From: a bacterium
Lineage (GTDB): Bacteria > Verrucomicrobiota > Kiritimatiellia > CAIKKV01 > CAITUY01
Length of the DNA: 64,000 nt
Reading direction: 5' to 3'
Assembly (NCBI GenBank): GCA_037143175.1
Contig: JBAWZF010000001.1
Span: forward strand, 170,199 to 234,198
Position numbers and translations under genes: made by a program
Shown: positions 1-64,000 of the stretch, piece after piece
Layout: the number at the start of each line of letters is the position of its first letter
How positions within the stretch are numbered: the stretch's first letter is position 1
The notes under the pieces: model-generated
What the model was told of the DNA's origin: nothing
The model's input: only the letters and a program-made list of their open reading frames with translations
The model's database searches: none

Positions 1-343
1 TGGCGGCATTCTCGCCTCGATAGGACATGGAGCCGGAGGCATCCAGCAGAATGGTGGCACGGAGGTTGGTTTCCTCGATATATTGTTTGATGTAGTAGCG
101 GTCGGATTTGGCATAGACCTGCCAGTCGAGATCACGGAGGTCATCGCCGGGCGCATATTCCCGGTGTTCGGCAAATTCGGCCGAGTACCCGCGATAGGGA
201 CTCTGGTGGCGACCGGAAATGAATCCCTCCACGGTTTGACGCGCCAGCAGCTCAATCCTGTTGATTTTTGCCATCGCCTCAGGATCCAGGAGCTGGAAGT
301 GAGGCGGGACAGAAGACGGAGTGCTATGGGGGGAATCACTCAT
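1..343 (-). CDS. DUF58 domain protein, N-terminal part (runs off window)
   Basis: The start codon is at 343-341, two bases after the moxR stop, and the gene runs off the left edge. About 114 residues are visible. They contain the conserved DUF58 run: [19 protein letters not shown], then [20 protein letters not shown], then [15 protein letters not shown], ending in [13 protein letters not shown]. The DASGS motif is the start of the von Willebrand-like (MIDAS) fold of this family. DUF58 proteins are usually encoded directly after MoxR AAA ATPases and are thought to work with them in metal-dependent maturation or stress responses. The tight spacing supports one transcription unit with moxR. The substrate is unknown. 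Confidence 0.88.
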
Positions 344-345
344 GA

Positions 346-1395
346 TTACGTGAGCGAACCGTCCGTCGAGGGTTTGACCTCTTCCAGAAGCCGTTGGACA
401 ATCTGGTCGGTGGAGATGCCGGTGGCGTCTGCATTGAAGGTGGGGACAATGCGATGCCGCAAGACGCAGACGGCCATTTCGCGGACATCTTCCGTGGTGG
501 CATGATAGCGACCGTGCAGAATGGCGCGGGCTTTGGCGGCCATCATCATGTTGATGGTGGCGCGTGGGCCTGCACCCCACTGGACCAGCTCCCTGATGAA
601 GGCGGGTGAGGTGGGGCCGGGGCGTGTGGCCCGGGCCAGATCGCGGGCATACTCAAACACATGATCGGCAGCAGGAACACGGCGCACGATTTCCTGAAGC
701 TTCAGGATATCCTCACCCGAAAGGACGGGTTCAAGGACGGCCTTGTAAGTGCCGGTCACTTTTTTCGCGATATCCAGTTCTTCTGCGGCAGTGGGGTAAT
801 CCACCTTGATCATGAACATGAATCGATCCAACTGGGCCTCGGGAAGGGGATAGGTGCCTTCCTGTTCGATGGGGTTCTGAGTGGCGAGCACAAAGAAGGG
901 GTCGGGCAGTTTGAAGTCACCGCCACCCACGGTCACAATCCGCTCCTGCATTGCTTCCAGAAGCGCAGCCTGAGTCTTGGGTGGTGTCCGATTGATTTCA
1001 TCGGCCAGAACCATGTTGGCAAATAACGGGCCATGAACAAACCGGAAGGCACGCTTGCCGGTGGTGCGATCCTCTTCCAGCACATCGGTTCCAGTGATGT
1101 CGGCGGGCATCAGATCGGGAGTGAACTGGACGCGCTTGAACGTCAGGTGCATCACTTTGGAAAGGGTGCTTACCAAGAGGGTTTTGGCGAGGCCCGGTAC
1201 GCCGACCAGAAGCGCATGGCCTCGACAGAAGATCGCGACAAGCACCTGTTCCACAACTTTATCCTGTCCCACGATCGCCTGGCGTACCTGGTGCGTCATG
1301 TTGTCGTATGCCATATTCAGCGCCTTGACGGTTTCGATGTCACCCTGCGATGAAGGGGCCTCGGATGGATTCAGTTTAGTTTCGATGTTTGACAT
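346..1395 (-). CDS. moxR: MoxR-family AAA+ ATPase
   Basis: This 349-residue protein is a typical full-length MoxR ATPase. Walker A is GVPGLAKT (residues 65-72), Walker B is VLADEINR (129-136), sensor 1 lies in [23 protein letters not shown], and a C-terminal lid follows. MoxR proteins act as chaperone-like ATPases in the cytoplasm and assemble or activate partners that often carry DUF58 and vWA domains, as encoded next door. The gene is divergent from the FHA-sigma54 activator at 1633. A purine-rich stretch (AAGGAGCATCC on the coding strand) precedes ATG 1395 and supports the start. The family call is firm; the client protein is not known. Confidence 0.93.
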
Positions 1396-1520
1396 GGATG
1401 CTCCTTAATTAATCTTCAAAATGTCTCACTATTAATCTTAGCACAAGGTGTGCCATGAAGTGAGAAATGGTCATGTAGTGGCTTTATGAGGCCGGATAGG
1501 TACGGTTCGCCCCATCATTT

Positions 1521-1548
1521 TTGGGGCTTATGTGTGGCGCAGTATACA
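1521..1548 (+). promoter_or_regulatory. Candidate sigma70-type promoter upstream of the FHA-sigma54 regulator
   Basis: TTGGGG at 1521-1526 and TATACA at 1543-1548 are separated by 16 bases. About 90 bases downstream lies the regulator ATG at 1633. A good Shine-Dalgarno (GGAGG, about 1555) is followed by ATG 1563, which opens a 63-codon frame overlapping the regulator start in another frame. It may be a leader peptide or chance. The promoter is a by-eye match only. Confidence 0.3.
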
Positions 1549-1632
1549 TAATTTGGAGGTTAATGCGTTCTGTTGTATGCAGATTCCCGTTGACTCCAGC
1601 CGAAGGGCAGCGTAGCCTTATCGGTAATAATT

Positions 1633-3015
1633 ATGAGCAATACAGCCATCACACCTGTCGGTCGAGGCGGATTTCAAACGGTCATGTTGAGCCCCAAAAA
1701 GGCGCCTCGTGCCTTGAAGTTAAAAAAGGCGAAACTCCTGATTCTCAGCAATAAGGAGAGTGGTCGTGAAGTTCCTGTCGATAAAGATGTGTTTACGATC
1801 GGGGCAGGTTCGCAGAATGATTTAATTATCACGGATGAGGCAGCCTCCCGCCGGCATTGTGAAATTCATCAGCGTGAAGATGGTTTTTTTCTGCGCGATC
1901 TGGGTAGCACGAACGGCACGATGGTGCAGGGCGTCCGGGTTTGTGAAGTGTATCTGACCCAGGGGGTGAAATTCCAGGTGGGGAAGACCCAGATGGTGTT
2001 CTGTCCGCTGCAGGAAACGATGTCCTATCCCTTAAGCCCCCATGAGAGTTTCGGGCGGTTAAACGGGCGGAGCACGGCCATGCGCCGGGTATTTCATCTG
2101 GCGGAAACGTATGCCAAAACGGATGCGGCTGTTTTGATTCAGGGCGAAACCGGGACGGGTAAAGAACTGCTGGCGGAGGCGTTGCATGCGTATAGTCCGC
2201 GAAGCAAAAAGCCTTTTGTGGTCATTGACTGTGCGGCGCTTGCCACCGGAGTTATTGAAAGCGAATTATTCGGGCATGCGAAAGGCTCCTTTACGGGGGC
2301 GGGTACCGAGCGGGTAGGGGCCTTTGAATCCGCCCATGGCGGAACGGTGTTCCTGGATGAAATCGGGGAGTTGGATCTGTCATTGCAACCCAAGTTACTG
2401 CGCGTTCTGGAGAAGAAGGAAGTCCGGCGGCTCGGGGCAAATACGGTGCGACCGGTGGATGTACGGATCATTGCGGCGACGAACCGGAATCTGGAGCGTG
2501 AGGTGCGTGAGGGGCGGTTCCGTGAGGATCTTTTTTACCGGTTGTCGATCGTCAAGATTGAGATGCCCTCGTTGCGACAACGGAAGGACGATATCCCCCT
2601 GTTGGTGCGCTGTCTCATGAAGGATCTGACAGGCTCCGATGATGTCACGATTTGGGCGGAGTTTGAGAAAAGCATGGATCTATTCCGGCAGCATGATTGG
2701 CCGGGCAATGCGCGCGAGTTGCGGAATGTGGTGGAGATGGGGGTCCGGGGGGCGGGTGGGGTGAGTAATCTGGGTGCCTTTCTCACATTGGGTCGGATGG
2801 GGGTGACGGAGTCTGGTGAGGGTCTGGGTAATATGGATGATAAGCCTTTCAAGGTGGCAAAGAATCAATTGGTCGACCACTTTGAGCGCGACTATATTAT
2901 CAAGTTGCTGGAGCGGAACAACGGCAACATTTCCCGCGCTGCCCGTGAAGCGCAGATCGAGCGCGCCTATTTGCAACGTCTGGTCCGCAAACATGAATTG
3001 AATGCAAAGGATTAA
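1633..3015 (+). CDS. FHA domain-containing sigma54-dependent transcriptional activator
   Basis: This 460-residue regulator has three parts. An FHA domain (about residues 35-125) carries the phosphothreonine-binding signature FTIGAGSQNDLIITD, SRRH and GSTNGT. A sigma54 AAA+ domain (about 140-375) has Walker A GETGTGKE (171-178), the sigma54-contact loop GSFTGA (218-223) and Walker B GGTVFLDEIGE. A Fis-type HTH sits at the C terminus (about 425-458, NGNISRAAREAQIERAYLQR). FHA in place of a receiver domain implies activation by Ser/Thr phosphorylation of a partner rather than by a histidine kinase. The ribosome site before ATG 1633 is weak, and ATG 1684 is an alternative start that keeps all domains. 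Its targets are unknown; I saw no clear -24/-12 promoter nearby. Confidence 0.92.
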   Translation: MSNTAITPVGRGGFQTVMLSPKKAPRALKLKKAKLLILSNKESGREVPVDKDVFTIGAGSQNDLIITDEAASRRHCEIHQREDGFFLRDLGSTNGTMVQGVRVCEVYLTQGVKFQVGKTQMVFCPLQETMSYPLSPHESFGRLNGRSTAMRRVFHLAETYAKTDAAVLIQGETGTGKELLAEALHAYSPRSKKPFVVIDCAALATGVIESELFGHAKGSFTGAGTERVGAFESAHGGTVFLDEIGELDLSLQPKLLRVLEKKEVRRLGANTVRPVDVRIIAATNRNLEREVREGRFREDLFYRLSIVKIEMPSLRQRKDDIPLLVRCLMKDLTGSDDVTIWAEFEKSMDLFRQHDWPGNARELRNVVEMGVRGAGGVSNLGAFLTLGRMGVTESGEGLGNMDDKPFKVAKNQLVDHFERDYIIKLLERNNGNISRAAREAQIERAYLQRLVRKHELNAKD

Positions 3016-3460
3016 AAAGCTGATGGGGTGTGGCTGTCCGGATCAAAGTCCATAGCCGCCCAGGAACTCCGTCATCATTCCTGAGTGCCGGGCGGTCAAA
3101 TTCAAGCCGGATAAGCAAATCAAGGCATGCGTCTTGAAGAGTTAGCTCCTTCTCCGGCATTCCGAGTTCCGCGTTGCACTGCGCCCCGCCGGTACAGTCA
3201 CAACCTTGGACCTCACGACCTCCGGACTGACCGTCCGCGGCTGCTCAAGCGCGCTTGGTCATGATCTGCCAACCGTAGTACCAGCCCAGGCCCCACTTTC
3301 CGCACACTCACGGTTCGCGCGGAATCGCGTTGAGAGCGGCAGGATGGAAATGACGGAGAAATTCAGGCGAATATACCCACGCGGTAGGGTTGTACCCCAT
3401 AGAACGAGGCCGAAGCTTAGACTAGTTTATCGAGTCATGGAAGAGTGGCAGGAAACCGGA
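3016..3460 (+). other. Gene-poor stretch with a dispersed repeat, probable remnant DNA
   Basis: These 445 bases separate the sigma54 activator from the first chemosensory fragment. No convincing gene is visible. Open frames on both strands resemble no family I recognise, although the minus-strand frame from about 3160 starting MPEKELTLQDACLDLL looks faintly protein-like. One inverted copy of the dispersed 18-base repeat lies at 3385-3402. The stretch marks the left edge of the accessory block. Confidence 0.6.
3385..3402 (-). repeat. Dispersed 18-bp repeat, copy A
   Basis: TAGGGTTGTACCCCATAG; read on the minus strand it is CTATGGGGTACAACCCTA, two changes from the consensus CTATGGGGTGTAACCCTA. 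GGG and CCC arms can form a small hairpin. See the other copies at 12274, 12800, 15821, 16130 and 52623. Confidence 0.7.
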
Positions 3461-3616
3461 ATGAGTTTTGAACCGACAACATCCATGCCTCCCGACGACG
3501 GGAGGCACATCGTCGTCATAAGGCTCGGCGATACTAGGATTGCCTTGCACCTTTCCGTGGTCGAGCGGGTGATCCGAGCGGTGGCCGTTACCCCGGTGGC
3601 CGATGCCCCATTCTGA
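3461..3616 (+). pseudogene. cheW fragment (first), N-terminal strand region only
   Basis: ATG 3461 follows GGCAGGAAACCGGA. The 51-residue product contains HIVVIRLGDTRIALHLSVVE followed by RVIRAVAVTPVADAP, a close match to the start of CheW adaptor proteins. These normally continue with about 100 more residues (an ILGVINVRG-type run), but here the frame stops at 3614-3616. The following 73 bases do not encode the missing part in any frame. CheW links receptors to CheA. Together with the cheR that follows, the position corresponds to wspB of a Wsp-like operon. It is truncated and cannot fold as a full CheW. An assembly error could produce the same picture. Confidence 0.75.
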
Positions 3617-3689
3617 TATATGACCTAGAGCGGTTCCTGCGAAAAAATGGTTCGTTTCTTTTCGATCACGTTGTGCCTGGAGTTCCGCC

Positions 3690-5165
3690 ATGAACACGGT
3701 TGCCATGAAACAAGATACGCTGGAGGCCGTAAGCGGTCTGATCGAACGGCGCCTGGGGCTCCATTTTCCATCTGAACGCCACGACGTTCTTGCCCGCGGG
3801 TTGGAGCGCGGCGGCGTGGAGATGGGCTTTGCCGATCCCGAGGCGTACGCGATCCGTCTTCTGGCCACTGGAATCACCCCAGTGGAACAGGACACCCTGG
3901 CACAGGCATTGACAGTGGGCGAAACCTATTTCTTCCGCGAACCTGCCGCTCTGAAAGCCCTTGAGGAGCACGTCCTGCCCGAATTGATCGCAGTACGCGG
4001 CAAAAGCGGGGAAAGGCGAATCCGAATGTGGAGCGCCGGTTGCTGTACTGGCGAAGAGGCGTATACCTTGGCCATCATGCTCACCCGGCTGATTCCTTCT
4101 TTGAGCGAATGGGACATCACGATTCTGGCCACCGACATCAATCCCGATGTCCTCAGCAAGGCCAGGGCCGGCCGATATCGGGAATGGTCGTTCCGGGGCG
4201 CGCCAGCGTGGCTCAAGACCGGCTATTTCAACAAGTCTGCAAATGATGAATACGAACTTGCCGCGCGCGTGCGGCAAATGGTCAGTTTCTCCTATCTGAA
4301 TCTCGTCGAAGACGTCTACCCGTCGCTGATGAATAATACGTCGGCCATGGATGTCATTCTGTGTCGAAACGTGATGATGTATTTTGCCGCTGACCGCGCC
4401 AAACTGGTAGTCGGACGATTCCACCGGGCGCTTCTGGACGGCGGCTGGCTTGTCATGAGTCCAAGCGAAGGCTGCCCCGGGAGTTCCGCTCTATTCGCCA
4501 GGGTGTCGTTCGACAACACCTCGCTATACCAGAAGAGTGGTGCCGTGGCGGTGCCCGTATTGCCGCCGCACGACCTCTCGGCACCCGACCGGATGGGCGC
4601 CTGCGTAATTACCGAACCGCCTCAGGCTCGCCGTGATGCGATCCGTGCGATATTACTCCCCACGGCACACTCGGAATCGCCCCTGGTGCCCGCGACGGAG
4701 GCGTACGCGCGCGCGGACTACGAAGCGGTCCTGAAGATCGCCGCCACCCTCCCGGAACCGGCGGTGCCCGTTCTCGTGCTGGCGGCTCGCGCCTGCGCCA
4801 ATCTTGGGCGGCTCGACGAAGCCCTTGCGTGGTGTCGAACGGCATTGGAACGTGACAAGATGCACGCCTCCGTCCACCACCTGCAGGCAACCGTTCTCGT
4901 GGCCAAACGCGACGGACCTGCCGCGCTGGAAGCGCTGAAGCGCGTACTGTATCTGGAGCCCCATTCCGTCCTGGCCCACTTCACAACGGCGAATCTCATG
5001 CTCCAGACCGGCGAACCGGCCAAGGCCATGAAGTACTTCCGTAAGACCATGAGTCTCCTCCGTGCGCTGGATGACAGTGCGGTGGTTCCCGACAGCGACG
5101 GCATGACCGCGGAAAGGCTGAAAGTCATTGTGAAACACATTCAGAAAAGTTTGGCAAGAACATGA
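3690..5165 (+). CDS. cheR: CheR-type chemoreceptor methyltransferase with C-terminal TPR region (WspC-like)
   Basis: This 491-residue protein begins with a CheR N-terminal helical domain (about 10-80). A SAM-dependent methyltransferase domain follows, with the binding loop WSAGCCTGEEAYTLA (114-128), LATDINPDVL (146-155) and ILCRNVMMYF (223-232). The C-terminal third (about 345-485) holds TPR-like helical pairs such as ARACANLGRLDEALAWCRTAL and ATVLVAKRDGPAALEALKRV. CheR-TPR fusions are typical of alternative (Wsp/ACF-type) chemosensory systems, where CheR methylates receptor glutamates. The stop overlaps the next start (ATGA, 5162-5165), so the downstream cheW fragment was translationally coupled. 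Codons are rich in G/C at third positions, unlike the ATP synthase genes. Confidence 0.92.
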   Translation: MNTVAMKQDTLEAVSGLIERRLGLHFPSERHDVLARGLERGGVEMGFADPEAYAIRLLATGITPVEQDTLAQALTVGETYFFREPAALKALEEHVLPELIAVRGKSGERRIRMWSAGCCTGEEAYTLAIMLTRLIPSLSEWDITILATDINPDVLSKARAGRYREWSFRGAPAWLKTGYFNKSANDEYELAARVRQMVSFSYLNLVEDVYPSLMNNTSAMDVILCRNVMMYFAADRAKLVVGRFHRALLDGGWLVMSPSEGCPGSSALFARVSFDNTSLYQKSGAVAVPVLPPHDLSAPDRMGACVITEPPQARRDAIRAILLPTAHSESPLVPATEAYARADYEAVLKIAATLPEPAVPVLVLAARACANLGRLDEALAWCRTALERDKMHASVHHLQATVLVAKRDGPAALEALKRVLYLEPHSVLAHFTTANLMLQTGEPAKAMKYFRKTMSLLRALDDSAVVPDSDGMTAERLKVIVKHIQKSLART

Positions 5166-5344
5166 GCACGGCAAGCCACACAGACCAAAGTATTCTCGAT
5201 GCGCGGGCCATGGAACTTGCACGGCCTCTTTTACGCAGGACAAGCGCCGAAGGGCATCTCGACGTTGTTGAGTTCCAGTTGGCTCACGAGTGCTACGCCA
5301 TCGAGAGCCGGTTCGTGGCGGAAGTGTTCCCCTCGGTATGTTGA
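5162..5344 (+). pseudogene. cheW fragment (second), truncated and joined to the receptor gene
   Basis: The frame starts at ATG 5162 inside the cheR stop and runs 60 codons. Its second half, DVVEFQLAHECYAIESRFVA followed by EVFPS, is the first CheW strand pair of a WspD-like adaptor (N-terminal extension plus CheW). After EVFPS the homology ends and a stop follows at 5342-5344. In the overlapping frame the sequence becomes the first membrane helix of the chemoreceptor. A deletion near 5330-5338 therefore seems to have removed most of cheW and the receptor start together. No intact cheW remains in the window. Confidence 0.75.
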
Positions 5345-7137
5345 TCGTGTTGATGGGTGTACTCGGCGGTTTGGCGGTCTGGCGCATGAACCTGGCCGCA
5401 GTCAGTTCAGCGGATCTGCCCGCTAAATTCGTCCCGGAGGTCATCGTTGCGCAAAAGGTGGCCACTGGCATCTGGTCGACACGGTTCAACATGCGCAACT
5501 ATACATTGACGGGCGATGAAGGCTTCCTGCTCAAAAGCCGCAAAGGGATTGCCGCATTGAAAGACGACCTCAAAGCAGCGGACGAACTCGCGAAGACATA
5601 TCCAGATCTCGTCGCCCTGCGCCAGGGCGTGGTTGACTCCAGAATCGCTTTGGACACGTGGGAGGCGGACACCGACAAGATGGAGTCCGAACGCAACAAC
5701 CTCAAGGTGCAGCGCGGACTGCTCGATGCGGCCGGCAAGGCCTACATGCTGGCATGCCAGACTATGCGGGCTTCGGAAGAAAAGGCGATGAAGACGGAAA
5801 TCGCCACTAACATGACCCCGGCCACACTGGACGAGCGGCTGATAAAACTCGGCATGGTTCAGAGGTTGAGAGACCATGGCATGGCCATTCAACTTAACAA
5901 CTTCAAGGCTCAGGCTGTGGGCGACATGGATGCCCTGCGCGATGTAATCAAGGACTTCGCTCCTCTCGAGGAAGCCTGCACTAGGTTGGAGCCGTTATTT
6001 CGCCAACAGGAGAATATTGACCAGTTGCACCAGCTCCGGGAATACGCGAACAGTTACAAGGCCGCCATGGAGGCGGTGTTGAAAATCCAACTGACCATCA
6101 ATGAACTCAAGGAGAAACTAGCCGATAGCGCGGAGGTGCTTGTGGCCAGGGGTGAAGGGGTGTCAACCGTTGGTCTGGGACATACAGCGAAGGCGGCGAC
6201 GGAGGGAGCGCAGCGTCTCAATGTCACGATTGTCATTCTGCTTGTGGGGTTGTTCGTCGCCCTGATCGCGGGAGTCGTGGTTGCATGGCTGTCCACGCGC
6301 GCCATTGCCGGGCCAATCCGCGAAGGGGCACAGGTGCTGGTCGCCGCTGCCGGTGAGGTATCCGCCACGGTCAGCCAGATAGCCGCCAGCGCCGGGGAGA
6401 CGGCCTCTGCTGTCGCTGAAACCAGTACGACGATCGACGAGGTTCGACAGACCGCGCAACTCGCAAGGGAAAGCGCGAAGGGCGTCTCGGACGGGGCCCA
6501 GAGCGCGGTGCGCACTTCGCACACGGGATCGGACGCCGTACGTGCCAGCGTGGACGGCCTGAAGCGGATCGGCGAACAGATGAAGGCGATCACGGGCTCG
6601 GTCATGAGCATGAGCGAGAAGAGCCAGGCGATCGGCGACATCATCACCACCGTCAACGATCTGGCCGAACAATCGAATCTTCTCGCCGTCAATGCCTCCA
6701 TGGAGGCGGCCCGCGCAGGCGAACAGGGCCAAGCCTTTGCATCGGTGGCCGAGGAAATCCGTAGCCTTGCCAATCAATCCAAGGAAGCGACCAAGCAGGT
6801 GAGGGCGATTCTGAGTGACGTTCAGAAGGCGACCAGCACGGCCGTGCTGACCACCGAACAGGGCGGCAAGGCCGTGCAGGAGGGGCAGAAACTCGCCGAC
6901 CAGGCCGCGGAAGCCATCAACACCATGGCGGCTGCCATCACGCAGTCCGCCCAAGCCGCCATCCAGATCGCCGCATCAAGCCAACAGCAACTGGCCGGCA
7001 CGGAACAGGTTGCCAACGCCATGGGGAACATCAAGGAAGCCAGCCTGCAGAACCAGGCGAGTACCACGCAACTGGCTACGGCTGCACGTAACCTGCAGGA
7101 TCTGGGGATGAACTTGCGGAAACTGGTGGAGGGGTAG
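5338..7137 (+). CDS. Methyl-accepting chemotaxis protein, N terminus truncated
   Basis: From ATG 5338 the product is 599 residues. It starts inside a membrane helix (MLIVLMGVLGGLAVWRM); the short cytoplasmic lead normally found before TM1 is missing. A helical periplasmic sensor follows (about 20-295). TM2 is VTIVILLVGLFVALIAGVVV (about 297-316). The long cytoplasmic coiled coil has the conserved hairpin tip EQSNLLAVNASMEAARAGE and FASVAEEIRSLANQSKEATK. Alternative GTG 5290 would add 16 residues encoded by the cheW fragment. The ligand is unknown. It presumably feeds the CheA encoded downstream, but insertion and function depend on whether the shortened TM1 still works. Confidence 0.85.
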   Translation: MLIVLMGVLGGLAVWRMNLAAVSSADLPAKFVPEVIVAQKVATGIWSTRFNMRNYTLTGDEGFLLKSRKGIAALKDDLKAADELAKTYPDLVALRQGVVDSRIALDTWEADTDKMESERNNLKVQRGLLDAAGKAYMLACQTMRASEEKAMKTEIATNMTPATLDERLIKLGMVQRLRDHGMAIQLNNFKAQAVGDMDALRDVIKDFAPLEEACTRLEPLFRQQENIDQLHQLREYANSYKAAMEAVLKIQLTINELKEKLADSAEVLVARGEGVSTVGLGHTAKAATEGAQRLNVTIVILLVGLFVALIAGVVVAWLSTRAIAGPIREGAQVLVAAAGEVSATVSQIAASAGETASAVAETSTTIDEVRQTAQLARESAKGVSDGAQSAVRTSHTGSDAVRASVDGLKRIGEQMKAITGSVMSMSEKSQAIGDIITTVNDLAEQSNLLAVNASMEAARAGEQGQAFASVAEEIRSLANQSKEATKQVRAILSDVQKATSTAVLTTEQGGKAVQEGQKLADQAAEAINTMAAAITQSAQAAIQIAASSQQQLAGTEQVANAMGNIKEASLQNQASTTQLATAARNLQDLGMNLRKLVEG

Positions 7138-7197
7138 AGGGCAGTGGACAGTGGACAGAGGGCAGTGGGCAGAGGGCAGTGGGCAGAGGGCAGAGTT
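7138..7197 (+). repeat. Short tandem repeat between receptor and cheA
   Basis: The receptor-cheA gap consists almost wholly of imperfect 7-base units, CAGTGGG/CAGAGGG/CAGTGGA, repeated about eight times. The array is purine-rich and may supply the Shine-Dalgarno for cheA. Because it allows an upstream GTG frame (7144) in phase with cheA, copy-number change could alter translation. Similar GCAGTGGGCAGAGGG-type arrays are known as intergenic clutter in other bacterial genomes (from memory). Confidence 0.7.
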
Positions 7198-9498
7198 ATG
7201 GCAAAGGCAAACGATAACGACGCTCTGAAAAGCATTATGGTGACGTTCAAGGCGGAAGCCGAAGAACACCTCTTGGCTATTTCAGAAGGATTGACCGAAC
7301 TGCGACGGTTGCCGCCGTCCGGCGCGCGTGCTGAGCTTGTGGAGCGAATCTACCGCGATACGCACAGTCTCAAGGGCGCGGCCCGTTCCGTGGGCCTGGC
7401 GGCGATCGAGGCGATCTGCCAAGCGCTTGAGGACGTGTTTGCCACCGTAAAGAATACGGAACTGCCGGTCTCGGACGGCCTCCGTGCAGCCGTGCAGCCG
7501 GTTCTTGAAGAGGTTCACCGCCTGGTCGAGGGCCGGAAGACAATGGCCGCAAACACCTCGCAAATCGTTGCCGCCCTGAAGGCGGCGGTTGATTCGCAGC
7601 AGGCAACCGTGACGCCGATATCCGAACCTGAAGCGCCCGTTTCGAGACAGCTGTCTTTGCAGACCGGCGCAACACGCTCCGCCGCTGCAGTTGAAACCGA
7701 GGAACCCGGTGCGACCAATCATGAACCTCTTGCCGACACCGTGCGGGTCCCCGTCGCACGGCTTGAGGCGCTGCTCCGGTTGGCCGAGGAGTTGCTGCGT
7801 ATCGAGTTGATGTCGGCACAGAGATTGTCCGAAACCGCAACGCTCCTGGAGATGCACGGGGCGTGGACAAAACGGTGGAATGGACTGGTTTCCGCCAGCG
7901 CGTTGTCAGGGCGGGGCCTTGGCACAAGCGGTGCCGCCGTCGAACCGGAGCCCGCACCCGGCCCGGAGGAATGTTTCGCGGACGCCGGACGGGAACTGTC
8001 CACCTTCCACAGTGCCCTCAAGGGATTCTCGACACGGCTTGACGTGGACCGCCGCTGGACAGCCTCGATACTGGATCATCTCCTGGCGAGCGCCAAAGAA
8101 GTCCTTATGCTCCAGTTCTCGGTAATGGGGCAGATGCTGACACGCATGGCCGCGGAACTGTCACGCGCTGAATGCAAACAGGTGGCACTTACCGTACACG
8201 GAACCCACATTAAGATCGAAAAGCGGGTTCTTGACGAGATGAAGGACCCGCTGATTCACCTGATACGGAACTGTGTTGGGCATGGAATTGAGCCGGCCGA
8301 GGTGCGGCGGCGTTTGGGCAAACCTGAAAGCGGGACGATTACGGTATCCCTTTCACAACAGGACGGAAACAAGGTCGAGCTCTGCGTCGAGGACGACGGT
8401 GCGGGGATTGACTGCGCCAGGGTGAAAGCGTCGGCGATCAAGAGTGGACTGCTGGATGCCGCCGAGGCGGGAAACCTGGATGACGGTGAGGTCCTTCCGC
8501 TGATCTTCCGCTCGGGTGTGTCGACCAGTCCGATCATTACCTCCCTGTCCGGCCGCGGTTTGGGACTGGCCATCGTGAGCGAGAAGGTTGAGAAGTTGGG
8601 CGGGCGTGTCAGGGTGGACTCCACTCCCGGTCAAGGTACGCGAATCCGTCTGCTCCTGCCGGCGACGTTGGCAACGTTCCGTGGAACGCTTGTGCGTGCC
8701 GGCGACCGGTCGTTTGTCATGCCTACGGACAGCGTCGCGAAGGCCATCAGGTTCTCCGCCGATCAGATCCATTCGGCCGAAAACAGGGAGACGATCGCAT
8801 TCACCGGTCGGTCGATCTCGTTTGTCAAGCTGGCGGACGTTCTCGGCATCCCCGTCCGGCAGACTGGGGAGAACAAGGGTCAGGTGACCGCCCTTGTGGT
8901 TCATTCGGCGGGACGCCATATCGGCTTGGGTGTCAGTGAGGTTCTCGGGGAGCAGGAGATCCTGGTCAGGTCGCTCGGACCACAGTTGGCCAGTGTCACA
9001 AACATCTCGGGCGCCGCCATGCTGGGGTCCGGGGCGCTCGTGCCGATCCTGAATGTCGCCGACCTGATGCGCTCGGCCAGCGTTTCCGATGGCGCGCCGC
9101 GCCCCGCCGAGCATGCGCCTGACGCCTCGGGCGAAGTCAAGTCCCTGCTCGTCGTGGAAGACTCCGTTACCTCCCGCGTGCTGCTGAAAAGCATCCTGCA
9201 GGCGGCCGGATACGAGGTCACGACCGCCGTGGACGGCATGGATGCGTTCACCACGATGCGGACGACGCGCTTTGACCTGGTAGTCTCCGACTTGGAGATG
9301 CCGCGAATGAACGGGTTCGAACTGACCATGCGGATTCGACAAGACGCTGCGTTCAAAGAGATGCCGGTGGTGCTGGTCACGGCCAGGGAATCGCGCGAAG
9401 ACAAGGAGCGCGGCATCGAGTGTGGTGCCAACGCGTACATCGTGAAGAGCAGTTTCGACCAGACGAACCTGCTGTCCGTGATCGAGGGGCTGTTATGA
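7198..9498 (+). CDS. cheA: CheA-type hybrid histidine kinase with C-terminal receiver (WspE-like)
   Basis: From ATG 7198 the product is 766 residues. The HPt domain carries DTHSLKGAARSVGL, with phospho-His about residue 56. A linker, a dimerisation region and a HATPase follow (N box LIRNCVGHGIE, G1 DDGAGID, G2 GRGLGLAIV). A CheW-like domain (about 480-610) precedes a receiver (about 640-766) with LLVVEDSVT, phosphoacceptor Asp in VVSDLEMPRMNGFEL and Lys in YIVKSS. CheA-REC fusions are characteristic of Wsp/Frz-like alternative chemosensory pathways. Its own CheW-like domain might partly compensate for the lost CheWs. GTG 7144 would add 18 residues encoded by the tandem repeat, and I consider it unlikely. 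The stop overlaps the cheB start (ATGA). Confidence 0.93.
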   Translation: MAKANDNDALKSIMVTFKAEAEEHLLAISEGLTELRRLPPSGARAELVERIYRDTHSLKGAARSVGLAAIEAICQALEDVFATVKNTELPVSDGLRAAVQPVLEEVHRLVEGRKTMAANTSQIVAALKAAVDSQQATVTPISEPEAPVSRQLSLQTGATRSAAAVETEEPGATNHEPLADTVRVPVARLEALLRLAEELLRIELMSAQRLSETATLLEMHGAWTKRWNGLVSASALSGRGLGTSGAAVEPEPAPGPEECFADAGRELSTFHSALKGFSTRLDVDRRWTASILDHLLASAKEVLMLQFSVMGQMLTRMAAELSRAECKQVALTVHGTHIKIEKRVLDEMKDPLIHLIRNCVGHGIEPAEVRRRLGKPESGTITVSLSQQDGNKVELCVEDDGAGIDCARVKASAIKSGLLDAAEAGNLDDGEVLPLIFRSGVSTSPIITSLSGRGLGLAIVSEKVEKLGGRVRVDSTPGQGTRIRLLLPATLATFRGTLVRAGDRSFVMPTDSVAKAIRFSADQIHSAENRETIAFTGRSISFVKLADVLGIPVRQTGENKGQVTALVVHSAGRHIGLGVSEVLGEQEILVRSLGPQLASVTNISGAAMLGSGALVPILNVADLMRSASVSDGAPRPAEHAPDASGEVKSLLVVEDSVTSRVLLKSILQAAGYEVTTAVDGMDAFTTMRTTRFDLVVSDLEMPRMNGFELTMRIRQDAAFKEMPVVLVTARESREDKERGIECGANAYIVKSSFDQTNLLSVIEGLL

Positions 9499-10580
9499 AT
9501 GCTGACGTCAAGAAAACAAAGGTTCTCATCGTCGACGATTCGCCGACGGTTCTGGAACACCTGACGCGCATCTTCAACGCGACAGAACGGCTGAAGGTGA
9601 TCGGCACGGCCCGCAACGGCAGGGAAGCGGTTGAGTTTGTGCACCACATACGACCCGACATCATCACCATGGATGTTAATATGCCGGTGATGAACGGGCT
9701 TGAGGCCACGCGCGAGATCATGTCCACCGATCCTATTCCCATCGTGATTCTCAGTGCGAGTTGGGAACCGGGTGAAGTTCAGAAGAGTTTCTTGGCCGTA
9801 GAAGCCGGGGCGCTGGCTTCGTTCGCCAAACCGTCCGGGGTGGCGAGCGCAGACAGCGCCGAATCCATACGCGAGCTGGTGGCCAATATCGAGGCTCTGG
9901 CGCGCATCAAGCTGGTGCGCAGGCGCGGCCCTTCGACATTTTCGTCACTCAACGAAAACAGAGCGGCCTCTCCGGTCAATAACGGCCGCCGGCTTCGGAA
10001 CCCGGGGATCGTAGTCATCGGTGTCTCCACCGGAGGGCCACCGGTACTCCAGTGCATCCTGGCCGGACTCGAAAAGGACTTCAGGTTCTCGGTCCTTGTC
10101 GTGCAGCACATATCGAAAGGCTTCACCCAGGGACTCGCGGACTGGCTTGGCGGCACATCGGCACTTCCCGTCGCGCTCGGAAGGCAGGGCGATCTGCTCA
10201 ACCCCGGGCAGGTCATCATTGCCCCGGAAGACCACCACATGGAAGTCGGCGCCGATGAGCAAGTCGTCCTTACCGTGGATGAGCCGGAACAGGGCCTGCG
10301 GCCCGCAGCGTCGCGCTTGTTCCATTCCGCAGCCGCCCTCTATGGCAACCGCACCATCGCGGTGCTTCTTACGGGCATGGGAAATGACGGCGCACGCGAA
10401 ATGCTGGATATCAAGAACCAGGGCGGAGTGACGATTGCGCAGGACGAGAAAAGCTGCGTTGTCTATGGCATGCCCAAAGCCGCCATACAACTGAATGCGG
10501 TTAAGCACGTCCTGTCTCCGGAGGAGATTGTAAAGATGCTGAACCGGCTGTCCGGGGAGATGGAGAGGACAACACTATGA
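9495..10580 (+). CDS. cheB: CheB receptor glutamate methylesterase (WspF-like)
   Basis: ATG 9495 overlaps the cheA stop. The 361-residue protein has an N-terminal receiver (phosphoacceptor Asp60 in ITMDVNMPVMNGLEA; acidic pair VDDS 13-16; Lys112) and a C-terminal methylesterase domain. The catalytic triad is visible as Ser178 (GVSTGGPP), His205 (VVQHIS) and Asp298 (LTGMGNDGA). It removes methyl groups added by CheR and so sets adaptation of the receptor encoded upstream. All key residues are present, in contrast to the damaged cheW genes. The stop overlaps the next gene (ATGA, 10577-10580). Confidence 0.94.
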   Translation: MNADVKKTKVLIVDDSPTVLEHLTRIFNATERLKVIGTARNGREAVEFVHHIRPDIITMDVNMPVMNGLEATREIMSTDPIPIVILSASWEPGEVQKSFLAVEAGALASFAKPSGVASADSAESIRELVANIEALARIKLVRRRGPSTFSSLNENRAASPVNNGRRLRNPGIVVIGVSTGGPPVLQCILAGLEKDFRFSVLVVQHISKGFTQGLADWLGGTSALPVALGRQGDLLNPGQVIIAPEDHHMEVGADEQVVLTVDEPEQGLRPAASRLFHSAAALYGNRTIAVLLTGMGNDGAREMLDIKNQGGVTIAQDEKSCVVYGMPKAAIQLNAVKHVLSPEEIVKMLNRLSGEMERTTL

Positions 10581-12256
10581 AAAAGCAAGAAACGAACGCA
10601 ATGCCTCTTCCAAAAGACGTGCTGATTGTCGAAGACAGTGCCACCCAGGCCGCCGTGCTCAAGAGCGCTTTGGAAGGGCACGGCTGGTGCGTCCGCGTCG
10701 CCCGCGATGGCGTCATGGCGCTGGAAATGGCCCGCCTCAGCAAGCCGGATATCGTGGTCAGCGACATTCGTATGCCGAAAATGGACGGTTACGCCCTCTC
10801 AAAAGCGATCAAGACCGACCCGGCCCTGCATGATGTGCCGGTGGTGCTGTTCACTTCGCTGTCACAGTCGAGCGATATCGTTCACGCCATCAACAGCCGG
10901 GCTGACTACTATTTCCTGAAGCAGTGGGATCATGACGATCTGATTGCCAAAATCGCATCCGTTCTGGATACGTACCAACCGTTGTCCGACCATGGCCAGG
11001 ACGGACTCACTGTGCGTTTCGAGGGGAAAGCCTACACGATCGAGGCCAATGCTCATCAGCCACTGAGCCTTCTGCTATCCACCTACGAGATTGCGGTTCA
11101 GCAATCCCTGAAGCTTGCGGCTGCCCGGGACAAATTACGGGAAGCCAGCGAATTCGCCGAGAGCGTCATCAACACCGTGCGTGAACCCCTGATTTCTTTG
11201 GATCAAGACCTCAGGGTGGTCGCCGTCAACCGCTCCTTCTGTGCATTCTTCAAGGTAAAACCCGAAGAGACGGTGGGACAGCTTGTCTATGATCTGGGAA
11301 ATGGCCAGTGGAATATTCCCAAACTGCGGGAACTGCTGGAAACCATCCTTCCGCAAAAGACAACCTTCGATAACTATGAGGTGGAACACGATTTTTCCAC
11401 CATTGGCCGGCGCATCATGCTTCTGAATGCCCGGCAAATTCAAAGAGGGTTTGGCAAGGAACGGATCATCCTTCTGGCTATCGAGGATATTACCGAGCGT
11501 AAGGAGATAGAAGCCGGCTTGGAAAACGCCCATGAAGAGTTAAGTCGAGCTGCTCGGGCAAAAACGGAATTCCTGGCCAATATGTCGCATGAGCTCAGGA
11601 CACCGCTTAACTCCATTAACGGTTTCTCTGAGGTATTATACGACGAGACGTTCGGACCGCTTAATGAGAAGCAGAAAAAATACGTTACCAATGTTCTAGT
11701 CAGCGGAAAGCACCTTATCTTACTGATTAATCAGATACTTGATATGGCAAAAGTTGAGTCCGGAAAGATGACGCTGGCTTTATCCAGCTTACCCCTGAAA
11801 AGCCTGTTACATGAGATGGCGCTGCTGGTAGCGGATGTGGTCGGCAAGAAGAAACTGCAGATGGTGCTCGAAATAGCCGAAGATCTGCCGTCAATTGACG
11901 CGGATGAGCTCAAGGTGAAACAGATCATTTACAACCTGCTTTCGAACGCAGTTAAGTTTTCAGCCGATGGTGGCACCATTGGCATGCAGGCAAGGAAAGC
12001 TGATTCAGAGATAGAAATAGTGGTTTGGGACAAGGGGATCGGTATCGCACCTGAAAACATGGAGAAAATATTCGAAGGTTTTTTCCGTGTCAATACCCCC
12101 TATTCCCGGGTAACTGAGGGGACCGGACTGGGTTTGCCGCTCTCTAGAAAACTGGTTGAGCTGCATGGCGGGAAGCTTGCTGCAGAATCAGAGGGGCTGA
12201 ATAAAGGCACCTCGGTCCGATTTACTCTGCCTATTGTAGCCCGGAAGGAACCCTGA
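10577..12256 (+). CDS. REC-PAS hybrid sensor histidine kinase, last gene of the chemosensory operon
   Basis: This 559-residue protein has a receiver (13-130, VLIVEDSAT, phosphoacceptor Asp63 in VVSDIRMPKMDGYAL), a PAS domain (about 190-310) and a HisKA domain with His338 in NMSHELRTPLNSI. A HATPase follows (N box IIYNLLSNAVKFS, G1 WDKGIGI, G2 GTGLGLPLSRKL). In Wsp operons the output is a REC-GGDEF diguanylate cyclase. Here a REC-fed kinase takes that slot, so the signal probably passes from CheA to this receiver and on by phosphorelay. The convergent minus-strand genes (12886-15728) hold receivers and DHp-like domains without ATPase and are natural partners (inference). Copy B of the dispersed repeat begins 17 bases after the stop. 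Confidence 0.92.
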   Translation: MKKQETNAMPLPKDVLIVEDSATQAAVLKSALEGHGWCVRVARDGVMALEMARLSKPDIVVSDIRMPKMDGYALSKAIKTDPALHDVPVVLFTSLSQSSDIVHAINSRADYYFLKQWDHDDLIAKIASVLDTYQPLSDHGQDGLTVRFEGKAYTIEANAHQPLSLLLSTYEIAVQQSLKLAAARDKLREASEFAESVINTVREPLISLDQDLRVVAVNRSFCAFFKVKPEETVGQLVYDLGNGQWNIPKLRELLETILPQKTTFDNYEVEHDFSTIGRRIMLLNARQIQRGFGKERIILLAIEDITERKEIEAGLENAHEELSRAARAKTEFLANMSHELRTPLNSINGFSEVLYDETFGPLNEKQKKYVTNVLVSGKHLILLINQILDMAKVESGKMTLALSSLPLKSLLHEMALLVADVVGKKKLQMVLEIAEDLPSIDADELKVKQIIYNLLSNAVKFSADGGTIGMQARKADSEIEIVVWDKGIGIAPENMEKIFEGFFRVNTPYSRVTEGTGLGLPLSRKLVELHGGKLAAESEGLNKGTSVRFTLPIVARKEP

Positions 12257-12273
12257 GATCTGGAGGCTGCTTT

Positions 12274-12291
12274 CTATGGGGTGTAACCCTA
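12274..12291 (+). repeat. Dispersed 18-bp repeat, copy B
   Basis: Exact consensus CTATGGGGTGTAACCCTA, 17 bases after the kinase stop codon. It lies between the kinase gene and the 3' end of the minus-strand gene at 12319. Confidence 0.75.
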
Positions 12292-12318
12292 TCGATTATT
12301 CCTCGTGTTTGCGCGGAC

Positions 12319-12768
12319 TCAAAGGTCGTCGTGTGTCAGATCTATGAAGAAGAATCCAGCCAACAGGTCAAATATTTCCAATGGCTCGACCCCGACATCA
12401 ATCCCGACGACGAGAGCTTGAATGCCCACGCCGATTTCCGCAGGGCCGTAATCCGGATCAACCCCTCCGGACACCGTGGCATCGACGACACTGGCTTGAA
12501 CGCCGTTTCGGCTCTCAAACCCAATCGGGAGCTTAGGAAAGGGGCGGTTGCGTGGCCCGGGCAAACCAGCATATACAGAGGCGTACGACCCCACGAAAGC
12601 AGAAGCCATTTTTGTCGCCCGTACATCCACCGCTAATCCCGATCCCACGCGAACACGGAGCCGGACAATGTCGAAGACATCCAGTACGCGGTTGGGTATA
12701 TACATGACAATCTTGTGCAATACGCCGTGGGATTCGGTGGTCTTGGCCGCTTGCTCTTCCGCTGCCAC
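12319..12768 (-). CDS. Conserved hypothetical protein, 5' end apparently replaced by repeat DNA
   Basis: The frame encodes about 149 residues from GTG 12768 and ends at 12319. It has alternating hydrophobic, glycine-rich beta-like segments (VRVGSGLAVDVRATK, GSYASVYAGLPGP, DPDYGPAEIGVGI, ALVVGIDVGVEPLEI), which suggest an exported or outer-membrane-associated protein. I cannot name the family. The in-frame sequence just upstream of the GTG reads TPCFGVAAEEQA, which looks like the tail of a signal peptide. The hydrophobic core that should precede it is replaced by copy C of the dispersed repeat. It therefore looks like a 5'-truncated gene, with repeat copies on both sides. The start codon given is only the first possible one. 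Confidence 0.5.
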   Translation of the reverse strand: MAAEEQAAKTTESHGVLHKIVMYIPNRVLDVFDIVRLRVRVGSGLAVDVRATKMASAFVGSYASVYAGLPGPRNRPFPKLPIGFESRNGVQASVVDATVSGGVDPDYGPAEIGVGIQALVVGIDVGVEPLEIFDLLAGFFFIDLTHDDL

Positions 12769-12799
12769 TCCAAAGCACGGGGTACTTATAACCCGTGGG

Positions 12800-12814
12800 A
12801 AGGGGTTAACCCTA
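12800..12814. repeat. Dispersed repeat, copy C (shortened)
   Basis: AAGGGGTTAACCCTA, a near-palindromic, shortened member of the CTATGGGGTGTAACCCTA family; it fits in either orientation. It sits where the signal peptide of the gene at 12319-12768 should be encoded. Confidence 0.55.
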
Positions 12815-12885
12815 CTCGAATCAGGCGAGCATCGTCCCTCGGCAACCCTCTTTTCAACATAAGGGCCGAATGTATGAACGGGTTT

Positions 12886-14514
12886 TCAACGGGCAGTGAG
12901 GAGTTCCCTATCCGGTGCCAGGCCTTTTGGCACTCCTACAATCACGATCAGCCTATCCAGAAGCTGTTTTGCGCTCGCGCCACTCTCTTCCGCCATTTGA
13001 AACATTTCTTTTTGCTGTTCATTGACCTGGCCAAGATAGCCAGCGGCCGCCATTTGGATCACGCCACTCATCACAGTAATAGGCTGACACAACTCCTGAA
13101 GGATTTCGGCAAGGATTACCAGGAGGGCCGCCAGGGTCTGTTTGCGTTTAGTCCGTTCCGGCTCTTCCGGCTCTTCCAGGTCTTCCGATGCTTCGATATA
13201 GTCCTGAATCTGTTTGCCAAGATTCTCGATTTTCTTCCCGGTTTTGCTCGCAAGGGTCCCGGAAACCTTATTCACCTGCGACACAACATCAGTGATCGCA
13301 GTTGGATCCGACTTGCCGGCACTGACCATTTCATCCAATTTCGTGAGAAGGGCGATAATCTCACTCACACCGCCGGGGGCGGAGACCTCCGCAGCCTTCA
13401 TCAGGAGCGTCCGCCAATCGCTGGACGATATCCCTTCCGCAGAGAGCTGCTTACCCAGGCCGCGTTCAACTGCTTGTTCTTCGCCCATAGCCTTGATCTG
13501 CTGCACGAGATCTTTCTCGGCCCTGGCAAACGAAGCGTATTTCTTCGCGTACTCGGATGCGATGGCCTTGATTTCAACTTCCCCCAGCATTTCATTGATG
13601 GCCGTTGAGATCGCGATCTCCGTACCGGGCGCGGCAGGAGGTTCGAGCCCCTTCACGCTGCGCAGGATATCCTTCCCCAGCAACAGCAGGTTTTTCTTCA
13701 AGGCGGTTTTCCGTTTTGCACTCGCAATCGGCTTCTCCTTCAGCAGAGCGTGACGAACCCGGTTGAGACGCGCGACAACAATGTCAGCCAGAGATTCCGG
13801 CTCACCAGATGGCGTCATTTTCCTGGGTTGTACCACCGCCATCTCCATGATGAATCGGGCAAGTCGCTCGGGGTCCGAAAGCAACATGGTTGCCAGATCT
13901 TTGGACGCCTGCTCACCGTCGACAAGGCCATCGCTCTTCAGAAACGCCATAATCTGCTCAACGACGCCTTTCTTGCCTTCCTCGGCTTTCGCATCTTCAA
14001 TGAGACTTTCCGGGGCTTTCTCAGCGTTCTTGAGAACAACCTCCTCATGTTCAGTAACCGTGCGATACGTCACTGTCAATGCGGAGATGTGCTCGACGCC
14101 ATGCTCCGCCAAGGCCTGTCGCATACCCTCACCTTCAGAATCCGCAACCGGCACGCCTGTGAACATGATCTCGATCAGTTTGCCATACTCTTCCCGCGTC
14201 AGACCCTTTAACATGGCAAGTCCGGCTAGTTCAACGTCGGTTAACCGTTTGGCAAGGACATTGATGAAGGATTCGGTCGTTCCCGCCGGCTCGCCCTCGA
14301 CAAGCAGCACACCGTCAGCCATATCAAAGTTGATGCGCTCACAAATCTCCAGTATCGGCGCCAGTAAATTGTAAGACTTGTCAATAGATTCAATGGTGAG
14401 TTTATGATGCGGACCATACATGTCGCTGTTTGCGAAAATCCTCCCCATCAGCCGCAACAACTCTCTGCTGGCGGCCACCGGGCGGTTTGATCCTGTTGAG
14501 TTATCCACGTTCAA
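12886..14514 (-). CDS. Large protein with C-terminal DHp-like (HisKA-like) helices and no ATPase domain
   Basis: This 542-residue protein has no signal peptide or membrane helix. The N-terminal 130 residues (ASRELLRLMGRIFANSDMYG, LLVEGEPAG, KRLTDVELAGLAML, LTREEYGKLI) resemble a domain seen at the front of some HD-type signalling proteins. The middle (about 150-440) is charged, Lys/Glu-rich and helical. The last 80 residues (LAEILQELCQPITVMSGVIQ, GQVNEQQKEMFQM) align by eye to a HisKA dimerisation helix pair, but the His of the H box is replaced (ELCQP where kinases have ELRQP or HELRTP). No HATPase follows. It ends a minus-strand set with two receivers and a DHp-only protein, so a docking or scaffold role in a phosphorelay is a reasonable guess. 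Confidence 0.6.
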   Translation of the reverse strand: MNVDNSTGSNRPVAASRELLRLMGRIFANSDMYGPHHKLTIESIDKSYNLLAPILEICERINFDMADGVLLVEGEPAGTTESFINVLAKRLTDVELAGLAMLKGLTREEYGKLIEIMFTGVPVADSEGEGMRQALAEHGVEHISALTVTYRTVTEHEEVVLKNAEKAPESLIEDAKAEEGKKGVVEQIMAFLKSDGLVDGEQASKDLATMLLSDPERLARFIMEMAVVQPRKMTPSGEPESLADIVVARLNRVRHALLKEKPIASAKRKTALKKNLLLLGKDILRSVKGLEPPAAPGTEIAISTAINEMLGEVEIKAIASEYAKKYASFARAEKDLVQQIKAMGEEQAVERGLGKQLSAEGISSSDWRTLLMKAAEVSAPGGVSEIIALLTKLDEMVSAGKSDPTAITDVVSQVNKVSGTLASKTGKKIENLGKQIQDYIEASEDLEEPEEPERTKRKQTLAALLVILAEILQELCQPITVMSGVIQMAAAGYLGQVNEQQKEMFQMAEESGASAKQLLDRLIVIVGVPKGLAPDRELLTAR

Positions 14515-14519
14515 GTTCC

Positions 14520-14978
14520 TTAAATTTCTTTACCTGCCACCCAGGCGATGATCTCTTTTACTAGAGCTTTCTCGTTTTCATCCGGAATAGCGGGAGGTTG
14601 TTTCAATGCCTGTTTTATCTTTTCCAGGAGGGTGTCTACCACGAAGGGCTTGATAAGAAACGGGTAATTCAACGCCTGGAGAGAATCCTTGACCTTTCTC
14701 TCCTGCTCAGGCCCGACCTCATCAAACCCGGTTATGAAAAGGACGGGAATTCGACTGGTGCGCAATGATGTCCTCAAGTTCTCATAGACTTTAAACCCTC
14801 CGCCACCGGGAAGCCTGATGTCCAGAATAATGAGATGGGGTCTTTTCTCCTGCGCTATGGACACAGCCGTCATCGCGTCATAGGCCGTCGACACTTCATA
14901 GTTGTTGGCCATCAAACGAGTACTTAACAGGTACACAAAATCAACATCGTCATCCACAATTAGAATTCGCTGTGACAT
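14520..14978 (-). CDS. Single-domain response regulator
   Basis: From ATG 14978 (preceded by GGAAAGGAGAACTCCTC) the protein is 152 residues and is a stand-alone receiver. It has acidic residues in LIVDDDVDF (7-15), phosphoacceptor Asp53 (IILDIRLPGGGGF), a Thr in LFITGF and Lys110 (FLIKPF). A 30-residue helical tail follows. It has no DNA-binding or enzymatic output. The start lies inside the upstream receiver gene (29-base overlap), so the two are translationally coupled. Single-domain receivers commonly shuttle phosphate or bind a target protein, here perhaps the 542-residue protein whose gene starts 5 bases downstream. Confidence 0.88.
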   Translation of the reverse strand: MSQRILIVDDDVDFVYLLSTRLMANNYEVSTAYDAMTAVSIAQEKRPHLIILDIRLPGGGGFKVYENLRTSLRTSRIPVLFITGFDEVGPEQERKVKDSLQALNYPFLIKPFVVDTLLEKIKQALKQPPAIPDENEKALVKEIIAWVAGKEI

Positions 14979-15369
14979 GAGGAGTTCTCCTTTCCAACAG
15001 ACTTCCAATTCCTTCCAGAAGAGATCCCGGATCGCACGGTTTGGCCATGTATCCTTCGGCACCGCACTCTGCAGCCTGATCCTTGTCGACCTGCCGACTG
15101 TTGGCTGACATCACAATGATGGGAATCTCACGAATGGACACTTCCGACTTCAACCTTCGACACACAGCACATCCATCCAGATCCGGCAACCCCATATCGA
15201 GCAGGATCAACGCGGGCTTCTCCCGTAGTGCAAGTTTGATGGCGGTCTCCCCATTGCTGGCCGTGACCACCTCGTAGCCGTTGCTCCGCAACCGCGCTCC
15301 CACCAGAAGCAGCAGATCGTCATTATCATCAACCATAAGAATTTTTGCGACTGGTTGCCCCTTTTTCAT
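14950..15369 (-). CDS. Single-domain response regulator
   Basis: This 139-residue receiver has LMVDDNDDLL (acidic pair 14-15), phosphoacceptor Asp58 (LILLDMGLPDLDG), a switch Ser in IIVMSANS and Lys110 (GYMAKPCDPG). A short tail with no output domain follows. It overlaps the DHp-only gene upstream by 4 bases and the next receiver gene by 29 bases. Two adjacent stand-alone receivers with one DHp-only partner suggest a branched relay. The partner kinase with ATP-binding capacity is not in this operon. Confidence 0.9.
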   Translation of the reverse strand: MKKGQPVAKILMVDDNDDLLLLVGARLRSNGYEVVTASNGETAIKLALREKPALILLDMGLPDLDGCAVCRRLKSEVSIREIPIIVMSANSRQVDKDQAAECGAEGYMAKPCDPGSLLEGIGSLLERRTPHVTANSNCG

Positions 15370-15728
15370 ACAGACCTTCCCCCGTCCAGTTTCCTGTCGG
15401 GCTGCTGATTCACTTGATCAAAAGTTTTGCCGAATTCGATCTTACCGGACCCGACCCGTGACATGTCCACCAGTTCGCTGATAAGATTCCCCATCCGCAT
15501 GCAATTTCTATGGGCGATCTCAAGAATTTTTTTCTGCTCCACTCCAATCTCACCATGAAGCCCGTCGACCACCTGGGCCACCGCTTCAGTAATATTGCTG
15601 AGGGGTGTGCGTAGTTCATGGGTGGCAAAGGACACAAACTCCGTTTTCATCCTATTGACCTCACTCATGACACAGGCTTTCCCCGCATGTCGCTTCGTAT
15701 TTTTCGATGATTTTGCCATCTTGTTCAT
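15366..15728 (-). CDS. DHp-only (HisKA) protein, truncated or stand-alone phosphotransfer module
   Basis: The 120-residue product contains a full HisKA dimerisation domain (about 24-95). Its H box is FATHELRTPLSNITEA, with His37, and the second helix is KILEIAHRNCMRMGNLISEL followed by VDMSRVGSGKIEF. It ends shortly after the second helix. No HATPase is encoded before the stop or in the overlapping genes, and the N-terminal input domain is also absent. It may be the remains of a larger kinase or a real phosphotransfer protein; its 4-base overlap with the next receiver gene suggests it is still translated. Upstream lies AT-rich DNA and then repeat copy D. Confidence 0.72.
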   Translation of the reverse strand: MNKMAKSSKNTKRHAGKACVMSEVNRMKTEFVSFATHELRTPLSNITEAVAQVVDGLHGEIGVEQKKILEIAHRNCMRMGNLISELVDMSRVGSGKIEFGKTFDQVNQQPDRKLDGGRSV

Positions 15729-15820
15729 GTCACTTTACATAAAATTATCAAAATATTGTCACAGCTTTGTTCTTAAAATCATCCTTGGACTGATATTACG
15801 TAATGAAATGCCGTCTGGGC

Positions 15821-15837
15821 AATGGGGTCTAACCCTG
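15821..15837 (+). repeat. Dispersed repeat, copy D
   Basis: AATGGGGTCTAACCCTG, a divergent copy of CTATGGGGTGTAACCCTA, in direct orientation. GGGGTCTAACCC-type palindromes are common next to REP-associated Y1 transposases in other bacteria (from memory); no such transposase is present here. Confidence 0.6.
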
Positions 15838-16129
15838 CCGCATCAAAACATGGCCTTGGAAAAATTTATAAAAGCCATTCCTACATCCATACCCATATCC
15901 AGCCGAGATCGCCATCTCGACTGAAAAGGAACGGACATCTGCGTAGTACGCTCGCCCCACCTGTCCTTTGGAGCATCCAGCCCCGTGGGCGGCTCAACAG
16001 TAGTCCATGCTCCTTTACCGCACGTGGGCGGAGCGTATTCGGCGGCCGCGGCTCATCCCCGATGCGATCATTCTCGCCATCTACGGCTATCACTTTTGCA
16101 GAACCTGCGAAAAGCATGTGGTGCAGCAG

Positions 16130-16147
16130 TAGGGTTACACCCCATAG
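16130..16147 (-). repeat. Dispersed 18-bp repeat, copy E
   Basis: TAGGGTTACACCCCATAG, the exact reverse complement of the consensus seen at copy B. It is oriented opposite to copy D, 292 bases away from it. Confidence 0.75.
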
Positions 16148-16229
16148 CAAAGGTGCGTCCCGCCGCGTAACGTCATGATTGAAAGTATGGGAACTGGTGA
16201 GTTCCCTAGGAATTGAAAGGAATCGACCA

Positions 16230-16337
16230 ATGAATCTTCTATTTTCGCCAGTTTTGGCCAACATCTATTACATCGGCGGTGGCGGACTCGGCCTTGTTGT
16301 CGTCATCGTTCTCGTGGTGCTAATGCTTCGTCGTTAA
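16230..16337 (+). CDS. Very small membrane protein, DUF3309-like C-terminal half
   Basis: ATG 16230 follows TGAAAGGAATCGACCA, a good ribosome site. The product is 35 residues: MNLLFSPVLANIYYIGGGGL, then a single hydrophobic helix ending LRR. The GGGLGLVVVIVLVVL part matches the end of the intact DUF3309-type protein encoded at 16951 (GGLGLVVLILVILLLL). It may be a shortened paralogue. Its role is unknown; the small-protein run downstream suggests an envelope or stress setting. Confidence 0.55.
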   Translation: MNLLFSPVLANIYYIGGGGLGLVVVIVLVVLMLRR

Positions 16338-16373
16338 CAGAAAGAGACACAAACAATGAGAAAGGAACATGCA

Positions 16374-16931
16374 ATGAAAAAGGTTGTTGTTTTGATGGGC
16401 GTTGCGCTGGTTACGGTGGGAGCCATGGCAGGGCCCAAGCCCCTGCAACTCAGCCTTACTCCAGGCATCGCCATCCATGACCGGACCGAGAAGATCGAGG
16501 GCTTCACACTGGGAATATGGAGCGAGAACCCGCAAGCCGCGTTCGCCTTGGGGATTGTGAACGGGTCAACGGGTGATAGCGCTGGCTTGAGTGTGGGTAT
16601 CCTGAATTACGCAGATAGCTACAGAGGCCTTCAATGGGGACTGGTCAACTATACGAAGGGCGACACCCTCGGCTGGCAAGGTGGTTTCTGTCTTGGCCTT
16701 GTGGGCAGTGTGGTGAACTACACCGGCGGCACCATGAAGGGGTTCCAGTGCGGTGTGGTGAACTATGCTGGGAGTTTGACCGGGTTACAACTCGGAATCG
16801 TCAACTATGCGGCGACGGCGGCTAGCGGCTTGCAAATCGGGGTGGTTAATATTATGCCCTAGAACGAGTGGTTCACCGAGTTGCCCGACGCGTTAGCGCC
16901 TGGGATGGTTCTCGTCAACTGGAGATTCTAA
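16374..16931 (+). pseudogene. Secreted repeat protein (GLQxGxVNYA type, LA_2272-like) with an in-frame amber stop
   Basis: From ATG 16374 (AAAGGA 8 bases upstream) there is a signal peptide (MKKVVVLMGVALVTVGAMAG). Glycine-rich repeats follow: GLSVGILNYA, GLQWGLVNYT, GFQCGVVNYA, GLQLGIVNYA, GLQIGVVNI. This pattern resembles predicted surface proteins of the LA_2272 repeat type. A TAG at 16860-16862 stops translation at 162 residues. Reading past it in the same frame gives NEWFTELPDALAPGMVLVNW then RF and TAA at 16929-16931, which looks like the natural family terminus. The stop is thus a single-codon lesion (or a sequencing error); the truncated product may still be made. An in-frame ATG at 16356 is an alternative start. 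Confidence 0.65.
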
Positions 16932-16950
16932 ATATGAAGGGAGCAACAGC

Positions 16951-17109
16951 ATGAGCATTGGAACGTTACTACTGGTTGTCCTGATTCTCTTTCTCGTGGG
17001 CGCATTGCCCGCCTGGCCCCACAGCAAGAACTGGGGTTACTATCCAAGCGGTGGGCTCGGCCTCGTGGTTCTGATCCTGGTCATATTGCTTCTTTTGGGT
17101 CGAATTTGA
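16951..17109 (+). CDS. DUF3309 family small membrane protein
   Basis: This 52-residue protein reads MSIGTLLLVVLILFLVGALP, then AWPHSKNWGYYPSGGLGLVV and a second hydrophobic helix ending LLLLGRI. The two helices separated by a W-PHS-WGY-PSGGLG linker are the hallmark of DUF3309. The ribosome site AAGGGAGCAACAGC precedes ATG 16951. The function is unknown; members are often found near stress and envelope genes. It lies between the damaged repeat protein and a small lipoprotein, all on one strand. Confidence 0.85.
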   Translation: MSIGTLLLVVLILFLVGALPAWPHSKNWGYYPSGGLGLVVLILVILLLLGRI

Positions 17110-17188
17110 AGGACGAACACGACGAACCGCTGGCTTGGGTAAACAAATTGCGGTCAAGGATCGCCAAGATTACGGATGAGGAGGACTT

Positions 17189-17305
17189 ATGAATACGGGA
17201 AAATGCCTGCGCGTGATAATGATGCTGTTGGTTTTGGTCTCAGCCTGCCTGCTGCTTTCGGGATGTGTGATTTTTGGCGGCGACCACTTTCTGTGGTTCG
17301 GCTAG
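17189..17305 (+). CDS. Very small lipoprotein
   Basis: ATG 17189 is preceded by GATGAGGAGGACTT. The 38-residue product has a signal peptide with a lipobox (LLVLVSACLLLSGC), so the mature peptide would be only about 14 residues beginning CVIFGGDH. Small entericidin-like lipoproteins have this build, but I cannot assign a family. It is part of the small-protein run 16230-17577. Confidence 0.6.
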   Translation: MNTGKCLRVIMMLLVLVSACLLLSGCVIFGGDHFLWFG

Positions 17306-17388
17306 TGTTACATCCGATAGCCAAAGACTGGTAAGCATCGGGGAGATATAGGGTCGAGACAACTTTCGTACAATAGGGAATCGGCATC

Positions 17389-17577
17389 ATGAAGGGATTA
17401 ACAAAGGTTTTAAAGGGGCGCATCGAGGAGGCAGCGGGGGCGCTGACCGGCAACGACAAGCTGCGCGCCAAGGGCCAGACGGATCAGTCTGTCGGCCATA
17501 TCAAGCAAGCCGCCGAAAAGGTCATCGGGCAGTTCGAGAAGTCAGTCGGGAAGATTCTGGATAAAGCGGTAAAATAG
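17389..17577 (+). CDS. CsbD-family stress protein
   Basis: This 62-residue hydrophilic protein starts MKGLTKVLKGRIEEAAGALT and continues GNDKLRAKGQTDQSVGHIKQ. The pattern of K-G-x-x-E-E-A-A-G-x-L-T-x-x-x-K-L-x-A-x-G followed by a helix of small and charged residues is typical of CsbD, a small protein induced by general stress in many bacteria. Its molecular role is unknown. It closes the small-protein run. Confidence 0.85.
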   Translation: MKGLTKVLKGRIEEAAGALTGNDKLRAKGQTDQSVGHIKQAAEKVIGQFEKSVGKILDKAVK

Positions 17578-17702
17578 CGCGCGGAGTGAAGAGGATATTC
17601 CCCATAAAACCCAGGCCATTTGACGGCGTTGATCCGGTGGTTGCGTTTACGGGTAACCTCTGCCCATGCCGTGACATTAGCACCTTCAAGGGTTCATGAA
17701 AA

Positions 17703-17722
17703 CCGTGATATCTCAATCACGG
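17703..17722. other. Perfect 7-bp inverted repeat
   Basis: CCGTGAT-ATCTCA-ATCACGG lies in the 211-base gap between csbD and the disrupted HTH gene. It has no T-run on either strand, so an operator-like site is as likely as a terminator. Confidence 0.3.
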
Positions 17723-17788
17723 ATGTCCTGATTAAAACACGTGACACTTGTCCCGCTTATTCAACGTCACCGAATGTACCCGATCAAG

Positions 17789-18029
17789 TTACACCACAGG
17801 TCGATCAACATCTTCCTCCGAAGTAATGTTGGCAATATCCGCCATCCGGAATCGGGTGGATCGGTGCCCGAGTTTGATCCGTGTAAGTTTCCCGATTCTT
17901 GCCAGGCGCCAGACCGTGCGCGTGCTGGTGCACAGGATCACCTCGCAGTACTATCAGCGCTTTTTCTTGTAAGTCCGGTGGGGCCGTAAACACAGCCTCG
18001 ATCAGTTTCTTGACCACATCATTATCCAT
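17789..18029 (-). pseudogene. Disrupted excisionase-type HTH protein
   Basis: ATG 18029 starts MDNDVVKKLIEAVFTAPPDL followed by QEKALIVLRG, a common N-terminal helix of small HTH proteins. The frame then degenerates. In the +1-shifted frame from about 17940 the sequence reads STRTVWRLARIGKLTRIKLG and HRSTRFRMADIANI, ending TAA at 17789. This is a classic excisionase (MerR-like winged) HTH with its recognition helix and wing. The halves are out of phase and some sequence between them may be missing. Such HTH proteins accompany mobile elements. Confidence 0.65.
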
Positions 18030-18307
18030 GACACCACTCCTTTTTTATCCGCTGCAAGCCATTTGTAACGTCGTCATAGTTTCAAAAGTGCATAGTGCGA
18101 ATGCAACTTTCTTCGATGATATAGGAGCAAGTCGTCTTTTAGGCTGGGAGAGCAGGGGAATGGGGTATAGGAGCTGAAAAAAGTTTTGTTTTCACTCATC
18201 CAAAACCAACCTGTTGCAGGTTTGTGACAGGAAATTGAGTTTGAAGCGCAAATACCTGTTTCACTCAATGTTTACAGGGTTATTTTACGTTTCAGGTGGT
18301 TTTAAAG

Positions 18308-18382
18308 TGGAGCGGGAGATGGGGATCGAACCCACGACGTTCAGCTTGGGAAGCTGACATTCTACCACTGAATTACTCCCGC
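18308..18382 (-). tRNA. tRNA-Gly(CCC)
   Basis: On the minus strand, acceptor arms GCGGGAG/CTCCCGC enclose a D arm, an anticodon stem TCAGC/GCTGA with loop TTCCCAA (anticodon CCC), and a T arm with GTTCGATCC. The discriminator T and an encoded CCA occupy 18311-18308. Length is 75 bases with CCA. The 3' end faces the accessory block, but I found no second copy of its 3' end that would mark an att site. Confidence 0.95.
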
Positions 18383-18716
18383 ATCCAAAAAACTTTTAAG
18401 ACTCTATTCGGCTATGAAGTGTTTGTCCAGAATAGAATTCTAAAATCAACAACTCCACGAGTAGACGGCTGAACAGGCGCAAAGCGCATCCCCGAGCAAG
18501 CAAATGGGTTGCCTGGGGAAGGCGGCTTTCAGCCGACGTGCCAATCGCTAAATGATGGTTGCGATGAAAAAACACCTCCAGAAAGGCCGAAAGTCCTTAT
18601 TCGTCACAAAATCAAGGGGTTAGGCCACATATTCAGTGCGAAGAATTGATAATGTGGAGTTGTTATGTCAAACTTCCCGCCTTTCTAGAAGTAAAGGTTA
18701 CACGGAGTTTTATTTC
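18383..18716. other. 334-bp gap with several hairpins between tRNA-Gly and mscS
   Basis: No gene is visible. In 18470-18540 three hairpins follow one another: GCGC-AAA-GCGC, then CCCCGAGCAA pairing with TTGCCTGGGG, then CGGCT-TT-CAGCCG. A further AAGGCCGAAAGTCCTT stem lies near 18590. This could be a structured leader of mscS or an unrelated RNA; I could not match it to a known riboswitch. Confidence 0.35.
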
Positions 18717-19958
18717 ATGTTTAAAGATTTGATTAAGTTTGTGAATATAGTTGCTTTGTTTTCAGGATTGGCACCACTGAGTGGATGGGCGGGCGAGACT
18801 ACCAATACGGTGACTGCCGTGACTGTTGAGAGGGTGTCAAACGTCTGGCTAACCTTCGGACTCGATCGCGTTGTATGGCTTCAGGGAAGTTTATTAGGCA
18901 ATCCGCTATGGCAATACCTGGCCGCGATTATCTACGTTATTCTGGCTCTCTATGCTGCCAAACTCGTGGATTATCTGGTACAAGTTCAGTTACGGAAGCT
19001 GGTAGAGAAAACGGAGACCGAAATCGATGATCTCATGCTTGACCTCGCGCATGGGCCGGTCAAAGTTATCGCGTTTGTGGTGCTTCTGCATGTAGGGCTT
19101 CGCGTATTTTCCTGGCCGGAGTGGGCGGAAACCTTTATCTCAAATGGTCTTAAAATTGTCGTTGCGGGCTCCCTTACCTATTTGCTTTTGAAATTGGTAG
19201 ATGTGGGGATGGAGGTGTGGCAGAAGCGAATTCTTGCATCCGGTGAAGCCGTTCTCGATATGCATCTTTTTCCGGTTATCCGTAAAAGTGCCAAAGTATT
19301 TGTGTTGGTTGTCGCTGTTCTGGTGACTACGCAGAACCTGGGCATGAACGTAACGGGGCTTCTGGCGTCATTATCCATCGGCGGTCTGGCGGTGGGGCTT
19401 GCTGCCCAGGATACTCTCTCGAACCTTTTTGGCGCCGTAGCGTTGTTTACCGACAAACCTTTCCGGATTGGGGATCGCATTCAGTTTGATAAAATTGATG
19501 GCGAGGTCGAGGGCATCGGATTACGAAGCACTCGCATTCGTAATCTGGATGGACATCTTGTGGTTGTGCCCAACCGGACGATGGCTAACGTGAGTTTGAC
19601 CAATGTGAGCAAACGTCAGCAAATTAAGACGGTGATGAATATTGGGATTACGTATGATACTCCGGCCGAAGGGGTGCAACGGGCCATGAAAATTATTGAT
19701 GAGGTCTACCGGCCTCACCCGAAAACGGCCGATCTCATTGTGAGTTTTGATAAATTCGAAAACTCGTCGCTTAACATCCTGGTTGTGCACTGGTGGAATT
19801 CAGCGGATTATAAGGAGTACTTGCAGAATTTTCAGTTACTCAATTTGGAGTTAAAGCGTCGATTTGACGCGGCGGGGATTTCTTTTGCGTTTCCCTCGCA
19901 GACCCTTTATTTGAAATCGGATGGAATCGCTGTGACTCCTGCAGCAAATAGGGTGTAG
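18717..19958 (+). CDS. mscS: MscS-family mechanosensitive ion channel
   Basis: ATG 18717 is preceded by CACGGAG at good spacing and gives 413 residues; an upstream in-frame start at 18636 would add 27 residues before the signal-like sequence. A signal-like helix (LIKFVNIVALFSGLAPLSGW) and further membrane helices lead to the pore-lining TM3 (LLASLSIGGLAVGLAAQDTL). The MscS beta domain follows (FRIGDRIQF, IRNLDGHLVVVPNRTMANV). The C-terminal alpha/beta domain ends at 19958. It is likely an inner-membrane channel that releases solutes on hypo-osmotic shock. It is monocistronic or paired with the transporter gene that starts 28 bases downstream. Confidence 0.9.
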   Translation: MFKDLIKFVNIVALFSGLAPLSGWAGETTNTVTAVTVERVSNVWLTFGLDRVVWLQGSLLGNPLWQYLAAIIYVILALYAAKLVDYLVQVQLRKLVEKTETEIDDLMLDLAHGPVKVIAFVVLLHVGLRVFSWPEWAETFISNGLKIVVAGSLTYLLLKLVDVGMEVWQKRILASGEAVLDMHLFPVIRKSAKVFVLVVAVLVTTQNLGMNVTGLLASLSIGGLAVGLAAQDTLSNLFGAVALFTDKPFRIGDRIQFDKIDGEVEGIGLRSTRIRNLDGHLVVVPNRTMANVSLTNVSKRQQIKTVMNIGITYDTPAEGVQRAMKIIDEVYRPHPKTADLIVSFDKFENSSLNILVVHWWNSADYKEYLQNFQLLNLELKRRFDAAGISFAFPSQTLYLKSDGIAVTPAANRV

Positions 19959-19986
19959 GCCAGCCCTCACTTAAAGAAAGTAAGGA

Positions 19987-20793
19987 ATGACAATCTGGGT
20001 AATATATTGTGTCCTGGGTGGTGGGGTTGGCCTTCTGGCCGGGATGTTGGGTGTCGGGGGAGGAGTCATTATCGTTCCCGCTTTGGCTGTTCTGTTCGCA
20101 AAACAGCAGTTCCATCCCGAGCATATCCAGCACTTGGTGGTGGGTACCTCGCTAGCCAGTATTGTATTCACCTCCATCGCCAGCATGAAGGCCCATCATG
20201 AGCGTGAGAGTGTGGATTGGGCGATTGTCCGGAGGATGGCGCCCGCGATTATCCTTGGCACTTTGGCTGGCTCCCTGCTGGCCAGTCACATGTCAACGCG
20301 GCTTCTGCAATGGGTATTCGTTGCATTTCTGTATTGTCTGGTCGTGCAGATGTTCATGAAGGCGGAGGTCAAGCATTCCCCGACTCCTTCGAAACACCCC
20401 GTGGCTATGACATGTGTGGGGGTTTTGATAGGGGGACTCTCAAGCATGGTGGGGATCGGTGGCGGGAGTATGGTGGTTCCCTTTTTATCCTGGTGTAATG
20501 TGTCCATGCGAACGGCCATTGGAACCTCTTCTGCCATTGGTCTGTTCATTGCCTTGACGGGGAGTTTCGGAAGTATTGTTTTCGTAAAAGGTGAGGCCTT
20601 TTTACCTAAATACTCACTCGGCTATATTTATCTTCCTGCGATTGCCGGGATTGCGGTGGTGAGCATGCTAACGGCGCCCCTTGGGGCAAGGCTAGCACAC
20701 CGGCTTCCCGTTCCTACGCTGAAGCGGGGATTTGCCTTTTTGTTACTTGTCATCGCCTCTAAAATGCTCATTAATTTGGTTCATCCAAGTTGA
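19987..20793 (+). CDS. TauE/SafE family transporter (probable sulfite/organosulfonate or related anion exporter)
   Basis: This 268-residue polytopic membrane protein has the two-fold repeat of the TauE/SafE family. The first half contains GMLGVGGGVIIVPALAVLF and the second SSMVGIGGGSMVVPFLSW. About eight hydrophobic helices are visible. Length is normal for the family. Substrates include sulfite, sulfoacetate and other small anions; nothing here selects one. The last 23 bases overlap, tail to tail, the minus-strand gene ending at 20771. Confidence 0.88.
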   Translation: MTIWVIYCVLGGGVGLLAGMLGVGGGVIIVPALAVLFAKQQFHPEHIQHLVVGTSLASIVFTSIASMKAHHERESVDWAIVRRMAPAIILGTLAGSLLASHMSTRLLQWVFVAFLYCLVVQMFMKAEVKHSPTPSKHPVAMTCVGVLIGGLSSMVGIGGGSMVVPFLSWCNVSMRTAIGTSSAIGLFIALTGSFGSIVFVKGEAFLPKYSLGYIYLPAIAGIAVVSMLTAPLGARLAHRLPVPTLKRGFAFLLLVIASKMLINLVHPS

Positions 20794-22399
20794 GCTTTCG
20801 ACGCGCATAGAAGGCGTCCTGATTGGTCATTATGGCGACTTCTGCCGCGCTGTAGCGGTCGGATTGTTGATAAGCCAGCTTCTGTTGTGGGGTGGCGTGC
20901 TTGATATCGAAAAGCCATAACCATTGCATGAATTCCGCATGTCGTTTGACAGCAGGAAAAACGCGGGCATCCCAGAGGCTGCGGTAGGCTAGGGGTACTC
21001 CAGATGCCCAGACGGCTTCAGGCGGGAGTCCTGCTGCCTCAAGCCAGATGAGTAACGGTAGTCCGCAGAGTGTGCCTCCCTTTTCCAGGCTGTCTTTGAA
21101 CGTATCGGCGATGCCGTAGCACCGGACGAAATGCACGCTGGTTCCCTGCCGGTCATAACCGGGCACGATGTCCAGACAGACCTTTTCTGGCAAGGACAGC
21201 GGAGTTGTGATATCGGCCCCTACGATGACATTTTGGCCGGTCAGCCTCAATGGGGCGGTCAGTGTGCAGCCTTCCACCCAGGAGTTAGTTCCCGTAATTT
21301 CTGCCTGGTCCGTCAATTTTGTGTTTAAGGACAGAGTGGTTCTGGCGGGAGCCTGTCCTAGATCATGTGTAAGCAGTTCGAGTCCGCTGGTAATGAGTTG
21401 TTTGGTGGTACCGAAGTGCATGAATTGGCAGGATGGGACTACCTGCAAGTGGAACGGCATGGAGTGCAGAATCTCGTAGATGTGCGCTAACGCATCATCG
21501 TCCCAGGTAGAGCCGCTGTCCCGGGCGCTACGGACATAGTGTTCGCGGGTAGCCTCTGTGCCCAACGCGCAGCAGATTTCTCGATAGAGATCCAGACTTC
21601 GAGCCAGAATGCGCCGGCGGCTGTCGGGAGCCCAATCAAATTTACCGTCGGAACTTTGAGTGACGTCGAAGGCTTTTAGAAGAAGGAGTATGGCGGCGGC
21701 ATCAAAACTCATAATGCCCACGTCGAGTGCCGTTTGGCCGGATGCATTGATGGCGCCCAATGCCCGTTGGGTTTCGGGGCTGGGTTTTTGAAGATAGGCT
21801 TTGACGCTCATGCCGTCCGGAACAAAGACTCCATGTTTGCTGGAGTGTTCGGGGGTATCATAGCAGGCGAGAGCAGTAATTCCGGGTAGATCCATTCGCA
21901 CTGAGCGGGGGTTAAATAGCAGGAGGGCATCCCCCGAGAGTACGAGCATTTGCCCCGCATCCGCTTGAGGTGCGGGGAGTGCGAGAAAGGACGGGAGAAG
22001 TCGGTCAAATAGGGTGGGGGCGAGTTGGGACGTGAGTTTCCCGGGAACCGGGATAAAGATTTTGCCGCAGGGCCCGTAAGCGGGAAGTCTGCGCGAATCC
22101 CCGCCGGCGTGGATGATCATGATGCGCAGACGGCGCAGGATTTGCTCGATATCGGCAGGGCCGGTAAGGGGCCCCTGTCGGCCTTCAATCTCACGATCGA
22201 GAACGCGCATGATACAGAGAACCGTACTGCCGCCACTGCCAATTCGTTTTCCTTCAAGATCGGTCACCACCATGAAATTACGGAATTGGGGCAATAGCCC
22301 CAGTTGCTGGCGGTGTGCAAGCTGCTGCTCGTAAGCTGTGCCCTGCGCGTCGTTGGAAGCGGTGACAATCAAGTAATCCCAGGCCATTGTCGTTGTCAT
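20771..22399 (-). CDS. Fucose-1-phosphate guanylyltransferase-like protein (L-fucokinase/FPGT N-domain family)
   Basis: From ATG 22399 (GGAAGGA about 10 bases upstream) the product is 542 residues. The nucleotide-binding region has RIGSGGSTVLCIM and the family signature HAGGDSRRLPAYGPCGKIF, as in the pyrophosphorylase domain of bacterial FKP and animal FPGT. A beta-helix-like region follows (TNSWVEGCTLTAPLRLTGQN, VIVGADITTPL). There is no GHMP kinase domain, so it would make GDP-sugar from a sugar-1-phosphate supplied by another enzyme. GDP-L-fucose production for surface glycans is the most likely role. No other fucose gene is in the window. Confidence 0.78.
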   Translation of the reverse strand: MTTTMAWDYLIVTASNDAQGTAYEQQLAHRQQLGLLPQFRNFMVVTDLEGKRIGSGGSTVLCIMRVLDREIEGRQGPLTGPADIEQILRRLRIMIIHAGGDSRRLPAYGPCGKIFIPVPGKLTSQLAPTLFDRLLPSFLALPAPQADAGQMLVLSGDALLLFNPRSVRMDLPGITALACYDTPEHSSKHGVFVPDGMSVKAYLQKPSPETQRALGAINASGQTALDVGIMSFDAAAILLLLKAFDVTQSSDGKFDWAPDSRRRILARSLDLYREICCALGTEATREHYVRSARDSGSTWDDDALAHIYEILHSMPFHLQVVPSCQFMHFGTTKQLITSGLELLTHDLGQAPARTTLSLNTKLTDQAEITGTNSWVEGCTLTAPLRLTGQNVIVGADITTPLSLPEKVCLDIVPGYDRQGTSVHFVRCYGIADTFKDSLEKGGTLCGLPLLIWLEAAGLPPEAVWASGVPLAYRSLWDARVFPAVKRHAEFMQWLWLFDIKHATPQQKLAYQQSDRYSAAEVAIMTNQDAFYARRKLNLDEPN

Positions 22400-22557
22400 G
22401 TGTGTAATCCTTCCTTGTCTCCTTCTGTTCTTGAAGCCGCCATACTCTATACACATCCGGGATCGAACTGAATAGCGATTCTTGCGAAAAACTCTTTAAG
22501 AATAGGGGCGCATCCGCTATGGTTTGCCGGTTTAGGAATAAAAGGGAACCTTTGTCT

Positions 22558-23538
22558 ATGGAAACAAAGAAGAAAATGAGAATTCTTTCGGGAATTCAAC
22601 CTTCGGGTAAGCTGCATCTTGGTAATTACTTCGGGATGATGAAACCGGCCTTAGCTTTGCAACAGCAAGGGGAGGCATTTTTGTTCATTGCTGATTATCA
22701 TGCTTTAACCTCGGTGGCCGATCCCCAGGTGTTGCGGCAGAATGTGCGTGATGTGGCGCTTGATTTCCTAGCCTGTGGCCTGGATACCAGTCGAACGGTT
22801 TTTTTTCGGCAAAGTGATGTGTCGGAAGTGGTTGAGTTGTCCTGGCTTCTGTCGATTGTGACCCCCATGGGTCTGTTGGAGCGGTGTCATTCTTACAAGG
22901 ATAAGATTGCCAAGGGGATAGCGGCGTCGCATGCGCTCTTTTCCTACCCGGTGTTGATGGCGGCAGATATTCTGGAAGTGCAGGCCACTACGGTTCCTGT
23001 TGGGCGTGATCAGAAACAGCATGTGGAAGTGGCGCGTGATATTGCCGTGAAGTTCAACCTTCAGTTCGGTGAAACTTTTACCATTCCCGAACCCGTTATT
23101 CGTGACGATGTGGCCGTGGTACCCGGAGTGGATGGTCAGAAAATGTCGAAGTCGTATAACAATACGATCGAGATCTTTGGGACGGAAAAAGACACGAAGG
23201 CACGTGTCATGCGCATCGTGACAGATAGCACGCCGTTGGAGCAGCCCAAGGATCCCGCGACGTGCAATGTTTTTGCTTTGTACAAGTTATTTGCCTCGGA
23301 CATTGAGCGGGCTGAGCTTGAGGCGCGTTACCGGGTGGGTGGGTTTGGATATGGCACTGCAAAAAAAGCGCTTTTTGAAAAGTTATGGACCTATTTTGAG
23401 CCCTTCCGTAAACGCCGTGAAGAGCTTCAGAAAGAGCCTGCCTATGTCGATGCTGTGTTGAAAGAGGGGGCGGAGCGGGCGCGTATTGAAGCCCGCAAGA
23501 CATTGTCTGCCGCTCGCCGGGCAGTTGGTTTGGAATAG
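22558..23538 (+). CDS. trpS: Tryptophanyl-tRNA synthetase
   Basis: A class I aminoacyl-tRNA synthetase of 326 residues from ATG 22558. The HIGH-type motif is in SGIQPSGKLHLGNYFG, the Trp pocket region in FLFIADYHALTSV, and the KMSKS loop in VDGQKMSKSYNNT. Length matches bacterial TrpRS. An earlier in-frame ATG (22519) would add 13 residues unlike the family N terminus. It heads a run with scpA, scpB, pheA, hisC and tyrA on the same strand; scpA follows after 62 bases. Confidence 0.95.
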   Translation: METKKKMRILSGIQPSGKLHLGNYFGMMKPALALQQQGEAFLFIADYHALTSVADPQVLRQNVRDVALDFLACGLDTSRTVFFRQSDVSEVVELSWLLSIVTPMGLLERCHSYKDKIAKGIAASHALFSYPVLMAADILEVQATTVPVGRDQKQHVEVARDIAVKFNLQFGETFTIPEPVIRDDVAVVPGVDGQKMSKSYNNTIEIFGTEKDTKARVMRIVTDSTPLEQPKDPATCNVFALYKLFASDIERAELEARYRVGGFGYGTAKKALFEKLWTYFEPFRKRREELQKEPAYVDAVLKEGAERARIEARKTLSAARRAVGLE

Positions 23539-23600
23539 GAATAGTGGTAGAGAATACGAGTCGGGTGGGTATTGGATCTACGTGAACTCGAAGGATTTAT

Positions 23601-24344
23601 ATGACGCAAATTGTCGTGCAGGATGATTATAAGGTATCACTCGAAGTGTTCGAGGGGCCTCTTGACCTTCTTTTATATTTGATCAAGAAGGATGAAGTAG
23701 ATATCTACAATATTCCCATTGAACGGGTGACCAAGCAGTACATGGAGTATCTCTCGCTCATGAAGCTGTTGGATCTCAATATTGCCGGCGAATTTATCGT
23801 CATGGCAGCGACATTGATGATGATCAAGAGCCGGATGTTGCTTCCGGTCGATGTGCGCCCGGACATGGAGGAGGAAGAGGAGGATCCCCGGTGGGAACTC
23901 GTTAAGCAGCTGGTGGAATATAAAAAGTTCAAGGAAGCGGCCGCCCACCTCCAGCATCGCGAATATTTGCAGGAAAATGTGTTTGCTTTGGGTAGTGACG
24001 CTGCGGCCGGGGTTGAAGAGGGACCGGGTATCGGACTGGGGGATGTCAGTTTATTTGATCTGATCACAGCCTTTAATGACGCGCTCAAGAAGGTCAAAGT
24101 TGAAGAGTTCGGCGAAATCCATGACGAGCGTTTTACGGTTACAGATAAGATAGAATTTGTTTTAGGAACTCTCAAAGCCAAAGGGAAGGTCAGTTTTTCG
24201 ACTCTGTTTGAGAAAGCAGCCAGCCGGAATGAGATTGTTTGTACATTTCTGGCCGTTCTTGAATTGATTCGCTTGCGTCAGTTGATGGCGCAGCAAGATG
24301 GTGATTTTGGCGAGATCGTGATTGTGACGAAAGTGGAAGTTTAA
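23601..24344 (+). CDS. scpA: Segregation and condensation protein A
   Basis: This 247-residue kleisin opens with the conserved VFEGPLDLLLYLIKKDEVDIYN and IPIERVTKQYMEYL. A central acidic linker (DMEEEEEDPRWE) follows, and a C-terminal winged helix (FSTLFEKAASRNEIVCTFLA, VLELIRLRQL) contacts the SMC head. ScpA bridges SMC heads with ScpB in the bacterial condensin. The scpB gene follows after 12 bases, the usual order. Confidence 0.95.
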   Translation: MTQIVVQDDYKVSLEVFEGPLDLLLYLIKKDEVDIYNIPIERVTKQYMEYLSLMKLLDLNIAGEFIVMAATLMMIKSRMLLPVDVRPDMEEEEEDPRWELVKQLVEYKKFKEAAAHLQHREYLQENVFALGSDAAAGVEEGPGIGLGDVSLFDLITAFNDALKKVKVEEFGEIHDERFTVTDKIEFVLGTLKAKGKVSFSTLFEKAASRNEIVCTFLAVLELIRLRQLMAQQDGDFGEIVIVTKVEV

Positions 24345-24356
24345 GGGGATATAGGT

Positions 24357-25178
24357 ATGGAGGCAATACAGGTGGAATTAAAACAAGTCCTCGGAGCAAT
24401 CATTTTTGCGGCACGTCAGCCCATGACTGTCGGGGCAATCCGAAAATTGTTGCAGGAAACGGCAGAAATCAACCGTGAAGAAGCGGGGGTCTACAGTTCT
24501 GTCAAAGAGGCGGAACTGAAGGCTTGCCTGCGGCAACTTCAGACAGAGTGTGACACCAACAAAACAGGCGTCCATTTGGTCGAGAATGCCGATGGGTTTC
24601 GTTTCCAGAGTGATCCCACGGGCGGGCCATGGGTTCGGCATATGTTGAATGTCGGAAAACCCACACGGCTGTCCCGCCCGGCTTTGGAAACGCTTGCCAT
24701 TATTGCTTATCGACAGCCAATTTCCCGCGCCGAGTTGGAAGCGGTTCGTGGGGTTGCCGTAGACCATGTGATCCGGATGCTCATGGAAATGCAGTTGATC
24801 AAGATTGTGGGGCGTAGTGAGTTGCCAGGGCGTCCTATGCTTTACGGTACCACGGCACTATTCCTTGAGCATTTTGGGCTCAAGGAAGTTAAAGACCTTC
24901 CCGGCATTGCTGAATTGAGCCGGATGGATGCGATCCGCCAAAAGCAGGACGAGAGCACCAAGGATGCGGCCGCCACGGTCGCACCCGCCGTTGAGGTCCC
25001 TGGTGAAGAGGGCACAGCAGATGTCAAGGCGATCGATCCGACGGATTCGTCCGATCCGACGGATGACAATGACGACGACGAAGAAGATGAGGATGACGAA
25101 GAAGACGAAGACGAGGAGGAAAGCGAAGACGACGACGAAGAGGACGACAACGAAGAAGATGAAGAAGAGGAGAAATGA
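24357..25178 (+). CDS. scpB: Segregation and condensation protein B with long acidic tail
   Basis: The first 195 residues are ScpB: tandem winged helices with ALETLAIIAYRQPISRAELE and VRGVAVDHVIRMLMEMQLIK, then GRPMLYGTTALFLEHFGLKE. The remaining 78 residues are disordered, and the last 45 are almost only Asp and Glu (DDNDDDEEDEDDEEDEDEEE and so on to the stop). ScpB tails vary, but this length and charge are notable. It binds ScpA and completes the SMC complex. The stop overlaps the pheA start (ATGA, 25175-25178). Confidence 0.93.
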   Translation: MEAIQVELKQVLGAIIFAARQPMTVGAIRKLLQETAEINREEAGVYSSVKEAELKACLRQLQTECDTNKTGVHLVENADGFRFQSDPTGGPWVRHMLNVGKPTRLSRPALETLAIIAYRQPISRAELEAVRGVAVDHVIRMLMEMQLIKIVGRSELPGRPMLYGTTALFLEHFGLKEVKDLPGIAELSRMDAIRQKQDESTKDAAATVAPAVEVPGEEGTADVKAIDPTDSSDPTDDNDDDEEDEDDEEDEDEEESEDDDEEDDNEEDEEEEK

Positions 25179-26236
25179 TGAGCCTGGAAACAGTTCGAAA
25201 AAAAATCGACAATGTTGACGCGAAGCTTGTCAAGCTCCTGAATGAGCGGACTCGGTATGCGCTGGAGATTGGTAAGCTCAAAAAGAAAGACGGTAAGAGC
25301 ATTTATGTGCCTGCCCGAGAAAAGCAAGTTTTGGCGCGCGTTTCAAAACTAAGTCGCGGCCCGCTTGGCGATAAGTCGGTTCGAGCCATTTATCGGGAAA
25401 TCATGTCTGCCGCCCTTGCGCTTGAGAAGAATCTCAAGGTTGCCTATATGGGGCCGCCTTCCACTTTCTCGCACCAGGCTGCCCGTAGCCGATTCGGGGG
25501 TAGCGTTGATTATTTATCCTGCGAGACGATTAGTGATGTATTCGATGCAGTCGAAAAACAAATGGCCGACTATGGGGTGGTGCCTGTCGAGAACTCCACC
25601 GAAGGGGCTGTGACTTATACGCTTGATCGGATGACGGAAACATCGCTCAGAATCTGTGCGGAATTGTATCTGCCTGTCACGCAGAATCTATTGTCCAAAG
25701 TGCCGCGGGAGAGCATCAAGAAATTGTACAGCCATCCTCAGGTTTTGGGGCAATGCAGGCAATGGTTGCAACGCGAAATGGCGGGAGTGGACCTGATCCC
25801 TGTAGCGAGTACTGCACGTGGGGCTGAACTCGCTGCCAAGGAGGATGGGGCCGGGGCTTTGGCCAGTTCGCTGGCTGCGGAAATCTACGGGCTTAATATT
25901 CTCGAATCCGATGTTCAGGATATGAGCGGTAATACGACCCGTTTCCTGGTCATTGGTCACAGTCAGAATCAACCGACAGGCGATGATAAGACCTCCTTGT
26001 TATTTGCCGTTCAACACAAAGCGGGAGCTCTTTATGGGGCGCTGGAATCCTTTAAAAAGTTTGGGCTGAATCTGACCAAGATCGAGTCGCGCCCGAGCCG
26101 CAGCAAACGCTGGGAATATTTCTTTTTCGTGGATATTGAAGGCCACGCTGAGGATAAGCAGGTGAAAAAGGGAATGCAGGATCTGGCGAAACATTGCGCC
26201 TTATTGACGGTGCTGGGATCCTATCCCAAGGCGTAA
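25175..26236 (+). CDS. pheA: Bifunctional chorismate mutase/prephenate dehydratase (P-protein)
   Basis: This 353-residue protein has three domains. An AroQ-type chorismate mutase (about 1-85) has VRKKIDNVDAKLVKLLNERT and YVPAREKQVLARV. A prephenate dehydratase (about 88-270) has AYMGPPSTFSHQAARSRFG, VPVENSTEGAVTYTLDRM and the catalytic region MSGNTTRFLVIG. An ACT regulatory domain (about 275-353) has GALYGALESFKKFGLNLTKI and ESRPSRSKRWEYFFFVD, which normally gives feedback inhibition by phenylalanine. It converts chorismate to phenylpyruvate. With hisC and tyrA next to it this is an aromatic amino acid branch cluster. Confidence 0.95.
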   Translation: MMSLETVRKKIDNVDAKLVKLLNERTRYALEIGKLKKKDGKSIYVPAREKQVLARVSKLSRGPLGDKSVRAIYREIMSAALALEKNLKVAYMGPPSTFSHQAARSRFGGSVDYLSCETISDVFDAVEKQMADYGVVPVENSTEGAVTYTLDRMTETSLRICAELYLPVTQNLLSKVPRESIKKLYSHPQVLGQCRQWLQREMAGVDLIPVASTARGAELAAKEDGAGALASSLAAEIYGLNILESDVQDMSGNTTRFLVIGHSQNQPTGDDKTSLLFAVQHKAGALYGALESFKKFGLNLTKIESRPSRSKRWEYFFFVDIEGHAEDKQVKKGMQDLAKHCALLTVLGSYPKA

Positions 26237-26263
26237 TAGTTGTAGTGAAGAAGGGAGTTTGTC

Positions 26264-27370
26264 ATGACGATTAATGAATTGGCGAGACCCTGGGTGGCGG
26301 GGCTTGGGATGTATGAGCCGGGCCGACCTATCGAGGAAGTGGCTCGTGAAATGGGATTTCAGGATGCCAGCGAAATCATCAAACTGGCCTCGAATGAAAA
26401 TGCTTTGGGGCCGTCGCCCAAAGCCGTGGCGGCTATGAAAAAAGCCGCGCGTCAAATGCATCTCTATCCTGATGGCGGTGCCTTCTATCTTCGGCAGGCA
26501 CTGGGGAAAAAACTAAATGTGTCCCCCGACCAGATCATTACCGGCTCCGGCAGTAACGAACTGATCGAATTCCTCGGGCATGTGTTTTTGGATTCCTCAA
26601 CGTCCATTGTAATGGCCGATCGCGCGTTTGTGGTCTACAAACTGGTGGCCGATATGTTCCGGGCCCGCACCATCAAGGTGCCCATGCAGAATTTTACCCA
26701 CGATCTGGATGCCATGCTGGCCGCGATTACACCGGATACGCGGGTGGTTTTTGTGTCTAATCCCAACAACCCGACGGGCACAATGGTGGATCAGGCTGCT
26801 CTGGACCGTTTTATGGAGCGTGTTCCTGATCATGTGCTGGTGGCGTTTGATGAAGCGTATATCGAATTGCTGCCCCCGGCGCTCCAGCCTGATTGTATTA
26901 AATACGTTCGGGCCGGACGCAAAGTGATTGTGCTCCGAACATTCTCGAAGACCTATGGGCTGGCGGGCTTACGTATTGGCTATGGGGTGGCATCGGAGGA
27001 TTGCATCAAGCTCCTGCAGCGTGTGCGCCAACCCTTCAATACCACGGCCATGGCCCAGGTGGCGGCCATTGCGGCCCTGGACGACGATGAGTTTGTAGAA
27101 CGGACCCGGGCGATGACACAGGAAGGGGTTACCTATTTACAGGCGATGTTCAGCAAAATGAAGCTTGAATATGTGCCCACCTTCGCCAATTTCATTATGG
27201 TCAAGGTTGGTCCCGGCCGAAAGATCTTTGATGCCATGCAACGGGCGGGCGTGATTGTGCGCCCCATGGATCCCTATGGGCTTCCCGAGTATATCCGGAT
27301 TACCATTGGAACCCGTGCCGAAAACAAGCGGTGCATTTCTGTGCTTAAGAAAGTCCTCAAGGAAGCATGA
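26264..27370 (+). CDS. hisC: Histidinol-phosphate/aromatic aminotransferase
   Basis: A fold-type I PLP enzyme of 368 residues. ASNENALGPSPKAVAAM is the N-terminal signature, SNPNNPTGTMV and AFDEAYIELLP carry the cofactor-contacting Asn and Asp, and the PLP lysine is in LRTFSKTYGLAGLRIGYG. HisC-family enzymes make histidinol phosphate, but many also transaminate phenylpyruvate and hydroxyphenylpyruvate. Lying between pheA and tyrA with no his genes nearby, an aromatic role (alone or as well) is likely. The end overlaps the longest possible tyrA frame, but the real tyrA start is 51 bases further on. Confidence 0.92.
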   Translation: MTINELARPWVAGLGMYEPGRPIEEVAREMGFQDASEIIKLASNENALGPSPKAVAAMKKAARQMHLYPDGGAFYLRQALGKKLNVSPDQIITGSGSNELIEFLGHVFLDSSTSIVMADRAFVVYKLVADMFRARTIKVPMQNFTHDLDAMLAAITPDTRVVFVSNPNNPTGTMVDQAALDRFMERVPDHVLVAFDEAYIELLPPALQPDCIKYVRAGRKVIVLRTFSKTYGLAGLRIGYGVASEDCIKLLQRVRQPFNTTAMAQVAAIAALDDDEFVERTRAMTQEGVTYLQAMFSKMKLEYVPTFANFIMVKVGPGRKIFDAMQRAGVIVRPMDPYGLPEYIRITIGTRAENKRCISVLKKVLKEA

Positions 27371-27374
27371 CACT

Positions 27375-27397
27375 CCCGCTCCCTTCAGGGGAGCGGG
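27375..27397 (+). repeat. Strong hairpin between hisC and tyrA, resembling a widespread GC-rich dispersed repeat
   Basis: CCCGCTCCC-TTCAG-GGGAGCGGG is a perfect 9-bp stem, followed by CTGGGGTGAGGGTG. Elements of the form CTCCCTTCAGGGGAGCGGGCTGGGGTGAGGG occur in many unrelated bacterial genomes (from memory). It fills most of the hisC-tyrA gap and could limit read-through or protect the upstream mRNA. Confidence 0.55.
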
Positions 27398-27420
27398 CTG
27401 GGGTGAGGGTGTTGTTGGAT

Positions 27421-28269
27421 ATGAAAAAAGTAGCCATAATTGGACTGGGTTTGATGGGGGGCTCGTTAGGGCTGGCCTTGAAGCGTAGGGGACTGGCAAC
27501 AGTCAGCGCATCGGCCCGGCGCGAGGAGACCCGCCGACGGGCGTTGTTCATGGGTGCTGCAGATGAGGTTTTTGAAACTCCCCAGGCGGCAATACGCGGG
27601 GCTGATGTGGTGGTATTCTGCACGCCGGTGTGCAGCATTCCTGAACTTTCCAAAACCTGTCTAGCGGCGTTTGAGCCCGGTTGTGTGGTAACCGACGTGG
27701 GGAGTACAAAATCGGATCTTGCGCGAGAGATGCCTCGTCTTTTCAAAGGCACGAACCTGGTTTTTGTAGGAAGTCACCCCATGGCGGGCTCTGAGAAAAC
27801 TGGTTTGGAAGTAGCGAATGCCGAACTCTATGAAAGTGCCGTGACAGCCCTTACGCCGGAAGCGGGAACGCCGGAATCTGCCGTTGGTATCATTGAGGCG
27901 CTCTGGCAGGGAGTGGGGTCCAAGGTCGTGCGTCTGGCACCCGATGCACATGATGAACTGGTTGCGCGAAGCAGTCATTTGCCGCATCTCATTGCCGCCT
28001 TGCTGGTGGCGACTGCCGGTCGTAATCACCCAGTTGACCTCTCGAAATTTTGCGGCCCGGGTTTTCAGTCCACCACTCGCGTCGCGGCGGGATCCCCGGA
28101 AATGTGGCACGACATCGTGAAAACCAACCGGACGGCTATTCTCACCGAATTACATGCCTATCAAGATCAACTTGGCCAGTTGATCTCTGCCATCGATAAG
28201 CAAGACTACTGCGAAGTTAAGTCCTTTCTGGAACGCGCCCGAACCCTCCGTCGGGAATTGTTGGGATAA
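27421..28269 (+). CDS. tyrA: Prephenate dehydrogenase
   Basis: From ATG 27421 the protein is 282 residues. It begins with the NAD-binding Rossmann motif VAIIGLGLMGGSLGLALKRR and continues with VVFCTPVCSIPEL, VTDVGSTKSDLAREM and the substrate-site motif FVGSHPMAGSEKTGLE. The C-terminal helical domain includes RSSHLPHLIAALLVATAG and CGPGFQSTTRVAAGSPEMW. It oxidises prephenate to 4-hydroxyphenylpyruvate for tyrosine synthesis. An in-frame start at 27367 would put the hairpin repeat inside the protein and is rejected. There is no ACT domain. Confidence 0.93.
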   Translation: MKKVAIIGLGLMGGSLGLALKRRGLATVSASARREETRRRALFMGAADEVFETPQAAIRGADVVVFCTPVCSIPELSKTCLAAFEPGCVVTDVGSTKSDLAREMPRLFKGTNLVFVGSHPMAGSEKTGLEVANAELYESAVTALTPEAGTPESAVGIIEALWQGVGSKVVRLAPDAHDELVARSSHLPHLIAALLVATAGRNHPVDLSKFCGPGFQSTTRVAAGSPEMWHDIVKTNRTAILTELHAYQDQLGQLISAIDKQDYCEVKSFLERARTLRRELLG

Positions 28270-28288
28270 CATATGTCCGATAATTGCC

Positions 28289-28513
28289 ATGGGGCAGGGG
28301 GCCGGTGAGACGATTTTGAAGGCGCTGGGAGTGGAGGTGAAGGAGTCCATGGAGTCCCGAGTGAAAAGCCGTACGATTCCGCCTCCCGCCACCCAGGCAA
28401 CACCATCTCCCCGTCCAGCCATAGAACCGGCTAAGCCAGTGCCGCCTGTTCTTAAACCTCTTCCCCCTCCAGCCATCATAATCCCGGTCTACAAGCCGCC
28501 CACCACAATTTAG
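28289..28513 (+). CDS. Proline-rich hypothetical frame, doubtful
   Basis: A 74-codon frame starting MGQGAGETILKALGVEVKES, then a Pro/Ala/Lys-rich tail (PRPAIEPAKPVPPVLKPLPP). Proline-rich spacers of this kind occur in TonB-like and envelope proteins, but there is no membrane anchor. It lies just before a decayed restriction gene and may be part of the same debris. I do not recognise a family. Confidence 0.25.
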   Translation: MGQGAGETILKALGVEVKESMESRVKSRTIPPPATQATPSPRPAIEPAKPVPPVLKPLPPPAIIIPVYKPPTTI

Positions 28514-28908
28514 CCGGTGGTAAAGTCAAATCCTCTGGGCGTGGGCTTCGGCTGCCCTACGGTCGGCGTACCGGGGTCAACACAGTGGATCGCCTGAATA
28601 TCATTGCGCACGATAAGTTCCAGGAGATTGTGGATGAGGCCAAGAAACCGGATTCGCAAATCCGTATGCAGCAGGTGATCCCGGAGCCGGAACAGTTGGG
28701 CGAGAAAACCGTGACGGTTTATTCGCAGTCTAAATTGGCCAACAAACTGGGGCTGGAGCCTGTTCAGACGACTACCAGCACGGTGATGCCAAAGGCCAGT
28801 GAACCGCCTGGGTTCAAAACAGCGGAAGACCAGAAAGTGGCACAAATTGCGTATCAGGTGCCCTTAAATGGCGAATGCGTTCGCCGAGGACGTCGAACGC
28901 CACCTTGA
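28513..28908 (+). pseudogene. Remnant of a type III restriction endonuclease (Res) helicase subunit
   Basis: The frame contains GRGLRLPYGRRTG, the motif VI region of type III Res helicases. VDRLNIIAHDKFQEIVDEA, EKTVTVYSQSKLANKLGLEP and EDQKVAQIAYQV follow, the stretch that comes after motif VI in these large (about 900 residue) proteins. Only about 120 residues remain: no ATPase motifs lie upstream, no nuclease domain downstream, and no Mod methyltransferase is in the window. The end (PLNGECVRRGRRTPP) is unrelated. It is a fossil of a lost restriction-modification system. Confidence 0.7.
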
Positions 28909-28944
28909 GGGTCAAGTCCTGCCTTCTGGATACCTGAGCAGTTA

Positions 28945-30042
28945 CTAAAAGATATCGAATGGATCCCGTGCGTATCGTCTCGGGCGGCCATGACGCGGGG
29001 GAGGGCGGTTGGCTTCACGTTCAAGTTGTTTCAACAGGTTTTCAACCGATTTTAAATTCCATTCCCCGTTTGTGATTTCATCTTCAAGTTCGTGCCGGAT
29101 TTTTTGGCCAAACTTGGGGTCCTGGGCGCGGGTATGGAAATCCCAGGCCGGGTCACGCTTGACCTGCTTGATCTCTTGTTTGGTTGTGCGCAGGGATTGC
29201 TTCAGTTGACGCGTCAGGTTTTGGATCAGGCTGACCGCACTCTGTGCACCTAAGCCTGATTCGCCACCATCACAGCGTGCCAGGATGTTATAGAGGGCAT
29301 TGGTATCCTTTTGGCGATAGGCGGCCTGTGCCTCATGCCAGAGGACCTTCCGAGCTTCCGACATCTGGCCGTGGTGATCCGGATGGAGGCGCCGGACAAT
29401 GGTGCGATACAACTCCTTGGCGGTTTTGCCTTCCGCACTTGAGGTTTCAGGGGAGCGATAGGGCAGCCGGATGCCCGTCATTTCTTCAAAAAAATCGGTA
29501 AAGCCAGCCTTGGCGTCATCCGGCATGTCGGCTAACTCACTTTCAAAATCAGTAAAGCCGTCATCATCTTCATCCCCAAAGAAATCATCAAGTGAGGGAT
29601 CTTTGCTTTTCTTCCTTTTGCGCTCCATCGCTTCTTCCCATTGGCGGTCTTCTTCCTCAGCCTCTGCGGGATGAGCCCGGCGCCAGAGAAGTTTTTTATA
29701 GGCGGCTGCTTCGGAGAGATGGTAGCGCGAGGCGAGAGCTTGAATTTCAAAAACAGTATTTCTGTTCTCGTCAAGCGCCTGCGCCAACTCACGTTGTCGG
29801 GTGAGCAAGTGGCCAAAGTTTTTGTGGATCCAGGAGCGGAAGCCAGGGATGTCCTCCTCGTGGTAACGTTTCAACTGGTTTTTATGCCGCTCGAGTTCCC
29901 GTTCGGCCTTTTGATAGTCCTTGAGCGCTTTGTTCCGGATCGAGCTTGTGTTCAAACGGATCAGAGCCGTGCTCATCCTCATTTGGGCGCGGGTAACGTA
30001 GGGCTGGGGTGAAGGACGGTAACGGCTATTAGATCTCTTCAT
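28945..30042 (-). CDS. J-domain-like (DnaJ-related) protein
   Basis: This 365-residue protein has a charged, coiled-coil N-terminal half (residues about 30-150, KDYQKAERELERHKNQLKRY). An acidic stretch follows (FFGDEDDDGFTDFESELADM). A J-like segment carries the HPD tripeptide, ELYRTIVRRLHPDHHGQMSE, then ARKVLWHEAQAAYRQKDTNA (about 208-245). The HPD motif is what stimulates Hsp70 ATPase, so it may recruit DnaK to an unknown client. It lacks the Gly/Phe and zinc regions of DnaJ. The 5' end overlaps the glycosyltransferase gene by 14 bases, so the two are probably co-transcribed. Confidence 0.75.
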   Translation of the reverse strand: MKRSNSRYRPSPQPYVTRAQMRMSTALIRLNTSSIRNKALKDYQKAERELERHKNQLKRYHEEDIPGFRSWIHKNFGHLLTRQRELAQALDENRNTVFEIQALASRYHLSEAAAYKKLLWRRAHPAEAEEEDRQWEEAMERKRKKSKDPSLDDFFGDEDDDGFTDFESELADMPDDAKAGFTDFFEEMTGIRLPYRSPETSSAEGKTAKELYRTIVRRLHPDHHGQMSEARKVLWHEAQAAYRQKDTNALYNILARCDGGESGLGAQSAVSLIQNLTRQLKQSLRTTKQEIKQVKRDPAWDFHTRAQDPKFGQKIRHELEDEITNGEWNLKSVENLLKQLEREANRPPPRHGRPRRYARDPFDIF

Positions 30043-31207
30043 GGCTGGAAATTTCGGTTTTGACCCAAGTATACAATTCTTGTGCCGTCTTGAGGAAGGA
30101 TTCCTGTGAATAGGATTGCTGTGCGAGGGTACTGGCCGTCGAGCCGATCTGTTCGCGCAGGGGTTTGTCGTTTACTAGTTTCGCCATACCTTCGGCAAAG
30201 GCTTCGACCGTGGCAGGGGTGAGGATGGCCACTTCCGGCGTGAGCACTTGGGTGTGGGTTGGCAGGTTGGTGGCGAGGATGGCTTTCCCGGAGGCAAGAT
30301 AGGAGTAAATCTTCATCGGGGTGTTGTTGCCCTTGATACGTGGCGATACCAGGATATCCGACGCTTCGAAAAGAGCGGCCATCCGGCTGACAGGCTGGTG
30401 GCCAAGGAATTGCGTTTGGGTGTTAATTCCCAATACGATGGCCTTTTCCTGAAATCGTGTGATGTCGGCTTCTTTACCCCCTGCGATGATGAGGTCGGCA
30501 GTCCCACCGTTTTTGATGAAGCGGGCGAAGCTTTCCAACATTAGATCGGCTCCCTGGTAGGTCTCAAGGTTGCCCAGATACATGAGGCGAGGGCGGTTAT
30601 GCTCTGGAATCAATTTCCGAACGACTTCGCGGTCTTCGGCGGAGGCAGGTTGCAATAGCGAGATGTCTCGCAGAAGAAAAATTTTACGTCCCCCGTCGGC
30701 ACGGGCTATATCTGCAAGAGCATCGCAGACGGGCACGACCCCGAGAGCCCCTTTGATGGCGGCCCCTTCAGTTTTGGCCATCATGGGTAGCAGAAATTTC
30801 AAAAAGCTGAACTTTTCGGCAATTTGTCGGGCAAGAGAAGAATCCATATCATACAGGTACGGAATGCCATAACGGCATTTAATGAGCATGGCCATGTAGA
30901 CGGATTCCTCCACGGCGTGGACAAGATCATAGCGAGTGTTCTTTGCCATTTTAAGGGCTGTCGGGAGCATTACCAGGTCGCACAAAATCTTCTTCAGTGA
31001 GGGTCCGGGCGGAACATTTTTTGCAAAGATGGGGCGGCGGATTCGATGAAGGGTTACGCCGTGATAGGTTACATCCGACCCTTCGTGATAGGTCAGGACG
31101 TCAACCTTGTGGCCCTGATTGGAAAGGGCCTGAAGCAGCAAGTTGACGGCAATGGGGGTGCCGCGCTCTTGGTAGAAAGGGTGGGGGGCCAGAAAAAGGA
31201 TATTCAT
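30029..31207 (-). CDS. Glycosyltransferase family 4 (GT-B fold)
   Basis: This 392-residue protein starts MNILFLAPHPFYQERGTPIA, the usual GT4 acceptor-domain start (PFxPxxGG-like). The donor domain has LMYLGNLETYQGADLMLESF, ADLIIAGG and the sugar-nucleotide region LFEASDILVSPRIKGNNTP followed by KIYSYLASGKAILATNLPTH. It would transfer a sugar from a nucleotide donor to a lipid or glycan at the inner face of the membrane. Nothing indicates the acceptor. It is divergent from the ATP synthase operon. Confidence 0.88.
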   Translation of the reverse strand: MNILFLAPHPFYQERGTPIAVNLLLQALSNQGHKVDVLTYHEGSDVTYHGVTLHRIRRPIFAKNVPPGPSLKKILCDLVMLPTALKMAKNTRYDLVHAVEESVYMAMLIKCRYGIPYLYDMDSSLARQIAEKFSFLKFLLPMMAKTEGAAIKGALGVVPVCDALADIARADGGRKIFLLRDISLLQPASAEDREVVRKLIPEHNRPRLMYLGNLETYQGADLMLESFARFIKNGGTADLIIAGGKEADITRFQEKAIVLGINTQTQFLGHQPVSRMAALFEASDILVSPRIKGNNTPMKIYSYLASGKAILATNLPTHTQVLTPEVAILTPATVEAFAEGMAKLVNDKPLREQIGSTASTLAQQSYSQESFLKTAQELYTWVKTEISSHEEI

Positions 31208-31271
31208 ACGATAAATTGTCTCATTTAAGAAAGCGGCTTAGTTGTGTAAGGGCTTATGTAACCAAATATCA

Positions 31272-31299
31272 TTGTGCGGTACAATCCCAAGAATATTAT
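31272..31299 (+). promoter_or_regulatory. Candidate promoter of the ATP synthase operon
   Basis: TTGTGC (31272-31277) and TATTAT (31294-31299) are separated by 16 bases. The first gene starts at 31339. The gap between divergent genes is only 131 bases, so the operon promoter must lie here or close by. Confidence 0.4.
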
Positions 31300-31338
31300 G
31301 TAGGCTTCTTTTCAATCGAGTGAGAAAGAGGGGTTACC

Positions 31339-31623
31339 ATGATGCGAAAAGTTTTTACCGGGCCAGGAGAGCGCAATGAGTTAGGCCGGGCCTTGATGCT
31401 GGGAATGAATTTTGCAGTCGGGATGGCGGTTTTTTCTTTTCTTGGCTATTACATTGATCAGCAACGAGGCGAAGGGGCCATTCTTTTTACCGTGGGTGGG
31501 ATTTTGCTGGGATTGGCCTATGGGGCTTACGAGGTTTGGATTGTGATCCGGATGCTGAATGAACAGGCCCGCAAGGCGACAACGCCTAGATCCAAAGATC
31601 CTGGGGAAGGTGATTTTTCGTGA
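31339..31623 (+). CDS. AtpZ/AtpI-like small membrane protein
   Basis: This 94-residue protein has two hydrophobic helices (MLGMNFAVGMAVFSFLGYYI, then TVGGILLGLAYGAYEVWIVI) joined by a short DQQRGEG loop. This is the plan of AtpZ (F0F1-ATPase subunit, putative) encoded first in many atp operons. Members are thought to help assembly of the c-ring or to aid Mg uptake. The stop overlaps the next start (GTGA, 31620-31623). Confidence 0.8.
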   Translation: MMRKVFTGPGERNELGRALMLGMNFAVGMAVFSFLGYYIDQQRGEGAILFTVGGILLGLAYGAYEVWIVIRMLNEQARKATTPRSKDPGEGDFS

Positions 31624-32045
31624 AGTTGCAGGCCATGAAGTCAGGCGTGAACTCGCACCACTGGATGGCGGGGATGCTTCTCTCTGGTTTTGTTGCTTTT
31701 AGTTTGGTGGGGGTTATCGTGCTTACTCCTTGCTGGTGGGCGGCCTGTGGCGGATGGAGCCTCGTGGCACTTAACAGCATGGCGGCTCGCGTGATTCGTG
31801 ACCAGTCGGTCGGGGTTTCGCGGGCAGCCTTTATGGGGTGGGGTGTGATTGCCAATGCAATCAGAATGTTGACCCTGATCGTGATCTTTGCTTACATGAC
31901 CGTCTTTTTCCCAGGTGAGCGCGGAAGTTTTTTGATTTCAGGTCTTTCTGCTTTTTTTGTGATGATGCCGGTTGAAGTGATGCAACTGTTTAAATCTCAG
32001 ACAAAGGTGGCAGAAAAGTTAGAGTGTGGACGTGATGCAAACTAA
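31620..32045 (+). CDS. AtpI-like ATP synthase accessory membrane protein
   Basis: This 141-residue protein starts from GTG 31620 (ATG 31635 is an alternative). Four hydrophobic helices are visible (MLLSGFVAFSLVGVIVLTPC, AACGGWSLVALNSMAARVI, NAIRMLTLIVIFAYMTVFF, LSAFFVMMPVEVMQLF). Its position between the AtpZ-like gene and atpB, and its length and topology, match AtpI, which assists c-ring assembly. Sequence similarity to known AtpI is weak, so the call rests mostly on context. It overlaps atpB by 11 bases if atpB starts at 32035. Confidence 0.65.
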   Translation: MKLQAMKSGVNSHHWMAGMLLSGFVAFSLVGVIVLTPCWWAACGGWSLVALNSMAARVIRDQSVGVSRAAFMGWGVIANAIRMLTLIVIFAYMTVFFPGERGSFLISGLSAFFVMMPVEVMQLFKSQTKVAEKLECGRDAN

Positions 32046-32835
32046 TACAATTGATGCGGTGAATTTGGTGCAGGCGAAAAGTGAGGCGGTCCAAGCCTAC
32101 ATGATGCATCATGTCATGAACTCCTCCACTTGGGCCTGGTTGCCCCACCTGCATACGACCCTTCCTGCTGGACTTACGGTACATTCCGTCATGATGGTTT
32201 CCGTGGCGTTGCTGCTGATCGTGGTGTTGGGGCTTCTGGGTCGCAGAAAGCAGGCGGTGCCAACCGGTTTGCTGAATGCGGTTGAGTTTTTCGCCAAGTA
32301 TATCCGTGATGAAATGGTTATTCCGTTTTTGGGCGAAAAAGATGGCCAGAAAATGACCCCGATGTTCTGTTCGCTTTTCTTTTTCATATTGATCATGAAT
32401 CTGGTGGGTCTGGTCCCTTGTTTGTATACGGCCACGTCGAACCTCGGGGTCACCGCTGCGTTGGCCCTGGTCACGCTGGGTTTCATGATTTTTGGGGCCA
32501 TTTACCGGAACGGATTTGTCGCTTTTTGTAAGGGCTTTGTTCCACCCGGAATTCCCGGTCCAATGCTGATTATGATTGTACCAATCGAATTTGTGAGTAT
32601 GTTTATTCGCGCCATGGCATTGGCCATTCGTTTGTTTGCCAACATGTTGGCCGGGCATTTGGTCATTTATTCCCTGCTGGGAATGATTGTGATGTTTGGC
32701 GCCTATGCCGCGCCGGCGTTGCTGGGGGCTTTGGGAATTTATCTTCTTGAAGTGTTTGTGTCTTTTTTGCAGGCATATATTTTTACATTACTTTCCGCGA
32801 TTTTTATAGGGGAACGGTATCATCCGGCTCATTAA
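32035..32835 (+). CDS. atpB: F1Fo ATP synthase subunit a
   Basis: From ATG 32035 the protein is 266 residues (GTG 32026 would add three). Its helices include LTVHSVMMVSVALLLIVVLG and FCSLFFFILIMNLVGLVPCL. The essential arginine is in MFIRAMALAIRLFANMLAGH, the signature of subunit a, which forms the proton half-channels beside the c-ring. A final helix follows (LEVFVSFLQAYIFTLLSAIF). Length is normal. It belongs to the operon atpB-E-F-H-A-G-D-C. Confidence 0.95.
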   Translation: MQTNTIDAVNLVQAKSEAVQAYMMHHVMNSSTWAWLPHLHTTLPAGLTVHSVMMVSVALLLIVVLGLLGRRKQAVPTGLLNAVEFFAKYIRDEMVIPFLGEKDGQKMTPMFCSLFFFILIMNLVGLVPCLYTATSNLGVTAALALVTLGFMIFGAIYRNGFVAFCKGFVPPGIPGPMLIMIVPIEFVSMFIRAMALAIRLFANMLAGHLVIYSLLGMIVMFGAYAAPALLGALGIYLLEVFVSFLQAYIFTLLSAIFIGERYHPAH

Positions 32836-32907
32836 TGACATGGGGCGGGAAGAGGTGACGTGGTTTGTTGGGTTTATGTGGACTGAGTTTTTAGAAAGGA
32901 AAACGGT

Positions 32908-33117
32908 ATGTTAACTGGGTCAGTAGCAGGAATTGGTGCGGGGTTGGTTGCCATTGGTGCAGGTCTGGGAATCGGGTTGGTGGGAGCCGCAGCGGTCGGT
33001 GCCATTGCACGGCAGCCGGAAATGACGGCCAAAATTCAAGTGACGATGTTGATCGTTGCGGCTTTGGTTGAAGGTACGGCTTTGTTTTGTGCCGTTATCT
33101 GTTTGCTTGGAAAGTAA
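32908..33117 (+). CDS. atpE: F1Fo ATP synthase subunit c, proton type
   Basis: This 69-residue proteolipid has two helices around the polar loop ARQPE. The ion-binding Glu lies in helix 2 (IVAALVEGTALFCAVICLLG). The helix-1 position that carries Gln in sodium-translocating rings is Ile here (GLGIGLVGAAAVGAIARQPE), and the Tyr typical of Na+ rings is absent, so proton coupling is inferred. AAAGGAAAAC precedes the ATG. The 72-base gap before it is the longest in the operon. Confidence 0.95.
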   Translation: MLTGSVAGIGAGLVAIGAGLGIGLVGAAAVGAIARQPEMTAKIQVTMLIVAALVEGTALFCAVICLLGK

Positions 33118-33123
33118 ACCGGC

Positions 33124-33681
33124 ATGGAAGACGCCGTTCAAACTCAGGCTGTGACGGAAACACCGGCAGCTGATAGCCATGGAGCCTCCCCGAACGTCAT
33201 GGACGTGTCGGGGTCCATGATGGTACTGACGTGGATCACCTTCGCTTTGTTGACGGTGGTGCTCTATAAGGTTGCCTGGAAGCCGATTCTAAAAGTGCTG
33301 GATATGCGGGAGAAATCCATCCGCGATGCGCTGGCGCAAGCCGAGGCTGCGCGCCTTGGGGCGGAAGAGACCGTGGCGAAGAATCGCGAAATGATCCAGG
33401 CCGCCGAGCGGGAGTCCCAGCGGTTGGTCGCAGAGGCGCGCGTGGCGGCTCAGGAGTCGGCCCGAATCGTTCTGGATCAGGCGGAGCAGAAGACGAAAGC
33501 GCTTGTTGAAGAGGCGGGGCGTGATATTGCGGCGGCCACCGAGCAGGCGCGCATTGTCCTGCGGCGGGAAACAACCGAACTTGCCATTTCACTGGCGGGT
33601 AAAATTCTCGCGACGAATATGGATACCGAGCGGAATCGGACATTGGCACACGATATGACCAAGGGAATTCAGCACCTATGA
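33124..33681 (+). CDS. atpF: F1Fo ATP synthase subunit b
   Basis: This 185-residue protein has one membrane helix (MMVLTWITFALLTVVLYKVA, about residues 30-50) followed by a long charged coiled coil (MREKSIRDALAQAEAARLGA, ERESQRLVAEARVAAQESAR). It forms the peripheral stalk with delta. The N-terminal 28 residues are polar, longer than in E. coli b. Only one b gene is present. It overlaps atpH by 4 bases. Confidence 0.93.
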   Translation: MEDAVQTQAVTETPAADSHGASPNVMDVSGSMMVLTWITFALLTVVLYKVAWKPILKVLDMREKSIRDALAQAEAARLGAEETVAKNREMIQAAERESQRLVAEARVAAQESARIVLDQAEQKTKALVEEAGRDIAAATEQARIVLRRETTELAISLAGKILATNMDTERNRTLAHDMTKGIQHL

Positions 33682-34220
33682 AGCTGCGTTCCAGAGCGGC
33701 GCACCGATATGCGCAGGCGTTGCACGATCTCGCAACAGGAGATGCGGCGCTTGAGGCTGTTGGGGCCGATCTCGTCAAGATCCAATCGGATTTAGCCGGC
33801 TCTGGTGATCTTCGCGGTTTTATCGGGAACTATCGGTACGCTTCAGCGCGGCGGATGCAAACCCTGGAGGCTCTCTTTGCGGCCCGGGTCCACCCGCTTG
33901 TCTGGCGTTTTATCCGTTTCCTGGAGTCCAAGCGGCGTCTGGGTCTTTTGGGTGAGATTTGTGCTGATTTCAAGGATCAGGAAGAGCGGTGCCAGGGAAT
34001 TTTGAGAGGGCGTTTAACTTCGGCATTCGCGTTATCCTCCGATGATGTCAGGGCTATTGCATTGCAGGCGGGAAGCCGCATTAGAAAACAGTTGATTTTG
34101 GAGACGGAAGAGAACCCCGAGCTGCTGGGCGGATGCCGATTGCAGGTGGGTGATACGGTGTATGATTTCAGCTTGGCGGCGCAATTGCGTATGATCAGGC
34201 AAACGATGATGGCCGGATAA
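33678..34220 (+). CDS. atpH: F1Fo ATP synthase subunit delta
   Basis: This 180-residue protein has the OSCP/delta N-terminal helical bundle (AAHRYAQALHDLATGDAALE, FIGNYRYASARRMQTLEALF) and ends with the conserved GGCRLQVGDTVYDFSLAAQL. It connects the b stalk to the top of the alpha-beta hexamer. Length and order (b-delta-alpha) are normal. A 15-base gap to atpA holds its ribosome site. Confidence 0.92.
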   Translation: MKLRSRAAHRYAQALHDLATGDAALEAVGADLVKIQSDLAGSGDLRGFIGNYRYASARRMQTLEALFAARVHPLVWRFIRFLESKRRLGLLGEICADFKDQEERCQGILRGRLTSAFALSSDDVRAIALQAGSRIRKQLILETEENPELLGGCRLQVGDTVYDFSLAAQLRMIRQTMMAG

Positions 34221-34235
34221 CGGCAAGGTGGGCGT

Positions 34236-35747
34236 ATGGCTGTTGATTTAAGACCTGAAGAAATTGCGTCTATTCTGAGAAAACAAATCTCGGAGTTTGA
34301 TCAGAAAATAGACGTATCCGAAACTGGAACCGTGTTAAGCGTGGGTGATGGGATCGCCCATGTCGATGGCTTGACCGGTGTGATGGCTGGGGAGTTGATC
34401 GAGTTCCGCGAGGGGCTGACAGGTCTGGTTCTCAATCTCGAAGAGGATAACGTCGGGGTAGCCATTTTTGGTGAGGATCGTGAAATCAAAGAAGGGGATA
34501 CCGTTCGTCGTACGGGTAAAATTGCTTCAGTGCCTGTAGGGGAGGCGGTTGCCGGACGCGTCGTGGACGCATTAGGACGTCCCATTGATGGCGGGCCCGC
34601 CATCAAGAGTACTGAGATGCGGAAAATCGAGATTAAGGCCCCGGGCATTATTGATCGTGCTGACGTGCGTGAGCCGCTTCAGACCGGAATCAAAGTGATT
34701 GATGCCTTGACCCCCATCGGGCGGGGACAGCGTGAGTTGATCATTGGTGATCGTAAAACAGGGAAGACCTCGCTTGCCATCGATACGATCATCAACCAGC
34801 GCGGCGAGAACGTGATGTGTTTCTATGTCGCCATCGGGCAGAAGCGCTCAACCGTGGTGCAGGTGTGTGAGAAGCTGAAAAAATACGGCGCGATGGAATA
34901 TACGACGGTCATCGCCGCAACGGCTTCCGATCCTGCCCCCATGCAGTATCTCGCGGGTTATACCGGTTGCGCCATGGCTGAGTATTTCCGGGACAGTGGC
35001 CGGCATGCACTGATTATTTTTGATGACTTGACCAAGCAGGCACAGGCCTATCGCCAGTTGTCCCTGCTGTTGCGTCGACCACCGGGCCGTGAGGCGTTTC
35101 CCGGGGATATTTTCTATCTACACAGCCGGTTGCTGGAGCGCGCTGCCAAGTTGAGCCCTGAGAAGGGGGGCGGAAGCCTGACGGCGTTGCCGATCGTGGA
35201 AACCCAGGCGAGCGACGTTTCGGCCTATATCCCGACGAATGTCATTTCGATTACAGATGGGCAGATTTTCCTTGAGACGGATGCGTTTAATGCCGGGCAG
35301 CGGCCCGCGATCAATCCCGGAATTTCAGTTTCGCGTGTGGGTGGTGACGCCCAGTTGAAGGCCATGAAGCAGACCGCGGGTTCCCTGCGTTTGGAGTTGG
35401 CGCAGTACCGTGAACTGGCAGGCTTTTCGCAATTCGCCTCGGACTTGGATCCGGCAACGCGCAAGCAGCTTGATCGTGGTCGACGGCTCATGGAACTTAT
35501 GAAGCAAAACGTTCACGCGACGATTCCCGTGGCCAAGCAGGTGGCGGTCATCTATGCCGGCACTCAAGGGTACTTGGATTCCATCCCGGTGACTAAAATC
35601 AGAACGTTTGAGGATGAATTGTATGAGGCTCTGGATCGCGGTCCCTGTGAATATTTGACTTTGTTTGCGCAGGCCAAAGCGATGACGACCGAGGTTAAGG
35701 CGGCCTTGGATGCTGTACTGAAACGTTTGTCTGTGAAGACGGCTTGA
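34236..35747 (+). CDS. atpA: F1Fo ATP synthase subunit alpha
   Basis: This 503-residue protein has the beta-barrel N domain ([20 protein letters not shown]), Walker [14 protein letters not shown], and [20 protein letters not shown], the subunit alpha/beta signature with the catalytic arginine in VSRVGG. It forms the regulatory nucleotide sites of F1. No truncation or oddity is seen. Confidence 0.97.
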
Positions 35748-35763
35748 TCGGGGACGTTATCGC

Positions 35764-38403
<2,640 letters not shown>

Positions 38404-38425
38404 TTTTACAGAAGGGAAATTCAAG

Positions 38426-39721
38426 ATGAGTGTGATCAGTAATAAGATTGAGACCTTAGCTTTGCATGCTGGACAGGAACCGGATTCCTCTACGTTGTCA
38501 CGAGCGGTACCCGTTTACCGGACCAGTTCATATGTGTTCAAAAATGCGGAACATGCGGCTAATCTTTTCGGCCTGAAAGAATTGGGTAATATTTATACTC
38601 GATTGATGAATCCGACTCAGGATGTGCTTGAGAAGCGGGTTGCCGCTCTGGAGGGCGGGGTGGCCGCTTTAGCGGTTGCATCAGGCACAAGCGCAATCTT
38701 CTATGCGATCATCAACATCTGCCAGGCGGGTGATGAGTTTGTTTCTGCACAGAATCTGTACGGGGGAACCTACACGCAGTTCAACGATATCCTGCCGCAT
38801 TTCGGCATTAAGTGTGCCTTTGTTGATTCGCGCAATCCCGCGAATTTCGCCAAGGCGATTACCCCGAAAACCAAGTTGGTTTATGTTGAGACCATCGGAA
38901 ATCCCGGTCTTGATGTGGTGGATATTTCTGCTGTCGCCAAGATTGCGCATGAAAACGGATTACCGTTAGTGGTGGATAGTACTTTCAGCACCCCTTTTCA
39001 CCAGCGTCCTCTTCAGCAGGGGGCTGATATTGTTGTGCATTCGTTGACCAAGTGGATCGGGGGCCATGGGACCGGAATTGGTGGTATCGTGGTGGATTCT
39101 GGAAAGTTTAACTGGAAGAGTGATAAATTTCCGTCATTTACTCAGCCGGAAGCGAGTTATCACAATCTTCGGTTTGCTTATGATCTCGGGCCGTTGGAGC
39201 CTTTGGCGTTCATCCTCAGGATGCGGCTGGTGCCGTTGCGTAATCTGGGTGCCTGTATTGCTCCGGATAATGCCTGGTTGTTTTTACAGGGACTTGAGAC
39301 CCTTCCGTTAAGGATGGAGCGGCATAGCCAGAATGCCATGGCTGCGGCCAAATATCTCCAGAAGCATCCTGCCGTTTCGTGGGTGAGATATCCCGGGTTG
39401 GAGGGCGATCCTTCATATCTGGTAGCCAAAAAAATGCTGCAGAATGGATTTGGCGGTATGGTGGTTTTCGGTATTAAAGGTGGCGCAAAAGCCGGCGGAA
39501 AGTTTATCGACAGCCTGAAATTGTTCTCTTTGTTGGCCAATGTCGGAGATGCCAAGAGTTTAGCCATTCACCCAGCCAGCACGACTCATTCCCAGCTTAC
39601 CGAAACTCAGCAGATAGAATGCGGCATTGCTCCTGAACTTGTTCGGCTTTCTGTCGGGATCGAGCACATTGATGACATTGTGGCCGATTTGGATCAGGCG
39701 CTTAAAGCTGCCTCGCTGTAA
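38426..39721 (+). CDS. metY: O-acetylhomoserine sulfhydrylase
   Basis: This 431-residue Cys/Met-metabolism PLP enzyme starts ALHAGQEPDSSTLSRAVPVY. It has the YTRLMNPTQDVLEKRVAALE signature and the PLP lysine in VVHSLTKWIGGHGTGIGGI. The insert typical of MetY is present, so length fits OAH sulfhydrylase rather than MetB/MetC (about 390). It makes homocysteine from O-acetylhomoserine and sulfide. It lies 22 bases after atpC and 23 before the methyltransferase, so direct assimilation to homocysteine and then methionine is suggested. No SAM riboswitch fits in the short leader. Confidence 0.93.
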   Translation: MSVISNKIETLALHAGQEPDSSTLSRAVPVYRTSSYVFKNAEHAANLFGLKELGNIYTRLMNPTQDVLEKRVAALEGGVAALAVASGTSAIFYAIINICQAGDEFVSAQNLYGGTYTQFNDILPHFGIKCAFVDSRNPANFAKAITPKTKLVYVETIGNPGLDVVDISAVAKIAHENGLPLVVDSTFSTPFHQRPLQQGADIVVHSLTKWIGGHGTGIGGIVVDSGKFNWKSDKFPSFTQPEASYHNLRFAYDLGPLEPLAFILRMRLVPLRNLGACIAPDNAWLFLQGLETLPLRMERHSQNAMAAAKYLQKHPAVSWVRYPGLEGDPSYLVAKKMLQNGFGGMVVFGIKGGAKAGGKFIDSLKLFSLLANVGDAKSLAIHPASTTHSQLTETQQIECGIAPELVRLSVGIEHIDDIVADLDQALKAASL

Positions 39722-39744
39722 CACCGAAAGGATCAGGACGAACC

Positions 39745-40641
39745 ATGGCAAAACAAAAAATTACTGCTGCGATCAAGGCCGGGCGAGTTTTGGTGTCTGA
39801 TGGGGCATGGGGGACGTTTCTTCAGAAAAAAGGGATGCAGCCAGGTGAGTGTCCTGAATTGTGGTGTGTTACGCACCGTGACGCTGTGATGGATATTGCC
39901 AAAGGCTACATTGCGGCCGGTTCGGACATGATTGAAACGGATAGCTTTGGTGGAACCCGGTGTAAGCTGGAGCATTTCGGTCTGGCAGACCGTACTCGGG
40001 AACTGAATAAGGCGGCGGCATCGATTTCGCGAGAGGCCGCCGGATCTGATAAATGGGTTATCGCCTCGGTTGGGCCTACCGGTATGATGACGGCTATGGG
40101 GGATGTGACTGAAGACGATTTCTATACTTTTTTTAAAGAGCAGGTTATGGCGCTTGAAGCCGGTGGCGCTGATGCAATTTGCATCGAGACTATGAGTGCC
40201 TTGGATGAGTCGGTTGCAGCTATCAGGGCGGCAAGAGAGAATACCGGCTGTGAGGTGATATGCACGCTTACCTATGAGCGAACCCATCAAGGAACCTATC
40301 GGACGATGATGGGTGTTTCTCCCTCCGAGGCCGCACGTGCGACGGTTGCGGCCGGGGCCCACATTATTGGTACCAATTGTGGTAATGGGATGGAGCGTAT
40401 GATTGATATTGTTAAGGAGCTTAAGCTGGCGGCTCCAGCAACCCCCATTATGGTTCAGGCAAATGCAGGGTTGCCGAAGAATGTGAACGGAATTGATGTG
40501 TTTCCGGAATCACCGGCCGACATGGCTGGACGTGTTGCTGAATTGGTTGCGGCTGGTGCTGCCATTATTGGCGGCTGTTGCGGGACCACTCCCGCGCATA
40601 TTGCTGCTGTGAAGCAGGCTGTAAGCCGATTGAAGGCCTAA
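39745..40641 (+). CDS. Homocysteine S-methyltransferase domain protein (MetH N-module or BHMT-like)
   Basis: This 298-residue TIM-barrel protein has DGAWGTFLQKKG near the start and the ETDSFGG loop. The three zinc-binding cysteines are in IIGTNCGNG and GGCCGTTP. This equals the homocysteine-binding module of cobalamin-dependent MetH without the folate, cobalamin and activation modules. It could be a free-standing methyltransferase using a small methyl donor, or one part of a split MetH whose other modules lie elsewhere. Context after metY supports methionine synthesis. Confidence 0.82.
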   Translation: MAKQKITAAIKAGRVLVSDGAWGTFLQKKGMQPGECPELWCVTHRDAVMDIAKGYIAAGSDMIETDSFGGTRCKLEHFGLADRTRELNKAAASISREAAGSDKWVIASVGPTGMMTAMGDVTEDDFYTFFKEQVMALEAGGADAICIETMSALDESVAAIRAARENTGCEVICTLTYERTHQGTYRTMMGVSPSEAARATVAAGAHIIGTNCGNGMERMIDIVKELKLAAPATPIMVQANAGLPKNVNGIDVFPESPADMAGRVAELVAAGAAIIGGCCGTTPAHIAAVKQAVSRLKA

Positions 40642-40653
40642 GCGCGATCACCC

Positions 40654-41283
40654 GTGGATACCCTTTTACAGCGTCCAAGACTTGGGGTTCTGGGAGGAAC
40701 CTTTAATCCTGTGCATTTGGGGCATTTAATTATGGCTCAGGATGCCATTGAGCGGTTTGAGCTTACGAAAGTGATGTTTGTCCCTTGTGCTCAACCTCCC
40801 CATAAATCTTCATATGAACTACCTGTGGCACACCATCGTCTTGCCATGTTGGAAGCGGCGATTGAAGGGGATTTGCAGTTTGAAGTGTCTGACATGGAGA
40901 TTCAGCGGGGCGGGACATCCTATACCATTGATTCCATGCGGATATTGGCGGAGCATCATCCCGATATGGAATTATGCTTCATAATAGGGGCTGATTCCCT
41001 TATGGAACTGCATCTTTGGAAGGATATTGAACTTTTGCTAAAACTTTGCCGGATTGTGACGATCGCCCGTCCTGGCATTGATCTCGCCGCATTGGCAAAG
41101 TCGGATTTGAAACTTCCCGCGCCTTGGCCAGAAAGGTTGCTGGCGGATGTAAGGGGTGGGCACCTGATAGATATCTCTTCAACGGATATCCGGTACCGGG
41201 TGGCTGAGGGAATGTCTATTCGTTATCTTGTGTCTCCTGCCGTAGATATGTATATTACCGAGCATTCCCTATACAGGAGATGA
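40654..41283 (+). CDS. nadD: Nicotinate-nucleotide adenylyltransferase
   Basis: From GTG 40654 the protein is 209 residues. The nucleotidyltransferase motif is GVLGGTFNPVHLGHLIMAQ (with the HxGH-type site), followed by MFVPCAQPPHK, CFIIGADSLMELHLWK and the C-terminal ISSTDIRYRVAEG. It adenylates nicotinate mononucleotide in NAD synthesis. The next gene, rsfS, begins 6 bases later; nadD-rsfS adjacency is widespread. Confidence 0.95.
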   Translation: MDTLLQRPRLGVLGGTFNPVHLGHLIMAQDAIERFELTKVMFVPCAQPPHKSSYELPVAHHRLAMLEAAIEGDLQFEVSDMEIQRGGTSYTIDSMRILAEHHPDMELCFIIGADSLMELHLWKDIELLLKLCRIVTIARPGIDLAALAKSDLKLPAPWPERLLADVRGGHLIDISSTDIRYRVAEGMSIRYLVSPAVDMYITEHSLYRR

Positions 41284-41289
41284 GTAGGA

Positions 41290-41625
41290 ATGATGGAATC
41301 ACTAGAGTTAATGCGTTGTGCGAAAGAAGCTTTGCTGTCAAAAAAGGCGGCCAATATCACAGTCTTTGATGTTCGTAATACATCACCGGTTACTGATTAT
41401 TACATGATTGCGTCCGGTTCGACCGCTGCCCAATTAAAGGCCATGGCCAGCGCTGTGAGCACGTCCCTTAAATCTACTGGATTTACGATCCGCGTAAGCG
41501 GGGCGCCTGAGGATGGCTGGGTTGTGGTGGACTTATTTGATGTGGTTATCCACATCTTCCAAACTGAGGTCCGGGAATATTATTCCATAGAAGAGTTGTG
41601 GGCTGATAGTCCTCGGGTAGAGTAG
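41290..41625 (+). CDS. rsfS: Ribosomal silencing factor RsfS
   Basis: This 111-residue protein has the conserved FDVRNTSPVTDYYMIASGST and ends WVVVDLFDVVIHIFQTEVRE then YYSIEELWADSPRV. RsfS binds L14 of the large subunit and blocks subunit joining under nutrient limitation. The last 80 bases overlap, on the opposite strand, the 3' end of the anti-sigma gene, an unusual tail-to-tail coding overlap. Confidence 0.95.
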   Translation: MMESLELMRCAKEALLSKKAANITVFDVRNTSPVTDYYMIASGSTAAQLKAMASAVSTSLKSTGFTIRVSGAPEDGWVVVDLFDVVIHIFQTEVREYYSIEELWADSPRVE

Positions 41626-42157
41626 GGGTGTCCATTTTATCCCCCGGCCATTCTATGGCCATGTCCTGAAGTCGTAACAATTCATTGGCCAGGACGGTCA
41701 ACTCGGCATCATCGCCCTCCATGGTGAACTGAACGGGCTCTGTTCCTGTGATATAGGCAATCAATGGGATGATTTCGATGGCATGTGAATTTTGAACGAT
41801 GGGGGCCGGTAGGTTCAAGGACGGACCTATAGAAAATCGCAAGGTGGTCAAACACAAGGTGAGACTTGCGGCGGTAGCCAGGGCCAGGGCCAGGGGCCAA
41901 GGGATCGAGAATGGCCGTGCCTTGGGGTTATGATGGCGTTTGGCCGCCTTCCGGATGATGGTGAATGTCTTCTGTGAAGGTTCGGGAAGATGGCGAGCTT
42001 CAGAAGTAAAGGTTTTACGAAGACTCGCTAGATTGCTGCTGTTCCCACAACATATCTCACAGTTATTTAGGTGTGTAATAAGTTCTTGCTCTTGATCCTC
42101 GGAAATTTCTCCAGAATCCTGAAGCAATATCAGCTTTTCTATATCGGCGCAGTTCAT
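41546..42157 (-). CDS. Anti-sigma factor with zinc-finger (HxxxCxxC) and one membrane helix
   Basis: This 203-residue protein starts MNCADIEKLILLQDSGEISE. The anti-sigma zinc motif is HLNNCEICC (HxxxCxxC). A membrane helix (PWPLALALATAASLTLCLTT, about 87-106) separates a cytoplasmic sigma-binding part from an outer domain of about 95 residues. It would hold the ECF sigma factor encoded just upstream (4-base overlap, 42154-42157) at the membrane. The 3' end overlaps rsfS by 80 bases on the opposite strand. Confidence 0.85.
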   Translation of the reverse strand: MNCADIEKLILLQDSGEISEDQEQELITHLNNCEICCGNSSNLASLRKTFTSEARHLPEPSQKTFTIIRKAAKRHHNPKARPFSIPWPLALALATAASLTLCLTTLRFSIGPSLNLPAPIVQNSHAIEIIPLIAYITGTEPVQFTMEGDDAELTVLANELLRLQDMAIEWPGDKMDTPTLPEDYQPTTLLWNNIPGPQFGRCG

Positions 42158-42789
42158 AGCGTCCTCTCTGAATTTTCATGCAGGGGTTTTAATGCTTTTC
42201 TCATTTTTGTTAAGGCATACTGCATTCTGGCTAAGGCGGTATTTATCGAGATCCCTTGTATCTCGGCAATTTCTTTAAAAGACATATCGGCTTCCATTCT
42301 CATTACAAATACCTCCCTTTGTTCTACGGGCAGGCTTGCCAGTGCCTGTGTGATCTCTATTTGAAGGTCAGCATTGGCCGCCTGCCCATCGGGACTAAAC
42401 CCTGTGGCGGGTAAGGTGTCTCCCAGTGTCTGTAAGCCATCGGCATATTCTGACGTTTGATCGAGGCTTAAATTTTTGCGTTTAGTTCTGCTCCAATCGA
42501 TTACCAGATTGTACGCAATTTTAAAAATCCACCCTTTAAACCTGTATTGCTCAAAACTCTCAGATTTCTGAATGACGCGAAGCCATGTTTCCTGAAAGAG
42601 CTCATCCACCTCATTTCCCGATGCCACAAGCCTCCACAAAAAGCTGTACAACGGTTTCTTATATCGAACAATCAACTCATTCAGGGCTTTGATATCCCCC
42701 TTTGTGTACAGCCCGAGTAAAATCTCATCGCTGATTTCAAAGGTAGAACTCCGCTCTTTGACAGGTTCTATATGCATAACGGATGACAT
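42154..42789 (-). CDS. ECF-type RNA polymerase sigma factor
   Basis: This 211-residue protein has sigma region 2 (YKKPLYSFLWRLVASGNEVD, FQETWLRVIQKSESF, FKGWIFKIAYNLVIDWSRTK) and region 4 (LPVEQREVFVMRMEADMSFK, EIAEIQGISINTALARMQYA). Region 3 is replaced by a linker, as in ECF sigmas. It is co-encoded with a zinc-finger anti-sigma. The gene is divergent from rpsT; its own promoter must lie in 42790-42905. The regulon is unknown. Confidence 0.9.
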   Translation of the reverse strand: MSSVMHIEPVKERSSTFEISDEILLGLYTKGDIKALNELIVRYKKPLYSFLWRLVASGNEVDELFQETWLRVIQKSESFEQYRFKGWIFKIAYNLVIDWSRTKRKNLSLDQTSEYADGLQTLGDTLPATGFSPDGQAANADLQIEITQALASLPVEQREVFVMRMEADMSFKEIAEIQGISINTALARMQYALTKMRKALKPLHENSERTL

Positions 42790-42826
42790 GGGGTATTTAT
42801 TGCATAGAAATTAACAAATTTACAAG

Positions 42827-42854
42827 TTGACTTGAGCCATTGGATGTTTATTAT
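42827..42854 (+). promoter_or_regulatory. Strong sigma70 promoter for rpsT
   Basis: TTGACT (42827-42832) and TATTAT (42849-42854) are spaced by 16 bases. Transcription would start near 42861, about 45 bases before the rpsT ATG. This is the best consensus promoter seen in the window, as fits a ribosomal protein gene. Confidence 0.65.
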
Positions 42855-42905
42855 GACGGCGTTTTTTGCGTTCAGCAAGCAACAAGAAGAATTAAAGGAA
42901 AACGT

Positions 42906-43169
42906 ATGCCGAATATCAAGAGTGCAGGCAAGCGCGCCAAACAGGCGCTGGTCCGGCGGGTGCGGAATCGCAGCACCAAGAGTGAAATTGCGACTATGCG
43001 ACGCGTCTTTGTGGATGCGGTGGAATCGAAGGATAAGAGCAAGGCCATGAAGGAATTCAGCGCATTTTGCTCGCTCCTTGATAAGTCCGCCAAGCGGGGT
43101 ATTATTAAGCCGAATACAGCGGATCGTCGTAAGGCGCGTGCTGCTGCTATGGTTGGCAAGGTTGGCTGA
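42906..43169 (+). CDS. rpsT: 30S ribosomal protein S20
   Basis: From ATG 42906 (AAAGGAAAACGT upstream) the protein is 87 residues, basic and helical. MPNIKSAGKRAKQALVRRVR and the end RGIIKPNTADRRKARAAAMV match S20. It binds 16S rRNA early in 30S assembly. Its promoter and terminator flank it closely, so it is monocistronic. Confidence 0.97.
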   Translation: MPNIKSAGKRAKQALVRRVRNRSTKSEIATMRRVFVDAVESKDKSKAMKEFSAFCSLLDKSAKRGIIKPNTADRRKARAAAMVGKVG

Positions 43170-43190
43170 TAGAGCCGATTTGGATATGAG

Positions 43191-43227
43191 AAAGCCGTGC
43201 CGGGTTACCCGTGCACGGCTTTTTTTC
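43191..43227 (+). terminator. Rho-independent terminator of rpsT
   Basis: AAAGCCGTGC and GCACGGCTTT form a stem around CGGGTTACCCGT, followed by a run of T (43219-43226). It lies 21 bases after the rpsT stop and just before the convergent lptE gene, where the A-run on the other side could also serve the minus strand. Confidence 0.85.
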
Positions 43228-43240
43228 TTGCTCGCGTCAG

Positions 43241-43765
43241 TTACCAGTACTCGACAACACATTTCACAATTCGTTGACCGAGATCTGCGGCAGCCTTGGG
43301 CAGTGCTGCGCGTCGGGCGCTGGGAAGATCGGCAAGGGCTGTAAAGGTGGTGAATCCAATCACACCCGTCGTATTCACCATGACTTCGTTGCCGGGAAGC
43401 TTCCGTAATATCACATCTGCTGTCAGTGTCAGGCGGTATTCGTTTGCTGTGATAGCCTGGTCGCGTCGATAGCGAAGGGGCTCCAATTCCGACTTTTTAA
43501 TCCTGACTTCCAGCAGGCTGTTAGCTTGGTTCTTTTGCAGGACTTTGAGAGAGCCATCTTTCTGAAACTCCTGAATGGTGGCTGCGGTAACAGTTGTTTC
43601 TAAGCCAGGCTCTCGCGAGTCATTGATGAAAACGGGAATAAAAATGGAGGTAATGCCCGGAGGAAGCGTATTCCCCAGATGATAGCCTGCGCACCCGCCT
43701 GTGATGAGTAGCAGTACGAGAGCACCTAGTAATGAGATGGGCGTAAATAGCTTATTTATTTTCAT
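43241..43765 (-). CDS. lptE: LptE-like LPS-assembly lipoprotein
   Basis: This 174-residue protein has a lipoprotein signal (LLGALVLLLITGGC, lipobox ITGGC). GYHLGNTLPPGITSIFIPVF, then REPGLETTVTAATIQEFQKD follow, the conserved start of LptE/RlpB. Length is normal. LptE plugs the LptD barrel and helps place LPS in the outer membrane, so the organism should have an LPS-type outer membrane. The gene overlaps the end of the bamD-like gene by 14 bases and is the last of the minus-strand division/envelope run. Confidence 0.85.
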   Translation of the reverse strand: MKINKLFTPISLLGALVLLLITGGCAGYHLGNTLPPGITSIFIPVFINDSREPGLETTVTAATIQEFQKDGSLKVLQKNQANSLLEVRIKKSELEPLRYRRDQAITANEYRLTLTADVILRKLPGNEVMVNTTGVIGFTTFTALADLPSARRAALPKAAADLGQRIVKCVVEYW

Positions 43766-44777
43766 TGGTTTTTGTTTCCTTATTCAAGATGGCCAGCTGT
43801 TGTTTGGCGCTCGTTGCGAGAGTTGTGTTCGGGTATTTCCTCAAGAAATCCTCATAGGCAACTATGGCCGCCTTGGGGCGATGGGCAATGGTTTGATAGT
43901 ATCGGGCCAGGTCATAGGCCCGCTTGGCCTGCTTGTCATTCAGATCCTTCAGGAAGCCACGAGCCTCTTCAACTTTCTCATGTCCAGGATAGGTGGTGAT
44001 GAATTGAACAAGAGCGGCGCGTGCAGCATTGCAGGCATCTTCATCATTAGGCCGGTTGGTGTGAATCTTGACCAGACAGTGAGCCTCCCTGAAGGAGGCC
44101 TGAGCGGCTAGATTGGCATCACTATAACGGTTCTGAAAAGTTTCATAAGCGGTGACCGCATCTTCTTCTTCTTCATTTAACTCGTGAATGATCCCGATAT
44201 TCAACTGGGCTGTGGCCGCCTGCCCTCCGGTGGGAGCATTTTTGATGATTTTCTCGTACATGGGTAAGGCGCGTTCAGGGGCATCAAATCCCGGGAAAAA
44301 GAGAAATGATGCCTTGGGCGTTTTCATCATGTAGTTAGCAATTTTGAATTGCCGATCCGAAATCTCCTGATAGTCAAATTGCCCCGGATAGTATTCAAAC
44401 AGGTATTGATACTCATCAAAGGCTTTTGCGAAACGCTGCCGTATTTCTTGAACTTTGGCCAGGGCCAATTGGGCTTGAGGGGCTTCGGGCGAATCCGGCC
44501 AGGCATACACGAGCGCCTGATAGCTGTTGGCCGCCTTGCGATAACGGCCATCGTTATAATATTTGAAGGCTAGTTGGAGTTGTTGTGCGGCCGTTTCGCA
44601 CTGAGGGCTCCGGTACCAGTGGATGCCGCGCTTGACTCGTGGCTTGTCATCGTCCTTGGACTGGGTGTATGGCGAACTGGGGGGCGGTGCCGGCATGGTA
44701 TCGTAGTTCGCCTTGCAAGGGATAATAAATAACATCAGTAATAAAATATGAATGATGAAGCGCATATGTAGGGGCAT
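43752..44777 (-). CDS. bamD: BamD-like TPR outer-membrane assembly protein
   Basis: This 341-residue protein has an export signal (MRFIIHILLLMLFIIPCKAN, possible lipobox IIPC). TPR-type helix pairs follow: AFKYYNDGRYRKAANSYQAL, LALAKVQEIRQRFAKAFDEY, IGIIHELNEEEEDAVTAYET, and near the end ARYYQTIAHRPKAAIVAYED. Such proteins are annotated BamD/YfiO or tol-pal system proteins; BamD works with BamA in inserting beta barrels. It is longer than E. coli BamD (about 245), with extra repeats. Adjacency to lptE supports an outer-membrane role. Confidence 0.72.
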   Translation of the reverse strand: MPLHMRFIIHILLLMLFIIPCKANYDTMPAPPPSSPYTQSKDDDKPRVKRGIHWYRSPQCETAAQQLQLAFKYYNDGRYRKAANSYQALVYAWPDSPEAPQAQLALAKVQEIRQRFAKAFDEYQYLFEYYPGQFDYQEISDRQFKIANYMMKTPKASFLFFPGFDAPERALPMYEKIIKNAPTGGQAATAQLNIGIIHELNEEEEDAVTAYETFQNRYSDANLAAQASFREAHCLVKIHTNRPNDEDACNAARAALVQFITTYPGHEKVEEARGFLKDLNDKQAKRAYDLARYYQTIAHRPKAAIVAYEDFLRKYPNTTLATSAKQQLAILNKETKTNENK

Positions 44778-44813
44778 ACTTTAGGCGGCGACTCGGAGAG
44801 GGTCAAGATCGTA

Positions 44814-45299
44814 TTACAGCCAGCCGTAGTGGCGCAGGCACCAGAATACCACGTGGTTGAGTGCGAGACTGTAGGTCGCTGAAAAAACGTCATCGATGGT
44901 GATTCCCAGACCGCCGGGAAGAGCTTGGAGTTGGCTGGCAGGATAGGGTTTGAAGATGTCCAGGATCCGGTTGGTCACAAAGGATATGGCAATCATGAGG
45001 GGGGTAAAAGGGAGTCCGATCATACTGATGGGAAAGGTGAGGTATTCATCGGCCACGACGCAATGAGGGTCCTTGCTGCCAGCCGCTTTTTCGCCTACAT
45101 GGCAAATAGGTATGGCAATCAAACTGAGAAGAACCGCCATAGTGATATGGAAGGGAATCTCCATCCCAAGTTGAAGCCCCGAGTATTGAATGGCCCAGAC
45201 CAGTGGGATACCCAGGAGGCAACCGACCGATCCTGGAAATAGAGGGCTATGGCCCAGTCCGAAGCCCGTGGATAACAAAATTGTCAATTTTTTAACCAT
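44814..45299 (-). CDS. pgpA: Phosphatidylglycerophosphatase A
   Basis: This 161-residue membrane protein has the PgpA motifs GHSPLFPGSVGCLLGIPLVW, VVADEYLTFP (catalytic acidic site) and the C-terminal LGITIDDVFSATYS. It removes the phosphate from phosphatidylglycerol phosphate to make phosphatidylglycerol. It lies in the ftsA-ftsZ-gtrA run with gaps of 10 and 36 bases. Confidence 0.9.
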   Translation of the reverse strand: MVKKLTILLSTGFGLGHSPLFPGSVGCLLGIPLVWAIQYSGLQLGMEIPFHITMAVLLSLIAIPICHVGEKAAGSKDPHCVVADEYLTFPISMIGLPFTPLMIAISFVTNRILDIFKPYPASQLQALPGGLGITIDDVFSATYSLALNHVVFWCLRHYGWL

Positions 45300-45309
45300 G
45301 GGGAAGGAC

Positions 45310-45807
45310 TCAGTCTTTAAAAATAATGTGTTTCCGGATGAAAAAATTGATCAGCAACGATACCAAAACATTCGCCATAAATGCTGAAGTGGTTGTGATC
45401 CCGTAGGTGTGAATCAGAAAGCCCATAATGGTGCTTCCGATCAGGATGGCGATTCCGGAGACAGCGAAGAAAAACAGAAACTCCAGGACGGGGTGATGGC
45501 GGCCTGGTGAAAACACCCAGTAAATGTTGATGACATAGGCCGTCAGATTTGAAAATAGAAAGGCCACCGTATTATCGATCATGGAGTTCCGGGCGCGAAT
45601 ACCCTGTGACACTTCCGGAACCGATAGATTAAGCAGCGAGGCAATGACATCATGTGCATTGAGCGCCGGCAGTATTTGAGTGGCCATCCAGTAAAACAGG
45701 CAGATATGAACCAGCGTTGAGAGTCCGCCAGAAATGCCGTATTTGATGAACTGAACAAGAGGGGTGTGATTCTCATTCCCTTTGAATTGGAGCAGGATGT
45801 GTTTCAT
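45310..45807 (-). CDS. GtrA-like membrane protein
   Basis: This 165-residue protein has four hydrophobic helices: QFIKYGISGGLSTLVHICLF, then AFLFSNLTAYVINIYWVF, FLFFFAVSGIAILIGSTIMG, and ANVLVSLLINFFIRKHIIF. The opening RF/QFIKYGISGG and the RKHIIF end are typical of the GtrA family, linked to polyprenyl-phosphate sugar flipping. It overlaps ftsZ by 4 bases, which suggests co-translation. Confidence 0.83.
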   Translation of the reverse strand: MKHILLQFKGNENHTPLVQFIKYGISGGLSTLVHICLFYWMATQILPALNAHDVIASLLNLSVPEVSQGIRARNSMIDNTVAFLFSNLTAYVINIYWVFSPGRHHPVLEFLFFFAVSGIAILIGSTIMGFLIHTYGITTTSAFMANVLVSLLINFFIRKHIIFKD

Positions 45808-46991
45808 TTGGACACCGCCACACGTCGCCGGATGAAGGTCGGGACATCCATGTCTTCACCTGCAATGATGGTGGGTTCAACATCCTTGAAGAGCCCTTTA
45901 CTGATGCCTTCAAAAATCAATTGGGACTGGGTGGTTTCTGTTTTTCTGTTTTTCTTTTTTCCGGCAGGAGTAGTGGGGGATTCTTCGGGAACAGCGGGAT
46001 CGGGGGGCGTTTTTTCGTCGGACTCATTTTCGGCGCGCCAGAAACGTGAAGCCACAATGGTGACTGAGATCGCGTCGTTCCATGAATCATCAATGGATGT
46101 TCCCATATGGATGTGGGCATCTTTCCGGGTGGCGCTTTCGACGGCGGACATAATGGATTCAACTTCCCGGATGCTCATATCGGATCCGCCCAGAATACTG
46201 ACTAGAATGGATTCCGACTCTAAAAGAGTTTCGCCGTTGTCTAAAAGCGGGCTGTGAAGTGCGGTTTGGATCGCACGTTGGGCCCGTTCCGATCCTTTGC
46301 CTTCTCCATAACTGAAACTACTGGCTCCGCCGCTGCAACGTGCCACCATGCGGAGGGTCGCAAAATCAAGGTTGATGATACCCCGCTGGGTCAGCAGTTT
46401 CCAGATCGCAAAGATGCCCATGCCCAGATAGTAGTCGGATTGGTGGAACGCTTCCTCGGCGGTTGCATTGGAGCCTGCCGCAGCAAATAGCGCCTGATTG
46501 GGAATAACGATGACGACATCGGCCTGATCCTGAAGATTGAGCAGGCCCTGTCGGGCTTGCGACATACGACGATCCCCTTCAAAGGTGAATGGAAGGGTAA
46601 CGAAGGCAATAACCATGGCTCCCGTTTCGCGTGCCGCGCGGGCTACAACCGGGGTCGCTCCGGTGCCGGTGCCGCCACCCAGTGTGGCCACTAAAAAGAT
46701 CAGATCCATGCCGCGGAATAACCCCTGAAGAGTGTCGAAGTCGTCGTTTGCGGAAAGGGCACCCATATTGGCATCACCGCCTGCCCCCATATTGCGTGTA
46801 ATTTGCTCACCGATTTGGAGCCTGGTGCTGGCCTGTGTAGTTTTGAGGGCCTGCGCGTCTGTGTTGATGGCGATCAGGGATGGCCCGTTCTCCCAATGGG
46901 TCGCCATGCTATCCACGGCATTACAACCGCCGTCACCAACCCCCACCACGCTGATACGGCTGGTGGCCATGATGTTCTCGACCCTTCTCAT
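45804..46991 (-). CDS. ftsZ: Cell division protein FtsZ, divergent T7 loop
   Basis: This 395-residue tubulin homologue has SVVGVGDGGCNAVDSM (usual form GVGGGGGNAVNRM), ATLGGGTGTGATPVVA (the GTP signature, intact), and a C-terminal tail DMDVPTFIRRR, the usual FtsA-binding peptide. The T7 synergy loop reads IINLDFATLR: Asn207 and Asp209 are present, but the position of E. coli Asp212 is Thr. That aspartate is needed for GTP hydrolysis across the subunit interface, so turnover may be altered. A start at 46970 (MATSRISV) is also possible. The gene follows ftsA by 19 bases. Confidence 0.93.
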   Translation of the reverse strand: MRRVENIMATSRISVVGVGDGGCNAVDSMATHWENGPSLIAINTDAQALKTTQASTRLQIGEQITRNMGAGGDANMGALSANDDFDTLQGLFRGMDLIFLVATLGGGTGTGATPVVARAARETGAMVIAFVTLPFTFEGDRRMSQARQGLLNLQDQADVVIVIPNQALFAAAGSNATAEEAFHQSDYYLGMGIFAIWKLLTQRGIINLDFATLRMVARCSGGASSFSYGEGKGSERAQRAIQTALHSPLLDNGETLLESESILVSILGGSDMSIREVESIMSAVESATRKDAHIHMGTSIDDSWNDAISVTIVASRFWRAENESDEKTPPDPAVPEESPTTPAGKKKNRKTETTQSQLIFEGISKGLFKDVEPTIIAGEDMDVPTFIRRRVAVSK

Positions 46992-47010
46992 AATAAAATT
47001 GCTCCGAACA

Positions 47011-48225
47011 TCAGCGTCCGCCGATGATTTTTGTAAACTTTGACCAGACCGAGGGACGGCGACGAGCCGCAGTCACGTTTTTGAAGGCGTACCGCAACAG
47101 GCCGGCAGCTGTAGAGCACTCCGGTTTTTCAGTTGCTGCTGCCAGGCCACTATAGCCGATGGGGCGACCAATCATGCATGGCATACGAAAGACGCGATCA
47201 GCGAGTTTGGTTAACCCTTTCATTTGCGAGCCCCCCCCAGTTAACACTACTCCGGCCCCGATCTGATGAACAATTCCCTTACGCTCGATTTCCTTGAGAA
47301 TGAGCTGGAAAATCTCTGTCATGCGTAGATGTATGACTGTTTGCAGGCCCGGGAGGCTGATATTTCTTCCCGGATAGCCGCCTTCTGCTGGCAGATCGAT
47401 GCGAGTCGGACCGCCGGATTCTTCGGTGATAGCGCTGCCTTGCTCCCTTTTTAATTGCTCGGCCTGCATGCGAGGAATATTAAAGGCAAGAGCAATGTCG
47501 TTGGTAACATGGTCACCACCGATGGCGTAGGCCCCGGCGGCCGCAAAAGTGCCTGCCGCATAGGCTGTGAAGGTGGTGGTGCCACCGCCAAGGTCAATCA
47601 CCAGTACGCCTCCCTCTTTTTGCTCGGGCGTCAGGACGGCGAGAGCCGAACAGAGCCCGCCAAAGGCGGTGTCTGCGACATCCATTTCAAGGTCGTTACG
47701 AAGCATGCGTACGGTATTCCGTATGTGACTGCTTTGGGCGTGAAGGATTAACATGTCGAGAGCGAGGGTGTCACATTCGAAGTTTTCAGGACGGGCCACG
47801 CGTTCACCATCCACATAAAAAATCTGCCCGATGGAATGAAGGATTTGGCGCTCAGGGGGAAGATTGACTGAGCGGGCAAGTTCGGTGACCTGTTCGACAT
47901 CATCCCGTGTCACGCCTTCGGAGGCGGAGGTGATGGGGATGGTCCCCCGGTTGACAATACTTTGGATGTCCCCGCCCGAGAGGGCCAGATGAATTTGATG
48001 GATGGCCACCTGGGCGTTATCTTCAGCCGCACCTAAGGCTTGTTTGACGCAGATGCGGGCGTTTTCAAAGTCCACCATTTCGCCTTTGCGAATTCCCGTG
48101 GAGGAATGCTCGCCCATTCCCGTAATGACAATATGGTTATCCTCGCGGAGTTCGCCCACGAGGGCCATGATCTTCGAGGTTCCGATTTCTAGAGCGACGA
48201 TTGGAGCCAGTCCCATAATTTCCAT
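47011..48225 (-). CDS. ftsA: Cell division protein FtsA
   Basis: This 404-residue actin-fold ATPase has VALEIGTSKIMALVGEL (phosphate 1), the SHS2 region with GEHSSTGIRKGEMVD, VLVIDLGGGTTTFTAYAAG (phosphate 2) and VLTGGGSQMKGLTKL (adenosine motif). FtsA tethers FtsZ to the membrane through a C-terminal amphipathic helix; the end, ARRRPSVWSKFTKIIGGR, fits one. It is the first gene of the run down to lptE. FtsQ and mur genes are not adjacent, so the dcw cluster is split. Confidence 0.94.
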   Translation of the reverse strand: MEIMGLAPIVALEIGTSKIMALVGELREDNHIVITGMGEHSSTGIRKGEMVDFENARICVKQALGAAEDNAQVAIHQIHLALSGGDIQSIVNRGTIPITSASEGVTRDDVEQVTELARSVNLPPERQILHSIGQIFYVDGERVARPENFECDTLALDMLILHAQSSHIRNTVRMLRNDLEMDVADTAFGGLCSALAVLTPEQKEGGVLVIDLGGGTTTFTAYAAGTFAAAGAYAIGGDHVTNDIALAFNIPRMQAEQLKREQGSAITEESGGPTRIDLPAEGGYPGRNISLPGLQTVIHLRMTEIFQLILKEIERKGIVHQIGAGVVLTGGGSQMKGLTKLADRVFRMPCMIGRPIGYSGLAAATEKPECSTAAGLLRYAFKNVTAARRRPSVWSKFTKIIGGR

Positions 48226-48373
48226 TTCCTGAATAAAAAGTGATGTAGTTTTCCTTAAATACGAGCATAACGCAATTCTGAAATCTTTAATTGTCTCTAG
48301 TTGCGCAGGTGAAGGATGTGTGCTATTTCTACCGACTCATTTTTGTTCCCTAAGTTGAGGATGGAGGTTTGTA

Positions 48374-49471
48374 TTGGATTTGCGGCAGGCATATATTGCT
48401 CTAAATATGATGCAGGGAGTCGGCCCGGTAACGGTGCGTACGTTGGCTACCCACCTGGGTTCCGTCCCTGCTATTTTTGAGGCGGATAAGCATGCTTTGA
48501 TGAGCGTTCCTGGCGTCAGTCGGGATATTGTAAGTAAACTCCTTGATCAGCGAGCCAGACTGGATGTTGAGAAGGAAGAACAGGCCGCTGCGGCGGTTGG
48601 CGCACATCTGATCACGCCTGTGGATGCCGAGTATCCGAAACGGTTGCTGCAAATCTATGACCCTCCTCTGGCATTGTATGTCCAGGGAGCCCTTCAGTTG
48701 CGTGACGAACATGGCGTGGCCATTGTGGGCTCGCGACGCACCTCGCATTATGGTTTGGAAACAGCCGAAAAACTTGCCACTCAGTTGGTGCAGAGCGGAA
48801 TTACCGTGATTAGCGGTTTGGCACGAGGAATCGATACGGCCGCTCATAAGGGGGCGCTCAAGGGGAAGGGCCGTACTGTGGCTGTATTGGGGGGTGCTTT
48901 GGATTGCATGTTTCCTCCTGAAAATGCGGAATTAGCCGCCCAGATCGCCCGACAAGGGGCTGTGTTATCGGAATATCCAATGGGCCGTCAGCCTGATAAG
49001 ACCACGTTCCCAGTCCGGAATCGGATAGTAAGTGGCCTCTCAAAAGGGGTTACGGTGGTGGAAGCCGATGTGGCCAGTGGGGCGATGATTACCGCTCATC
49101 AAGCCTTGGATCAGGGGCGCACCGTTTTTGCCGTACCTGGCCGGATTGATTCATTTGGTGCTCGCGGTCCGCATAAGTTGATCAAGAATGGTGCGAAATT
49201 AGTCGAAAGTGTTGAAGACATTCTGGAAGAACTCGGGTGTTTAATCCCAACGTCAGCCAAGGTCGAGGGGGCTTCAATCCTGGCGACTTTGACAGAGGCA
49301 GAAGCTGGTTTGGTGACGGTGATTGCTGAGGATGGTGAGGTTGAGCTGGATGCCTTAATTCGCAGGTCGGGTCGCAAGCCCTCTGAAATCAGCGCCCTTC
49401 TTTTAGGGCTGGAGTTGAAGCGTGTTGTCAAAATGTTGCCCGGGCAGCGTGTGGCTTTGAGAAAGCAGTAA
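48374..49471 (+). CDS. dprA: DNA processing protein DprA
   Basis: From TTG 48374, placed by GGAGG seven bases upstream, the protein is 365 residues. An N-terminal HhH/SAM-like region (PVTVRTLATHLGSVPAIF) precedes the DprA Rossmann-like core with VAIVGSRRTSHYG, VISGLARGIDTAAHKGALKG and RNRIVSGLSKGVTVVEA. A C-terminal winged helix follows (LDALIRRSGRKPSEISALLL). DprA loads RecA on incoming single-stranded DNA. With the pilus ATPases at 56-61 kb, natural transformation is conceivable. topA follows after 63 bases, a common pairing. Confidence 0.94.
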   Translation: MDLRQAYIALNMMQGVGPVTVRTLATHLGSVPAIFEADKHALMSVPGVSRDIVSKLLDQRARLDVEKEEQAAAAVGAHLITPVDAEYPKRLLQIYDPPLALYVQGALQLRDEHGVAIVGSRRTSHYGLETAEKLATQLVQSGITVISGLARGIDTAAHKGALKGKGRTVAVLGGALDCMFPPENAELAAQIARQGAVLSEYPMGRQPDKTTFPVRNRIVSGLSKGVTVVEADVASGAMITAHQALDQGRTVFAVPGRIDSFGARGPHKLIKNGAKLVESVEDILEELGCLIPTSAKVEGASILATLTEAEAGLVTVIAEDGEVELDALIRRSGRKPSEISALLLGLELKRVVKMLPGQRVALRKQ

Positions 49472-49534
49472 TAACGACCCTTGAATATCAGGCTTCTCCG
49501 GTTGCCTGACATTCAGGGATAAAGGAAGCATATA

Positions 49535-52054
49535 ATGGGAAAAAATCTAGTAATCGTTGAGTCCCCCGCTAAGGCCAAGACCATCAATAAGATTCTTGGC
49601 GCAGACTACGTGGTCAAGGCTTCCATGGGGCATATTCGTGATCTCCCTGTCAAAAGTCTTGGAGTGGATCCCGAGAAAAACTTCAAACCCCAGTATGAGG
49701 TGACCCCGGATCGCAAAAAAATCGTCAAAGAGCTTTGTGATATTGCGGAGGGATGCGATGCCGTATATCTGGCACCCGATCCAGATCGGGAAGGGGAGGC
49801 CATTGCCTGGCATCTGAAGGCTTTGCTCAAGGGGAAGGTGGCTGATGACCAGTTCTTTCGGGTTACCTATAATGAAATTACTCCTCGTGCCGTGCGGGAA
49901 GCTTTTGCCAATCCTTCGGAGATCAATGAAAAGCTGGTGAACGCCCAGCAGGCACGCCGCATTCTGGACCGAATCGTGGGTTATAAGGTCAGTCCACTCC
50001 TCTGGAGTCGTATTCGCCGAGGCTTGAGCGCGGGGCGGGTGCAGTCGGTGGCGTTACGTTTGGTTTGTGAACGCGAGATGGCCATTCGAGCCTTTATTCC
50101 TGAACCGTTCTGGCTATTTGGCGCCGATGTGCGCAAAGAAGTTGATCCCCGTGACCCCTTTGCCCTTCGTTTAGCCCGTATTAAGGGTGCCAAGGCGGAT
50201 GTCAAAACGCCGGAACAAGCCGAGACCGTGCGAAACGAACTTAATGGCCGGCAACTTCGCGTTAAGGATATCATCCGCCGTGAACTCTCAAAACGCACTT
50301 CCCCCCCCTACATTACCAGCAGTCTTCAGCAGGCGGGCTCTCGGGTATTTGATTTTACCCCCAGTCGCACCATGAAGATCGCCCAGAAGCTGTATGAAGG
50401 AATGGACCTTGGTGATGGGCCGACCGGTTTGATTACCTATATGCGTACGGACTCATTCAATATCGCCCAGGATGCGCTGAATACCTGCCGCACGTTCATT
50501 GAACAGGAATACGGGCAGGAGTATCTGCCCGAGAAACCGAACTATTTCAAGAGTCGCGGGAATGCGCAGGAAGCCCATGAAGCCATCCGTCCTACGGATG
50601 TGAATCGCACCCCGAAGAATATGTCCCACATTTTGACGCCGGATGAACTCAAGCTTTACACCCTGGTCTGGCAGCGGTTTGTGGCCAGTCAGATGGCGCC
50701 AGCCAGGATCGAACAGAAGACCGTGGAAGTTGAAACCACCGGTGCGATGGGAGATGTGCCTGATTACCTTTTCCGTGCGACGGCGTCACAAGTTGCGTTT
50801 CCGGGGTACATGAAAGTCAGTGGAGTTCAGAAGAAAGTAAAAGAAAAGGATCCTTCTGATAAGGAAGACGGCGCTGAAGAGGAATCGGAAGTTGATCAAC
50901 TTCCAAACGTTGAACGTGGCGAACTCTTGGAAGTTCTGAAATGGCTTGAGGAACGTAAAGAGACCCAGCCGCCGGGCCGATTCAGTGAGGCCTCGCTTAT
51001 CAAGGCACTCGAAGAGAATGGGGTGGGGCGTCCAAGTACCTACGCTTCGATTCTCGGTACGCTTTATGATCGACGTTATATTGCCAAAGAAAAGAAGGCC
51101 ATTTCGCCCACGGACATCGGGCTTCAGGTAAATGGGTTATTGGTTCAATACCTGAATGAGCTGTTTGAGGTCAAATTCACCGCAGGGATGGAACTGCTGT
51201 TGGATGAAATTGAGGCCGGTAAGGTTGAATGGACGGATATGCTCCGTAATTTCTATGTCAACTTCGTGGAGTGGATGAAGGCCGCCAAGGGGCCAGCGCC
51301 GGATAGTGCCAAAGTGGGGCGGGTGCTGGCGGTATTGGAGCACATCAAGGAGTGGGGGCCTGAGGTGAAGCGGGGACGTCGCACCTATAGTGATAAAAAG
51401 TTCGCCGACTCCATTCGCGAGCAGATGGAAAAGGCTGAAAAGCCATTGTCGATGCGCCAGTTTGAATCGCTAGGAAGGATAGCCCTGCGCTATCGGGAAC
51501 AGATTCCTGGAGTCGAGGCCACCATCACCGAGTCCGGACTGGGCCTGTTGCTGGAGGAGAAGCCGGATGTGCCGCCGGAGCCCTCGACGGTTGAGAAGAT
51601 GTCGTTGCTTAAAGGGATGGAGTTTGATCCTCCGAAAGCCCGGCGGGGTCGCACTTTCGATGAGAAAAAGTTTATCGACTCCCTGCAACGGCGGGTTGAC
51701 CAGAATCGCGAACTTTCGCCAGCACAGCTCAACGTGGTAAATCGAATGGTGTTGAAGTATGCCGATCGAATTCCTGATTTTGAGGTCATCAAGTCGCGGC
51801 TGGTTCTGGAAGCTCAAGGGCCCCAGGTCGAAGATCCGGAATGTGCGGCACTGTTGGACCAGCTCAAGACGGTTACTGAGTGGAAAGAGGCGGTTGAGAA
51901 GAAAGGCAAGACGTTTGACGACAAGACGTTTTACGTCTCCTTGTCCAGGCAATATGAACAGCGTAAATCATTGACCCCCCGTCAAAAATCCGCACTGAAG
52001 CGTATGGTAAAGAAATATGCTCCACCCGTACCGGAAGAAACTGCGGCAGAATAG
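49535..52054 (+). CDS. topA: DNA topoisomerase I with three C-terminal helical repeats instead of zinc fingers
   Basis: This 839-residue type IA topoisomerase has the TOPRIM domain (LVIVESPAKAKT with Glu9; LAPDPDREGEA). The catalytic Tyr is in GLITYMRTDSFNIA, and SRGNAQEAHEAIRPTDV and GVGRPSTYASILGTLYDRRY are present. The catalytic core ends near 590. Instead of the usual Cys4 zinc ribbons, three related units of about 50 residues follow at about 609-660, 702-750 and 785-835. Each begins G-R-x-Y/F-x-D-x-K-x-F-x-x-S, then LSxxQ/LTPRQ and ends K/RYxxxIP or KYAPPVP. Only one Cys occurs in this tail. It relaxes negative supercoils. Confidence 0.95.
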   Translation: MGKNLVIVESPAKAKTINKILGADYVVKASMGHIRDLPVKSLGVDPEKNFKPQYEVTPDRKKIVKELCDIAEGCDAVYLAPDPDREGEAIAWHLKALLKGKVADDQFFRVTYNEITPRAVREAFANPSEINEKLVNAQQARRILDRIVGYKVSPLLWSRIRRGLSAGRVQSVALRLVCEREMAIRAFIPEPFWLFGADVRKEVDPRDPFALRLARIKGAKADVKTPEQAETVRNELNGRQLRVKDIIRRELSKRTSPPYITSSLQQAGSRVFDFTPSRTMKIAQKLYEGMDLGDGPTGLITYMRTDSFNIAQDALNTCRTFIEQEYGQEYLPEKPNYFKSRGNAQEAHEAIRPTDVNRTPKNMSHILTPDELKLYTLVWQRFVASQMAPARIEQKTVEVETTGAMGDVPDYLFRATASQVAFPGYMKVSGVQKKVKEKDPSDKEDGAEEESEVDQLPNVERGELLEVLKWLEERKETQPPGRFSEASLIKALEENGVGRPSTYASILGTLYDRRYIAKEKKAISPTDIGLQVNGLLVQYLNELFEVKFTAGMELLLDEIEAGKVEWTDMLRNFYVNFVEWMKAAKGPAPDSAKVGRVLAVLEHIKEWGPEVKRGRRTYSDKKFADSIREQMEKAEKPLSMRQFESLGRIALRYREQIPGVEATITESGLGLLLEEKPDVPPEPSTVEKMSLLKGMEFDPPKARRGRTFDEKKFIDSLQRRVDQNRELSPAQLNVVNRMVLKYADRIPDFEVIKSRLVLEAQGPQVEDPECAALLDQLKTVTEWKEAVEKKGKTFDDKTFYVSLSRQYEQRKSLTPRQKSALKRMVKKYAPPVPEETAAE

Positions 52055-52123
52055 TCATTCCAATTTCCGACCGAGATGTGGTGCTAAAGCGTATGGATAT
52101 TGGTTTCTATGCGTAGGTTAATG

Positions 52124-52154
52124 AAAAAAAGTGGCAGCGGCGTCTCGCCGCTGC
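52124..52154 (-). terminator. Rho-independent terminator on the minus strand
   Basis: On the minus strand GCAGCGGCG-AGA-CGCCGCTGC is a perfect 9-bp stem followed by CAC and seven T. It lies about 100 bases after the stop of the minus-strand lipoprotein gene (52251) and would end that transcript; it also faces the end of topA. Confidence 0.8.
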
Positions 52155-52250
52155 TGGGTAAGCCAGAGCTGAGACGTCACTACCACTTTGAGTCCCGGAG
52201 GCGCGATGCAATCTATCGAATAATGTCAGCTTCGCCTATCGACTGAGCCA

Positions 52251-52553
52251 TTATTTTTGCAGATTCTCGCCTGTCTTCTCGATGGCTTCTCCGGTTTTCT
52301 CCAAGCCTTCGCCTGTCTTTTCGACTACTTTTTGCGCAGCGGCTTTTGTTGCCTCCGCCGCTTTTACTGCGAGCTCGCGGGTTTTCTCGGCAGCGTCATT
52401 GGCCGTTTCAACCGTATTAGACGTAGCCCTATCAATAGCCGCACCAGTTCGTTCGGCAGGACCGGGTGTCGCCGTCTTCTGTTTGCAACTGACGAAACCC
52501 ATAATGCCTGCAACTGCCACAATTCCAAGAACCGTTAAAAAATTAATCTTCAT
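52251..52553 (-). CDS. Small lipoprotein with amphipathic 11-mer-like repeats
   Basis: From ATG 52553 (AAGG at 9 bases; ATG 52559 is an alternative) the product is 100 residues. A lipobox (LGIVAVAGIMGFVSC) gives a lipidated Cys. The mature part is an Ala/Lys/Glu-rich helix with recurring units (AAEKTRELAVKAAEATKAAA, EKTGEGLEKTGEAIEKTGEN). The repeats resemble LEA-like or apolipoprotein-like amphipathic helices, often linked to desiccation or envelope stress. No name can be given. A terminator follows. Confidence 0.75.
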   Translation of the reverse strand: MKINFLTVLGIVAVAGIMGFVSCKQKTATPGPAERTGAAIDRATSNTVETANDAAEKTRELAVKAAEATKAAAQKVVEKTGEGLEKTGEAIEKTGENLQK

Positions 52554-52622
52554 AGTCATCTGCCTTTTTTGTTGTTTATGTATTTATCTCAATTTCATGC
52601 TACTTCTTTGGCTGGAGCTCTA

Positions 52623-52640
52623 CTATGGGGAGTAACCCTA
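52623..52640 (+). repeat. Dispersed 18-bp repeat, copy F
   Basis: CTATGGGGAGTAACCCTA, two changes from the consensus. It is the only copy found outside the 3.3-16.2 kb block and lies in the 245-base gap before the decayed GDSL gene. Confidence 0.7.
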
Positions 52641-52798
52641 CAAGGGCCAGTCCGGATGTCGGTGAATCCGCAGGCTCCGGCGAACGATGAAAATGCTCAG
52701 ATCCGTGCTTGCATGGCCTGTTTGATTATATCATATATTCTTGGTTTTTTATGAAGGCAGTGATCTGTGGTATTCACCTCGGGGAAGGATGATTTGCG

Positions 52799-53044
52799 AT
52801 GACGAGCGGGTTATTATTAAAAACGAATGATCGTATAGTGTTTCTCGGCGACTCCATTACGGAACAACGACGGAATGTCGCGCGTGGGGTGACCGTGGAT
52901 CAGGAGCGGATTCGGCTGACACTGCGTGCCGGCAGTAATATGCTGCTTCTCAAAGTTTCGTAATTCGGTGGTGGTTGGGGAGTGTGTGCACGGTTCGCCG
53001 GATTGACCGTTCCCGTAACGGTTCAGAATTTGAGTAACCGTTAA
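52799..53044 (+). pseudogene. GDSL/SGNH hydrolase remnant: internal deletion plus in-frame ochre stop
   Basis: ATG 52799 follows GGGGAAGGATGATTTGCG. The first 24 residues include NDRIVFLGDSITEQR, block I of SGNH hydrolases with the catalytic Ser (GDS). At about codon 26 the sequence jumps to VTVDQERIRLTLRAGSNMLL followed by LKVS, a C-terminal beta-domain phrase of secreted glycan-active proteins. TAA at 52961-52963 then interrupts; reading on gives FGGGWGVCARFAGLTVPVTV to TAA 53042-53044. In related proteins LLLKV is usually followed by Q-GGGGWG (from memory), so the stop probably arose from a Gln codon. The enzyme body is absent. Confidence 0.65.
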
Positions 53045-53136
53045 TAGCCCTTGTACGACGGCAGTTGACAGGGGTGTTGTTGTTTCAGAGAATGTGTTTT
53101 TTCAGTTGCCAAAGGCGGCGGAGAGTAAGATTATTT

Positions 53137-53442
53137 ATGAGTGACGATAAAACCCAATCAGCCAAGAAAATGGATGTCCGGTATGTAGCCAATCTGGCGC
53201 GTTTGAATTTGACGGACGATGAGGTGGTCGAATTTCAGTCGCAACTGGATCATATTGTTGATCATTTTAACCAGATACGGAGCTTGGAGGTGGATGACGT
53301 TGAGCCGATGGCACATGCAACCCCCATCCAGAATGTATTTCGGGAAGATGTCGTGCAACCGGGGTTGGACCGGGACGTGATTCTGAACAACGCACCCGAG
53401 CAGTCTGCCGGTCTGGTGATGGTGCCAACCATTGTGGAGTAA
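53137..53442 (+). CDS. gatC: Asp-tRNA(Asn)/Glu-tRNA(Gln) amidotransferase subunit C
   Basis: From ATG 53137 the protein is 101 residues with the GatC pattern DVRYVANLARLNLTDDEVVE, FQSQLDHIVDHFNQI, and the C-terminal VFREDVVQPGLDRDVILNNA then PEQSAGLVMVPTIVE. GatC stabilises the GatA-GatB interface. gatA follows after 5 bases and gatB overlaps gatA by 4, the complete gatCAB operon for indirect tRNA amidation. Confidence 0.95.
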   Translation: MSDDKTQSAKKMDVRYVANLARLNLTDDEVVEFQSQLDHIVDHFNQIRSLEVDDVEPMAHATPIQNVFREDVVQPGLDRDVILNNAPEQSAGLVMVPTIVE

Positions 53443-53447
53443 TTATC

Positions 53448-54935
53448 ATGCTGAATACCCTTACCATTCATGAAATTTTAGAGCACCTAAATCGCGGTGA
53501 ATGCTGTTCTGTGGATGTGGTTCGCTCGGTGCTGGATGCCATTCATCGGACAGATGACCGGATTCATGGCTATCTGACGCTTGATGAGTCGGATGCCCTG
53601 GAGCAAGCCCGTGCGGCTGATGTTGCCCGTGGGAATGGTGTGAAGGGACGCCTTCTTGGCGTGCCCATCGCCGTAAAAGATGTTCTGAATGTCAAAGGTC
53701 AACCCTGTACCTGTGGATCCAAAATTCTAAAGGGATACGTGTCGCCGTATGATGCCACTGCCATTGCCAGGCTTCGAGCTGAAGGGGCGGTTTTTGTCGG
53801 ACGTACCAATATGGATGAGTTTGCCATGGGGTCAACCACGGAAAACTCGGCCTATGGCATCACGCGTAATCCCTGGAATTTGGAGTGTGTCCCCGGTGGT
53901 TCAAGCGGTGGTTCTGCGGCCGTGGTTGCGGCAAACGAGTGTGTGGCGGCGCTAGGGTCCGATACGGGCGGTTCGGTTCGGCAGCCGGCGTCGTTTTGCG
54001 GGTGTGTCGGGTTGAAACCGACCTATGGACGGATTTCCCGCTATGGACTCACTGCTTACGCCTCATCACTTGATCAGATCGGGCCGATGACAAAAGATGT
54101 GCGTGATACGGCTTTATTGTTGCAGATTATGGCGGGCGTTGATGCAGCGGATTCCACGACATTGTCTGTGTCCGTTCCGGACTATCAAGCTTCGTTGACG
54201 AAGGATTTGAGAGGGGTAACGGTCGGGCTGCCCAAGGAATACTTTGTGGGTGGGTTGGACCCTGAAGTTGAACGGTGTGTTCAGGAGGCCATTGAGGTGT
54301 GCCGCCAATTGGGGGCCAAGGTGGTTGAAGTGTCCCTGCCGCATACGCGAGTGGCCGTGGATACCTACTATATTATTGCTCCGGCCGAAGCTTCGGCTAA
54401 TTTGTCCCGCTTTGATGGTGTGCGCTACGGGTATCGGGCAGCGGGGGCTTTAGATCCTCTGGATCTTTATAAGAAGACCCGGGCGGAAGGATTCGGTCCT
54501 GAGGTCAAACGGCGGATAATTCTGGGGACCTATGTCTTAAGTAGCGGCTACTATGATGCATTCTACCTGCGCGCCCAGAAGGTTCGGACCCTGATTCGGC
54601 GTGATTTTGAGGAGGCCTTCAAACACTGTTCGGTGATCCTCTCGCCAGTGGCCCCGACTCCGGCATATCGGATTGGCGAGAATTGTGCTGATCCTCTCCA
54701 GATGTATCTTGGAGATGTCTTCACTGTCCCCGTCAATTTGGCGGGGATTTGCGGGCTGTCTGTTCCTTGTGGCATGGCATCCGGGAAGCTTCCTGTCGGG
54801 CTTCAGGTGATGGGTCCTGCGTTGGGCGAGGAGGCCATTTTGCGAACGGGATTTGCTTTTGAGCAGGCGACACATTGGCGAGCTCAGCGTTCGGGCATCG
54901 CTACAGAGAATGCAGGATCACAGGTGCAATTATGA
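53448..54935 (+). CDS. gatA: Asp/Glu-tRNA amidotransferase subunit A
   Basis: This 495-residue amidase-signature protein has the catalytic Lys in GVPIAVKDVLN, the Ser-cisSer pair in PGGSSGGSAAVVAANEC and ALGSDTGGSVRQPASFCG. It releases ammonia from glutamine for GatB. Length and motifs are normal. The stop overlaps the gatB start (ATGA at 54932). Confidence 0.96.
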   Translation: MLNTLTIHEILEHLNRGECCSVDVVRSVLDAIHRTDDRIHGYLTLDESDALEQARAADVARGNGVKGRLLGVPIAVKDVLNVKGQPCTCGSKILKGYVSPYDATAIARLRAEGAVFVGRTNMDEFAMGSTTENSAYGITRNPWNLECVPGGSSGGSAAVVAANECVAALGSDTGGSVRQPASFCGCVGLKPTYGRISRYGLTAYASSLDQIGPMTKDVRDTALLLQIMAGVDAADSTTLSVSVPDYQASLTKDLRGVTVGLPKEYFVGGLDPEVERCVQEAIEVCRQLGAKVVEVSLPHTRVAVDTYYIIAPAEASANLSRFDGVRYGYRAAGALDPLDLYKKTRAEGFGPEVKRRIILGTYVLSSGYYDAFYLRAQKVRTLIRRDFEEAFKHCSVILSPVAPTPAYRIGENCADPLQMYLGDVFTVPVNLAGICGLSVPCGMASGKLPVGLQVMGPALGEEAILRTGFAFEQATHWRAQRSGIATENAGSQVQL

Positions 54936-56359
54936 CGACTTTCCGGGTAACCATCGGGCTGGAAGTGCATGTCCAGCTCAAGACGAAGTCCAAAATGTTT
55001 TGTGCCTGTAGTACGGATTTCGGGGCTTCGCCCAATACGCATGTTTGTCCTGTTTGCATGGGCTACCCCGGGAGCCTGCCGGTCATGAACCGTGAGGCGA
55101 TTCGCTGGACAGTTATTTCCGGGTTGATGCTTGGGTGCCGCATTAATTCCTTCAGTAAATTTGACCGGAAGAACTACTTCTACCCGGACATGCCAAAGAA
55201 TTACCAGATTACCCAATGCGACAAGCCTCTTTGTCTGGGGGGGGGCGTGGATATTGAGGTGGGGGGGAATGCTCGCCGGATCGGCATTACGCGCATTCAT
55301 CAGGAAGAAGACGTGGCGAAAAATATGCACTACACCACCTGGAGCGGAATTGACTACAACCGTGCCGGAGTGCCCCTGATGGAAATCGTATCGGAGCCTG
55401 ACATGGAAAGCCCGGACGAGGCCTTGGCCTACCTCCAGACGTTGCGTCAGATTTTGGTGTATGCCGAAGTCAGTGATTGCAATATGGAAGAGGGCAATAT
55501 GCGGTGTGATGTGAATATCAGCCTCCGGCCCGAAGGGCAGTCTACATTCGGAACCAAAGTCGAAATCAAAAACATGAATTCCTTCAAGGGGATTTATAAC
55601 GCACTCCATTATGAAATCGAGAGGCAACGCGAGGTGATTGAGGGAGGCGGCAAGATCATTCAGGAAACCCGCCGATGGGATGTGGATAAGGGGCAGACGT
55701 TCTCGATGCGCACCAAGGAAGATGCCCATGATTATCGTTATTTCCCTGAACCAGATTTGATGCCGATTGCATTGCCTGAGGCCCTTGTCGCCGAATGGGC
55801 CGCTGCGCTTCCTTTGCTGCCTGCCCAGCGGCGCGAAAAATTTGTAAGGGAATTTGGATTGCCAGAATATGATGCTCAGGTGTTGGCGGCGGAGAAGGCT
55901 GTAGGCGATTATTTTGAAGATGCTGCCCGGTGTTCGCGCAATCCGAAGGCTGTCTCAAATTGGGTCATGACCGATGTGTTGCGGACACTTACTGAAAAGG
56001 GGATTTCTATTTCCGCCTTTGCCATTAAACCTGCGGCCCTGGCCGAACTGGTAGACCTGACTGATGCCAAGGTGATCAATTCTAATACGGCGCGGGATGT
56101 CTTTGCCATTATGTTGGAGCGGGGAGGGCTCGCTAAGGATATTGTTGCCGCCCGTGGATTGGCGCAGGTGAGTGATGCCGGGGCGATTGAGGCAGTGGTT
56201 GATCAGATCATTGCGGAAAATTCAAAATCTGTGGAAGATTTCCGGAATGGTAAGGCGGCAGCCATGAAATTTCTGGTCGGACAGGTCATGCGGCTTAGTA
56301 AAGGGAAGGCCAATCCCCAAATGGCGGGTGCTCTGCTGGAAAAGAAGTTGTCCAATTGA
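54932..56359 (+). CDS. gatB: Asp/Glu-tRNA amidotransferase subunit B
   Basis: From ATG 54932 the protein is 475 residues. It has IGLEVHVQLKTKSKMFCACS, the zinc-binding Cys set (CACS and CPVCMGYPG), EEDVAKNMH, VDINYNRAG-type YNRAGVPLMEIVSEPD and the C-terminal YqeY-like tail domain (VEDFRNGKAAAMKFLVGQVM). It activates and amidates mischarged Glu-tRNA(Gln) or Asp-tRNA(Asn). Confidence 0.96.
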   Translation: MTTFRVTIGLEVHVQLKTKSKMFCACSTDFGASPNTHVCPVCMGYPGSLPVMNREAIRWTVISGLMLGCRINSFSKFDRKNYFYPDMPKNYQITQCDKPLCLGGGVDIEVGGNARRIGITRIHQEEDVAKNMHYTTWSGIDYNRAGVPLMEIVSEPDMESPDEALAYLQTLRQILVYAEVSDCNMEEGNMRCDVNISLRPEGQSTFGTKVEIKNMNSFKGIYNALHYEIERQREVIEGGGKIIQETRRWDVDKGQTFSMRTKEDAHDYRYFPEPDLMPIALPEALVAEWAAALPLLPAQRREKFVREFGLPEYDAQVLAAEKAVGDYFEDAARCSRNPKAVSNWVMTDVLRTLTEKGISISAFAIKPAALAELVDLTDAKVINSNTARDVFAIMLERGGLAKDIVAARGLAQVSDAGAIEAVVDQIIAENSKSVEDFRNGKAAAMKFLVGQVMRLSKGKANPQMAGALLEKKLSN

Positions 56360-56440
56360 CCATGACGCGGGATGGTGGTAAGGTGTTACCTGACAGAGTT
56401 GTACACGCCGTCATCCAACTAGATCTGAGAGGATTGCGAT

Positions 56441-58144
56441 TTGACCTCAAACGATGAATATGTTTTGGAGGTCCTCAAGGAAGAGGGCCTGGTCGCCGAT
56501 GAGCAGATTGAATTGGCTCGACAGCGCATGCCCATGCATAGCTCTGTAGTGGATACCTTCATCAGTACGAAGGTGCTCACCTTTGAAGAAATCCTTTCAG
56601 TCCTTTCCAGCCGTTTTGGTATGGAAATGATTTCCCTCGTAAATCTCCATATCCCCCCTGAGGCGATTACGGCGGTGCCGGTTGATATCGCGCGCAAATA
56701 CAAGGTCATGCCTGTCTCCAAGCATGATAACGTATTGACGGTGGCCATCGGTGACCCCTTGGAGGTCGATACCCTTGATAGTCTGCGCTATTTGCTTAAA
56801 TGTGACATTGAAGGGGTGGTTGCTCTTCCCGCTGAGATCACGGTTGCGTTGGATCGCTATTATGCGACCGAAGCTTCCATGGAGACCATGATTGATCAGC
56901 TCACCGAGGGTACGGTCGCCATGGTGAGTGCCGGACGGGCAGATTTGCGGGAGGATGTTGATGTTTCCGAGTCCGATGTGCCCATTATCAAGTTGGTCAG
57001 TTTGATCATCTATGAAGCGCATCGAAACCGTGCTTCTGATATTCATCTGGAGCCGCTGGAAAAGCGATTCCGTGTGCGATATCGCATTGATGGTGTCATG
57101 CAGGAGGTGGATAGTCCCCCGAAGCGCCTGCAGGCGGCGATTATCAGCCGTGTTAAAATCATGGCGAACATGAAAATTGCCGAAAAACGTGTTCCCCAGG
57201 ATGGTCGTATTCAGGTAAACGTCAAAGGTCGTGAGTTGGATCTGCGTGTGTCGACGGTCCCCACCGGGCATGGCGAGAGTATTGTCATGCGTATTCTCGA
57301 CAAGCAAAATTTGGCTCTGGGACTGCCTAAACTGGGATTTCTTGCTGATGATCAGGAGACTTTCACCCGGTTGATCGGTTTGCCGGATGGGATTATTCTG
57401 GTTACCGGCCCGACTGGGTCAGGCAAAACGACGACACTTTATGCCTGTCTTAATTTCGTCAATAAGCCTGACCGAAAAATCATCACGGTTGAGGATCCCG
57501 TCGAATATCAAATGTCAGGTATCAATCAAGTGCATGTTCGAGAGGATATCGGGCTGACTTTCGCAACTGCGCTCCGTTCGATTTTACGTCAGGCACCGAA
57601 TATTGTAATGATTGGTGAAATTCGGGACAACGAAACTGCACGTATTGCGACTGAGGCAGCATTGACCGGTCATCTCGTGTTCAGCACCTTGCACACCAAT
57701 GATGCTCCGAGTGCCATTACGCGTTTGCAGGATATTGGCGTAAAACCATTTTTGGTTGCCTCGTCTGTGCGTGCGATTATCGCGCAGCGATTGGTCCGAA
57801 CCGTGTGTGAACATTGCCGGGAGGAGCATAAGCCTACGGCTAATGAATTGCTTCTTCTCGGAGCCGCTGCCGAGCAGTTCGCCGGAGTTCAACTTTATCG
57901 TGGGCGCGGTTGCAACAAGTGCGCGCTTACCGGGTATTCGGGCCGGGCTGGTATTTTCGAAATTCTCATCATCAATGATGAAATTCAAAGAATGATTTTT
58001 GGTAAAATTTCGTCGATTGAGATCCGCCAGAAAGCACGTGAGCTGGGGATGAGAACGCTGCGAGAAGATGGTTTAAGGAAAGTTGTGATCGGGACAACAA
58101 CCCTGGATGAAGTGTTACGCGCCACCATGGGAGATGCATTATAA
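56441..58144 (+). CDS. pilB: Type IV pilus/type II secretion assembly ATPase (PilB/GspE), first copy
   Basis: From TTG 56441, placed by GAGAGG, the protein is 567 residues. A T2SSE/MshEN-type N domain (about 1-140) precedes the motor: [20 protein letters not shown], Walker [19 protein letters not shown], Asp box [11 protein letters not shown], Walker [17 protein letters not shown] and the zinc site CEHCREEH...CNKC. Such ATPases power pilin polymerisation or pseudopilus growth. pilT starts in its stop codon (58144). The zinc C-M domain marks it as an extension ATPase. Confidence 0.92.
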
Positions 58145-59238
58145 TGATCGATAGCAGCCAGATTGAGATGAGCGAATTGCTTCAGCTTGTCGTGGATGAA
58201 GGGGCCTCGGATTTGCATCTTACCGTGGGAGTCCCACCCGTACTGCGCCTTCATGGCCGCATGCAGGCTATTGATGCCTCAGTGCTGAAGCCGGAAGATA
58301 CTGAGCGCTTCATGAAGAGCATTACTTCGGAAGATCATCAGCAGAGAGTCAGGGAAGGCGGGGGAACAGACTTCGGTTTCGGCTTTGGTACAGTGGCTCG
58401 TTTCCGTGTCAGCGTCCTCAAGGCCAAAGGGAACGTCGGGATGGTTCTGCGCCAGATCCCCACCAAGCTTATGTCGCTGGATGGGATCGGGCTACCTCCG
58501 CAAGTTAAAGAATTGATTTTCCGGCCTCGGGGCCTGATTTTGGTTACCGGTCCGACTGGATCCGGGAAAACCACAACACTCGCCTCGATGTTGAATCTGA
58601 TTAACGAGGAACGCGATCTGCATATTATAACCATTGAGGATCCCATTGAGTATTATCATCCTCATAAAAAATCCGTGGTGACTCAGCGGGAAATTGGTGT
58701 GGACGTCCCCTCATTTGGTGAGGCCTTGCGCCGGGCGTTGCGCCAGGATCCTGACGTCATTCTTGTCGGTGAAATGCGCGATCTGGAAACCATGATGGCT
58801 GCCATCACGGCGGCGGAAACCGGACACTTGGTTTTTGCCACACTGCATACGACCGGGGCTGCCCGTACGGTTGATCGTATTGTGGATGCCTTCCCCATGG
58901 GGCAGCAGGCCCAGGTTCGCACCCAGTTGGCCTCCGGACTTGTGGCGGTGATTTCACAGTTGCTTCTTGTGCGGGCAGATGCGCCGGGACGTGTCGCTGC
59001 GTTCGAAATCATGATTTCCACGCCGGCCATTCAGTCCTTGGTCCGTGAAGGTAAAACCTATCGTATTACATCAGAAATTCAGACGGGCGCCAAATGGGGC
59101 ATGATTACCTTGGACGCACATCTCATGGCGCTTTACCAGGCAGGACGGATCAACTACGAGGATCTGATTACAAAGTCTCAGGATCCGGAGTCGATTGTGT
59201 TGAAACTGGAAGAGGCTCATAAGAATAAGAAAAGGTAA
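58144..59238 (+). CDS. pilT: Pilus retraction ATPase PilT
   Basis: This 364-residue protein starts [20 protein letters not shown]. It has Walker [19 protein letters not shown], Asp box [20 protein letters not shown], Walker [17 protein letters not shown], the His box [13 protein letters not shown], and the PilT C-terminal [19 protein letters not shown] then GMITLD. There is no zinc motif, as expected for PilT. Retraction gives twitching and DNA uptake. It sits between two extension ATPase genes with spacings of -1 and 7 bases. Confidence 0.92.
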
Positions 59239-59245
59239 ATGACCT

Positions 59246-60958
59246 ATGCCGGATGTTCATCACAACGAACTGATTCTTCAATTACTGGAGTCGCATGGTC
59301 TGGTGACCCCCGAACAGCTCCAGGAAATTAGTGAGGAGCATCAACGCAGCGGTAAGCCGGTGCGCGATATCATCATTAATATTGATGTTTGTCCTGAAGA
59401 CACGCTTCTGAAGATGATTGCCGAGAGCCTGGGAACCCGAGTTGTGAATCTGGCCGCAACCGATATTCCGCCGGAGGTGGTTCACTCCATTTCCGCCAGT
59501 GTGGCGCGTATGTATATGGTGGTGCCAGTCGAACGGGGGATTAACTCGGTTACCTTGGCGACGTGTGACTTGATGAGTCCGGCCACCATGGATGAGCTGG
59601 CCTTTGTTTTGACCAAGGACGTTTCTCTGGTGATGGCGCGCGAAGAAGATATCCGGGCGCACGTCAATCAGCTTTACGGCGATGAGAGCACTTCTGTAAG
59701 CGACATGCTCAATGCGCTGGAATCTGAAATCGATCAGGCCGATAAGTATCTTGAACTGAATACTACCCAGGAGGATACCCGCGGCATTGAAGAAGCTGCA
59801 GGATCAGCCCCGGTCATCCGGTTCGTTAATCTCATGCTATATCAGGCGGTTCAGGACCGGGCATCGGATATCCACTTTGAGCCGTTTGAGAATGAATTCA
59901 AGATCCGGTATCGTGTGGATGGGGCTTTGTATGAAATGGCTCCTCCGCCCAAACGGCTGGCCATCCCTGTCATTTCACGACTTAAGGTCATGTCAGGTTT
60001 GAATATTGCAGAACGGCGTTTGCCTCAGGATGGCCGTATTCAATTGACCATCGGGGGTAGACAGATCGATTTTCGTGTTTCTTGTCTGCCTACTCAATTT
60101 GGCGAAAGCGTCGTGCTGCGTGTATTGGATCGCGGGGTTGTCTCGTTGGATCTTGATAATCTCGGGATGCCTGATGACATTCTTAAAAAGTTATTGCTCG
60201 ATCTCGATAAACCGAATGGTATCATCGTTGTCACCGGGCCTACCGGGTCTGGAAAAACGACTACGTTGTATTCCGCTTTGCGGCGTTTGAATACGACGGA
60301 GTCGAAGCTGTTGACCGCTGAAGATCCCGTCGAATACGAAATTGATGGAATTATTCAGGTTCCGGTCAATGATGCGATTGGCAACACCTTTGAACGCGTT
60401 TTGCGTGCCTTTTTGCGGCAAGATCCGGATGTGTTGATGATTGGTGAAATTCGTGATTTGACGACGGCGCATATTGCCATTCATGCCTCGCTCACAGGAC
60501 ATCTGGTTTTCAGTACCCTTCATACCAATGATGCGGCCGGTGCGGTAACCCGTTTGATTGACATGGAAGTGGAACCTTATTTGATTTCTTCAACCATGGA
60601 GGCGGTAGTGGGGCAGCGGCTGGTTCGCAAGGTGTGCGACAGTTGTAAGACGGCTTTCAAGCCTGAAGACAAGATGCTGGAACGCCTGGGGCTCACTCGG
60701 CAGGATGTGGGGGAACAGAATTTTTATTACGGGACCGGTTGTGGGCAATGCAACAATACCGGTTACAAGGGGCGAAAAGGCATTTATGAGTACCTGAGCA
60801 TTTCGGATCCGATTCGTGAGTTGATCAATCAGCGTCAACCCACCTTGGTTATCCGAGATAAGGCAATCCAGTTAGGGATGCGCACATTGCGTCAGGATGG
60901 GATTAAAAATATACTCGACGGCTATACGACTGTCGAAGAAGTGTTGCGGTATACATAA
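59246..60958 (+). CDS. pilB: Type IV pilus/type II secretion assembly ATPase (PilB/GspE), second copy
   Basis: This 570-residue paralogue of the protein encoded at 56441 has the MshEN-like N domain, then [20 protein letters not shown], Walker [41 protein letters not shown], Walker [18 protein letters not shown] and the zinc site CDSCKTAF...CGQCNN. The two PilB copies differ clearly and may serve two machines (pilus and type II secretion) or act as alternative extension motors. The PilC and pilin genes are not in the window. Confidence 0.92.
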
Positions 60959-60959
60959 T

Positions 60960-61883
60960 ATGGAAAATGTAATCATTGTCGGAACCGGCCCCGCGGGTTT
61001 AACCGCGGCCATTTATTTAGCCCGCGCCAATCTTAAGCCTGTGGTCATCGAGGGGATGCAGCCTGGCGGGCAGTTGACGACGACTACCGATGTGGAGAAC
61101 TATCCGGGCTTCCCTGAAGGTATTGATGGTACTGCGCTGGTTATGAAAATGCGCGAACAGGCCGAGCGTTTTGGTGCTCGTTTTGTGGGTGGTGATGTCG
61201 TGCAGGCCGATTTTTCCGGGAGTTCAAAAAAGCTTATTCTTGAAGGTGGCCAGGCGCTTGAGTCCACAGTCGTAGTGATTGCTTCCGGTGCTCGTGCCAT
61301 GTATTTGGGCCTCGCCTCCGAAACCAAATTGATGGGGCGGGGTGTTTCCGCTTGTGCCACTTGTGATGGGGCACTGTACCGCGATGTCCCTGTGGCGGTG
61401 GTCGGTGGGGGGGATACGGCCATGGAGGAGGCTTTATTTTTGACACGGTTTGCGTCTAAAGTGTCTCTGATTCATCGGCGTCATGAATTCCGCGCTTCAA
61501 AAATCATGTCAGATCGAGTCATCAACCATCCCGAAATTGAAATCCATTGGGATTCAGTTGTTGAGGAGGTTTTGGATGTGGCGCGGAATGAAGTGACCGG
61601 GCTGCGTTTGAAGAATATTAAAACGGGGGCCATTTCCGAGATTCCCGTCATGGCGCTGTTTGCGGCGATCGGACATGAGCCTAACACCAAGCCCTTTAAA
61701 GGGATTCTGGATATGAATGAGAAGGGGTATCTGGTAACGCGGCATACCGTGACCAATATTCCTGGGATATTTGCCGCCGGAGATGTGCAAGATGCCCATT
61801 ATAGGCAGGCAATTACTGCGGCCGGAACAGGCTGCATGGCGGCACTTGAGGCGGAACGTTATATCGGCAGTCTTGGCGGATGA
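60960..61883 (+). CDS. trxB: Thioredoxin reductase
   Basis: From ATG 60960 the protein is 307 residues. The FAD site is [20 protein letters not shown], the redox pair is CATCDGALY, the NADP site is [20 protein letters not shown], and the closing FAD motif is [20 protein letters not shown]. It reduces thioredoxin with NADPH. The lytic transglycosylase gene overlaps its stop by 4 bases. Confidence 0.96.
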
Positions 61884-62461
61884 ACGCTCTGTCTCGGGGG
61901 GCCTGTGGCTTCATTCTTATTTCTGCGGTACTGCTGATTCCTTTGACTGGCAGTTTATGGGCCTATCGTTTTGAGATTTGTTACTATCGCAATCGCGACT
62001 GTATTGATAATGCCGCGGCACGTTATCAGGTACCCACGAAACTTGTTGCCGCAGTCATTTGGCAGGAGACCCGGTTTAATCCCCTGTGTCGCGGCAAAGC
62101 AGGAGAAATCGGGTTTATGCAAATTATGCCTTCCAGCGCCAGTGAATGGGCCAAGGCCGAGCACATTCAAAATTTTGATACGGAAAGCCTTTTTGATCCC
62201 GGCACCAATGTTTTGGCAGGCACCTGGTATCTCGGCCGCGCTATTAAACGATGGAAAAGTCAGGCGGACCCACTTCCCTATGCACTGGCCGAATACAATG
62301 CGGGTCGCTCTAATGCCACGCGTTGGGATCGGATTAATGCCATAAACCCACAGGAATTCACCAACGTGATCAGTTACCCAACCACCCGGTCCTATGTAAA
62401 GACGGTGTTGCGCAATTACCGGTCGTTTGGTCAACCATGGAAACGATGGGGAAAAGAGTGA
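61880..62461 (+). CDS. Lytic transglycosylase (SLT family, small)
   Basis: This 193-residue protein has an N-terminal export or membrane helix ([20 protein letters not shown]). The SLT domain follows, with the catalytic Glu in [20 protein letters not shown], then [30 protein letters not shown] and [16 protein letters not shown]. It cleaves peptidoglycan glycan strands with 1,6-anhydro ends. The last base of its stop is the first of the queA start. Confidence 0.92.
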
Positions 62462-63522
62462 TGAATGAAAGCCTCAAGACCTCTGAATTCGATTTCGAGT
62501 TGCCGCCTGAATTGATTGCCCAGGAGCCACGGTTGGATCGTGAAGCCGCCCGCATGATGGTGGTGGACCGCACCACCGGAACCCTCTTTCATCATACGAT
62601 TCGTGACCTACCCTCGTTTCTCAGGGCGGATGATCTCCTGGTGCTGAATGATACGCGTGTGATCCCTGCCAGGATTTACGGGCATAAGGAGGCAACGGGC
62701 GGACGGGTTGAACTGCTTCTCCTTGAAGATATGAATAATGGTCAGTGGCATGCCCTATGCGGGTCATCCCGTCGCCCTGTTGCCGGGACGCGCCTCATTA
62801 TGGCGGGGGGGCGGATTACTGCTGTCGTCATGGAGTGGAGCGGGGATGTGGGGATTATGGTCACGTTGCAGTGTGACCGGCCTGTTTTGGATGTGCTTGA
62901 AGAAGTGGGGATTCCACCACTGCCTCCGTATATCAAGCGCGCCAAAGTCCCCGATGGGGCGACATTGGCTCGGGATCGTCTGTATTATCAAACGGTTTAT
63001 GCACGGACACCGGGGGCCGTGGCAGCGCCGACGGCCGGGCTGCACATTACTGAATCACTCTTGCAGCGATTGAACCAGATGGGGGTGGCGCATGGCTCGG
63101 TCACCCTGCATGTTGGCATGGGAACCTTCAAGCCGGTGAAAACAGACTTGGTCTCCGATCATCAAATGGAGTCGGAGCGGTATGAGGTTACGCCCGGAAT
63201 AGCGCAGGCCATCATGCAGGCCAAACTCCGTAAAGGACGGGTCGTGGCTGTCGGCAGTACGGTTGTCCGAACGCTGGAGACCGCGGCGACGTCGGTGGGG
63301 GTGGTCAGTCCGGGAAGCGGGCGAACCCGTATTTTTATCACGCCGCCATATTCGTTCAAACTGGTGGATGCCATGCTGACGAATTTTCATCTTCCGAAAT
63401 CAACTTTGATCATGATGGTAAGCGCCCTGGCTGGTACAGAGTTGATCCGGCACGCCTATGCGGAAGCGCTCAAAGAGCAATACAAGTTCTACAGCTATGG
63501 TGATTGCATGCTGATCATCTAG
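62461..63522 (+). CDS. queA: S-adenosylmethionine:tRNA ribosyltransferase-isomerase
   Basis: From ATG 62461 the protein is 353 residues. SEFDFELPPELIAQEPRLDR, VLNDTRVIPARIYG, APTAGLHITESLLQRL, HVGMGTFKPVKTDLVSDHQM and TNFHLPKSTLIMMVSALAG are all QueA motifs. It adds the epoxycyclopentane ring in queuosine synthesis. Length and motifs are normal. Confidence 0.96.
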   Translation: MNESLKTSEFDFELPPELIAQEPRLDREAARMMVVDRTTGTLFHHTIRDLPSFLRADDLLVLNDTRVIPARIYGHKEATGGRVELLLLEDMNNGQWHALCGSSRRPVAGTRLIMAGGRITAVVMEWSGDVGIMVTLQCDRPVLDVLEEVGIPPLPPYIKRAKVPDGATLARDRLYYQTVYARTPGAVAAPTAGLHITESLLQRLNQMGVAHGSVTLHVGMGTFKPVKTDLVSDHQMESERYEVTPGIAQAIMQAKLRKGRVVAVGSTVVRTLETAATSVGVVSPGSGRTRIFITPPYSFKLVDAMLTNFHLPKSTLIMMVSALAGTELIRHAYAEALKEQYKFYSYGDCMLII

Positions 63523-63535
63523 AGATTTACCACCC

Positions 63536-63556
63536 GCCGGTACCCCGGCAGATTTT
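63536..63556 (+). terminator. Weak candidate terminator after queA
   Basis: GCCGG-TACC-CCGGC is a 5-bp stem followed by AGATTTT. It lies 14 bases after the queA stop. The stem is short, so this is tentative. Confidence 0.35.
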
Positions 63557-63605
63557 AATCAGGCATTCTTGCTTTTCATAATCTTCAATGCTAACTAGTG
63601 TGAGC

Positions 63606-64000
63606 ATGATTAAGCCAGTAGGTATAGGGGAGGTTGGATATGCGGTAGGGGTTGACCGGACGACCGCTTCAGCTGTGCTGAATGGGCGGGGTGACAAGCT
63701 CCGGATCAGTCCTGCGACTCAGGCCCGTGTCCTTGCCGCCGCCCGGCAGTTGGGGATCGCAAGGCGAGAGAGTGGGGCCGGTCAGATTGCCCAAGCGGTG
63801 GGAGCAGGGATGTCCAGGTTGCCGATTGGTCTCGTCATCACGGCGGACAGTCCCATTGACACCCTGACCATGATCGCACGTCTGGAGCCTGAGCTCTCCG
63901 CCGCCGGTTACCCGTTGTGCGTCATCACGGTTCCCACGGATCTGGACGGCATCCGGGAGCGGATTCTTAAGAGTGGGGTGTCGGGCATGCTCAGTTGCCG
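63606..64000 (+). CDS. LacI-family transcriptional regulator, N-terminal part (runs off window)
   Basis: From ATG 63606 (GTG 63600 also possible) 131 codons are visible. The HTH and hinge region reads VGVDRTTASAVLNGRGDKLR, then ISPATQARVLAAARQLGI, typical of LacI proteins. The periplasmic-binding-like ligand domain begins PIGLVITADSPIDTLTMIAR. The first helix of the HTH (GIGEVGYAVGV) is degenerate compared with the family (DVAxxAGV). The effector sugar and target are unknown. No clear Shine-Dalgarno is present. Confidence 0.8.
   Translation, partial: MIKPVGIGEVGYAVGVDRTTASAVLNGRGDKLRISPATQARVLAAARQLGIARRESGAGQIAQAVGAGMSRLPIGLVITADSPIDTLTMIARLEPELSAAGYPLCVITVPTDLDGIRERILKSGVSGMLSC

Follow-up and report, generated by a model that had tools for sequence, protein, structure and literature searches.

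The lasting interest of the four two-component genes described here is the F542 family, and the kinase-free layout in which we found it derives from an ordinary cassette. What is new, as far as the sequences tell, is F542 itself (the 542-aa protein), which joins an unmatched N-terminal domain (NTD) to a C-terminal DHp without its phospho-His (pseudo-DHp). The genes are located on the minus strand of the window (the whole stretch of 64,000 nucleotides that was analysed), which comes from a 3.3 Mb assembly of 107 contigs, a genome of Kiritimatiellia type (Verrucomicrobiota).

Content and layout of the four-gene set

The ORF list confirmed four minus-strand ORFs (Table 1), encoding a DHp-only protein, two stand-alone receivers (REC1 and REC2) and F542. 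A sequence-only reading of this DNA had described them as a DHp protein with an intact phospho-His, two complete receivers and a 542-residue protein ending in a His-less DHp, none of them with a HATPase, and the HMM searches agree with it on all these points: the DHp-only protein has a HisKA match above the Pfam cut-off with the phospho-His in THELRTPL, both receivers have the acidic pair, the phospho-Asp, the Thr/Ser and the Lys, Gln occupies the His position in F542, and a HATPase is found by Pfam in none of the four proteins. No Hpt domain (PF01627) was found in the four proteins either; in this Pfam scan it occurs only in CheA.

It is likely that the four genes form one transcription unit, as they overlap or nearly abut: the DHp-only gene and REC1 share an ATGA, the overlap between REC1 and REC2 is 29 bases long, and 5-11 bases separate REC2 from the F542 gene. 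Promoter and terminator scans gave no signal above chance level. The start codon of the DHp-only gene is weakly placed, in a region without homology. For REC2 the ATG start (152 aa), with a GGAGA Shine-Dalgarno sequence upstream, is the most likely one (an alternative GTG would give 180 aa and begin within REC1), and for F542, which has 542 aa when read from a TTG, the GTG at 14508 is better placed behind AAGGA and is more likely the true start.

The genes facing the set, a CheA-REC gene, a CheB gene and a REC-PAS-kinase gene, were assigned by Pfam as they had been in the sequence-only reading. A second CheA-like HATPase/REC region is located on the same contig ∼40 kb upstream of the window (G000:C1:129670-132332).

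Table 1. Features of the four-gene set, the genes facing it, and tandem-REC copies found beside F542 relatives (window positions, unless a locus is named)
Feature	Position	Strand	Properties
DHp-only protein	15366..15728	-	120 aa, or 100 aa from ATG at 15668; HisKA E 1.2e-11
Phospho-His37 codon, DHp-only gene	15618-15620	-
REC1, stand-alone receiver	14950..15369	-	139 aa; Response_reg E 1e-24; key Asp/Lys residues intact
REC2, stand-alone receiver	14520..14978	-	152 aa; Response_reg E 3e-18; key residues intact
F542	12886..14514	-	N-terminal domain and helical middle, ending in a His-less DHp
NTD of F542	14029..14472	-	Residues about 15-162; alpha/beta model, confident
MID region of F542	13180..13968	-	Residues 183-445; all-helical by prediction; nearly invariant Trp367
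Pseudo-DHp of F542	12925..13152	-	Residues 455-530; Gln473 replaces phospho-His; invariant Gln477; HisKA E 1.1e-4
Gln473 codon, F542 gene	13096-13098	-
Gln477 codon, F542 gene	13084-13086	-
CheA-REC	7144	+	Faces the set
CheB	9420	+	Faces the set
REC-PAS-HK	10577	+	Faces the set
Tandem-REC, L045	6574-7353
Tandem-REC, L046	5040-5825
Tandem-REC, L047	1300-2160
Tandem-REC, L050	4638-5429
Tandem-REC, L051	4928-5872
Tandem-REC, L053	4903-5715
Tandem-REC, L063	4808-5599

A related cluster with an intact hybrid kinase

A distant Kiritimatiellae genome (G185, locus L048; Kiritimatiellae bacterium GH19, L108) has a single run of genes with a homologue of each part, in the order REC2 (REC169), F542, a 751-aa hybrid kinase and REC1 (REC126), and all four window proteins have their best counterparts in this run. 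REC1 is 56% identical to REC126 (a stand-alone receiver directly behind the kinase), REC2 is 55-57% identical to REC169 (which precedes F542), and the two F542 proteins, 36-38% identical to each other, pair as sisters, with an SH-aLRT support of 98, in a tree of 56 rows. The ATGA overlap ahead of REC1 is kept in both clusters. Two distant lineages thus share the content of the four-part set, but of its order they share only the pairs kinase-REC1 and REC2-F542, which have changed places. In no further genome was a close homologue of REC2 found next to F542, among 346 genomes of the class and 368 sampled from the phylum. The F542 gene of G185 is split over two frames at a run of G (L048:8526-8560), by a sequencing error or a real frameshift.

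The kinase of this run has the architecture REC-PAS-DHp-HATPase-x-REC, where x is an unassigned region and the PAS domain was placed by reading the stretch that separates REC from DHp, without a profile hit. The DHp of this kinase shares 64% identity with residues 23-106 of the DHp-only protein, and the homology between the two proteins is confined to that domain; among 288 class genomes this is the best match, the second being 44% identical. A C-terminal HATPase_c is absent from the DHp-only protein, and REC1 comes directly after. Because the related cluster has the same DHp inside an intact kinase, the DHp-only protein is, by homology, a trimmed ordinary hybrid kinase. HisKA hybrid kinases with a single-domain receiver (in L048 and L175-L180) are the direct source of this DHp and of REC1; compared with them, the window version lacks REC-PAS in front of the DHp and HATPase-REC behind it.

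The remainder of the 751-aa kinase is absent from positions 12000-18000 of the window (tblastn), where its only matches are cross-matches with the receivers and the facing kinase. In the genome no orphan CA domain closely resembles the missing one, the best match (42%) being the facing kinase. We also considered and rejected a kinase split in two, with the CA domain relocated in the genome, as the genome search gave no matching CA domain.

These results divide the earlier proposal of an undescribed split relay. There is a real set, probably co-transcribed, without a CA domain and with the undescribed F542 family in it; the absence of the kinase as a matter of design finds no support, as G185 carries an intact hybrid kinase. 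That proposal had named truncation of an ordinary kinase and loss of the four-gene order as findings that would tell against it: the first is what the DHp match to L048 indicates, and of the order the two swapped pairs are kept. To us it appears very unlikely that the set is a split phosphorelay built for the purpose and supplied with phosphate by the facing REC-PAS-kinase or CheA-REC. The genes are adjacent and convergent, and the CA domain of the facing kinase is the nearest in the genome to the missing one, but at 42% versus 41% for the next; the nearest relative, moreover, has its own kinase, and no such partner is found in any F542 neighbourhood examined. No chemotaxis genes were found near the G185 cluster, the only related one, so that a phosphate feed from the facing genes, and any coupling to them, lacks comparative support.

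Trimming of the kinase coincides with domain borders, and the reduced gene has an open frame, without stops or frameshifts, and an intact H-box. Conservation is higher than in the other three parts, with the 64% identity given above and the lowest divergence at second codon positions (0.14, as compared with 0.22 for REC2, 0.25 for REC1 and 0.34 for F542), and it retains the ATGA coupling to REC1. These features argue against a decaying kinase remnant, functionless or not yet lost, with REC1, REC2 and F542 served by other kinases. Such decay would agree with the loss of both flanks of what is demonstrably a trimmed kinase, with a weakly placed start codon, with the last 14 residues (behind the DHp), which match nothing, and with the finding of a DHp-only gene beside F542 in one MAG only, such a form being next to F542 in no other of the 346 class genomes searched. 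On balance we consider decay unlikely and favour, not strongly, a functional protein.

Among the DHp matches listed, a DHp frame shorter than 200 aa is found only in the window and in G261, where a kinase (L184:700-2280) has one in-frame stop between DHp and HATPase and a receiver gene is located downstream; the DHp-only frame at that locus is probably accidental. The trimmed form in the window, found in no second genome and in an assembly of many contigs, could also be an artefact, the other parts of the kinase having been lost through a misjoin in the MAG. We give this only a slight chance: the N- and C-terminal parts are both missing exactly at domain borders, a double loss that a single misjoin would not explain, the ORF has its own start and stop and is coupled to REC1, and there is no stray fitting kinase fragment in the genome.

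The F542 family and its pseudo-phosphosite

F542 relatives are found in 109 out of 288 class genomes, and a profile without the DHp part adds relatives from a few further families in the phylum. The named relatives that an F542 profile finds are Kiritimatiellae, Lentisphaerae and Verrucomicrobia MAGs and Pontiellaceae; none was found in viral contigs or plasmids. F542 makes up a phylum-level, undescribed family.

The pseudo-DHp is recognised by a sub-threshold HisKA match over residues 468-522; all of 23 aligned members have a HisKA match and none of the 23 has a HATPase Pfam match, the protein ending after the DHp. Its top PDB sequence match is an HK853-type DHp, in an alignment that spans the phospho site. 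Across 56 aligned members this site is occupied by Gln (51 proteins), Leu (four proteins) or Glu (one protein), and never by His; Gln477, four residues further on, is invariant (56 out of 56), and Glu474 is found in 52. Residues 468-482 are the most conserved stretch of F542 (2.97 bits, versus a protein mean of 1.49). As the His is absent family-wide, Gln477 is invariant and local conservation is high, the alignment indicates that the phospho-His was lost early in the family and that the site is still strongly constrained, which fits a docking surface.

The same residues could make F542 a dedicated receiver phosphatase, in which the motif Glu474-x-x-Gln477 works without a His: Gln477 is at the phosphatase-residue position of HisKA proteins (T/N), and an acid together with an amide is used by CheX (ExxN) and by CheZ and NarX (DxxxQ) (PMC3510030). 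The spacing is, however, unlike that of DxxxQ, the Glu is missing in some members, and a change of N to Q at exactly this position abolishes the phosphatase activity of CrdS (PMC3510030); DivL, the best-studied His-less DHp, is no phosphatase either (PMC4211667). We regard this function as improbable, and a DivL-like, receiver-docking pseudokinase as the most likely one by analogy.

The NTD has a confident model (pLDDT 90, pTM 0.82), for which Foldseek found no counterpart in the PDB (best E-value 2.3); it belongs to no Pfam family and has no convincing match in profile searches, and it is thus a domain without an identified fold relative. The full-length model of F542 is weak (pTM 0.39), and Foldseek searches with it gave unspecific helical matches only, none with E <= 0.001. 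The NTD is not restricted to F542: in five genomes (loci L148, L149, L191, L192 and L193) it heads complete DHp-HATPase kinases with an adjacent single REC, and it also occurs in PAS-like proteins without DHp and in a short NTD-pseudo-DHp protein.

Of 58 distinct F542 loci, 14 have a co-oriented REC or kinase gene no more than 400 bases away, and the other 44 have no adjoining receiver or kinase gene. The sequence-only reading had proposed a neighbourhood search for F542 with single-domain receivers; apart from the window, a close REC2-F542 pair was found only in G185 among the class and phylum genomes searched. Linkage is clustered on the F542 tree (five changes, versus 12 in shuffles); close relatives of the window F542 are mostly alone, and those from other families stand alone. 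All other kinases adjoining F542 have a HATPase. The commonest linked form is a run of F542, a DHp-HATPase-REC kinase, a tandem-REC protein and nrdR.

Runs with nrdR are found in Lentisphaerae-type genomes (L045, L046, L047, L050, L051, L053, L063 and L133, with the tandem-REC protein in the first seven) and connect a pseudo-DHp signalling set with the ribonucleotide reductase repressor. In all copies of the tandem-REC protein that were examined, a Lys (once an Asn) replaces the phospho-Asp of the second receiver, which places a pseudo-receiver beside a pseudo-DHp in these runs. REC1 resembles the first receiver of the tandem-REC protein (31-37%) and REC2 resembles the protein weakly; as the REC2 match is weak and the second tandem receiver lacks the phospho-Asp, the tandem-REC protein is not a simple fusion of REC1 and REC2.

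Other neighbours were observed. For example, a second F542 copy of the source genome (L039:64-7385, contig C79) is located behind NuoEF/HydA-type hydrogenase-like genes, and a PtsP-like gene follows F542 in relatives of the genus (L055 and L070). The neighbours of stand-alone F542 genes are specific to the lineage, with glycogen synthase-like and/or acetolactate synthase genes in one clade and transketolase in another (L058, L062, L065, L073, L074; L057, L075, L077).

Possible working and relation to known systems

We tentatively favour, from the sequences and by analogy, the reading that the cassette is a remodelled two-component set, made of a trimmed DHp phosphotransferase/phosphatase and a DivL-like F542. 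The ancestral Kiritimatiellia form would have been that of G185 (REC2, F542, hybrid kinase, REC1), and in the lineage of the window the kinase would have lost all that lay before and behind its DHp, so that the phosphate-carrying helices remain, coupled to REC1. From what is known of these protein families we infer that the DHp-only protein forms a four-helix bundle as a dimer, and that it may serve REC1 and REC2 as a phosphotransferase of the Spo0B/ChpT kind and/or as a phosphatase, with phosphate supplied by a kinase encoded elsewhere. The pseudo-DHp of F542 would be unable to carry phosphate and would offer its conserved pseudo-site as a docking surface for receivers; F542 might thereby read the phosphorylation state of a receiver and relay it to its NTD/MID part, much as DivL does. 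As 44 out of 58 F542 loci have no neighbouring partner, such reading would often occur in trans, or F542 would be otherwise employed.

DivL of Caulobacter has Tyr in place of the His, binds DivK~P, has no kinase or phosphatase activity and can dispense with its CA domain (PMC4211667). F542 is like DivL in the family-wide replacement of the phospho-His in a DHp fold, in the conserved surface round the pseudo-site and in its genetic linkage with a hybrid kinase and with a receiver; it differs in having Gln rather than Tyr, in having no CA domain, in belonging to another phylum and in an unrelated N-terminal domain, as opposed to the PAS repeats of DivL, and no homology is seen beyond the DHp. 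It is possible, with our judgement leaning somewhat against it, that F542 is a family of DHp proteins which lack both CA and His and read the phosphorylation of receivers, DivL-like but separately evolved, whose partner kinase in the window has been naturally reduced to a bare DHp. To our knowledge there are few cases of His-less DHp proteins, with DivL as the model.

The DHp-only protein can be compared with Spo0B and with ChpT, a non-kinase DHp phosphotransferase (PMC3433190). Its sequence has the features of a DHp-type hairpin with a phospho-His, as these non-kinase proteins do, and it may have a similar relay activity; unlike them it has no CA-like C-terminal domain, and its origin can be traced to a hybrid kinase of the same cassette.

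The isolated DHp of EnvZ (domain A) acts in trans, and it can be phosphorylated and is capable of phosphatase activity. Domain A is a laboratory construct, whereas here the gene itself encodes a bare DHp, and the trimmed kinase may be regarded as a natural counterpart of such constructs. If F542 is as we read it, the family would be an independent, CA-free test case for the DHp as a pure receiver-reading module, with a reach of over a third of the sampled class genomes, recurrent links to receivers and hybrid kinases, and NrdR at eight loci.

Follow-up and report, generated by a model that had tools for sequence, protein, structure and literature searches.

A conserved family of HisKA-type hairpin proteins lacking the phosphoacceptor His and the ATPase domain, with a possible role as receiver phosphatases

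The window analysed here is a stretch of 64,000 nucleotides of bacterial DNA, in which four closely spaced genes follow each other on the minus strand: a gene for a HisKA-only protein, two single receiver genes and, last, the target gene, encoding a protein that ends in a HisKA-like DHp hairpin without His (Table 1). Because of this close spacing, the four genes are probably an operon with the target gene at its end. The first-pass annotation had placed the target at these coordinates with a length of 542 residues; the open reading frame was found there, on the minus strand, but the length is likely to be 540 residues, as the GTG at 14508, which lies 7 bases after AAGGAA, is a likelier start than the TTG at 14514. 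The plus strand from 1633 to 12256 carries an alternative chemosensory cluster (FHA/sigma-54 activator, CheR-TPR, MCP, CheA with a receiver, CheB, and a receiver-PAS-kinase), which adjoins the operon and points towards it.

Table 1. Coordinates of the target gene, its parts and its neighbours in the window
Feature	Position	Strand	Remarks or basis
His-less DHp protein gene (target)	12886..14514	-	542 aa from TTG; likely start GTG 14508 (540 aa)
Single receiver gene, directly upstream of target	14520..14978	-	Start ATG 14978; 11 nt from likely GTG start of target
Second single receiver gene	14950..15369	-	Overlaps both neighbours
HisKA-only protein gene, 120 aa	15366..15728	-	HELRTP intact, no ATPase domain; ATGA overlap with second receiver gene
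N-terminal alpha/beta domain, residues 13-146	14077..14478	-	Model; nothing matched in Pfam, PDB sequences or fold searches
Helical middle region, residues 174-445	13180..13995	-	AlphaFold2 model
DHp helix 1, residues 451-490	13045..13164	-	AlphaFold2 model, Pfam HisKA, PDB profile
DHp helix 2, residues 499-526	12937..13020	-	AlphaFold2 model, PDB profile
Gln473 codon, phosphoacceptor His position	13096..13098	-	Alignment
Gln477 codon (+4), position of HisKA phosphatase Thr/Asn	13084..13086	-	Alignment, conservation

The last ~90 residues of the target protein are homologous to HisKA DHp domains, which bears out the earlier description of a His-less HisKA-like C terminus. The assignment rests on Pfam and on PDB-sequence profile searches, since the local HisKA, receiver and ATPase profiles were built from seeds of the window and then widened on the same loci, so that the local HisKA profile absorbed the target family. 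Pfam HisKA (PF00512) matched residues 468-522 of the window protein with an E-value of 1.1e-4 and 22.6 bits, below the gathering score of 26.9, and 38/40 relatives were matched at E<=0.01, the lowest E-value being 1.4e-10. When 28 C-termini were made into a profile, the seven PDB sequences retrieved at E<=0.01 were all from histidine kinases, with 4jas_A (1.2e-5) at the top. Residues 468-487 of the target protein read LAEILQELCQPITVMSGVIQ; when aligned to HK853, whose phosphoacceptor and +4 residues we take to be numbered H260 and T264, Q473 falls on H260 and Q477 on T264. The AlphaFold2 model (30 sequences, mean pLDDT 83.4) consists at this end of a long helix, a turn and a second helix; both helices have a pLDDT of about 80-87 and form a two-helix antiparallel arrangement in the single-chain model, with Q473 in mid-helix. 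Structure prediction, proposed earlier as a check on the C terminus, thus gave a hairpin and not an unrelated fold. The pTM of the whole model is 0.44, so the arrangement of its domains is unreliable.

The middle ~300 residues had been noted as helical and unlike any family recognised, and this held: the region is modelled as helical and no Pfam or NCBIfam family matched over the cut-off. The linker that joins it to the N-terminal domain (150-177) is poorly modelled. Modelled alone, the N-terminal domain reached a pLDDT of 86.7 and a pTM of 0.79 and had no fold match (Foldseek best E 1.7; VIA best Z 4.0); these empty match lists do not establish a new fold. The profile search suggested for it in the first-pass annotation matched nothing known in Pfam or among PDB sequences. 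With the whole model, Foldseek gave no match at E<=0.001, and VIA-align gave Z under 8, to unrelated helical proteins. A module of like wording ("YPPGHP...") presumably occurs at the N terminus of other bacterial HEAT/HD-GYP proteins. The modules are mixed among relatives: the N-terminal domain and the hairpin occur with most of the middle region missing (L056, L059, L105-L108, L119), the N-terminal and middle regions occur without a hairpin match (L060, L100-L103), and the N-terminal domain is found on complete kinases (L063, L065, L066, L068, L070). These complete kinases all match the local ATPase profile and each is followed by a single receiver gene; PAS, HisKA and HATPase domains were identified in the two that were scanned with Pfam. 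Three further sequences (L057, L067, L069) were dropped as forms without hairpin, because L057 and L069 break off where their contigs end and L067 contains a stop within the part that matched.

The search with the single protein gave matches in 41/97 genomes of the group of the window, some through the N-terminal domain alone. A 40-sequence profile matched 85 of 288 genomes of the phylum, many of the matches being ordinary HisKA domains hit by its C-terminal part; the matches at E<=1e-80 came from 30 genomes, 29 of which share at least the class of the window, the remaining one lying outside that class. Because a first alignment of 40 sequences was too diverged for scanning, 13 closer sequences were used for the genome_contigs scan, which yielded 26 relatives, 24 of them bearing Kiritimatiellota, Lentisphaerota, Verrucomicrobia or other PVC names. 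One relative lies on a contig of a viral collection. The genome of the window holds a second member (L021, positions 67-1800 of contig C79, QEIMQP), on a short contig with no recognised two-component neighbour.

In 68 non-redundant members, the His position is occupied by Gln (60), Leu (6), Arg (1) or Glu (1), and never by His, while E is found at +1 in 62, Q at +4 in 67 and P at +5 in 63. Fourteen of these rows came from the scans of genome_contigs (13) and of the viral collection (1), and the pattern of the former demanded QEL; the remaining 54, obtained by searches without that demand or from the window, likewise include no His. Three of the 14 (L084, L093, L098) lie on contigs as long as ones also matched in the 288-genome search. 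As a control, His was read in 19/19 genuine HisKA domains from the neighbourhoods, with T or S at +4. It was also read in 29/30 other HisKA hits of the genome of the window, outside both family and window; all 30 were read by Pfam coordinates, since the local HisKA profile found only part of them. The exception (L149, C29:19474-19674) is a weak hit with VVREMKTP, i.e. Arg at the His position, and is possibly an unrelated second kind of His-less DHp.

The Pfam matches to 40 members did not include HATPase_c, neither the ATPase nor the receiver local profile matches any of the 68 ORFs, and each ORF ends at most 22 residues past the hairpin match. Pfam gave no PAS match in the window protein or among the 40 members. 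One branch separated the 68 His-less hairpins from the 19 His-bearing ones in two quick trees; its SH-aLRT support was 98 with 63 columns and 96 with the 60 that remained when the H, E and +4 columns were masked, on few columns and long branches. Ka was lower than Ks over the whole gene in 7/7 close pairs (Ka 0.08-0.23, Ks 0.33-1.85). As judged from these sequences, the His-less DHp protein is a conserved family and not one decayed gene, and the loss of the phosphoacceptor His is fixed across it, mostly to Gln; the first-pass annotation had anticipated neither this nor the phosphatase option that Gln at +4 opens. That the target is a decaying histidine kinase, i.e. a pseudogene, is hardly credible. 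The adjacent HisKA-only gene has the look of a truncated kinase, which would favour it, but the same architecture and the missing His recur across many species, with Ka below Ks in 7/7 pairs. No description of the family was recognised in the literature searched, judged mostly by title or abstract and with subscription journals outside its scope, and no paper was found on Spo0E "SQELD".

A receiver, HisKA or ATPase gene is present within two genes at 17/68 loci. Kinase or receiver genes occupy 28/240 positions within two genes of the target, against 3/164 positions at a distance of over four genes (Fisher p 1.9e-4, the loci not being independent). At the other 51 loci neither a kinase nor a receiver gene lies as close as two genes, and several of their contigs end close by. 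At ten loci (L025, L026, L027, L029, L045, L079, L082, L083, L084, L097) the next gene encodes a hybrid kinase with HisKA, ATPase and receiver domains, which in seven of them (L025, L026, L029, L045, L079, L082, L097) is followed by a protein of 266-287 aa, hereafter REC-pseudoREC; in L045 a 97-aa receiver fragment stands between the two. The first receiver of this protein keeps its Asp and the second has Lys (6/7) or Asn (1/7) at that position; two receiver stretches were identified by Pfam in the three that were scanned (L026, L045, L082), and no output domain was found. The next gene after it is NrdR-like in 6/6 inspected of the seven loci, as seen by eye and checked with Pfam in L026.

The hairpin closest to that of the window (47%) belongs to L084, from a Kiritimatiellae MAG, where the order is a receiver, the target, a receiver-PAS-kinase-receiver and a receiver. 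The target copy of this locus is split over two overlapping frames (7977-8582 and 8566-9645), through an assembly error or a real frameshift. The L084 kinase (9608-11866) has the composition receiver-PAS-HisKA-HATPase-receiver, and its DHp groups with that of the HisKA-only protein of the window (SH-aLRT 96); the HisKA-only gene therefore looks like a remnant of a kinase of this type, and its product like a truncated kinase or a phosphotransfer protein.

Of the hairpin positions covered as far as 526 (458-491 and 496-526), Gln477 has the lowest entropy (0.11 bit); P478, L479, G527 and P529 are about as conserved, P529 being invariant. Gln477 is kept in the six members that lack both Q473 and E474. 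Small residues are kept at the hairpin positions that we assume to face the receiver. One HisKA domain (L146) has Gln at +4 beside an intact His, so Gln477 may be inherited or structural, and the change from Thr to Gln at +4 was dropped as a stand-alone argument for an innovation of the family. The same combination is known from the FixL/DctB-type motif HExNQPL.

With no His in 68 members, phosphate cannot be accepted on His, as the first-pass annotation had proposed; lacking both the phosphoacceptor His and the ATPase domain, the target protein is read as kinase-dead, a protein built on a HisKA DHp hairpin that cannot autophosphorylate. With its His replaced and no kinase half, it probably acts on the phosphate of partner proteins by reading or removing it, not by adding any. 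The hairpin would dimerise, and it quite likely docks receivers, to judge by the two receiver genes upstream and the kinase or receiver neighbours at 17/68 loci.

The reading that we prefer, with a probability of roughly 0.4, is that the target is a receiver phosphatase. Phosphorylated receivers would dock on the ancestral DHp face under the control of the N-terminal and helical regions, and Gln477, in the position that Thr/Asn occupies in HisKA phosphatases, would keep in place the water molecule that attacks and removes the receiver phosphate; the likely targets would be the two receivers encoded just upstream. This reading is suggested by the retention of Gln at +4 in 67/68 members, even in the six without Q473 and E474. 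In the available parts of PMC3510030, HisKA kinases need the Thr/Asn at +4, but not the acidic neighbour, for their phosphatase activity, and RapH manages this activity with a single Gln; in HisKA_3, according to the part seen of PMC7005713, Gln does the phosphatase chemistry and His has no part in it. Other published results argue against it, as far as the excerpts available go: in CrdS, the substitution N375Q, which puts Gln at this very +4 position, left no phosphatase activity that could be measured (PMC3510030), HK853 was a weaker phosphatase with H260A (PMC5727384), the DHp of EnvZ alone had no apparent phosphatase activity in mammalian cells, sequestration being offered instead (PMC8971529), and DivL, whose DHp also lacks His, does not act as a phosphatase (PMC4211667). 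The 51/68 loci without a kinase or receiver gene within two genes, the Gln at +4 beside an intact His in L146, and the similar conservation of P478, L479, G527 and P529 also count against a phosphatase. A fuller scheme can be put forward tentatively: PVC bacteria of the Kiritimatiellota/Lentisphaerota kind may have made single-purpose receiver phosphatases out of a histidine kinase whose His was replaced, mostly by Gln, and whose ATPase domain was shed, with the single amide of Gln477 retained for catalysis; these would be gated by an undescribed N-terminal sensor and would act on the receivers of the neighbouring hybrid kinase and of the REC-pseudoREC protein.

The main alternative is possible but doubtful, namely that the hairpin binds a phosphorylated receiver without chemistry, whereupon the middle and N-terminal regions would change and act on another protein, such as the neighbouring hybrid kinase. 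DivL offers the precedent: in the portion of PMC4211667 available, it has Tyr for His, binds DivK~P, has no kinase or phosphatase activity, does not need its CA domain and controls the hybrid kinase CckA. The hybrid kinase that directly follows the target at ten loci would fit such a role. However, the target has neither a PAS nor a CA domain, and this explanation by itself does not account for Gln at +4 in 67/68 members while the His position varies.

It is rather improbable that the hairpin acts as a heterodimer partner, forming a pair with a neighbouring kinase through the DHp of the latter, or else with the HisKA-only protein, so as to block or bias it. RetS and GacS are the model for such pairing, and the kinase directly downstream at ten loci and the HisKA-only protein in the operon of the window are compatible with it. 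Most loci have no adjacent kinase, however; the residues kept go beyond the dimer core to positions presumed to face the receiver; and the part consulted of PMC8971529 describes heterodimers of different kinases as rare.

Still less probable is a structural relic, i.e. a hairpin whose sole use is to let the N-terminal and middle regions dimerise, with no two-component contact. A two-component neighbour within two genes is missing at 51/68 loci, and some relatives (L060, L100-L103) have these regions without the hairpin, as such a relic would allow; the near invariance of surface position 477, the small residues at the receiver-facing positions and the enrichment of kinase and receiver genes nearby speak against it.

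The family poses two questions: whether a HisKA hairpin can serve as a phosphatase only or as a reader of phosphorylated receivers, and whether Gln at +4 can do the chemistry done elsewhere by Thr/Asn. The N-terminal domain and the REC-pseudoREC protein add two more components to the picture. In kind, the family belongs to the pseudo-histidine kinases, which are already known; few have been described, and DivL of Caulobacter is the one found to be studied in depth. In both, a HisKA-type DHp has its His fixed as another residue and is linked to a hybrid kinase, but DivL, in the accessible text of PMC4211667, has Tyr and bears PAS and CA domains, whereas the target family has mostly Gln, no CA domain, no PAS match and an unmatched N-terminal domain. 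RapH, CheX and CheZ resemble the target in that one amide would position the water and no kinase activity is possible (PMC3510030, in the parts available); they are other protein families, and the likeness is one of putative mechanism only. With HisKA kinases such as HK853 the hairpin is homologous and E at +1 and Pro at +5 are mostly kept, but His and the ATPase domain are absent in 68/68 members. ChpT and Spo0B are phosphotransferases with DHp-like hairpins outside ordinary kinases, as in the target family, but theirs carry a phospho-relay His, which is found in 0/68 members here. The new part is the form that is both His-less and ATPase-less: a DHp without His, fixed in at least 68 non-redundant sequences, with the ATPase domain lost, and standing partly beside receivers.
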